Assembly (NCBI GenBank): GCA_031273735.1
Contig: JAISRI010000094.1
Location: 1 to 35,982, forward strand
DNA from: Helicobacteraceae bacterium
GTDB lineage: Bacteria; Campylobacterota; Campylobacteria; Campylobacterales; SZUA-545
Direction: 5' to 3'
DNA: 35,982 nt
Part shown: one piece after another, positions 1-35,982 of the stretch
How the letters are laid out: each line of letters begins with the position of its first letter
Numbering within the stretch: position 1 is the first letter of the stretch
Notes under the pieces: generated by a model
What the model was told of the DNA's origin: nothing
The model's database searches: none
Seen by the model: the letters and a program-made list of their open reading frames with translations, nothing else
Translations under genes and position numbers: made by a program

Positions 1-64
1 CGTTTAATACCGCCGCTCCGTAACGCCGTAATATCTCTTTTGCCTGAAACTCGTGTATATTCAA
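1..64 (-). CDS. sucC: Succinyl-CoA ligase beta subunit, N-terminus (host flank, runs off the window)
   Basis: Minus strand TTG start at 64..62 with AGGAG upstream; reads (M)NIHEFQAKEILRRYGAAVLN, matching the canonical SucC start MNIHEYQAKEILRKYG. Confidence 0.85.
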   Translation of the reverse strand, partial: MNIHEFQAKEILRRYGAAVLN

Positions 65-270
65 AAACCGCTCCTCGCGATAGCGAAATTGTCGGCAATT
101 ATATCGTTTTAAGTTACAACTTGCTTTCAAACGCGTAGCCAACGCGGCAAGGAAGGCAAGACGGGCTTGGCAAAGGCTTATAGCTTATATTTTTTTATTG
201 TTTTTTAACAATCCTTGTCGTAGAGTGCCGCGCCTTTCTAGGAGTGGGTTTATTTGTGGTTAAAGTCGTC

Positions 271-304
271 GGCATTCTATGGCATTCTATGGCATTCTAT
301 GGTA
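271..304. repeat. Tandem 10-bp repeat (TGGCATTCTA x3 plus partial)
   Basis: cggcattcta tggcattcta tggcattcta tggta directly upstream of the integrase; possible recombinase arm sites. Confidence 0.8.
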
Positions 305-310
305 TCATTT

Positions 311-334
311 ATTAGGACGGGATTAGGACGAGAT
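311..334. other. Candidate attL-type direct repeat (ATTAGGACGGGATTAGGACGAGAT)
   Basis: Partner at 35278-35301 (ATTAGGATTTTATTAGGACGAGAT), 20/24 identical, same 11-bp internal periodicity. Confidence 0.4.
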
Positions 335-1559
335 GGAGAAAAAAACGCGCTATCGATCGGTCGCAAAAGAAGAGAACGATCCAAAATATCGGGGGATTTA
401 TAGATTAAAAGGTAAAGATGGATTTGATTATCTTTCTCTTGTTTTTTACGATCCGCGAAGTAAAAGCCAAGTATGGCGATCGATCGGGCGCGAGGAATTG
501 AAACAATCGAAAAAGAAAAGCGCGGACGATTTAGGATTTTACAAACTTGACGACGTCTTAATTTGGTTTAATGCGCTTAAGAAAAGGTTAAAAGGCTTTA
601 CGCTACGCCCTGACGAGGAGCGAGATATAAACGCGATTTTAAGGGGTCGATCAAGCGTAACTTTTAAGGATATTTTTTATGATTATTTGGCTTCTTTGAA
701 AAATGAGAAAGTTAAAAAAGATTATTTGGGATATTATAAAAATCATATAGAAAACTTTATCGGCGACGTTGATCCTAGATATGTAAATAAAACCATTCTA
801 AAAGCGATTTATGAAAATGCAATAAAAACTTTAGACTACGGAACGATACAGATTTTATTTGCCGTAATTCGCGCCGCTTTTAACGCGGAATTAAACCAAG
901 ACGAACCGCGAGTAGATAAAAACCCCGTGCCGTCTTTTTTAAAACAATATCCGTTAATAACAAATCTGAATAATGTAAAAGATCGAACATATACGATCGA
1001 CGAAATTATAAATATATTAACCTTAGCTAAATCGGATCGCGAGATTTTTAATTTTTGTTTATTCGCCGTCTGTTTTGGCGGGCGCGGCGGCGCGATCGCG
1101 AGTATTAAAAACGAGGATATAAACTTAAAAGAAAAAACAATTAGGCTAATAGATGAAAAGGCGAAAACCGCGAATAATAAAGAGTGGCTTTATACAATTC
1201 CGATCGCTAATATCTTAATAGATTATCTAACAAAAGAAATGAAAAATAATAAAAAACTTATAAACGTAGGTATAACAACTTTAAGAAAAGAAACTATAAA
1301 AATAATCGATAAAGTTATCCCAAACAATAAAACCGCCGATCGCAAATCTCGCTTAACTATCCATTCATTCCGATCGTTTGCTATAACGCAATTGTTAAAT
1401 AATGGCTGCCCTGAATATCTTGTAAAAAGATTTAGCAATCACTCGCAAAAAAAGCGCGAAGCGTTTAACCGATACACTCACGCGGAATTAAACGTCTTAA
1501 GACCATATGTAGACAAGTCCTACGAGTTTTTAACGTCCGTTATTTATAAGCGGTTATAA
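333..1559 (+). CDS. int: Tyrosine recombinase / phage integrase
   Basis: Catalytic-type motifs FGGRGGAIASIKNEDI, HSFRSFAITQLLNNG, SNHSQKKREAFNRYTH; position at prophage end. Confidence 0.93.
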   Translation: MEKKTRYRSVAKEENDPKYRGIYRLKGKDGFDYLSLVFYDPRSKSQVWRSIGREELKQSKKKSADDLGFYKLDDVLIWFNALKKRLKGFTLRPDEERDINAILRGRSSVTFKDIFYDYLASLKNEKVKKDYLGYYKNHIENFIGDVDPRYVNKTILKAIYENAIKTLDYGTIQILFAVIRAAFNAELNQDEPRVDKNPVPSFLKQYPLITNLNNVKDRTYTIDEIINILTLAKSDREIFNFCLFAVCFGGRGGAIASIKNEDINLKEKTIRLIDEKAKTANNKEWLYTIPIANILIDYLTKEMKNNKKLINVGITTLRKETIKIIDKVIPNNKTADRKSRLTIHSFRSFAITQLLNNGCPEYLVKRFSNHSQKKREAFNRYTHAELNVLRPYVDKSYEFLTSVIYKRL

Positions 1560-3432
1560 AGCCGCTAGCGCGTCGTTTTAGCGGTTTAACGGGCGCGGGC
1601 TTCTCTTTGTCTTGCGCGGCTTTTTTCGCGGCTATTAGCGCGTTTTCTTTATATCTTTTTAACGCTTCCCAGCTTGGATTTAAACTTTTCATCGCGGCGA
1701 AATTATAAACTAATAAATCCCACGCTTCGTTTCTCGCGCCTTTAGTCAATTCCCATCGCCTTGTGGCTTTTCCCATCGCCCACTTTGTAACTAGTTTTTC
1801 AGACGTCAAAGACTTAAAATATGTCTCGTCGCATAGATTTTTCTTAAAATGGATATATCCCGCGCTAGGCTCTTTTATTTGCAAAAGTCTATACAATAAT
1901 TGTTCTTTTGCCGTCGAAACCCCTAAAGACCACAACAGCGGTTTATACTTGCTTGTATTAAGTCTTTTTGGGCGTTGAATTATCGGCGCGTTAAAATCGC
2001 TATTGCCTTTTATTGCAAAAAATCCTTTATGCTCGTTTCTTTTCGCCCACTTATAAACCTGATCTGCATTATGACCGCCGCTATCAATAAATAATCTCGC
2101 AATTCTTAAGCCGTCCCATTCGCGATCAAGCTGTAAATCTAACTCCTGCCATACCCGATCATTAGCTGGACTTCCAGCTATAATCACGTAGTCTAAAATA
2201 TAACTTTCCTCTTTATCAGCCCACCCCATTATTTTTAATTCTAAACGATCGTCTTGCGTATCTATAGCGGCTGTTATTAACACAATTGGATCGGGCGTAT
2301 CGTATAATTCCACTCGTTTTAATAACTCGGTCTCGTCCGCTTTATCGCCGCCGATCTCCCAACTTTCGCCGAGCGTCGTGTTAATAAAAGTCTTAAGGCT
2401 TTCCGCGCCGTCTTTTTTAGCGTTTATAAACTCCTCGACGCGGCTGGATAATGGCTTCCACGCGCTGTATAAGGCGTTTATCCAAAACCCCGCTATCCCT
2501 GTTGTTTCTTTCGCGGCGATCCATTCGCCTTTTTTGACGGCGGCTATGCGTTCTTTATCGTCCCACGCCGCGCCGCACTCTTTACAATAATATCGGGTAG
2601 TTTGCGGATAATTTTCAATAACTTCTTTGCCGTCCGCGCTCGTTTTTTTATCCCAAATTACATTAGACCAAGTTAAAATCTGCGGCGTTTTGCAATGCGG
2701 GCAGGGAACAAAAAAACGACGTTGATCGCTAGTATCAAATGCGGCTTCAATTCTGCTCGCTCCCTTAATGGTCGGCGTGCTAAAAATACCGCATTTTCTA
2801 TTAAAAAAAGTTTCAGCGCGGCGAAACGCTAGATTGATCGGATCGCCTTCCGCTCCCGCGCTGTTTGGATAGCGATCAACTTCGTCGCACAAAACGATCC
2901 TTATAGGTCTCGACGCGAGACCAGCGGGCGAGTTTGCGCCAACGATTGATATATGCCCGCCCGCAAAACTCTTGTGGGTAATTGTATTACCGCTATCGCG
3001 TGATCTCGCCTCTTTGACGCGCCCGCGCAATGACGGCGTATCTCTTAGCATAGGAGCGAGGCGATCTTTACTCCAAGCCTTAGCCATCGGATCGACAGTC
3101 GGCTGGACTACTAATATCGGCGCGGGGTCGTGTTCTATATGATAACCAACAACATTATTTATGACTTCAGTTTTCCCAACTTGTGAGCTACTCATAACGA
3201 CAATCGTGTGGATTTTCGGATCGCAAAAAGCGTCCATAATTCCGCGTAGATATTCCGCTTTATCCGTTCGCCATTTTCCCGCTTCCGCGCTAGCTTCGGG
3301 CGACAAAACTCTGTTCTGATCTGCCCACTCGCTTATAGTTATATCCGCTTTTGGCTTAAAAATTGATAGTATTTCTAATGCTACTTTATCAACAATTTCA
3401 TTTCTAATCATCAAATAGGCTTTTTTGTTCAA
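1540..3432 (-). CDS. Phage terminase large subunit (lambda GpA family)
   Basis: Walker-like SSSQVGKTEVINNVVGY, CDEVDRYP, CPHCKTPQ...CKECGAAW, late IDSGGH nuclease motif. Confidence 0.93.
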   Translation of the reverse strand: MNKKAYLMIRNEIVDKVALEILSIFKPKADITISEWADQNRVLSPEASAEAGKWRTDKAEYLRGIMDAFCDPKIHTIVVMSSSQVGKTEVINNVVGYHIEHDPAPILVVQPTVDPMAKAWSKDRLAPMLRDTPSLRGRVKEARSRDSGNTITHKSFAGGHISIVGANSPAGLASRPIRIVLCDEVDRYPNSAGAEGDPINLAFRRAETFFNRKCGIFSTPTIKGASRIEAAFDTSDQRRFFVPCPHCKTPQILTWSNVIWDKKTSADGKEVIENYPQTTRYYCKECGAAWDDKERIAAVKKGEWIAAKETTGIAGFWINALYSAWKPLSSRVEEFINAKKDGAESLKTFINTTLGESWEIGGDKADETELLKRVELYDTPDPIVLITAAIDTQDDRLELKIMGWADKEESYILDYVIIAGSPANDRVWQELDLQLDREWDGLRIARLFIDSGGHNADQVYKWAKRNEHKGFFAIKGNSDFNAPIIQRPKRLNTSKYKPLLWSLGVSTAKEQLLYRLLQIKEPSAGYIHFKKNLCDETYFKSLTSEKLVTKWAMGKATRRWELTKGARNEAWDLLVYNFAAMKSLNPSWEALKRYKENALIAAKKAAQDKEKPAPVKPLKRRASGFITAYK

Positions 3433-3955
3433 ATTGCGGCTTTTTTAAAACTAAATCATCTAATGACGTAAGGTTTTCTAACGCTTGGCGAAACCTTTTT
3501 TTAATGTTTACTTTTAATTCCTCGTCTTTTAATTCGGCGCATAATTCGGTTTCAGCTAATAAAATCCCGTTTTTAATCTGCGTCATTACTTTCTGATCGA
3601 GGGCTTTTATTTCGTCGATATTAAAATATAATCCTTTTTTAATATCCAAATCAAACTCTTTTTGTAATGCGCTAGCTAGTCTATCCCTAGCGGCTGGCGC
3701 GTATGCCTCGCGTGGCAATCTTTCTTTTAATGTAACGTCTTTTATTTTTTCGTTTAATATACACCATTTCACGCACTCGCCCATCGGATATAAATATATT
3801 TTTTCAAATTGCTTAACCGCTGGCATACCCTCGCCGCGCCAATCGCTTATAGTCTGTTTATCTACCCCCGCAAAACGCGCTAATCTGCTACTTGTTACAA
3901 GTGCGTCCGCGCCGTTTTCGTGTGGCTTTACATACGCGCTATCAAAACCAGCCAT
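3404..3955 (-). CDS. Terminase small subunit (Nu1-like HTH)
   Basis: N-terminal HTH (LARFAGVDKQTISDWRGEGMP) immediately upstream of terL. Confidence 0.75.
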   Translation of the reverse strand: MAGFDSAYVKPHENGADALVTSSRLARFAGVDKQTISDWRGEGMPAVKQFEKIYLYPMGECVKWCILNEKIKDVTLKERLPREAYAPAARDRLASALQKEFDLDIKKGLYFNIDEIKALDQKVMTQIKNGILLAETELCAELKDEELKVNIKKRFRQALENLTSLDDLVLKKPQFEQKSLFDD

Positions 3956-4013
3956 CGCTGTCCCTGATTGGAGTGTGGAGTGTACCCTGTATAATTTCTA
4001 TCACTGAAAAAAA

Positions 4014-4036
4014 CACGGGGTCGCCCTTACCCGCAA
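4014..4036 (-). other. Candidate cos region
   Basis: Minus strand CTTGCGGGTAAGGGCGACCCCGTG in the non-coding gap upstream of terS; GC-rich GGGCGACC core reminiscent of lambda cosN. Confidence 0.25.
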
Positions 4037-4081
4037 GTGTTTTTGCTGGGGAGAACCTAGACAAATTATTAACGTTTATAT

Positions 4082-4768
4082 TCATTTACTTTTCCTAGTT
4101 TCTAACGCTTTTTGAAAAGCGGTATAAAAGTTTTTATTAAAGTTTTTATTAAAAATAGTTTGAACAATTCCTATAAGTTCTAAACGTTTCCTGTATTTCG
4201 TTTTGTCCATAACGCTCAACAACGGAAGCGCGGATCGGTTTAATATCGTTTTACCCGTTCTGCTTGATTTTACTTTGCCTTTTAGCCGTTGAAAAATATA
4301 CTCGTTTTTATGCGCTCGCGCTTCAAAAATCCTATTTTTTGATTTGTCTTTTAACAATCTGCTAACAAGTTTAACTCGCGCTTTATTTGTCCTCGCGTTA
4401 GGGTATAGTTCAAAAAATCGATCAGTCGGGACTAGAATACCCTTTCTTGTGTCCGCAATGCGATCTTGTGCGGTTATATGGCTCTCGATAAAATGCGATC
4501 CGTTTTTAATAGCGTTAAATCCGATCGTAGCGGTTAGATTTTTTTTCGTGGCGCGAACGACGCGCAAACCAAAACGGCGCGAAGGCAAATACCATTCTGT
4601 ATCATTTTCAAAATCTCTTTTGATAATTTCTAGCGCCTCGTCTTGCGCCTCTCTCGCGGTATTATTGATCGCGACTTGCATTGCATAGGGCAATTGCGAT
4701 CGTCCTACGTCGTTTAATTTTGCGATAAACGCTTTTATTTCGCTCGTATCGATCGGGTCTTTATTCAT
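4082..4768 (-). CDS. Minor tail / tail completion protein (GpZ-like)
   Basis: Pattern AINNTAREAQDEALEIIKRDFEN...WYLPSRRFGLRVVRATKKNLTATI typical of GpZ-like phage tail proteins. Confidence 0.55.
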   Translation of the reverse strand: MNKDPIDTSEIKAFIAKLNDVGRSQLPYAMQVAINNTAREAQDEALEIIKRDFENDTEWYLPSRRFGLRVVRATKKNLTATIGFNAIKNGSHFIESHITAQDRIADTRKGILVPTDRFFELYPNARTNKARVKLVSRLLKDKSKNRIFEARAHKNEYIFQRLKGKVKSSRTGKTILNRSALPLLSVMDKTKYRKRLELIGIVQTIFNKNFNKNFYTAFQKALETRKSK

Positions 4769-4854
4769 TTTTTAATCCTTTTTTTTGGCTCTTTCTAACG
4801 TCGTATTTTATCATTTTATTTGGCGGATTTAATCCGTTCGCGATCTCTTTAATC

Positions 4855-5982
4855 TCACGTGATCGCCGCATTGTCGCCCTCTTTTTGCTGGATTTGCCCT
4901 TTTTTCGCGTTTTCTGCTCTTGGTGCAACTCCCCCCTTGCCTGACCCGCGATCGCCCGTTTTTGACCCCAAAGCGGCGCGGCGCGGCGGCAATAAAATCA
5001 AATCTAGGTTAGATATTAGCGTTCTCGCGGTCTCGTCGCTCATCAAAATCGCTTTGCCGTCGTCGAAAACAAAGCCATACCCCCCGATCAGCGTCCCTTC
5101 CGCCCACGTCTTGTTTCCCGTTATCGGCTCTTTTGCGTGGATTTTTGCTCTTGTGAGTTTATAATTTTCCCACGCTCGATCGGCGATATAAGCGCCTAAA
5201 TAACTTTTCTTGCCGATATTTTTATTGTTAGTTAAATAAACCTGCATACACAATTTAATTATTGCTTTATTGCGTATTTCTTTTTTTTCTAACGTTTTAA
5301 TCGCGGCGATCGTCTTGTCTCTTATCCCTACGATCCCGCCGTTTGTATGCCAATGGATCGAAATCTCGTTAAAAAACGTTTCGATTTGCGTTTTTTTGTC
5401 GTTTCGCGCGCTTTTGGTTGGTTTGTTTGTTTGTTGGTTGGTTATAGAAACCTCATTATATGGATGGTTTTCCCATTCGCCTTCCCATTCGCCTTCTCGC
5501 GCTTTTCCCGCATTTTTCCCATCGATCGCCTCTAAACCCTTTTCCTGACTGCGTTCGCTTGTCCCGTGTTTGTCCCGCTTCCGTCCCGTCGCCTGTCCCT
5601 TTTGGCGTCCCACCGCCTCTTTCTTGTCCCGCTCGTCCTCTCTAATCTCTGTCCCTGACTGCGTTCGCCTGTCCCGCTCGCCGCGTTCGTTATGGATATT
5701 GATTTTCATTTCGTCGCCCTCTACGCTTAAAGTTTTCTTAAAATCGGTCGGTTTCGCGCCGTTTTCGCTATTTTTTGGCGCAAAATCACCCCCAAAACGC
5801 GCATTATTAAACTCCTCGATCCATCGCGCCGCCGTTGTTTTCGCGACGCGCCAACTATCCGCGTTTTCTCGTATAGATTTTTCGCAAAAATCGGCGAAAA
5901 TTGTCCACTCTAAATAGCAACGCGCTTTATGCGGATCGCATTTTTTAGTTTTGTGAAAATACGCAAGATTGGGATTTATCAT
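4855..5982 (-). CDS. Putative phage replication protein with disordered linker
   Basis: N-terminal HTH-like segment (SWRVAKTTAARWIEEF), charged low-complexity middle, folded C-part; early-region position; internal DNA repeats. Confidence 0.5.
   Translation of the reverse strand: MINPNLAYFHKTKKCDPHKARCYLEWTIFADFCEKSIRENADSWRVAKTTAARWIEEFNNARFGGDFAPKNSENGAKPTDFKKTLSVEGDEMKINIHNERGERDRRTQSGTEIREDERDKKEAVGRQKGQATGRKRDKHGTSERSQEKGLEAIDGKNAGKAREGEWEGEWENHPYNEVSITNQQTNKPTKSARNDKKTQIETFFNEISIHWHTNGGIVGIRDKTIAAIKTLEKKEIRNKAIIKLCMQVYLTNNKNIGKKSYLGAYIADRAWENYKLTRAKIHAKEPITGNKTWAEGTLIGGYGFVFDDGKAILMSDETARTLISNLDLILLPPRRAALGSKTGDRGSGKGGVAPRAENAKKGQIQQKEGDNAAIT
5544..5680. repeat. Iteron-like cluster of GTCCC repeats inside the putative replication gene
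   Basis: GTCCC at 5561, 5572, 5583, 5595, 5607, 5626, 5651, 5671; flanked by duplicated CCTGACTGCGTTCGCYTGTCCCG. Confidence 0.65.
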
Positions 5983-6034
5983 TTTGCCTTAATTTGCCTT
6001 GCAAAAAAACTTATAAAAAACGTAAAAAATACGC

Positions 6035-6125
6035 TATAATGTCTTTAGCCGTTTGGTTTTTTTTCATTTCGCTGAACGGCTACCCCTTGATCCGCGCCCA
6101 ACTCCAGCGCGGATCACTCCCTTTT
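6035..6125 (+). ncRNA. Candidate short plus-strand RNA (OOP-like position)
   Basis: TATAAT at 6035-6040; perfect 9-bp hairpin GATCCGCGC-N9-GCGCGGATC at 6089-6115 followed by ACTCCCTTTTGTTTTT. Confidence 0.3.
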
Positions 6126-6129
6126 GTTT

Positions 6130-6699
6130 TTATACGGCTTCCGCTTCCGCGCCGATCTCCTCGTCCTCGTCCTCGTCCTCGTCGGCTTCCGTTTCCGTTT
6201 CCGCGTCGTTTTCCGCGTCCTCGTCGGCTTCCGCGCCGTCTAGCCCGTCAAATAGACTAGGCTCTTTAACCTGCTTGATAATCAAGCGGTTCATCGGCTC
6301 GTCGATCGCCTTGCTCAACATTGCCGTCGCCTTAATCACTACTTGGGTGGTTTTGTTAAACTCGTTTTCGTGATATAGGTATTCCTTCAGCGCATAAAGC
6401 GCTTGTCTTATCAATCCCGCGCCGATCTCTGGCGTCATCTTTTTCATTGTTTTTGCTCCTTTTTTATATGGACTTATTAAGGCTTTAACGTCGCCTTTAG
6501 CGTTTTTTTCTAACTCTTTTTCGCCGCTCCTTTGTCTTGGTTTAATTTCGTCAAACTCTTGACTTATACGCAATAATGATATGCGTATATCTCTATCCCT
6601 CAAACCTCTATATGTTATACGCTGTTTTAGGGGTAATTCGCCGCGTAATTCCGCGATCTCCTCTCGCCAAAACGCCAATTTCGCCGCGAAAACGTCCAT
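6130..6699 (-). CDS. Hypothetical early protein with acidic D/E/A-rich C-terminal tail
   Basis: Tail DGLDGAEADEDAENDAETETEADEDEDEDEEIGAEAEAV; position in early operon. Confidence 0.7.
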   Translation of the reverse strand: MDVFAAKLAFWREEIAELRGELPLKQRITYRGLRDRDIRISLLRISQEFDEIKPRQRSGEKELEKNAKGDVKALISPYKKGAKTMKKMTPEIGAGLIRQALYALKEYLYHENEFNKTTQVVIKATAMLSKAIDEPMNRLIIKQVKEPSLFDGLDGAEADEDAENDAETETEADEDEDEDEEIGAEAEAV

Positions 6700-6706
6700 C
6701 TTTTAA

Positions 6707-6967
6707 TTACCTTTTTTGCGATTTTCTATTGGTTTTTTTTATCCAATTTTTCCCCATTTTTTCGCGGTAAAAAAGCGTTTCGCCGTCCTCATTTTCCCGC
6801 TTATAAGCGGGAACGCAATAACGCCCGCCAAAACAAAAACCGTGATCCTCTGGTATTAAATCGTCTAAACCGCAACCGCAAGGGTTTGACGGGTCAAACT
6901 CATCACAATATAATCCGTCGTAATCGTGATCAATTAGCCACTCTTTAACAATGTCTGGGACGTTCAT
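6707..6967 (-). CDS. Small Cys-rich (putative Zn-binding) phage protein
   Basis: Start MNVPDIVKEWLIDHDYDGLYCDE...NPCGCGLDDLIPED; paralogue of 7473..7664. Confidence 0.65.
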   Translation of the reverse strand: MNVPDIVKEWLIDHDYDGLYCDEFDPSNPCGCGLDDLIPEDHGFCFGGRYCVPAYKRENEDGETLFYREKMGKNWIKKTNRKSQKR

Positions 6968-7470
6968 CTTTCCCCCTTTTTGTATTTTCTGATTATTTCC
7001 GCGACTAACCCCCAAGTTGGGGGATTATTATGCAAATGCGGCGCGGCGATCGTAAATCTGATATATCCCGCTAAAACGCCGTCGCCGTCCTCAAAATACT
7101 TATCGCTATAACTCTTATACTTATCCGCGTCAGTCCTAACCTCTATCAGTCCCGCCCACGCGGGAAGCTCATTTTTTTCTATTAAACCAGCGGGCGCGGC
7201 GTAATAAAAATCATTGCAAAAACATCTAAGCGCTTTTTGTTTTTCCGTGTCTTGTATATCTTTTTTATAATCGCCTCGCGAGGCTTTAATCTCTATACCT
7301 ATCACGTCGTTTCCGTTGCGCGTCGATATAGCTAAAAAATCGATACGGCGTTGGCTTAATCGCTTAAATCCTGTGCCAACTCTGATCTCTTTTTCATACG
7401 CCCAATCGCGGTTATTAAAATATATTTCTAAGCGCTTATAAATAATTTCGGTCGTTTCTTTATCAGTCAT
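6964..7470 (-). CDS. MmcB-like / PD-(D/E)XK-type nuclease
   Basis: RRIDFLAISTRNGNDVIGIEIKASRGDYKKDIQDTEKQKAL motif; likely start MTDKETTEII at 7470. Confidence 0.65.
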   Translation of the reverse strand: MTDKETTEIIYKRLEIYFNNRDWAYEKEIRVGTGFKRLSQRRIDFLAISTRNGNDVIGIEIKASRGDYKKDIQDTEKQKALRCFCNDFYYAAPAGLIEKNELPAWAGLIEVRTDADKYKSYSDKYFEDGDGVLAGYIRFTIAAPHLHNNPPTWGLVAEIIRKYKKGER

Positions 7471-7472
7471 TT

Positions 7473-7664
7473 TTACTCCTCTTGATCGGGATAAAAATAA
7501 ATCCCGCAAGACGGCGCGCAATGATGATAGTATTTATAATCATCGCAAGGCATTAAATTGTCTAAATGGCAACTACATTCTTTATCCTCATCAGTGGAAT
7601 AATTATAAAGCCCGTCGAAGCCTTTATACTCTAACCACTCACTAACAATTTCTTTAATGTTCAT
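7473..7664 (-). CDS. Small Cys/His-rich (putative Zn-binding) phage protein
   Basis: MNIKEIVSEWLEYKGFDGLYNYS...CSCHLDNLMPCDD, paralogous to 6707..6967. Confidence 0.65.
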   Translation of the reverse strand: MNIKEIVSEWLEYKGFDGLYNYSTDEDKECSCHLDNLMPCDDYKYYHHCAPSCGIYFYPDQEE

Positions 7665-8586
7665 TTTCCACTCCTTTATTAAGTTTTAACGCTTTAATAA
7701 TCGTTTTAGCCATTTGCGGCGGGACGCTATTGCCGATCTGCCGCATTTGATGGCTTCTTTTACCGCAAAAAGCGAAAAACCTATTAAAGCCCTGTAACAG
7801 CTTTAATTCCGTAATTGTTAAGTGGGAATAGTGGGTTTTTTGTGCGTTTATAATCCATATATTCGATCCTTTTGTCGCGATCGTCGGCGTTAATCCGCTA
7901 ATCGAATAAATCGACGGGTTTAAATTGCGCAAACAAATAAAATCTGTATTTATTATGTTTAGCGGATCGTGGTTTTTAATCGCGGTTAACGTATAAACGT
8001 CGCTTGTTATTAGCGGCTTCCATTCTCTTTTTTTTGTTAAATAGTCTCTTGTTGATTTTGCTTTTTGCTTTTCAAAATTAAGGACAAAATCGGTATTTCT
8101 AGCGATTATAAATAAGCGTTTTCGCATAGTTGCGCCGCCACAATGGCTATGTTTTATAATATAACTTTCTACGCGTTTAAATCTTTTTGATAATCTATCG
8201 ATTAAAATCTTGCAATGATCATAATTATTTAAATCGGGGACGTTTTCTATAACTAGATTTTCAATATCCGCGTTTTGCGCCCAAATTAAAGGCGTATAAA
8301 TTAAATCCGCTATATCTTTATTTTTTTCGTGGCGTTTTGCGATAGAAAACTCCGTGCAAGGGGGCGAAGCCCAAAGCAATTTAATCGGCTTGCCGTTTGT
8401 ATATTCTTTTATCGCTTTTTCGCCGATTTTGCCTATATCGGCGCATATCGTTTCGCCGCTATGGTTTTTTGCGTGAGTTTCGCAAGCGATTTTCCAAAAA
8501 TCAAAGGCTAGATCGGGCGATTTGCCGATCGCTTGTCTTATGCCCTCGCTAGCTCCCCCCGCGCCGCAAAATAGCTCTATAATCAT
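7654..8586 (-). CDS. DNA (cytosine-5) methyltransferase
   Basis: ELFCGAGGASEG, ASPPCTEFSIA, ENVPDL, QIGNSVPPQMA motifs. Confidence 0.92.
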   Translation of the reverse strand: MIIELFCGAGGASEGIRQAIGKSPDLAFDFWKIACETHAKNHSGETICADIGKIGEKAIKEYTNGKPIKLLWASPPCTEFSIAKRHEKNKDIADLIYTPLIWAQNADIENLVIENVPDLNNYDHCKILIDRLSKRFKRVESYIIKHSHCGGATMRKRLFIIARNTDFVLNFEKQKAKSTRDYLTKKREWKPLITSDVYTLTAIKNHDPLNIINTDFICLRNLNPSIYSISGLTPTIATKGSNIWIINAQKTHYSHLTITELKLLQGFNRFFAFCGKRSHQMRQIGNSVPPQMAKTIIKALKLNKGVENEH

Positions 8587-8775
8587 TTAGAGACCCCACC
8601 ATAATTTAAGCATATTCGCCGCGAGGATTTGCCAAATATCCTCTAACCATCGCCTAATTAGTTCAAGGATTTTTATAACCGCGTCGATAACAAAAAGCGT
8701 TATGGCAAAAACCGCGCAACTCGAAAGATACGGGACGATTAAAAAAAGCCTTTTTATCAAAATAGAACCCTTCAT
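8587..8775 (-). CDS. Small membrane protein
   Basis: Hydrophobic LFLIVPYLSSCAVFAITLFVIDAVIKIL; ATGA overlap with upstream gene. Confidence 0.5.
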   Translation of the reverse strand: MKGSILIKRLFLIVPYLSSCAVFAITLFVIDAVIKILELIRRWLEDIWQILAANMLKLWWGL

Positions 8776-9353
8776 TTTGGACGCTCCACGCGCTCAAAAT
8801 CATAAACGAAAACAAAGGGATTATCGCGCCACTTATAACCCGTTTTGCTTATTTCGTCCCACGTTTCTATAAACATCGCTTGCGAATTAAAACCCTCTTT
8901 AAGACAATCGAAAAGAAACGGCGGGATTTTCATTTTTTGCAATCGTTCAAGCCGAACGTTTTTTATTTTCAAAAAAATCCGCGCGAAACTTTCGGGCATA
9001 AATAACGGACTTTTCCATTTATAAAAATCCCTTTCGCACGGATCGATCTCGTGTTGATATATCAATAACCGCGCCGTTTCTGTTATCGCATACGGCTCTT
9101 TAATGTAGATCGTTTCGCCCTCTTTATATTTAGGCGAAAAATAACGATCGTCGCTTTCTTTTACCATTATTTTATTTTCCACGATTAAATAATTTATTTT
9201 CCCGTCGTTTTTCCCGCGCACGCCTATATTTAATCCATACGTCCAATTTTCGCGCCCGTCGGGCGGTTGTATATGGCTAACGCGGCGCGTTTGTGTTTTC
9301 TTTCCGCTAATGACGGCGCGAAGCATTTTTTCGTTAAATAAAATACTTTTCAC
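8772..9353 (-). CDS. ASCH-domain-like phage protein
   Basis: GTG start overlapping previous TGA; KSILFNEKMLRAVISGKKTQTRRV...YKEGETIYIKEPYAI. Confidence 0.6.
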   Translation of the reverse strand: MKSILFNEKMLRAVISGKKTQTRRVSHIQPPDGRENWTYGLNIGVRGKNDGKINYLIVENKIMVKESDDRYFSPKYKEGETIYIKEPYAITETARLLIYQHEIDPCERDFYKWKSPLFMPESFARIFLKIKNVRLERLQKMKIPPFLFDCLKEGFNSQAMFIETWDEISKTGYKWRDNPFVFVYDFERVERPK

Positions 9354-9682
9354 TGCTCGCCTTTTTCGCTGTTTTCGTGCGTTTTTAATTCCCAAACGCG
9401 ATAATTTTTATTTATGATTTCTATTAGCGGTTTTTGCTCTTTTAACAAATCTTTTGCAAGAGCGGATATAGCGGGACTATCCATCTCTTTCAATTTGTCG
9501 TATAACACGTTTAGCGCGGGTCTTTCTACGCCGCCGCTAATCACTTTTAACGACGGCGCAAGCCTCGTCGGCACACAAGCGACCACAAATGGATAGTTAA
9601 TATCCGTGAGCTTGCCGACGCGATTGGCGGCTATCCTAATCGCCTCTAAAAACTCGTCGTGGTTATTAGCTATTATCAACAT
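9350..9682 (-). CDS. Hypothetical phage protein
   Basis: Start MLIIANNHDEFLEAIRIAANRVGKL at 9682; overlapping operon structure. Confidence 0.6.
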   Translation of the reverse strand: MLIIANNHDEFLEAIRIAANRVGKLTDINYPFVVACVPTRLAPSLKVISGGVERPALNVLYDKLKEMDSPAISALAKDLLKEQKPLIEIINKNYRVWELKTHENSEKGEQ

Positions 9683-10040
9683 TTTTTGCTCCTTTTGTAT
9701 TAGCGTTTTTTTGGTCATCATAGCTCGACAAAATAAACCGCGCTAATTTAACCGCCGCGTTATCGTCAAGTCTTATCCATCCGTTAAGTTGTCTTAATAA
9801 CAACACGGACGATCCGTCGCTCAAAAATCGCCATTCTACGTGATAATCTTCATTATTTTTTATGCTTGTAACTTCCGCTAATTCGCCAATAATTTTGTCG
9901 ATTTTAGCTTCCATTTTCGCCAACTTTTCCAAAGCGATAATTTCTCTATGTATTAAGCGCTCTTGCTCGTCCGCAATTCGTTGTGCTTCAACTTCCGCCT
10001 CTTTTATCTTTTCTAACGCGGTTTCTATCTTGCTTTTCAT
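9666..10040 (-). CDS. Hypothetical phage protein (paralogue A)
   Basis: ALEKIKEAEVEAQRI...VEWRFLSDGSSVLLLRQLNGWIRLDDNAAVKLARFI. Confidence 0.6.
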   Translation of the reverse strand: MKSKIETALEKIKEAEVEAQRIADEQERLIHREIIALEKLAKMEAKIDKIIGELAEVTSIKNNEDYHVEWRFLSDGSSVLLLRQLNGWIRLDDNAAVKLARFILSSYDDQKNANTKGAKNVDNS

Positions 10041-10327
10041 TTTTCTATTACTCCTTTTTCGTTATTTTCGGGCGTTTTAATTTCTACGCCCAACGAAATA
10101 AACTGCGCCAGCGCCGCCGCCTCGTCGTCGTTCAACCGTAACCAACCCTCGCCTTCTTGGCTTATCCAAAGTCCCATCGTCCCGTCCTTCAAAAGCCGCC
10201 ATTCTGCGAAAATAGATTGATTGATTTTTCTGATCGTAACGTTCGCCGACTCCCGTTCGAGTTTTTCGACTTCAGCTTGCGCTTTTACAAGTCTTTCTAG
10301 CGCCGTTTTTGCGTTTAATTTCGTCAT
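10037..10327 (-). CDS. Hypothetical phage protein (paralogue B)
   Basis: ALERLVKAQAEVEKL...AEWRLLKDGTMGLWISQEGEGWLRLNDDEAAALAQFI. Confidence 0.6.
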   Translation of the reverse strand: MTKLNAKTALERLVKAQAEVEKLERESANVTIRKINQSIFAEWRLLKDGTMGLWISQEGEGWLRLNDDEAAALAQFISLGVEIKTPENNEKGVIEK

Positions 10328-10347
10328 CTTATTACCCCTTTTTTTGT

Positions 10348-10641
10348 TTATTCGATCGGTTTTTTATATCGATCGATTATGCCGACCTGTATCGGTTCGC
10401 CATATTTATTTTTTAGCCGTTTAACGTTCATCACCGCGTAATCTACGCCGTATTTTTCGCAATGATCTATTAAGGCTTGCCTGATCAATTTTGGCGATTT
10501 TGCGCCCATATAAGGGACGCGATTAAATGCTTCGCCATACGCTACTAAGCTAATAATTTCTAATAGCGCGGTCGGCTCTTTCATCGCTTCGATCGCCCGA
10601 TCCTCTGGCATTTTTTTTAACTCGCCGTCTAAATAGCCCAT
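10348..10641 (-). CDS. Hypothetical phage protein
   Basis: Operon position and coding-like composition. Confidence 0.55.
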   Translation of the reverse strand: MGYLDGELKKMPEDRAIEAMKEPTALLEIISLVAYGEAFNRVPYMGAKSPKLIRQALIDHCEKYGVDYAVMNVKRLKNKYGEPIQVGIIDRYKKPIE

Positions 10642-10898
10642 CGTCGCGGTCGCCCTCTTTTTTTAAGCGTTGGCGCGGCGGTTTTTCGCGCCAGCCACGC
10701 AATAACGTCGTCTTTTAAGTAAGCGATATTTTGACTACCTACGCGCACCCATCGCGGATATTCCGCGCCCGATCTATGCCGCCACTTACACAACGTTTTA
10801 ACGCTTACGCTTAAGTAATCCGCTAGTTCTTGCGGCGTAAAATACGGCTTATCTATCGCCGCGATAACGTCGGCTTTAATAACGTCCGTTTCGTTCAT
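10629..10898 (-). CDS. AlpA/excisionase-like HTH DNA-binding protein
   Basis: YFTPQELADYLSVSVKTLCKWRHRSGAEYPRWVRVGSQNIAYLKDDVIAWL. Confidence 0.75.
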   Translation of the reverse strand: MNETDVIKADVIAAIDKPYFTPQELADYLSVSVKTLCKWRHRSGAEYPRWVRVGSQNIAYLKDDVIAWLARKTAAPTLKKRGRPRRWAI

Positions 10899-11143
10899 TT
10901 TGTCGCTGTTTCTGCCGCCGCATATATTACCTCGCTAAGTAGCGGAAGCGGCGCGAGTTTTGTCGCAAAACTATAAGCTAAACGGGTATGCTTTCGCACT
11001 TCCAAAACGTCGATTTTACCGCCGCTTAAATCTCTTTGCGGTATATTGATTTTTTCCAACTTTTTAACCGCTCTCGCTAAATGCGTTCCTACGATCGTTA
11101 AATCGCTATTAAATCGCGTTTCGCCGTATTTAAGCCGTTTCAT
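10895..11143 (-). CDS. Hypothetical phage protein
   Basis: 4-bp overlaps with both neighbours. Confidence 0.55.
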   Translation of the reverse strand: MKRLKYGETRFNSDLTIVGTHLARAVKKLEKINIPQRDLSGGKIDVLEVRKHTRLAYSFATKLAPLPLLSEVIYAAAETATK

Positions 11144-11403
11144 TTTTCGCCTTTCTTAACGTTTTTTTCGTCGCGATCGCCAAGACTTGTTAACGCGTCT
11201 ACTATCGCTTCCGATATGCGCCGTTTCGGCGTTTTAATATGCGGTTTTTCGAGTAGATTTTTCGTATATTTTTGTTCGATCGTGTCGCCGTCGATCATCG
11301 CTAAACGTTTTTTTAACGCCTTTTCAAACTCGTCGGTTACGTCGATATTAACTTTTTTTCCGTCAAAATCTAACGTAACGTCGATCCGATTTTTATCGCT
11401 CAT
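11140..11403 (-). CDS. Hypothetical phage protein
   Basis: 4-bp overlap with 10895..11143; coding-like. Confidence 0.5.
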   Translation of the reverse strand: MSDKNRIDVTLDFDGKKVNIDVTDEFEKALKKRLAMIDGDTIEQKYTKNLLEKPHIKTPKRRISEAIVDALTSLGDRDEKNVKKGEK

Positions 11404-11629
11404 CGTCGCTCCTTTCCTTAGCCAAATAGGCTAATTTTTCAAGCGCGGCGCGGGCGGGAATTAAAGAGGTTTCAACCCTTGTTAACAAAAAATAAATCCC
11501 TTCCTTGTTATAAACCCCTGATAGAGTTTCAGCCGCTCCCGCGTTTTTAAGATCGCATATAATTTTAAGCGCGTAATTTACGCTTGCGATCTCTTTTTCT
11601 AACGCGATTTTTATTTCGTCTTTTTTCAT
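11393..11629 (-). CDS. Hypothetical phage protein
   Basis: Operon position; coding-like composition. Confidence 0.5.
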   Translation of the reverse strand: MKKDEIKIALEKEIASVNYALKIICDLKNAGAAETLSGVYNKEGIYFLLTRVETSLIPARAALEKLAYLAKERSDDER

Positions 11630-11646
11630 TTTTTACCCCCTTTTTT

Positions 11647-11757
11647 TTAATCGCCGTCGCGGCGTTTAACGATTATTTTAATCGCCGCGACAAACGCGCA
11701 AAGCGTAACTATTATTCCCGTTGATATTCCGTAACCAAACCACAATGCCTCGCTCAT
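11647..11757 (-). CDS. 36-aa single-TM microprotein
   Basis: MSEALWFGYGISTGIIVTLCAFVAAIKIIVKRRDGD*; below ORF-track cutoff. Confidence 0.45.
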   Translation of the reverse strand: MSEALWFGYGISTGIIVTLCAFVAAIKIIVKRRDGD

Positions 11758-11760
11758 TTT

Positions 11761-11868
11761 TTACTCCCCCCAAAACAAGGTTATAACCATCAAAGACAGC
11801 CCGATCGCCGCGCAAGTAATTAGGGCTAGCTCCATCGCGTCAAGCCCTTTTATTAAGGTTTTTATCAT
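11761..11868 (-). CDS. 35-aa single-TM microprotein
   Basis: MIKTLIKGLDAMELALITCAAIGLSLMVITLFWGE*; below ORF-track cutoff. Confidence 0.45.
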   Translation of the reverse strand: MIKTLIKGLDAMELALITCAAIGLSLMVITLFWGE

Positions 11869-12335
11869 CGCCAAACTAACTTATTAAGAGTTTCGCGCAA
11901 AATCCGCGTTAAACTTTTATGTTTTGGTCGGCAACGTTCCAACCAAAAACTATTAACTAATATATCGCCGCTAGATCGCGCAACGTATCCATCGCCGTCT
12001 GCATTTGCTTCTTTGCGGCTTCTAAAACTTCCGCGCTCTCTTGGATATAATCCTTGTTGATCTCCTCTAATTCGTCGAGCGCACCCTCGATCCCGTCGGC
12101 AGCCCATCTTAGGCGATCGTTCGTCGTAGCCATTTTTTACTCCTTCTACAAGTTCAAGCCCGCGTAAATACTTCGCGGGCGTTCCTTTTTCTATTTCTAC
12201 GGCTATTTCTACGGCGCTTAAATCGTCGCCGCGATAGCGATATTTGCAAGCGCCGCTAATGATCGCGGCGTTTAATTCGATCACCGTTTTTCCCAAATAC
12301 GCCGACGCTACTTTATACGGTAGCCACGCCTTCAT
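11865..12335 (-). CDS. Hypothetical protein; only the N-terminal ~70 aa looks authentic
   Basis: MKAWLPYKVASAYLGKTVIELNAAI...LRGLELVEG looks normal; residues beyond (RDRGCARRIRGDQQ...) look like an off-frame read of the nested ORF. Confidence 0.4.
   Translation of the reverse strand: MKAWLPYKVASAYLGKTVIELNAAIISGACKYRYRGDDLSAVEIAVEIEKGTPAKYLRGLELVEGVKNGYDERSPKMGCRRDRGCARRIRGDQQGLYPRERGSFRSRKEANADGDGYVARSSGDILVNSFWLERCRPKHKSLTRILRETLNKLVWR
11957..12133 (-). CDS. 58-aa hydrophilic helical protein nested in the 11865..12335 ORF
   Basis: MATTNDRLRWAADGIEGALDELEEINKDYIQESAEVLEAAKKQMQTAMDTLRDLAAIY*; strong SD GAAGGAG. Confidence 0.6.
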   Translation of the reverse strand: MATTNDRLRWAADGIEGALDELEEINKDYIQESAEVLEAAKKQMQTAMDTLRDLAAIY

Positions 12336-12628
12336 TTTGCGCTCCCAAAAAACGCCGCGCCATAGACGTTTTTTTGATAAGTTATTAACGTATCGCGCAC
12401 GTTTTCATAGGGCGTTTTATTAACGACTTTCGCCGCCGTTTTTGGCGCGGATTTTTTAACGGATTTATAAGTTAAAAATCCGTCCTCTATTAACGCTCTA
12501 GCCGTTCGCCAATCTTTAATCCTGTTAGGATTGTATAGGGCTTTTGGCGATATTTTGCGGCATAGCGCAAATTGCGCAATGCGGTGTCCGCTCCTCTTAA
12601 TTCGTTCGCGGTCGATTATCCATTCCAT
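12332..12628 (-). CDS. Hypothetical phage protein
   Basis: 4-bp overlap with downstream ORF; coding-like. Confidence 0.55.
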   Translation of the reverse strand: MEWIIDRERIKRSGHRIAQFALCRKISPKALYNPNRIKDWRTARALIEDGFLTYKSVKKSAPKTAAKVVNKTPYENVRDTLITYQKNVYGAAFFGSAK

Positions 12629-12658
12629 TTTTTACTCCCCCCACTTTTTTTTAATGTT

Positions 12659-13357
12659 TTAATCCCGCATTTCGCGGGTATTAAATAAGCTATCGGGCAT
12701 TTTGATCTCGTCGATAGCTCTTAATACGTCATCGAGGCGATAATGCGGTAAATCCGCATAGCTCGCAACGTCAAATCGCGTTTTAATTTGCCTATAAAAA
12801 AAGGCGAATAACTCGCTTCTATTTAATAGCGGGTTTCGCGTTTTCGCCGCCGCAACTTTCATCTTTATCAAACGCTGGACGCGCTTTTGTTCGGCGGCGG
12901 TTAGCGACGCGGTATTTTTCAATTCCGCGAAATTATTTTCTACGTTTTCGATCTTTTTTTCGATCGCCAAAAAGTTATTAGCGATCGAGGCGATCGCGCT
13001 CATAGTAAACGCTTCGGCGCTCATTTTTTCGCCGTAATTCTTAACGCCCAAAATGTAATCGCTCGCCCAATCTCTAAACGCGATCGTTCGCGGCGTTTCG
13101 CGTAGCTTAAAACCCAGCGTGATCACGCCTTTTTTTGTCCACATTGTTACTTCTGACCCGCCTCCGCCAGCGGTGTGACAATTTGTCACACCGTAAAAAT
13201 GCACGCCTTCTCTAAACTCGCCCCGCGCCTTTTGTTGGCGGATCGCGCTTTCCTCTACGCCGAACGCTTCGGATACCTGCTTATTGTTTATCGCCCACGT
13301 ATCCCGATATTGATTTACTTCAATATCGATCCCGTTTATCTTGACAACCTCTTTCAT
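12659..13357 (-). CDS. Phage antirepressor-like protein (N-terminal Bro-N/ORF6N-like)
   Basis: INGIDIEVNQYRDTWAINNKQVSEAFGVEESAIRQQ...GVITLGFKLRETPRTIAFRDWASDYIL next to repressor genes. Confidence 0.55.
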   Translation of the reverse strand: MKEVVKINGIDIEVNQYRDTWAINNKQVSEAFGVEESAIRQQKARGEFREGVHFYGVTNCHTAGGGGSEVTMWTKKGVITLGFKLRETPRTIAFRDWASDYILGVKNYGEKMSAEAFTMSAIASIANNFLAIEKKIENVENNFAELKNTASLTAAEQKRVQRLIKMKVAAAKTRNPLLNRSELFAFFYRQIKTRFDVASYADLPHYRLDDVLRAIDEIKMPDSLFNTREMRD

Positions 13358-13620
13358 TCTAACCCCCTTTTTTCGACGCTAGGAGCTTCGCTCCGCGCCG
13401 TGATTGTTTCTGGCGTAAAAACCAAATCCACCGATACGCCGCGCCGCTTACAAGTCGATAAAATCCGCTTAAAAGGTAGAGTGCGGCGGATTTTGAAACA
13501 CGCATAAGCGTGGCGCGTGATGTTAAGCGCCTTAGCCAACTCGCCGTCAGTCCTAACGCCGAAAAGATTTTTCAGCTTCAGCGCGACTACCTCAAAATCT
13601 AGCAACTCTTTATCCATCAA
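13354..13620 (-). CDS. CI/Cro-like HTH regulator
   Basis: LKNLFGVRTDGELAKALNITRHAYACFKIRRTLPFKRILSTCKRRGVSVDLVF resembles phage CI repressor N-domain. Confidence 0.7.
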   Translation of the reverse strand: MMDKELLDFEVVALKLKNLFGVRTDGELAKALNITRHAYACFKIRRTLPFKRILSTCKRRGVSVDLVFTPETITARSEAPSVEKRGLE

Positions 13621-13663
13621 GCTCCTTTAGGTTTTATCGCTAAAATCCGATATAGTTTCTAGC

Positions 13664-13681
13664 GACGATTAAATCATCGTC
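13664..13681. promoter_or_regulatory. Operator-like inverted repeat GACGAT-N6-ATCGTC
   Basis: Perfect 6-bp arms in the divergent intergenic region between two CI-like genes. Confidence 0.6.
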
Positions 13682-13702
13682 AAGTGCGATTATATTGCAC
13701 TT
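13682..13702. promoter_or_regulatory. Operator-like inverted repeat AAGTGC-N9-GCACTT
   Basis: Perfect 6-bp arms in the same intergenic region. Confidence 0.6.
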
Positions 13703-13732
13703 TTCCTTAAAATAACCTTAAAAGAGGGGCAA

Positions 13733-14221
13733 ATGTTCAAAAAAATTACACAAAAACTAAAAAATCGCTTAAGTTTTGTTACCGACAAGGAGCTTTACGA
13801 GGCGTTGGGAATGACAAAAAGTCGATTTAATGGTCGAAAAGGTCTCAACTCGATCCCCTACGAGGAGATCATTATCCTATGTATTAAGCGCGATATTTCG
13901 CTAGATTGGCTTTTTGATAACAAGATAACGGACGGCGCGGGCGCTTCAACTTCGATCAATAATCTTAATAGCGGGGTCAGCGTAAGCAATGGCGCAATAA
14001 CGGGCGATATACATTTTAACGGCGGCGAAAAAATAATCACGACGTTAAATCCCGACGATTTTGCCGCGCCACAAACAGCCGCCGAAGTCGTCGAAAACTT
14101 AAAATACTGCCCAAAACCTTTTATAGATGAGCTACACAACAAAGTCCAAGCGTTCAAAACGATCGCAAAACGAGGGATAAGTCCTCGCCCAAAACCAAAA
14201 CCGCGCAAAAAAAGCGATTAA
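13733..14221 (+). CDS. CI-like repressor lacking an S24 peptidase domain
   Basis: N-terminal KNRLSFVTDKELYEALGMTKSRFNGRKGLNSIPYEEIIILCIKRDISLDWLF; C-terminus short and Pro/Lys-rich. Confidence 0.75.
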   Translation: MFKKITQKLKNRLSFVTDKELYEALGMTKSRFNGRKGLNSIPYEEIIILCIKRDISLDWLFDNKITDGAGASTSINNLNSGVSVSNGAITGDIHFNGGEKIITTLNPDDFAAPQTAAEVVENLKYCPKPFIDELHNKVQAFKTIAKRGISPRPKPKPRKKSD

Positions 14222-14264
14222 AGTTTAATTTGATAAGATATTAAAAAGATAGGGGAAGCGAAAA

Positions 14265-14672
14265 ATGAACGACGAAAATAAACCAAAAAAACAAGAGCTT
14301 ACCTTTCGGCAACAATTGATTGTTATGCCGTTTGTCTTTTTAATTCTGGCATTGACTTTCAATTGGTTATTAAAACCAAGCCCGCCCAAACCATACGTCC
14401 CGCCGACCGAACAAGAGACGGCTAAGGAAGTTTTTCGCAACGTCGAATACTATTTTAAGCAAAACTTAAAAAATCCTGATAGTTATAAAAAAATAGATAT
14501 GCAATACACAAAAATAAAATACGACGCAAACGCAAGCGGAACGTCTGAATGGATTTTTTTATTGACTTACGAGGCGACTAACTCTTTCAACGCCGTGATC
14601 CGTAGCCGCGCCAAAATTAGAGCTTGGAGCGGCGGCGGGCAAGTCCGCTTTAATATATTACAAAACGAGTAA
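14265..14672 (+). CDS. Membrane-anchored protein of unknown function, next to the repressor
   Basis: Single TM (LIVMPFVFLILALTFNWLL) then a soluble domain; co-oriented with the repressor. Confidence 0.65.
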   Translation: MNDENKPKKQELTFRQQLIVMPFVFLILALTFNWLLKPSPPKPYVPPTEQETAKEVFRNVEYYFKQNLKNPDSYKKIDMQYTKIKYDANASGTSEWIFLLTYEATNSFNAVIRSRAKIRAWSGGGQVRFNILQNE

Positions 14673-14706
14673 TTTTATTTTTTAGCGTTTTTGTCGATAT
14701 AAAATT

Positions 14707-14840
14707 GACGCGAGACCAAAAGGGATCGCGAGGATTGAAACAACGTTTATATTGACGGCAAAACCGAAATACGATTTTATTTCGTTTTTTTCGTCGATCG
14801 CGTTTGGCGCGGTCGCTTCGGGGGTCGCGAGGGTTGAAAC
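14707..14840 (+). repeat. Two CRISPR-repeat-like hairpin units ending in GAGGRTTGAAAC
   Basis: Unit A 14707-14741; unit B ends at 14840 (CGCGGTCGC-TTCG-GGGGTCGCGAGGGTTGAAAC). Confidence 0.75.
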
Positions 14841-15058
14841 TACGATGACGATGCGTATAAGCGCATTTTCAAGCGGGCGCGGTCGGTTTTTTTACCGATC
14901 GCGCTTTTCTTACGCGGATTTTTTGCGGGCGCGAAAAGTTGGCGGTTTTCATAGGCTTCCGCGATCTTGATCAGCGGTTCGGCTTCCGTCCAAAGCCTTT
15001 TAACTTCGGGGTCGTCTTCCGTTTTTCCCGCGTCCATTAGCCATTTTCGCGATCGCAA
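14840..15058 (-). CDS. Hypothetical protein, last gene of the P2 operon
   Basis: TTG start; KWLMDAGKTEDDPEVKRLWTEAEPLIKIAEAYE looks coding; C-terminus overlaps the opposed terminator. Confidence 0.4.
   Translation of the reverse strand: MRSRKWLMDAGKTEDDPEVKRLWTEAEPLIKIAEAYENRQLFAPAKNPRKKSAIGKKTDRARLKMRLYASSS
14877..14908 (+). terminator. Intrinsic terminator of the left hairpin array
   Basis: GCGCGGTCGGT-TTTTTT-ACCGATCGCGC then TTTTCTT. Confidence 0.6.
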
Positions 15059-15119
15059 AAGTTTCGCCGCCGCGCTCGCGGCGATAAAAGCGTCCGCAAA
15101 AACGACGGGATTTTACGTT

Positions 15120-15428
15120 TTACGCGGGTTTTTGCTCCCGCGCCACAACCTCGCGCCATCGCGCCTCAATAATGTCGGCGAGATCAAGCCCGTCGCTAAA
15201 GTTCCCGCCGATAATTTTCCAAAAATCGCCGATCCCAAAAAAGTTATTGATCTCGTCGATCGCGTGGGCGCTCCCGCCTTTAAAGTGGCGATCCATTCCG
15301 ATCGCCAACTCGCCCAGCTCTTTGCTAGAGAGCTTTTTAATGACGGTAGCGGGAATATCCCGCAAAATATGCGCCTTCGCGGCGGGTAAAAACCCGCCCA
15401 TCGCCCTTTTGATTTTGATGTTGCTCAT
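15120..15428 (-). CDS. Hypothetical protein, P2 operon
   Basis: MSNIKIKRAMGGFLPAAKAHILRDIPATVIKKLSSKELGELAIGMD...; coding-like. Confidence 0.6.
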   Translation of the reverse strand: MSNIKIKRAMGGFLPAAKAHILRDIPATVIKKLSSKELGELAIGMDRHFKGGSAHAIDEINNFFGIGDFWKIIGGNFSDGLDLADIIEARWREVVAREQKPA

Positions 15429-15443
15429 TTTCTCGTCCCCCCC

Positions 15444-15845
15444 TTATTTGATAAGCGATTGCAAAATCGCGATCGCTTTTTGATAATCGCCCGCGTTTAT
15501 AGCGGCGATCGCCTCTTGTTTCCCGTCTTTCACGGGCGGGTTTTTTTGCTCCAAGAGGTAGTTGTATACCTCTGTTTTTTCCATTTCTACCGCTTCGCCG
15601 TTTTTGACGATCGCATAACTCGCGGCGCTTGCGCCCCTCGTGTCCTTGCACCCCCAAGCGATCGCGTCGCCGTCTTTTGCGTCGATATGCAAATCGCCGC
15701 GCCCCGCGCTTTTAACGTTCCATTCGCCGACAAAATTGCCAGCGGCGAAATCAAATGCCATTTTCCCCTCTTTAATCGAGAGCTTCGCGCCCCACGGTCT
15801 TGTATAACGTCGAGCGTTATAGCCCTCGTAACTTTCTACTTTCAT
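15444..15845 (-). CDS. Hypothetical protein, first gene of the P2 operon
   Basis: Start MKVESYEGYNARRYTRPWG at 15845, just downstream of P2; the longer track ORF includes the promoter. Confidence 0.65.
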   Translation of the reverse strand: MKVESYEGYNARRYTRPWGAKLSIKEGKMAFDFAAGNFVGEWNVKSAGRGDLHIDAKDGDAIAWGCKDTRGASAASYAIVKNGEAVEMEKTEVYNYLLEQKNPPVKDGKQEAIAAINAGDYQKAIAILQSLIK

Positions 15846-15874
15846 TTTCTTACCCCCCTTTTTTTGTTGTAGCG

Positions 15875-15913
15875 TAATTATAGCGGACTTTGTTCGCGAA
15901 GTCAAGGGTTTTT
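15875..15913 (-). promoter_or_regulatory. Promoter/operator P2 (39 bp identical to P1)
   Basis: Minus strand TTGACT-17 bp-TATAAT; spacer holds GACTT-N8-AAGTC and TTCGCGAA palindromes. Confidence 0.85.
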
Positions 15914-15987
15914 GCAAAAGTTTTTGATTTTTTTTGCAAAAAATTAACAAACTCGCTCCCTGACTACGTTTGACGGATACAAAAAAA

Positions 15988-16476
15988 TCAAATTATCGGC
16001 GGCGAGGGGTCTATCTCGCCCGCTTGCGCGAGCGCCCAAGCCGATCGCAACGGCTCGCTATCAGCGCGATCGCCTAACCACGCGAGATAATCGGCGCGGT
16101 TAAAAGCGATCAACCTCACGCGATCGCCGTAACGTTTTTTGACCGCCGCTAAAACGCTTTGGCGCGGGCGAAAATATCGCTCCGCTTCGCCGATTTCGAG
16201 CCAATCGGCGGGGTCGCTATACCACACAAGCGCGATCGCGCTAGGCGATTTTTTGCGCTTTTTGATCTGCCCGCCGATCGTTTCGATCGCGGTTTTAAGC
16301 GCGTTTTCGCGCCATTCGCTTAATTCTTTAAGCGCTTTTTCCACGCGATCGGGGACTTTTCGATACCCGCTTTCATAATCGTTTATTGTCGATCTTACCG
16401 CATCAACGATTTTGCCTAAATCCACTTGCGACAAAAACAGACGTTGGCGCGTCGCGCTAAATTCGGCGTTAGTCAT
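15988..16476 (-). CDS. DUF1870/Aca2-like HTH regulator
   Basis: MTNAEFSATRQRLFLSQVDLGKIVDAVRSTINDYESGYRKVPDRVEKALKELSEWRENALK resembles recalled Aca2/YdiL architecture. Confidence 0.55.
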   Translation of the reverse strand: MTNAEFSATRQRLFLSQVDLGKIVDAVRSTINDYESGYRKVPDRVEKALKELSEWRENALKTAIETIGGQIKKRKKSPSAIALVWYSDPADWLEIGEAERYFRPRQSVLAAVKKRYGDRVRLIAFNRADYLAWLGDRADSEPLRSAWALAQAGEIDPSPPII

Positions 16477-16523
16477 TTTTATTCCGTTCTTTAAATTAAC
16501 TTGCGGCATTATGACACAATTAA

Positions 16524-16583
16524 GGGCGGATCCCTCCGCCCCCTGGAGTTTGCTAGAAACTCCCTATCAGTTCGGACTGATAG
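16524..16583 (-). promoter_or_regulatory. Three consecutive perfect RNA hairpins
   Basis: CTATCAGT/ACTGATAG (16564-16583), GGAGTTT/AAACTCC (16545-16563), GGGCGGA/TCCGCCC (16524-16541). Confidence 0.8.
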
Positions 16584-17062
16584 ACATATAATAACGCCCT
16601 ACGCGCCAGCGCGAGGCGTTTTTTTAGGGGTTTATCCTCTTTGCCCAAAATCGCGGCTTCGGTTTCCCGCGCCGCTTTTTTAAGCGTCTCATTAAAAACT
16701 ACGTCGTCGCGTTCCTTGCCGCGTTGCGCTTGTCTTTTGGCGGGTTTCTTTAAATATGGATACAGATTTAGGGGGTGTATATCCCTATTATCATCATTGA
16801 CTACCCACGCCGCCGAGTCTATTATTAGGGCGGCGTATGCGCCGAGACGTTCGTCTTGCGCGTCTGCAAGCGCCCTCGCTTTGGCTTTAAGCGCAAAAAT
16901 CGCGTCCATCCATTCGTCCTTGTAAAAGCTCGGACAATAGTTCAAGTAGCACCGTTGTATTTCCACGCGCTCTCTTAGCTCGCGCCAATACTCGTCGCGG
17001 GCGAGCGCTTTTTCGCCGTTTGCCGCTAGAAACTCCCTAGCGGTTTTTAGTAACTCTTCCAT
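16553..17062 (-). CDS. Hypothetical accessory protein, first gene of the P1 operon
   Basis: Good RBS (AAGGAG) and P1 promoter; no family recognised. Confidence 0.7.
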   Translation of the reverse strand: MEELLKTAREFLAANGEKALARDEYWRELRERVEIQRCYLNYCPSFYKDEWMDAIFALKAKARALADAQDERLGAYAALIIDSAAWVVNDDNRDIHPLNLYPYLKKPAKRQAQRGKERDDVVFNETLKKAARETEAAILGKEDKPLKKRLALARRALLYVYQSELIGSF

Positions 17063-17088
17063 TTTCTGCTCCTTTTTTTGTTATGGCA

Positions 17089-17127
17089 TAATTATAGCGG
17101 ACTTTGTTCGCGAAGTCAAGGGTTTTT
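17089..17127 (-). promoter_or_regulatory. Promoter/operator P1 (39 bp identical to P2)
   Basis: TTGACT (17114-17119 complement), 17-bp spacer, TATAAT (17091-17096 complement). Confidence 0.85.
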
Positions 17128-17256
17128 TGAAAGTTTTTCTATTTTTTTTGCAATTTTTTAACAAACGTAGTCATAGAGCGGGTTTGTTGGCATAAGATTT
17201 TTTGAAAAATTATCGAGGAACGGGCGAAAAAGAGGGCGAAAAGCAGAAAAAAGAGC

Positions 17257-17296
17257 AAAAAAAAGGGCGCGGGCGGCAAAAAACCGCCTCGCGCCC
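17257..17296 (-). terminator. Strong intrinsic terminator of the right hairpin array
   Basis: Minus strand GGGCGCG-A-GGCGG-TTTTTTG-CCGCC-CGCGCCC then T8. Confidence 0.85.
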
Positions 17297-17329
17297 GATC
17301 GTCTAGGCAAAGAGTTTACCCATCACACC

Positions 17330-17691
17330 ATTTCAATCCTCGCTCCCGCGATACTCGCGGGAACGTCCGAAAATAAAACTACTTTGCCACAATAACGTTT
17401 CAATCCTCGCGACCCCCAAAAGGGATCGCGTCGCCAAAGCCTAAAACGACTTGACCATAGTACTGCTTCAATCCTCGCGCCCGCGAAGGCGCGGCAAAAA
17501 CTATTTTAATCCGCGCGACCGCCGAAGCGATCGCGACAAAAACGAACATTTTGCTATCGCACAATGTTTCAAAAACAACGTTTCAATCCTCGCGCCCTTG
17601 CGGGCGCGGCAAAGAACGAACAAATTGCCGTCAAGCAAAGTAACAAAAACAATGTTTCAACCCTCGCGGACGGGCGAACCCGCCCGCGTCG
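17330..17691 (-). repeat. Array of six CRISPR type I-C-repeat-like hairpin units (degenerate stems, conserved GAGGATTGAAAC tail)
   Basis: Units at 17330-17365, 17397-17433, 17465-17495, 17503-17537, 17580-17610, 17654-17691. Confidence 0.85.
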
Positions 17692-17823
17692 ATAGAATAA
17701 TAACCTAATTAACCTTAAATGAAACTTAAGCGGCTGATTATTGTTTTGATAATTGCCCGCTAGAGATTAAGCCAGCGGGAGCAAACCCCATCTAAAAGGA
17801 TCGCAATCATAGCAAATTTAAAC

Positions 17824-18687
17824 TTAAGCCGCGAAACTCAAAAGATCGCGATTATTTTTTAACGCTTTTGTTTTAGTCGCGCCGTTGATAAAATAAAGCT
17901 CCTCGATATATTGCGCCGCTCGCGCCATTGTTTGCGATTTTGTTAAATGCTTATACGGGATATTTAATAATTCAAATATCGCGTCTAATTCGCTTTTTTC
18001 GCTCGTAAAAATATATCCTTCTCTATCGCCGATCCCTTTGATTAAATCTATCGTATCTTTCAGTCCAAAACTGCCGTGAAAATCTTTCTCGTTCGCGTCT
18101 GGTTTTTTTTTTCTGTAAGTGGCTTGATGGGTAAAAATATAAGGCGGATCGCACACAAAAACCGCGTTATCTATATCCCTAAATTGTTCTAAAACTATTC
18201 TAAAATCCGCGCTTATTCTTTCCACGCCCGCGAGATAATCGGCGCATTTTTTTAACGGATTTTTGCGTAGATTGTAATACTTAATATCGTCTTTTCTGAT
18301 GTCGATCACCGCCATTTGGTGCATAAACCACGCTTGCGCCGTATCTTTGTCGTAATCGCTAAACGACGAAAAAACCGATTTTATAACCGCTCTATGCTCG
18401 TCGTTTAGCGGTTGCGCGATCGCTAAATTAAAAGGTTCTAACGCTTTGACTAACGCTAATCTTAATCGTTCCGTTTCCTCTATTTTTGCAAGCCGCGCCG
18501 CGTAATTATCAAAATCGTTCCATATCACCCGCGCTTTAGGATTTTTCGCCTTAATATGATGGCTTAAAAGCCCCGATCCGCCGAATAAATCTATTACGAT
18601 TTTATCCGTAAAATCTATCGTAGTAAAATCGGCTATCCAATGCCTTTTTTGACCGATAAATCTAAGCGGAGCGTTGCGATATTTCAT
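17824..18687 (-). CDS. DNA adenine methyltransferase (Dam-like)
   Basis: LRFIGQKRHW, DLFGGSGLLSHH, VCDPPY motifs. Confidence 0.85.
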   Translation of the reverse strand: MKYRNAPLRFIGQKRHWIADFTTIDFTDKIVIDLFGGSGLLSHHIKAKNPKARVIWNDFDNYAARLAKIEETERLRLALVKALEPFNLAIAQPLNDEHRAVIKSVFSSFSDYDKDTAQAWFMHQMAVIDIRKDDIKYYNLRKNPLKKCADYLAGVERISADFRIVLEQFRDIDNAVFVCDPPYIFTHQATYRKKKPDANEKDFHGSFGLKDTIDLIKGIGDREGYIFTSEKSELDAIFELLNIPYKHLTKSQTMARAAQYIEELYFINGATKTKALKNNRDLLSFAA

Positions 18688-18690
18688 TCT

Positions 18691-19173
18691 TTATTTAGCC
18701 GCCATAATATCGGCTAATTCTCGCGCTCTCTTAGGCGTTTGCGTCGCCCATTTGCTTCCTAACATAGCTTGGGACGCTTTAAAATAATCGCGCTTTTCTA
18801 AATACTTCCACATATTCAAAAATCCCAAAACTCCAACCACTCCCATCTGATAGCACATTTCGTAAATTACGTCGGCTTTTTCGTTGGGTAAAAGCAAAAT
18901 AAGCGGCTTCGCTTTTACGATCGCGTTTTTATACTCCTCTAAACGCAAATTAAGCAGTATTTCGCCCTCTTTTTCGTTTATCGGCTCGATCTCTTGTTGG
19001 ATATTGCCGCTAACGTAGCGGGAAGCCATTATGCGCTTCTTTTCCTCGTCTTTCAAGGGCAAAAGCGTCCCGTATCCAATAGTAGGGTTGCCTAGATGAT
19101 CGTCGTAGGATTTAGCCATAAATCCCTCGTGTTTTTTTATGCTTTCGATTAACGCCATTTTATGCCTCCGCAC
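18691..19173 (-). CDS. Phage lysozyme (GH24-type endolysin)
   Basis: IKKHEGFMAKSYDDHLGNPTIGYGT...; lysis cassette position. Confidence 0.88.
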   Translation of the reverse strand: MRRHKMALIESIKKHEGFMAKSYDDHLGNPTIGYGTLLPLKDEEKKRIMASRYVSGNIQQEIEPINEKEGEILLNLRLEEYKNAIVKAKPLILLLPNEKADVIYEMCYQMGVVGVLGFLNMWKYLEKRDYFKASQAMLGSKWATQTPKRARELADIMAAK

Positions 19174-19679
19174 GTTGGGATATGACCTATATCGTAACGT
19201 CCCGTTACGTCGTTTTTTAACTCGTTTTTTTGCGCCTTCTCGTTTTTTCGCTTCTTATATTTTTCGTATTTTTTAATCGTCTCGTTTAACTCTCTTTCAA
19301 AACCCATTTTTACAATAGGAACGTCTGGCGGCAAATGTTCGATCATTTCTTTAAAGTATTTTATCCACGCTAAATATCGCCGTTCTTTTTCGTCCGCTAC
19401 CGCGCTAAAAGAGTATTTAGGCGCGGCTTCTCGCTCGTCCCATCGCTCCATTTCTTTAAGCGTTTCGTCGTGTTCTTTCGTCGCTTCTATTAGCCATTTT
19501 TCAAGCTCGTCTTTTATTTCGTCCATCGTGTTTTTGCGTAGATCGAAATTGTTTTTTATTAAATGCAAATGTAAAATCCGCTCTAACTTATTAACGCGAG
19601 ATCGCAAAAACGCGCACTCCATTTGTATCATTTCAAATTGTTTTTCCATTTCTAAATCCTTCATTGACAACTTTCGCAA
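19149..19679 (-). CDS. Hypothetical coiled-coil protein
   Basis: Coding-like, between lysis genes. Confidence 0.55.
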   Translation of the reverse strand: MRKLSMKDLEMEKQFEMIQMECAFLRSRVNKLERILHLHLIKNNFDLRKNTMDEIKDELEKWLIEATKEHDETLKEMERWDEREAAPKYSFSAVADEKERRYLAWIKYFKEMIEHLPPDVPIVKMGFERELNETIKKYEKYKKRKNEKAQKNELKNDVTGRYDIGHIPTCGGIKWR

Positions 19680-19894
19680 TTGCAGAAATTATCTTGCGTT
19701 TTATCGGGCAGATCAAAATCGTCTTTATCGCCGTTTATCGGCTTCGCCGTTTCGACTTTTCGCCCGTTTATTATTATCGGTTTTTCTTGCGTTTTGGGCG
19801 CGGGTTTGTTAATAATTTTATTAACTCTTTCGCGCATTTCGCTCTGTATTTTTTCGCGCTCCTCGTCGGTTAAAACCTCTTTATCGTTCGGCAT
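19661..19894 (-). CDS. Hypothetical protein with CxCxxC end
   Basis: MPNDKEVLTDEEREKIQSEM...NFCNCESCQ. Confidence 0.55.
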   Translation of the reverse strand: MPNDKEVLTDEEREKIQSEMRERVNKIINKPAPKTQEKPIIINGRKVETAKPINGDKDDFDLPDKTQDNFCNCESCQ

Positions 19895-20153
19895 TTTTAC
19901 AACTCCTTATATTAGTTAAAAGCGTCGCGCCGTCGGGCGTGGCGTAGTATCTTGTGGCGTTCGCGTCGATAATAATCCAGCGAGTTTTTAACCATTCGCT
20001 TTTAATTATTTCTTGCGGCGACGTGCAATTTTTGTCGATATAAACATACTCTTTTATTATTTGCGTTTTCGCGCCGCACCCCGCAAAAATAAACAATAAA
20101 ATAATAAGCGCGATAATCGCCAAAAATGAAACGATTAAATTATTTCTATTCAT
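19881..20153 (-). CDS. Lipoprotein, o-spanin (Rz1-like) candidate
   Basis: Signal plus lipobox IALIILLFIFAGCG. Confidence 0.5.
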   Translation of the reverse strand: MNRNNLIVSFLAIIALIILLFIFAGCGAKTQIIKEYVYIDKNCTSPQEIIKSEWLKTRWIIIDANATRYYATPDGATLLTNIRSCKNAER

Positions 20154-20169
20154 TTTTTAATCCTTTTTT

Positions 20170-20237
20170 CGTTATACCCGCGTCCGTTCTCGTCATACCC
20201 GTTCCCGTTCTCGTCATACCCGCGAAGGCGGGTATCC
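20170..20237. repeat. About 2.5 copies of a 21-bp CGTCATACCCG repeat ending in a dRS3-like palindrome
   Basis: cgttatacccgcgtccgttct / cgtcatacccgttcccgttct / cgtcatacccgcgaaggcgggtatcc. Confidence 0.75.
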
Positions 20238-20270
20238 AAATTAAAAACTTGCGCGAAAAAGATAATAATC

Positions 20271-20639
20271 TCATTGCTTCAATCCTTGTAAAATCGGATC
20301 GTTTTCGTCGTTGATAATTAAGCAAGTTTCAATGATAATTTTTTCTTTTGCGATAGGCGTTTTATTTTCGATCGCGTTTATCAATTTTCGCGTCTCGTTA
20401 TGCGCCTCGCTCTCGCTTTTTAATGCGTTTGAAAACTCGCTAATTCTCGCCTCGTAATCGATCGTTAAGCGGCTTATCGTTTCGTCGTTTTGTTTATTCG
20501 CGTCGATCGCTATTATTAAATCGCTCTCTAGCTTTTCAACGTCGTTTTTTAACTCCTTAATATCGCCGCGCAAAACGTAGATATAAGCGCTTAAAAACAG
20601 CAAAACAAGCGCGGCTAATGCGTATAAATAATTAGTCAT
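20271..20639 (-). CDS. i-spanin (Rz-like) candidate
   Basis: N-terminal TM followed by a coiled coil (LKNDVEKLESDLIIAIDANKQNDETISRL). Confidence 0.55.
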   Translation of the reverse strand: MTNYLYALAALVLLFLSAYIYVLRGDIKELKNDVEKLESDLIIAIDANKQNDETISRLTIDYEARISEFSNALKSESEAHNETRKLINAIENKTPIAKEKIIIETCLIINDENDPILQGLKQ

Positions 20640-20887
20640 TGTTGCGTCTTGTAAACAAGCCCGCCGATAGCGGCTAAAAACGACAATAATATCGCGCCTA
20701 TAACCGATCGTTGATTGTTTTTAAGCTGTTTTATTTCGCGATCGTTATTTTCCAAGCGGTTGTTCATAACCGCTTGATTAACCAAAACTTGCGTTAATTT
20801 TTCGTTAATTTCGTCGAGACCTTCGCCAATCTCTTTTTTTAACTCGTCGATTTTCTGATCGTCTTTTCTCACGTATTCATTAGGCAT
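20636..20887 (-). CDS. Holin / hemolysin XhlA-like
   Basis: Coiled coil then C-terminal TM (SVIGAILLSFLAAIGGLVY). Confidence 0.55.
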   Translation of the reverse strand: MPNEYVRKDDQKIDELKKEIGEGLDEINEKLTQVLVNQAVMNNRLENNDREIKQLKNNQRSVIGAILLSFLAAIGGLVYKTQQ

Positions 20888-21167
20888 TTTTTTCTCGCCT
20901 TTCGTTTAATACGTTTAATTTTATTTTTCGCTTTTCCTCGCCGATTTTTAACCCGTCTTTGGTCGAAAAACTAAAATAAAACTTACTATTGATATAAGGC
21001 GCGCCGAATAACGCGACGGGCAACAAAGCCGCGCCCGCGATCAATATCCCGCTAATCGTCCCGATCTCTTGTCCGATCGCTAAATACGCGGCGATCGCGG
21101 CTAATGCGCAAGACAAACCAGCGCCGCACAAAAACAACCAAAAACGCCAATTGTTTTTTTTAGCCAT
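20880..21167 (-). CDS. Holin-like membrane protein
   Basis: Two hydrophobic segments near the N-terminus; lysis cassette. Confidence 0.45.
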   Translation of the reverse strand: MAKKNNWRFWLFLCGAGLSCALAAIAAYLAIGQEIGTISGILIAGAALLPVALFGAPYINSKFYFSFSTKDGLKIGEEKRKIKLNVLNERREKNA

Positions 21168-22056
21168 TTTCGCCCTCTTTTTCGTTTATTTCTCGCGTTT
21201 CTACGGGCGCGGGAAGGCTTAATACCTCTTGGCTCTCGATCGCCTCTAATGCGTTTATAACGTCAATATAATCGTGTTCCATATTCGCGGCGATTAAATG
21301 CTTCGCGACGCGCCAGCCGTATTTATGCGGACGCGCTTGCGCGTGGCTGTTCCAAAGCGCGACGCTTGGCTTATTTGCGGCTGCGCATAAATGATTAAGG
21401 GAACTATCAATCCCTATAATATATTTAGCTTTATGAATAAACGAAAACGCGCCGATATATGGCGTTTCGATCTTTAGCGTCCCCCATATATCGGGTTCGT
21501 TTTTAAGCGCGAAATTAAGCCATAATATATTAGGGTATTTTTCGATTAAACGCCGCATAAGTATATTAGCCATTTGCGGCGGATAATTGCGTATGCCGCG
21601 CATTAGATTAAAATCGTATGGCGCGTTGGGATTAAAGCCTTCGGCTGGTTGCCCGCCGCTAAATTGCACTAATCCGATCTCGCGTCCCTCGTATGGCGCA
21701 ATAGCCCTTTGTCCGACCTCGATCGCCTCTTTGCTTAACATTATTTCTGGCAAATCTTTGTCTTTATCAAAATCGATCCCGAATTGTTCCGCCCACCACT
21801 CGCATATATGCTGATCGTTAAATTGATACTCGCATTTATAAGGTTCGGCGTAAATGATTTTTTCGTCGTTTTCTTTTTGCGTTAAATAGTCGTTACTATG
21901 ATACGTTTTTTTAACGCAATCAGACCAAAAAAACACGTCTACATAAGGGGTGATAATTTTGATTTTATCGCCGTCTTTATTAGCTAGTTTTCGCGTCAAA
22001 GCGCTAAAGGCGATCGCCTTGCCTAGACCGCCCTCGACTAAGTAAACTTTATCCAT
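21160..22056 (-). CDS. Glycosyltransferase family 9 (heptosyltransferase-like)
   Basis: GGLGKAIAFSALTRKL and C-terminal AKYIIGIDSSLNHLCAAANKPSVALWN. Confidence 0.65.
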   Translation of the reverse strand: MDKVYLVEGGLGKAIAFSALTRKLANKDGDKIKIITPYVDVFFWSDCVKKTYHSNDYLTQKENDEKIIYAEPYKCEYQFNDQHICEWWAEQFGIDFDKDKDLPEIMLSKEAIEVGQRAIAPYEGREIGLVQFSGGQPAEGFNPNAPYDFNLMRGIRNYPPQMANILMRRLIEKYPNILWLNFALKNEPDIWGTLKIETPYIGAFSFIHKAKYIIGIDSSLNHLCAAANKPSVALWNSHAQARPHKYGWRVAKHLIAANMEHDYIDVINALEAIESQEVLSLPAPVETREINEKEGENG

Positions 22057-22450
22057 TATTTTCCTCTTTTTCTATTTCTGTTAAACGTTCGTCGATCGCG
22101 TTTATGCGCTCTCTTGCCGCTTGTCTTTGCGCCGCTAATTCGGGGTATTTTTCGGCTAAACTCGCGCCGTTTTCGGTCGCTTTTATCGCCTTGTAATCCG
22201 TATCGGCTAATAGCTTTAATAATGCGGTTTTTTCGTCGTTTAACGTTTCGCTTTCCGTAGGGATATAAGGCTCTATAATCCCGCCGTTTTTAACGTAGTT
22301 TTCTATCGCCTCTCTAAACGTATCGCTTAACGGGTGATTATCAGTTTCGCGCCAAATATATATGCGCTTTTCGCCCTCGATCGTAGCTTCGCCCGTTATC
22401 GCGCCGTCTCTTGTTTTTGTCGCCGTTTGTATTATTATTTTTATCATCAT
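22049..22450 (-). CDS. Tail-fibre-associated / assembly-like protein
   Basis: Position after fibre; DUF4376-like helical C-terminus. Confidence 0.4.
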   Translation of the reverse strand: MMIKIIIQTATKTRDGAITGEATIEGEKRIYIWRETDNHPLSDTFREAIENYVKNGGIIEPYIPTESETLNDEKTALLKLLADTDYKAIKATENGASLAEKYPELAAQRQAARERINAIDERLTEIEKEENNG

Positions 22451-23502
22451 ACTTTCTCGACTATTCTTAATAGATCAAACAGCGGCGATCTGATCGCTCC
22501 AATTCCCAAACAAACATCGCCGCTCGCGGCGCACATACAACAATAAATTCTTGTGGCTAATACGTCGCGAGGATTAACGGCGCGAAGTAGGGCGGTAGAC
22601 GACGATCCATTACCTTTTCGGGTTGTCCATAACGCTACGCCATTACAAAATACCCCCCAGCAAGAACACCCCCTACCATTTGCGCACGCATAAAAATAAG
22701 CGCACCCGATAGCATTTGTCTTTAAACTTGCGACTAATGCGCTACCGTATAGACAAACATCGGCAAATGTAGAATTAGCAATAACCGTCGAGGCTGGTTC
22801 TAAAGTTACTTCTAATCCGTGAGAATGCCCGCACTCTAATAAACAGTTTTGTAAACCTATGTATAATGGAGTTATACCCGCCGAATTGCAAGCGGCGATC
22901 GCCGCGCTATTAGCGGCGTTAACGGCTTGTTCGATCGCCACGTTAGCGCAAGATACCGCTACGTTTGCGCAATTAGCGGATATTGTCGCGCTATTTGCGG
23001 CGTTTGTCGCGCTAACGGCGGCGGCGTTTTGCGAGACGAGGGCGCAATCTTGACTTGTCGCGGCGCATCCCGCTTTTGTGATCGCCACGTTTGCGCAAGC
23101 TACCGCTACGTTTGCGCAAGCTACCGCTACGTTTGACGAGTTGATAGATACGGTTGCGCAAGCTACCGCCACGTTTGACGAGTTGATAGATACGGTTGCG
23201 CAAGCGATCCCGATATTGATATGATCGCAAACGTTTAAATAAGCGTTTGCGGCGTTTATCGCGCTGGTCTCCGCGCAGGTAGCTTTAGCGATCGCTATAT
23301 TGCCCGCATTGACGGCGTTTTGCTCTTTTGTATTAACGTTTTGTTCGGTTAAATTGACCTCGCTTATAAACGTATTTACTTCGTTTCGCAAAATCGGGAA
23401 CGCGTCTAAAAAAGCGGCGGCTTTGCAATCAAATTGCGCGGGTAAATCAACGCCTTTTAACGGCGGATCGGGTATGCAACTTAACACTTGATTTACAGCC
23501 AT
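22447..23502 (-). CDS. Cys-rich repetitive tail fibre
   Basis: Heptad repeats (ATVSINSSNVAVAC x2, ANVAVAC), 25 Cys in 351 aa; downstream of tail genes. Confidence 0.7.
   Translation of the reverse strand: MAVNQVLSCIPDPPLKGVDLPAQFDCKAAAFLDAFPILRNEVNTFISEVNLTEQNVNTKEQNAVNAGNIAIAKATCAETSAINAANAYLNVCDHINIGIACATVSINSSNVAVACATVSINSSNVAVACANVAVACANVAITKAGCAATSQDCALVSQNAAAVSATNAANSATISANCANVAVSCANVAIEQAVNAANSAAIAACNSAGITPLYIGLQNCLLECGHSHGLEVTLEPASTVIANSTFADVCLYGSALVASLKTNAIGCAYFYACANGRGCSCWGVFCNGVALWTTRKGNGSSSTALLRAVNPRDVLATRIYCCMCAASGDVCLGIGAIRSPLFDLLRIVEKV
23080..23212. repeat. Tandem 21/42-bp repeats in the fibre gene
   Basis: acgtttgacgagttgatagatacggttgcgcaagctaccgc repeated; encodes 7/14-aa repeats. 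Confidence 0.85.
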
Positions 23503-23513
23503 TTTTTACCTTT

Positions 23514-24079
23514 CTATTTCTTTCTCTTTTTCGCGTTTTTTTCGTTTATAATTTTAGCGTAATCGCTCGCCATTTCTTTAATAATTTTATACGTTTTTAT
23601 CCTGTTAAAACCATATTCCGCGCAATAATCGCGGACGAATAAATAATCGGTTCTTATACCGCCGAAGCCGTCGCCAAATAAACACATATTAAAACACTCC
23701 CAAACTTGTAATAACTCTTTATCCCACTCGTTCGCGTCGATCTTAAAACCTTGCGCCGCGCTTTTCGCGGCGGCGCGAAGTTTTAATTTTTTTTTGCCGT
23801 CTGCTCCTCAAGTTCCGCCTGCCATTGCGAACCAATTGCAAACAAATTACTATCCTCCATCTGCTCGTCCCACCACTGATCTATTAAGGCTTTATCGCCC
23901 TCGATCCGCGACTTAAAGACGGCGAGACTTTTAACGATTTGCTCTTTTCCCGTTTCCTCTTTTTCGAGGTTTTCTAAAATCTCACGAGTGTTTAACTCGC
24001 GGTATTTAACCTTGATTTCCGCGCCGTCTCTTAACGCTAAAACGCGATCTATTGACCGCAATTTGCTAAACGCTCCCAT
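23514..24079 (-). CDS. Tail assembly chaperone G/GT-type fusion via -1 frameshift
   Basis: Zero frame 24079..23783; A9 run at its end, -1 frame open to TAG at 23514 (…KKLKLRAAAKSAAQGFKIDANEWDKELLQVWECFNMCLFGDGFGG…). Confidence 0.8.
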
Positions 24080-24082
24080 CTA

Positions 24083-24910
24083 CTAATCCCCCCCTAAATA
24101 TACGCTGTAATCGGCGAGGGTTTTCGCCGTAAAATCCAGCGTAATATGCGACCCGCCGATCAAGTTAAGATCGCCGCTAGACGAAAGATTGACTTTTGGG
24201 AATATCGCGCTAAGCGGCGCGTTTGTTAAGCTCTTGGCTACTAACCTAATCTGCCCGATGTTGTTAGTCCTTTCGCCAGACGCGATTTTGCTTCTGATTT
24301 TGCTTCCCACTTTAACGAACGCGGGGTCAAAAGCAGTTCCGTCTCCTACTAAATCCCAACTAGCCAAATCAAACGCCGATCCGTCTCCCGTAAGCGCCGC
24401 ATTAGCCGCGTAAAGCAGATCGTTATAGATTACTCTATCGCCGATCGAATATGCGGTCGAAACGCTAAATAAAGCCGCTACGGGATTAACGTTTTGCGAA
24501 GCTACATATACGCCGTCGAGATACAAAACCCCGTCGCCCTCTAAATAGCTTTGCGTGGGATCGTAAGCGATCAACGTCTTACCGCTGATCGGGTCGTAAT
24601 CGCCCGCATTTAGCGTCTCCTCTCTCGCCGTCCCGTAGAGATATAACTCTAACGATTTCGCGTCGGTCGATCCGATCGTAAAATTAAGCGTTGTGTTGGT
24701 CTCGGTTACCACTTCGCTAACCGTTTTCGCAGAGCCGTCGTCGCGACTTATTAGCGGCTCGGTCGTCTCGTCTCGCGTCGTGCTAAACGTATCTATAAAT
24801 CCAAGCTGGATTTCACTTGCTAGATTAGGAGTTCCGTCCGCGCCGATCGGCGCGAAAAACACCTTACCGCCCTGTAATCGGGCGACCTTTTCTAATGGTT
24901 GTTGCGGCAT
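24083..24910 (-). CDS. Major tail tube protein with inserted decoration domain
   Basis: Tail tube-like ends; internal YSIGDRVIYNDLLYAANAALTGDG insertion. Confidence 0.65.
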   Translation of the reverse strand: MPQQPLEKVARLQGGKVFFAPIGADGTPNLASEIQLGFIDTFSTTRDETTEPLISRDDGSAKTVSEVVTETNTTLNFTIGSTDAKSLELYLYGTAREETLNAGDYDPISGKTLIAYDPTQSYLEGDGVLYLDGVYVASQNVNPVAALFSVSTAYSIGDRVIYNDLLYAANAALTGDGSAFDLASWDLVGDGTAFDPAFVKVGSKIRSKIASGERTNNIGQIRLVAKSLTNAPLSAIFPKVNLSSSGDLNLIGGSHITLDFTAKTLADYSVYLGGD

Positions 24911-24931
24911 TTCTTTTTCCTTTTTTATAAG

Positions 24932-25237
24932 TTAAATTACCGCGTTCGCCGCGATAATTATCCACTCGCTAGATATGCGATCGTTTTCGATCATCGCCTT
25001 AGTGGTCAAGGTTTCGATCTCTCGCGTAACTAGCAACTCTTGATATACGCTTTTATAAGCGATCGCTACGCTCTCGCTAGCGACCAAAACGCCGATTTTA
25101 ATCGTCTCGTAAGCGGGCGCGTCTTTGCTAATTCCGCGCTCAAAAACCGCGATTTTCGCGTCGATCGCCGCCGTATTTAACGCGCTTTCAACTCGCGCTA
25201 AAAGTTCGGTTTCGCTTAATAAATTGCATATATTCAT
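24932..25237 (-). CDS. Minor tail / tail terminator-like (GpU-type)
   Basis: Position and size. Confidence 0.4.
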   Translation of the reverse strand: MNICNLLSETELLARVESALNTAAIDAKIAVFERGISKDAPAYETIKIGVLVASESVAIAYKSVYQELLVTREIETLTTKAMIENDRISSEWIIIAANAVI

Positions 25238-25240
25238 CTC

Positions 25241-25507
25241 TTATCCTACTAACGCTTCTAAAAGCTCGGCTTCCCGATTGATATTAACGATTTTAAGCGT
25301 TTTACCGCGAAAAAGAACGACCGATCCGATCTTGGTTTTTGCCTCGCGATCGATTAAACGCAAAACGACGTTAATCCCGCCGTCCGCGCTATGCTGATCT
25401 ACTTCGGCTTTGTAATCGATATTGTCTATCTTTACGCTTTCGCCGTCTTTAGATAAAATCTTATCAAGATCGACGCGCCCTAAATCGCTAAATCTATCAA
25501 TCGGCAT
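25241..25507 (-). CDS. Head-tail joining-like protein (GpFII-type)
   Basis: Small beta-rich protein between capsid and tail genes. Confidence 0.4.
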   Translation of the reverse strand: MPIDRFSDLGRVDLDKILSKDGESVKIDNIDYKAEVDQHSADGGINVVLRLIDREAKTKIGSVVLFRGKTLKIVNINREAELLEALVG

Positions 25508-25512
25508 AGCTT

Positions 25513-25836
25513 TTACTTCTTGCTTTTCTTAAGCGGAGCGGGCGCGGGTTCGGCGGTTTCGTCGCCGTCGTTTTCGTCCGCGTCGCTCACGTCCTCCTTA
25601 TAGGCTTCCGCGCTCGCGGCTACAATACCCCCCACAATCTCGCCGACGCTCTTGCTCGCGTCCGTTTTAGCGGCGTTTGCGTCGTTTTGCGAGGGTAGAT
25701 CGTCGTTTAGCGTGATCTCGCCGTGTTTGCTTTTGATAATCGCGTTCGCGGCGCGATCATCAACGTCGTATATCTTGCCGACCTCTAATACCTTGCCGCT
25801 CCAAATAACGGATCGGACTATTTTAACTTTTGGCAT
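25513..25836 (-). CDS. Hypothetical capsid-region protein
   Basis: Downstream of MCP; acidic/Lys tail. Confidence 0.5.
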   Translation of the reverse strand: MPKVKIVRSVIWSGKVLEVGKIYDVDDRAANAIIKSKHGEITLNDDLPSQNDANAAKTDASKSVGEIVGGIVAASAEAYKEDVSDADENDGDETAEPAPAPLKKSKK

Positions 25837-25860
25837 TTTATTAGCTCCTTTTTCGCTTTT

Positions 25861-27711
25861 TTACGCCGTAACCGCGTCTAAGATCGCCGCAAAACTTTCG
25901 GGACGTTTAATAGCCACGTCGGCGTTTGCATACGCCCTAATAACCATCACCGCCTGATCCGCTTTTGTGTATGGATCGACCTCTATATCGATCCCGCCCC
26001 AATAGCCCACAATTATGTCGGCAAAATTACCAAAAAGGATCGCGCTTAGATTAGTTCCCGTCCCTTTGGTCAAGTCGTTAGGGATATAGTTAGAAACATA
26101 GGCGTTGTAGCCATTTACTAACCCCACGCCCTCGCCGCGCGCGTCCCAAATATATTCGGTTTGACCGCTCTCTTTTGGCGTGGTTTTTAACTTCCCGCGC
26201 ACCGCTGGAGTTGTTAAATATCTTAACGTTCCAACGTCCGCGTTAGCGTTAGATAGCGAGGTTTCCAGCGCGACTATATCTTTCCACGTCGCCGCCGCGC
26301 CGTTAGTCCCTAGCGCGATCACCGATACGCCGTCGCTATTTAATAGCCCTTTTGGCTCGCCCCCCGTCCCTAATCCATTAACGGCGGCTTGCTCGATTTT
26401 GTGGATAATCGCCTTATAGATACGATCGCGCACAAGGCTTTCAACGCTAAGCGAGCTTTGCGCCAAAAGTAAGCGAGAAAATGAGCTAATACCGATTAGC
26501 TGTTTAGGGGTTAAGGCGATTTGTCCCGTAACAAAATCGCTATACGTTCCCGCCGCCGTTTCTGTCGGCTGCCAATAAGCGGTTATAACGTCGGTTTCTT
26601 TTGGGATATTAACGTTCCCGCTTAATCCGCTGGCAATTTCTGCAAACTGCAAAATCGCGGATTTATTAAGTAAAACGTCGATAAAATCGCCGCTCCAAAG
26701 TTCGGTCGGGACTAACTCTTTTCCCGCCGTCGCCGTGCCAGCCGTTAGCGTGCGCTTAAGCATATCGCTAGGGATATACACCCCTCGCGATTGTTTACCT
26801 AGCTTTTTACTAGCGGCGGCGCTTACTTCCATCTCGTATTTCGCGGCTTCTTGCGCGGCGCGATTGTTGGGATTGATAAGCGCGTTTATCGCCCTCAAAA
26901 GGCTAAAGTTATTAACCTCTTTTTGGCTCAACCCTAAGCTATCGTCTATAGGGTTTTGCGGCGCGTTTTGCGCCGAACGTTCGCCGATTTTTTCGAGCGC
27001 GAAGCCCTTAAACTCGCTAGCGGATCGTCCGTTAGCGATAAACTCTTGCGCCTCGTCTAATAGGTTGTGGCGCTTGGCGATAGAAAGGATTTCCGCGACC
27101 TCTTTATTCCGCGCCGCATAATCTACGACGGGCGTTTCTTTTTCCGCAATTTCTGCGATCTCTTTAGGCATTTCTTTTTCCTTTTTTTCAATTTTTATAT
27201 CTTTTTCGCCCGCGTTTAGATCGGCTTTTCTGCCTACGCCGACGCTAATATCGGCGGGGATCGAAACTATAGAGATTTCATAAGGCGTCCATTTTGTAAC
27301 AATTAGTCCAAAATCGTCGCCGCCTCTATCAAACTCTAAAAACTCGTCAATCGTATATCCAACGCTAACGTTACGGCGTATACCCGCCTGTATATCGTTA
27401 AAAATTTCTGTGGCGAAGGCGCTATCGCTAAACCTAACGATCGCACGTCCTTTCCCGTCAGAAACTTCCGCGCTTTGTATTACCCCGATCTGCCTGTTTG
27501 TGTCGTGATTTAGCAAGAGCGGCGCGGCGTTTTTTAAGCGTTCAAAATTAACGCTGTTTGCGCCGTGTTCTAAAATCTCTTTGCCAAACCATCGATCGAT
27601 AGGCTGATCGCTCGAAAAACTCAATTCCAGCGTTCGCCGATCGGTTTCTACTTTGCCGATCGTCGCTTCGCGAAATTGCGTTTCCTTTAATCTGTTCGCG
27701 TCGATTTTCAT
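25861..27711 (-). CDS. HK97-type prohead protease fused to major capsid protein
   Basis: N-terminal protease-like segment (APLLLNHDTNRQIGVIQSAEV...YEISIVSIPADISVGVGR) and C-terminal HK97 MCP (SGNVNIPKETD..., LTPKQLIGISSFSRLLLAQS). Confidence 0.85.
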   Translation of the reverse strand: MKIDANRLKETQFREATIGKVETDRRTLELSFSSDQPIDRWFGKEILEHGANSVNFERLKNAAPLLLNHDTNRQIGVIQSAEVSDGKGRAIVRFSDSAFATEIFNDIQAGIRRNVSVGYTIDEFLEFDRGGDDFGLIVTKWTPYEISIVSIPADISVGVGRKADLNAGEKDIKIEKKEKEMPKEIAEIAEKETPVVDYAARNKEVAEILSIAKRHNLLDEAQEFIANGRSASEFKGFALEKIGERSAQNAPQNPIDDSLGLSQKEVNNFSLLRAINALINPNNRAAQEAAKYEMEVSAAASKKLGKQSRGVYIPSDMLKRTLTAGTATAGKELVPTELWSGDFIDVLLNKSAILQFAEIASGLSGNVNIPKETDVITAYWQPTETAAGTYSDFVTGQIALTPKQLIGISSFSRLLLAQSSLSVESLVRDRIYKAIIHKIEQAAVNGLGTGGEPKGLLNSDGVSVIALGTNGAAATWKDIVALETSLSNANADVGTLRYLTTPAVRGKLKTTPKESGQTEYIWDARGEGVGLVNGYNAYVSNYIPNDLTKGTGTNLSAILFGNFADIIVGYWGGIDIEVDPYTKADQAVMVIRAYANADVAIKRPESFAAILDAVTA

Positions 27712-27738
27712 CTTTCGCTAGCTCCTTTTACAACGATC

Positions 27739-27766
27739 ATTATACATCGCCAGATCGCCAAATCTG
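27739..27766 (-). promoter_or_regulatory. Candidate capsid-gene promoter with operator dyad
   Basis: TATAAT at 27744..27739 (minus); CAGAT-N6-ATCTG dyad at 27751-27766. Confidence 0.45.
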
Positions 27767-27824
27767 ACAGTTGCAAAAAAAAGATTTTGAAAAAAAATAA
27801 AAGTTTTTGCGATTTTTTAGAAAA

Positions 27825-28751
27825 TTAAGTCAAGCCCTCAAGCTGGAGCGAGCAATCGCTATAATTTTCGCCGCTCAAAATTAACGAGAAGTCTCTAAAA
27901 AATCCGTAAAGAACCAAAGCTGAAAACTTACCCGATCCGATCCACGCCGTAGGTCGCGCCCGTAAACGCGATAAAACGGCAAGCACAACGTCAAAATTAT
28001 TAGTCTTGATAAGCACGTCGATTTCGGCGCGTTTTGCAAACTTTCTGACTTTTAATATCGTGTTCCCGTTCGCGTCAGTTTCTTTGACGCTGTAATCAAT
28101 AATCCCTATATTAGGCGATATTTTTGTCTCGCCTATATCCATAAGCGATCCGACCGCTATACGTCCAATTTTCGCGCCGTTATCTTTCAACGCCGTAATC
28201 CTTATACGCATATTATAATCGTTAGTCGGAAATTCGACGAAAACATCTTGCGATCCCGTTTCCTCGATCAACTCTGGATAAAAATAATCATACCACCCGC
28301 TTGTAGGATTATAAATTAAACCCGTATAAAAAACCTCTTTGCTAAAAATAATATCGTCGCTATCGCCTATGCGCATTTCGATTAAAACGTCGCTTTCCAT
28401 TTGCCCTAAAAACACGGCGCTAACTCTATGCGCTAAAACCTCCACGTATTCGTTTTGTTCTAAAAACCCTTGTGTTGTAGCCGTATTATCAAACGCTTTA
28501 TAATTATCGGGCGCGCCTAAATTGATCCACCCTAGCGGATCGGTAGCGGGATCGCTAGTCGTATTATTTCCCGCCGCCTCGAAAATATAATCTATGTTTG
28601 GTATATCGATCGATAGATGATCGCTTGGGACGCTTCTTATCACTTTATCGCCCGCCGCGTAAGTCGTATTTATATCCCACGCGGGATAGTTTTCGCTATC
28701 GCTAAATCCATTTGTTCCGATCGTCATTTTTATCGGTAATAATACTCTCAC
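27825..28751 (-). CDS. Tail protein of unknown role (distal tail/tip candidate)
   Basis: ATGA overlap with tape measure; YPAWDINTTYAAGDKVIRS module. Confidence 0.5.
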   Translation of the reverse strand: MRVLLPIKMTIGTNGFSDSENYPAWDINTTYAAGDKVIRSVPSDHLSIDIPNIDYIFEAAGNNTTSDPATDPLGWINLGAPDNYKAFDNTATTQGFLEQNEYVEVLAHRVSAVFLGQMESDVLIEMRIGDSDDIIFSKEVFYTGLIYNPTSGWYDYFYPELIEETGSQDVFVEFPTNDYNMRIRITALKDNGAKIGRIAVGSLMDIGETKISPNIGIIDYSVKETDANGNTILKVRKFAKRAEIDVLIKTNNFDVVLAVLSRLRARPTAWIGSGKFSALVLYGFFRDFSLILSGENYSDCSLQLEGLT

Positions 28752-31700
28752 GCGCTCGCCCCCTCTAATTCCGATCTTTCTTGCGATCGCCGCGCTAAAA
28801 CCAACTCTTTAAGCATTTGATATTGTAGATCGTTTGATTTGTCTAACTTACTATCGATCGTCCGTTCCAACATCTCTAACAGATAAGCCGATTGCGTATC
28901 GCCTAATTCCGCTAAATCATTAAGGTTATTTAAATAATCTATATCGCTTTGATCGTCGCCATATTTCAACGTCGCTAAAGCCTCTATTAAGTCGTTAATC
29001 TCGTCGCTCGTTTTCGCGCCGCTGGCTAACGCTAGGGCGCGTTTTGTCGCGTCGGATACGCCGCTAAAACCTATCTGATCCAACGATAGCGCGGGAGTTA
29101 GCGCGGCGATCAGATCGTTAATGGTTTGATTGGTAGCTAAATCCGCGTTATCGCCAACTATGCGGACGCTTAATATATCCGCGCTTAAATCCATAGCGTC
29201 GGCGTATTGATTTAACGACGCGGCAAGGGCGTTTTTTAACTCCTCGTCATACGCGCCCGCCGCGTCCTGCAAGCCTTGCGCGGCGTTGATATAGCTATCC
29301 CACAAGCTAGCGATCTGATCGCTCGTTAAATCGCCCTTTAGCGAGCCGTCCGCGTTGTATAGTCCGTTTAGTCGATCCGCCGCTTGCGCATAATCGCGCT
29401 TCCACTGATCTTGATCTCGCTCTACGAGATCGCTCGCTAAATCCCGCGCTTGATTAGCTAATGTTTTTAAGTTATTTACAAAATCTCTTAAACTATTAGT
29501 CGCGCTTTCGATCGCGCTATCCGTCTGTTCTAACCACTCGACAAAACTCGCTTCGCTCTTAATTCTTTCTAGCTCCGCGTTCGCTAGCGTTTTAATTGCT
29601 TCTACATATTGTTCTGCGGCGAGTTTTAACTCGTCGAACATAGCGGTGATTTCCTCGACGTTTGCATTTGCGCCAAGCGCCGCGATTAGCTCCTCTAGCA
29701 TTTCGCCGTTTAATATCTTATTAAGATTTTTCGGATCGAACATACCATTTAATAACTCTTGATATTTAGCGATCTCGCCCTCTAATAACGATATATCCAA
29801 ACTTAATTCGGGAATACCTATATTATAAGCGCCGTCTTTTTCCCCGATCAGATCTTTAAGTATGTTATCAAGCATACCGCCGCTTTTGCCTTCGCCGCTT
29901 TGTTGTTTTTTAAGCGCGTCAAGTTTAGCTTGCGCCGCGTCCATCGCCTTTTTTATTTCGTCATATACTCCAAACGGCAAATCTAATAATTCTCTATTAC
30001 CTTCCGCAATTTCGCTTTTTAATCGTTCTATTTCGGCTTTTGTATCTTTAATTGCTGGGTGTTGTTCTTCGTTTAATCCCCACGCAAACATAAACTCTAA
30101 ATGCGCTTCTAGTTCTTTAATTCTTTGTTCGTTGGCGGGTATTTTTGCGCGGTAAGCTAATATCCGATTATTGATCGCTTCGACGCTTTTATTCGCCGCG
30201 TCTAAATAACTTAAGTAATAATCTTTCGCGGCGTTAAAATTATCTTTTGCCGTATCAAGATCGTATTGCGCCATATTAACGCCCGTTATACTCGCGACAA
30301 AACGATCTACTTCCGCAAAAATAGAGTATACGCCGTTCATCGCTTCGGCGAATTTTTTAATTCCTTCGGCGGTTAAATTGCCGTAATTATCGCCGCCAAA
30401 TTGTTTCAAAAATCCCACCATTTGCGCCTGCGCCATCGTCATCTGCGCGTAGATATAAGTGGTTTTTTTCTTAGTGCCAAATAACGTTTTTTTGCTAGAT
30501 TTTTCTATACCTACCAAAATGTTATATTGCTCTTGATCGTCGTAGTATCGCGCCATCAAGGCTTGCATTTGGTTTTCGATCATATCGCTATAGACTTTTG
30601 TCGATTTATCGACGTTTATTTCTATCGTCCGCAAAGCCTCGTTAAAACCCTTGATTTTTTTAACGTGTCCCGTTGAAAAAAATCCCGCTATCCCGCCCAC
30701 TATAGCGCCAATAATAGCGCCTATCGCCGTGCCTATCCCTGGTTCAACGTATGTCCCTATCATAGCGCCCGTCGTAGCGCCGTATCCTATACCCATTTGC
30801 GGCTTTTGATCGTGCCAACCCGTAGCCGCCGCGTCGACGTAATTTGTCGCGTTTATCGCCATAGCGAGCGCGATATTTTTTCGACGTAAATAATAAAACA
30901 TTTCGCGGAATGCGGCGGTAGCTTGCGCGGTATTATCCGCGATCTCTTGTAATATATCTCGCGTCTCGGTTTTCGTCCATTCTGCCGTCGCTAAACTAGC
31001 GACTGCGGCGAGCGCCATTCCCGCGCCCATCGCTCCCGCTCCCGCTTGTATATTAGACCAATTTATATCGCCGCCGCTAAGCGCGTTTGATAACTCTTTT
31101 GATAGCGTTTGGCTAAATTGTTGCGCGAAAACGTCCGATAGCGATTGCGCAAAATCCCCCGCGAAACTCTTAAAATTAAATTTGCCGTTTTGAAACGAGT
31201 TTTGAATACCTTTTGTTATCGCGGCGGCTATTGTGTCCGCTATATCTTTTTGCAAGTCGTTCGGGATAATTTCGTCCGCTTTTAACTTCCTTTGTTCGCT
31301 TAATAATTCTTTAGTTTTTTCAAGTTCCGCGATCCGCGTTATATCGCTATCGGGATTTAGCGCGGCGATCTGTTTTTCTATATTTAAGATTTCCGTATCA
31401 TATGCTAAGATTTGTTTTTTTCTGTTGGCTTCCTCTTCCGTAATTTCGCCGCGTAAAATCGCATTGTCTAGCGCGAGATTTTCGATCTTTTCTAACGCGG
31501 TATTAGCGCGGATAAACTCGTCTATAATCTTTTGCGTTTCCTCGCGTTTTATTTTTACGAGTTCGATATTTTCCATCTCGTTTATTTTTTCGATTATGTC
31601 CGCGAGCGTAGCGGTATCTTTAACTAATTCAACCGCGTTCATTTTCATCTCGACAAATTGCGCTATGATCTGATCGCTTTGATTTTCAAACGTCTTAATA

Positions 31701-33424
31701 TATTGATCTTTTATCTTTTTTTGAAAACTTACAAACTCTTTATTAGCCGCGTCGTTTATCTTTTTTAACTCCGCGCTTTGTATTTCGTCGACTAGCTTCC
31801 ACGCTTGTTTATATTCCTCGCTATCGGGCGCGATTTTAGCGGTTATATCCGATCGCATTTGCGCGATTTTAGCGTTTAATTTTTCAACGTCGCTTAATAA
31901 TAGTTTATCGCGTTCCGCTTGATATTTTTCAACCAAGCTCAACGCCTCGTCGGCGTTAAATAGTTTTGGAGTTTCAACGCCGTTCGCTTTAGCTTCTAAT
32001 CTGCTTAATCCCTCGTCGATCTCTTTAATTTTTTTAAGATATTCATCGGCTTCGCGGGTTAAATCATCGACTTTTGATTGCTTTTCGATCCCGCTAGATC
32101 GTCCAAAACCAAAAAAGCCGCCGCCCGTCTGTTCCATCCTTATAGCTTCAAGGCGTTTTTCAAGCGCTTCTTGTTCGTATTGTTGTTTTAATAATAACAA
32201 ATTAGCTTTACTATATTCATTATTTTTTAATTTAATTTCGTCGAAAGTTTCCGCTAATTTTTCGCCTTCCGAGCTTGCAAACGCAAAATAAGTCGCTATG
32301 CCCGCCAACCCCGCTATAATAGCGGTAAACGGGGTCGCCAAAAACGCGGCTTTAAATCCCGTCATAGCTCTGTTTAAGCCGTTCGTCGCTACGGCGGCGG
32401 CGGCGCTTAATTTACTCATTGTCGCTAATTCTATCGCATAAGCCGCCGATAATTTTCTTACTATTCCCATACCGCCCGCAAGGGCGATCGCGCTAACTTT
32501 ATAAACAGAAAATCCTGCGGCTGCCGAAGCGGCTACTACGCCGATTTTTTTAATCCCGTTGATTGTTTCTTGTATAGTTTCGCCGTTAGCTTTTAGAAAA
32601 TCTATAACGCTTTTTATCGCTTCTTTTGTCGTATCGATCGCGCCGCTTGTTTCAAGCGCCGTCGCGTATATCTTACCGATCTCCTCTTGTAGATCGCCCC
32701 AAAGATTTTCTTTTTGGCTTTGTTGCCCGCCGAAGGATTTTGCTATCGCTTCAGCCGCGCCCGCATAGCTATTTTTTAATTGATCTATTATGACTTTTTG
32801 CGCTTTAGCGGTATCGCCCGCGCCGATAAGATTTTTGATTAAATCTTTCTGCCCGTCGCTAAATTGCACGCCCGCGCGGCTTAATGCGCTCAACCCGCTA
32901 ACGGGATCGTTTAACGCCCGCCCTAGCATTTTTGTCGCGCTTATTAAATCGACTTCTAGGACTGTCGACAAGTCCGTCGCCGCCGTGATCGCGTCGTTAA
33001 AAATATCGCCCTTGATATTTCTAAAAGTTAATAACAAACTTTGCGCCGCGATAACAGCCTCGTCGCCAAAAGTCGTGATGTCTTGTATATGTCCCGCGAA
33101 ATCTTGTAACTCTTTACTACTAACGCCCGCCGCGCCGCCCGTAGCGGCTAAAACCGCGTTTAATTTCGCTACCGCTTTTTCTTGCGTAATATATGCATCG
33201 GTGTATTCTTTTGTGTAATTACTTATACCCTTTAATATATTAGTTATCCCAAGCAAACTTTGCGCTGTAAAAGCGGTTCTTTGCAAATACTTATCAAACT
33301 GCCCGACCATCGCTCCCGCGTCTTTTGCGGCGCGTTGCGTAGCCTCAAGCGAGGCGTTAAAAGTTTTTATCCCGCCCGTGTCGGCGCTCGCGCTTATATT
33401 GACTTTTATATTATTTTCCGCCAT
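28748..33424 (-). CDS. Tail tape measure protein
   Basis: 1558 aa, helical; GGAAGVSSKELQDFAGHIQDITTFGDEAVIAAQSLLLTF and glycine-rich TM segment. Confidence 0.9.
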   Translation of the reverse strand: MAENNIKVNISASADTGGIKTFNASLEATQRAAKDAGAMVGQFDKYLQRTAFTAQSLLGITNILKGISNYTKEYTDAYITQEKAVAKLNAVLAATGGAAGVSSKELQDFAGHIQDITTFGDEAVIAAQSLLLTFRNIKGDIFNDAITAATDLSTVLEVDLISATKMLGRALNDPVSGLSALSRAGVQFSDGQKDLIKNLIGAGDTAKAQKVIIDQLKNSYAGAAEAIAKSFGGQQSQKENLWGDLQEEIGKIYATALETSGAIDTTKEAIKSVIDFLKANGETIQETINGIKKIGVVAASAAAGFSVYKVSAIALAGGMGIVRKLSAAYAIELATMSKLSAAAAVATNGLNRAMTGFKAAFLATPFTAIIAGLAGIATYFAFASSEGEKLAETFDEIKLKNNEYSKANLLLLKQQYEQEALEKRLEAIRMEQTGGGFFGFGRSSGIEKQSKVDDLTREADEYLKKIKEIDEGLSRLEAKANGVETPKLFNADEALSLVEKYQAERDKLLLSDVEKLNAKIAQMRSDITAKIAPDSEEYKQAWKLVDEIQSAELKKINDAANKEFVSFQKKIKDQYIKTFENQSDQIIAQFVEMKMNAVELVKDTATLADIIEKINEMENIELVKIKREETQKIIDEFIRANTALEKIENLALDNAILRGEITEEEANRKKQILAYDTEILNIEKQIAALNPDSDITRIAELEKTKELLSEQRKLKADEIIPNDLQKDIADTIAAAITKGIQNSFQNGKFNFKSFAGDFAQSLSDVFAQQFSQTLSKELSNALSGGDINWSNIQAGAGAMGAGMALAAVASLATAEWTKTETRDILQEIADNTAQATAAFREMFYYLRRKNIALAMAINATNYVDAAATGWHDQKPQMGIGYGATTGAMIGTYVEPGIGTAIGAIIGAIVGGIAGFFSTGHVKKIKGFNEALRTIEINVDKSTKVYSDMIENQMQALMARYYDDQEQYNILVGIEKSSKKTLFGTKKKTTYIYAQMTMAQAQMVGFLKQFGGDNYGNLTAEGIKKFAEAMNGVYSIFAEVDRFVASITGVNMAQYDLDTAKDNFNAAKDYYLSYLDAANKSVEAINNRILAYRAKIPANEQRIKELEAHLEFMFAWGLNEEQHPAIKDTKAEIERLKSEIAEGNRELLDLPFGVYDEIKKAMDAAQAKLDALKKQQSGEGKSGGMLDNILKDLIGEKDGAYNIGIPELSLDISLLEGEIAKYQELLNGMFDPKNLNKILNGEMLEELIAALGANANVEEITAMFDELKLAAEQYVEAIKTLANAELERIKSEASFVEWLEQTDSAIESATNSLRDFVNNLKTLANQARDLASDLVERDQDQWKRDYAQAADRLNGLYNADGSLKGDLTSDQIASLWDSYINAAQGLQDAAGAYDEELKNALAASLNQYADAMDLSADILSVRIVGDNADLATNQTINDLIAALTPALSLDQIGFSGVSDATKRALALASGAKTSDEINDLIEALATLKYGDDQSDIDYLNNLNDLAELGDTQSAYLLEMLERTIDSKLDKSNDLQYQMLKELVLARRSQERSELEGASA

Positions 33425-33448
33425 AATATGCCCTAAAAAGGATTAAAA

Positions 33449-33541
33449 ATGGAAGGGATACTAGCGGCTTGTTTTGTGATTGTTTTGTGGCTTTTAACCC
33501 GCAAAAGCAAGCGCAAATACCCAAATTGGGATCAACCCTAA
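33449..33541 (+). CDS. 30-aa single-TM microprotein, opposite strand
   Basis: MEGILAACFVIVLWLLTRKSKRKYPNWDQP*; SD AAGGA; stop overlaps the portal stop. Confidence 0.45.
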   Translation: MEGILAACFVIVLWLLTRKSKRKYPNWDQP

Positions 33542-34965
33542 TCATCGCCGCCCTTTTCAGTTATTAAGTCGTTTTCGATCGTTATGCCGTGCTTTTCTCT
33601 TAGCGATTTTTCCGCCGCTAACTGCTCGTAGATCTCCTCAATATCCAACCCGCCTTCACTCGCTACTTGCGATCCCGTTTTTAATCCCGCGCCGATAGCG
33701 GCGATCGCGCTGTTAGTATCTTTTAACGGATCGACCCACTGCCAGCCGCGCCCTAGCCAAACCACGTCGCAAAACTTATCAAACTTGATATATGGTAGAT
33801 TAAGATTTTTTTGCAAAAGTTGCAAGTCCAGCCACGCCTCAAAAATCTTTTGATGGAATTGATCGGCGAACCAACTTTGCAAAACGCGCCACTGATCGCG
33901 CTCCTCTAAAACTCCCTGCCTAATAGAGCTATAATTTACGCCCTCAAGATCGCCGCTTAAAACGCTATAACTAACGTTTAATCCGCTCGCGATCCCTCTT
34001 AATATACTTTTAACAAAAGCCTCGTAAGAAGTATTAGGGTGGTCAAAGTCCGCCGTCTTAAAATCCCATCCCGCTGGTAGTTGTTCTAAAATGCCCGGCT
34101 CGACTTCCGTTAATATATTGCCCGCCGCGTCCGTTCCGTCGCCGCCGTTATAAGTAGTTTCTAGCGCGTCCGCGCTTTGCGTATAAAAACCCATTTTAGA
34201 CGCGCCGATCCGCGCCGCTATTAGCTCCGCCTCCTCGTATCCCGCTAAAATGTTAATCCTATTCATCACGTTCGCGCACCAACTCGCCCCCCTAGCTTGC
34301 GCGGCGCGATCGCGCTTAAATATATGCAAAATAGCGTCGGCTTCTATGCGTTCAATATCGGTTAAATCATTGCTACTTTTTGGGGGTTTTTTGTGCATAT
34401 AATAAGCGATGGGTTTGCCGTATTGATCGCGTTCAATTCCCATTATTATATTTTTATCCGCATTATTATAATTTACGGGACAAAAATCAGCCTCTAAAAT
34501 AGATATAGCAAAGCCGTATTTATTTTGATAACCTCTATGCAACCGCACAAAAATCTCGCCGTCGCGGGCGATAGAAGTTATAGCTAATCTTTCCAAATCC
34601 GCGAAGCTACCAATACCGCTCGCGTCGCAAACTCCCGCTTTAGCCCAACGCCACCACAAGTCGGCGATCGCCTTATTAGCGTAATTATCGCTAGAGCCGT
34701 CGGGGTTTTTAGATCGCGGCTGGATCATTATGCCGTTTTGACCTACGACGTTAGCGGCGATCATCGATAACCACTTAGAGATATACGGATTATTTAACGC
34801 GAGATCGCGGGCGCGCGATCTTAACGCGATAATATCGTTTTTAAGCGTTTCGTTTATATCTACTTTTTGCCCAAACCATCGCGCCGTAAATCGCGTTGAT
34901 TTAGCGGCTTCAAAGCCTCTTTTAGACGTTTTATTTTTTTTCAAAAACCAATTTATAAGTCCCAA
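33538..34965 (-). CDS. Phage portal protein (lambda GpB family)
   Basis: NPYISKWLSMIAANVVGQNGIMIQPRSK, ISILEADFCPVNYN, GVNYSSIRQGVLEERDQW. Confidence 0.92.
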   Translation of the reverse strand: MGLINWFLKKNKTSKRGFEAAKSTRFTARWFGQKVDINETLKNDIIALRSRARDLALNNPYISKWLSMIAANVVGQNGIMIQPRSKNPDGSSDNYANKAIADLWWRWAKAGVCDASGIGSFADLERLAITSIARDGEIFVRLHRGYQNKYGFAISILEADFCPVNYNNADKNIIMGIERDQYGKPIAYYMHKKPPKSSNDLTDIERIEADAILHIFKRDRAAQARGASWCANVMNRINILAGYEEAELIAARIGASKMGFYTQSADALETTYNGGDGTDAAGNILTEVEPGILEQLPAGWDFKTADFDHPNTSYEAFVKSILRGIASGLNVSYSVLSGDLEGVNYSSIRQGVLEERDQWRVLQSWFADQFHQKIFEAWLDLQLLQKNLNLPYIKFDKFCDVVWLGRGWQWVDPLKDTNSAIAAIGAGLKTGSQVASEGGLDIEEIYEQLAAEKSLREKHGITIENDLITEKGGDD

Positions 34966-34996
34966 AATCCGATCCCTTTATTTTTTTGCGTTTTGC

Positions 34997-35227
34997 TTAA
35001 AAATACGCCTTGATTTTTCGCCCGCTGGCTTTGCCGTCGGCTTTTGCCGCTAGTAGCTCCGCTTCGGCGATTTCGCGCCGTAGTTGGGCGCGTAGCTTAA
35101 GCAGATCGGCGATCGGGGTTTTGGTTACGCTTTGCCCGTTAGGCAGAGTGTAAGCGCTTATATCGTCGGTTATTCTGCCTTCGATCGTCGCGTCGATCGC
35201 GTCTAGTAATTCTTGTTTCGTAGCCAT
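34997..35227 (-). CDS. GpW-like head-tail joining protein
   Basis: 76 aa, immediately upstream of portal; lambda gpW-like size and pattern. Confidence 0.7.
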   Translation of the reverse strand: MATKQELLDAIDATIEGRITDDISAYTLPNGQSVTKTPIADLLKLRAQLRREIAEAELLAAKADGKASGRKIKAYF

Positions 35228-35277
35228 TTTTTTCCTTCTCTGACCACGTAATTATAACACGTTTTTGGGGTTTTCTT

Positions 35278-35301
35278 ATTAGGATTTTATTAGGACGAGA
35301 T
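35278..35301. other. Candidate attR-type direct repeat
   Basis: ATTAGGATTTTATTAGGACGAGAT, partner of 311-334. Confidence 0.4.
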
Positions 35302-35545
35302 TTTTTTTATAAGTTTTTTTTATAGCCAACGCGCCCTTTCTATGACTGCATTTGTTAGGCTTTTACAAAAATTAAATATAAATTATAGCTTATAGGTTTA
35401 TCGCCGTCTTTACGCTTGCCCAAAACGCTTCCGATCGCGCTATAGCGGCTTATAAAAGCGACAATTTTCAATCGCTATCAAAGAAAACCAATCCCAGCGC
35501 ATTCTTAAACCCGCCTTTAACGTAACAAAACCTACAAACGCCTTC

Positions 35546-35612
35546 ATTCCCGCGAAGCGCTTGCTCCGTAGGAACGCCCAGCGCGGAGGAAAGCGGGAAT
35601 CCAAACCAAAAC
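35546..35612. repeat. Nested palindromic repeat (ATTCCCGC...GCGGGAAT)
   Basis: Outer arms ATTCCCGCG / AGCGGGAATCC around an internal insert; host flank. Confidence 0.65.
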
Positions 35613-35721
35613 TTACGGCATTTAAGTAAGCGATCGGATTATGATAATACAAAATACGCGCGGCTTCCTCCGCGCCTTGCGCTCTTCCGTAGCGCTACGA
35701 AGCGGGCGTTATGCCATATTT

Positions 35722-35768
35722 GGATTCCCGCGATGGCTGGGGACAGCCATCGCTCCGTCGCGGGAATG
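35722..35768. repeat. Nested palindromic repeat (GGATTCCCGCGA...TCGCGGGAATG)
   Basis: Outer 10-bp arms, inner TGGCTG/CAGCCA hairpin. Confidence 0.75.
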
Positions 35769-35862
35769 AGCAAGAGGACGCTAGAATGACGGAGAGAAAA
35801 CGGGAACGACGAAAAAATTGCAAAAAACGACTAAAATCAAAACAAAGAACGGAAAGCAAAAA

Positions 35863-35982
35863 GTGGACGCAAAGTTTATATCGATCGTCGTTAAATTAGC
35901 GGCGGATCGCGGTAAAGATACTTTGCTTGACGCGGCGCAAGTAAAAACTCTTTTAAGCGACTACGCGCAACAAGACTTTGAA
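35863..35982 (+). CDS. Host flank CDS start, unidentified (runs off the window)
   Basis: GTG start with GGAAAG upstream; VDAKFISIVVKLAADRGKDTLLDAAQVKTLLSDYAQQDFE, open to the end. Confidence 0.5.
   Translation, partial: MDAKFISIVVKLAADRGKDTLLDAAQVKTLLSDYAQQDFE

Follow-up and report, generated by a model that had tools for sequence, protein, structure and literature searches.

A candidate Aca2-regulated anti-defence island flanked by type I-C repeat-like hairpins in a temperate siphophage of a Helicobacteraceae bacterium

Published data link Aca2-type operons and repeat mimics each to anti-CRISPR loci (PMC8434428, PMC9410906, PMC10651486). The operators of Aca proteins lie within the core promoter (PMC9410906; PMC8434428), and a core-promoter dyad is typical of the Acas that are associated with acr genes, whereas solo Acas do not always have one (PMC9410906). 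An upstream acr gene is known for 35 of 1223 Aca2-like proteins, or about 3% (PMC9410906); YdiL and SO3848 are members of the same family outside acr loci (PMC8434428), and Aca2 and MqsA are structurally related (PMC9410906). On the RNA side, the surroundings of acr genes (within 1 kb) are enriched in racr candidates, 83% of which match the cas subtype of the host (PMC10651486), while the type I-C mimic RacrIC1 comprises one unit on one transcript with its acr gene (PMC10651486).

The locus described here lies on contig C234, which is the whole window analysed (35,982 nt) and belongs to a 2.04 Mb draft genome in 242 contigs (G000). Family profile searches identified the gene content of the window as that of a temperate siphophage, with an integrase, terminase, portal, capsid, tape measure, lysis genes, a CI-type repressor, an antirepressor and two methyltransferases, and a tetranucleotide correlation of 0.94 between the window and four other G000 contigs ties the contig to its genome. 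A search of 150 related genomes turned up no close relative of the phage with which the locus could be compared (capsid matches were at about 30% identity). The two phage DNA methyltransferases (7654-8586 and 17824-18687; one of the C5-cytosine type and one of the Dam type) possibly form a further anti-restriction layer. Contig C211 of the host genome carries a complete type I-C locus in the order cas3-cas5d-cas8c-cas7-cas4-cas1-cas2, in which Cas1 was named by profile and the remaining cas genes by gene order and sequence; no CRISPR array of the host's own could be located in the assembly. On another host contig (C208, 276-2999; L016) a WYL-type regulator precedes a second cas1-cas2 pair.

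A preliminary description of this DNA had outlined a single candidate operon, in which a strong promoter was followed by a 169-aa gene of no known family and then by a helix-turn-helix (HTH) gene. Both reading frames (17062..16553 and 16476..15988) and their order are as described; the arrangement extends past position 15988 into a second operon (15845..14840). The features of the two operons are as follows.

17091..17119, minus strand: promoter P1 (TTGACT, 17-nt spacer, TATAAT), 11 of 12 consensus bases
17097-17111, minus strand: dyad GCGAAC-AAA-GTCCGC in the P1 spacer
16553..17062, minus strand: 169-aa orphan gene (open reading frame, no homolog), candidate anti-defence protein
16524..16541, minus strand: hairpin GGGCGGA-GGGA-TCCGCCC between the 169-aa and aca2-like genes (-20.8 kcal/mol, z -1.5)
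15988..16476, minus strand: 162-aa Aca2/YdiL-family HTH regulator (PF08965, E=8.6e-7; profile against PDB Aca2, E=3e-22)
15877..15905, minus strand: promoter P2, 29/29 identical to P1 by sequence comparison
15883-15897, minus strand: dyad GCGAAC-AAA-GTCCGC in the P2 spacer
15444..15845, minus strand: 133-aa protein, first gene behind P2, of an unnamed phage family (YNxRRYxxPW ... GQKDxRG)
15120..15428, minus strand: 102-aa orphan open reading frame, second gene behind P2 (no family or phage match)
14840..15058, minus strand: 72-aa open reading frame with a TTG start, possible third gene behind P2 (no family match)

The assignment of the 162-aa protein to Aca2/DUF1870, which had been made from sequence resemblance, was borne out by the curated Pfam profile PF08965 (Aca2_YdiL), which it matches at 29.6 bits, the cut-off being 23.8. 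Residues 1-112 aligned with profile positions 1-109, so that the match covers the N-terminal HTH plus the C-terminal domain, for which dimerisation is predicted, and the C-terminal part is also conserved in genome G005 and in Pasteurella phages. The start at 16476 (MTN...) agrees with that of the solved Aca2 chains, and R28 aligns one position off the recognition-helix arginine of Aca2, R30. Although the solved Aca2 chains were marginal in a single-sequence search of the PDB (E about 0.1), a small profile built from the protein and its phage relatives gave E=3e-22 for crystal structures of Aca2 and 5e-8 for YdiL. PF08965 was found in its own genome only, the other 149 of the 150 related genomes being without it, and it is therefore a phage trait here. 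In genome G005 (C93 1489-1725, minus strand; L020) a 78-aa protein resembles the C-terminal domain of the regulator and has no HTH; it is followed by a 70-aa protein (1310-1522, minus strand) that may be an antitoxin-like DNA-binding protein, and the pair looks like a toxin-antitoxin system.

The strong promoter with an internal dyad that had been noted at P1 was also upheld, with near-consensus hexamers and an imperfect dyad (5/6 pairs) within the 17-nt spacer. By itself this dyad is modest (p about 0.04), and it gains its weight because P2 repeats the 29 bp of P1 exactly (TTGACT-TCGCGAACAAAGTCCGC-TATAAT). Both promoters lie within 96-bp duplicates that are 86% alike, and the 13 differences between the duplicates leave a run of 39 nt untouched (p=0.009 by permutation). 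The window holds two copies of the dyad and no third copy of it or of the promoter. When the 96-bp promoter was compared with the 150 genomes, matches were almost solely to its A-rich half; of the 27 IMG/VR contigs with a match to the operator, none had the -35 and -10 hexamers on either side of it, and these matches were rejected as chance. The duplicates also differ by a small local inversion, in which a 27-nt segment bounded by CAAAC/GTTTG arms is inverted between 15946-15972 (upstream of P2) and 17162-17188 (upstream of P1). Since the operators at P1 and P2 are identical, one regulator probably controls both units, and the 162-aa protein is the presumed autorepressor of the two.

The 169-aa and aca2-like genes are on the same strand, 76 nt apart and behind a single upstream promoter (P1), and are predicted to form an operon. 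No homolog of the 169-aa protein was found in Pfam, PHROGs, NCBIfam, PADLOC or the PDB, nor in INPHARED phages, IMG/VR, GTDB genome contigs or 120 related genomes, and its single-sequence AF2 model was all-helical with a pLDDT of 40, too poor for a fold search. At 169 aa it is longer than most known Acrs. The 133-aa protein was orphan-like in the same collections, and its AlphaFold model, made without an alignment (pLDDT 56), was likewise too poor for a fold search. It nevertheless retains 12/12 invariant residues of a small protein family, here termed RRY-PW/GQKD, and a profile of 11 outside members recovered it from its own genome at E=1.2e-20, with no match in the other 149 genomes; the profile test used real sequences only. 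A match of the 133-aa protein to a PDB dehydrogenase (E=0.003) was set aside, as the residues concerned are accounted for by the phage family, and the family profile itself had no match in the PDB. The family is widespread in phages (IMG/VR loci L133-L147 and FP_Epona, L132), forming the C-terminal part of larger proteins in L136, L138 and L140, and had no Pfam match (one member scanned) and no family-wide PHROGs model (ten members). Its members occur in varied phage accessory clusters, some near recombinases, with no clear anti-defence neighbours.

Beyond the preliminary description, we observed eight repeat-like hairpins flanking both operons.

17330..17692, minus strand: six repeat-like hairpin units, R1-R6, each ending in approximately GCGAGGATTGAAAC (motif matches, covariation)
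17265..17296, minus strand: strong hairpin closing R1-R6, then a T run, terminator-like (-29.2 kcal/mol, z -4.8)
14704..14840, plus strand: R7 and R8, two repeat-like units lying close behind the CI-type repressor operon
13733..14672, plus strand: CI-type repressor operon
14876..14905, plus strand: hairpin closing the R7-R8 stretch (fold z -5.2)

With up to two mismatches the repeat motif matched the window 8 times against 0.4 expected (20-fold), 7 of the 8 matches lying in R1-R8, and none of 100 shuffles reached 8 matches. In their hairpin and 3' handle the units resemble genuine type I-C array repeats of the same genus (GTCGCGCCCTTCGCGGGGCGCGTGGATTGAAAC in G004 and GTCGCGCTCCTTGCGAGCGCGTGGATTGAAAC in G006), which served for the comparison since the host's own array is absent from the assembly; the matching cas subtype is encoded by the host, on C211. 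An alignment of 12 stems, including two units of host contig C166 and the two true repeats from G004 and G006, had 96% of stem cells paired, with the fifth pair in five forms, and a covariation score of 0.405 against 0.151 when shuffled (0/500). The outer seven pairs of this alignment were kept and the loops left out by eye, which biases the percentage paired upward and the covariation less so. The base of the stem and, nearly, the last 11 nt are constant, 11 nt being the length of the 5' handle made by Cas5d (PMC5965380).

The units are clustered as six and two rather than solitary, as a Racr unit would be. Nor do they have the make-up of a CRISPR array: the stems have diverged, the intervening sequences range in length from 10 to 62 nt, and one of these, S1, duplicates another, S2 (p<0.002), so the stretch did not arise as an array through spacer acquisition. 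No target of the intervening sequences was found in the stretches searched, and no good promoter was found directly upstream of R1. Among the CRISPR spacers of G004 and G006, the best match to the window (27/34) falls in the dam gene and is without a TTC PAM, which makes a related gene of some other phage the probable target of that spacer; spacer matches at P1 were A-rich and partial and were not used as support. Type I-C-like repeat units are also present in the host chromosome (C166:4670-4777; L017), and short dispersed ones occur on ten contigs of G006 (C21, C28, C32, C35, C47, C50, C52, C56, C59 and C62; L112-L116). Where examined, such clusters and single repeats in the two genomes of the genus lie between chromosomal genes and away from cas.

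These dispersed units, in G006 and on C166, together with the degeneracy of R1-R8, make it quite conceivable, if short of probable, that the hairpins are decayed host-derived mini-arrays that adjoin the operons by chance. Such an origin concerns the hairpins only and is compatible with an anti-defence role of the operons. It fits poorly with the distribution of the units, 8 of about 10 recognisable in the genome lying in two clusters either side of a 3-kb locus on a contig that is less than 2% of the genome, and the covarying stems argue that the hairpin is maintained and not decaying.

Taken together, the stretch from 14.7 to 17.7 kb reads as an Aca2-autorepressed anti-defence island of a temperate siphophage with type I-C as the likeliest target, an interpretation that we only just favour. 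The locus would then be a plausible store of weapons against the host's type I-C defence. An Aca2-type operon pair and mimics of the host's repeat subtype are two independent lines within 3 kb and, as Racr-type RNAs are known beside acr genes, both signals point to anti-CRISPR function. The analysis establishes the family of the regulator, the duplicate promoters, the covarying hairpins and the complete host I-C locus; repression, anti-CRISPR activity and the idea that the hairpins are transcribed and processed are inferred. On infection, P1 and P2 would fire strongly ahead of the build-up of repressor, so that the products of the 169-aa and 133-aa genes and of the small genes behind the latter are made; the Aca2-like dimer, made from the last gene of the P1 unit, would then bind the dyad between -35 and -10 and shut down both promoters. 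The likeliest target would be the host type I-C CRISPR-Cas, acted on by the 169-aa protein and perhaps by a P2 gene product, while the flanking hairpins, if transcribed, may be bound and cut by Cas5d and compete with genuine crRNAs. We hold this Racr-like role less firmly than the anti-defence reading, which stands at about even.

The earlier acr-aca reading thus fits in gene order and promoter dyad, its anti-CRISPR function being a proposal, and the idea that the 169-aa protein may be a type I-C anti-CRISPR is favoured by the host I-C locus and the flanking mimics and weakened by the want of homologs and the low base rate. Against the anti-defence island as a whole we counted that base rate (about 3%), the homolog-less 169-aa protein, the imperfect dyad, the neighbours of the 133-aa family, the repeat-like units in host chromosomes and the lack of a close phage relative. 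An extended form of the island, unlikely and offered tentatively, would combine protein and RNA anti-CRISPRs, with one Aca2-type repressor acting on two operons through duplicate operators, and clustered I-C repeat decoys that retain the 11-nt Cas5d handle and whose stems have drifted without losing their pairing. The decoys would lie on late-side transcripts (downstream of lysozyme-dam) and lysogenic-side transcripts (downstream of the CI operon), and would therefore be made in both life styles.

The same regulator could instead control ordinary phage accessory genes, for example in host takeover or superinfection, with no role in defence. Most Aca2-like proteins do lack an acr neighbour (PMC9410906), YdiL and SO3848 exemplify the family outside acr loci (PMC8434428), and the 133-aa family belongs to varied accessory clusters; we nevertheless regard this account as credible but rather unlikely, as it is precisely this stretch that is bordered by repeat mimics matching the CRISPR subtype of the host, and the core-promoter dyad is typical of acr-associated Acas and not constant in solo ones (PMC9410906). 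It is improbable that the 169-aa protein is a toxin with the HTH protein as its MqsA-like autoregulating antitoxin: the order is MqsRA-like, toxin before antitoxin, Aca2 and MqsA are related in structure (PMC9410906), and the HTH protein has a weak match to the MqsA family (TIGR03830). That match scores 20.8 bits, however, far short of the cut-off at 61.8, whereas the Aca2_YdiL score exceeds its own cut-off; no toxin family was matched by the 169-aa protein, and the P2 operon has the same promoter and no antitoxin-like gene. Several units are spaced about 67 nt apart, much as in an array; even so, it is very improbable that the phage has here a working mini-array directing the host type I-C effector at rival elements, given the non-identical repeats, the uneven spacers, and the mutual copies S1 and S2 with no other match in the stretches searched.

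If the anti-defence island is right, it provides a candidate for Aca2-regulated anti-defence in an order of bacteria that otherwise seldom carries the family, with a named target system (type I-C) and with protein and RNA anti-CRISPR signals joined at one locus; it would then also suggest a function to test for the RRY-PW/GQKD family, widespread but unnamed. If it is wrong, the locus is another Aca2-like regulator without acr, the common case.

Compared with acrIF8-aca2 of Pectobacterium phage ZF40, the locus is alike in that its Aca2-family HTH gene comes after a small gene and an inverted repeat lies in the core promoter (PMC8434428). It differs in that the regulator has 162 aa rather than 116 and is about 30% identical to its nearest phage relatives, the 169-aa cargo is unrelated to any known protein, and two operons share an operator. 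The three nearest phage proteins, from Pasteurella phages Pmp12, Pm86 and CFP3 (27-30% identity), all score as Aca2_YdiL (E 5e-11 to 3e-18), and each is encoded behind one small gene (76, 76 and 79 aa). All three phages have a dyad between the -35 and -10 of the promoter (TTGACT-TTGTTCTAACCTTAGAA-CATAAT in Pmp12 and TTGACT-GGTCGTAATTGCGACCA-TATAAT in CFP3) and a stable hairpin between the two genes (z -3.1 to -3.9), whereas the hairpin at the corresponding place in the window is not significant (z -1.5). The dyad promoter, small orphan gene, hairpin and PF08965 gene are thus shared, while the Pasteurella operons, which are annotated as hypothetical, have a different dyad and a cargo far below 169 aa; the architecture is therefore common to them despite their differing operator sequences. 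Salmonella YdiL and Shewanella SO3848 (PF08965) are of the same fold family, and SO3848 at 166 aa is near the 162 aa here, but both are chromosomal, outside prophages and without an acr link. The 133-aa protein shares 12/12 invariant residues with RRY-PW/GQKD members such as AUV56488.1 of Faecalibacterium phage FP_Epona, and differs from the family by an extra C-terminal helical segment. RacrIC1-acrIC5 of a Bifidobacterium prophage is alike in placing a type I-C repeat mimic beside acr in a prophage (PMC10651486); where it has a single unit co-transcribed with acr, the present locus has six and two units with diverged, covarying stems, apparently off the transcripts of the candidate acr.
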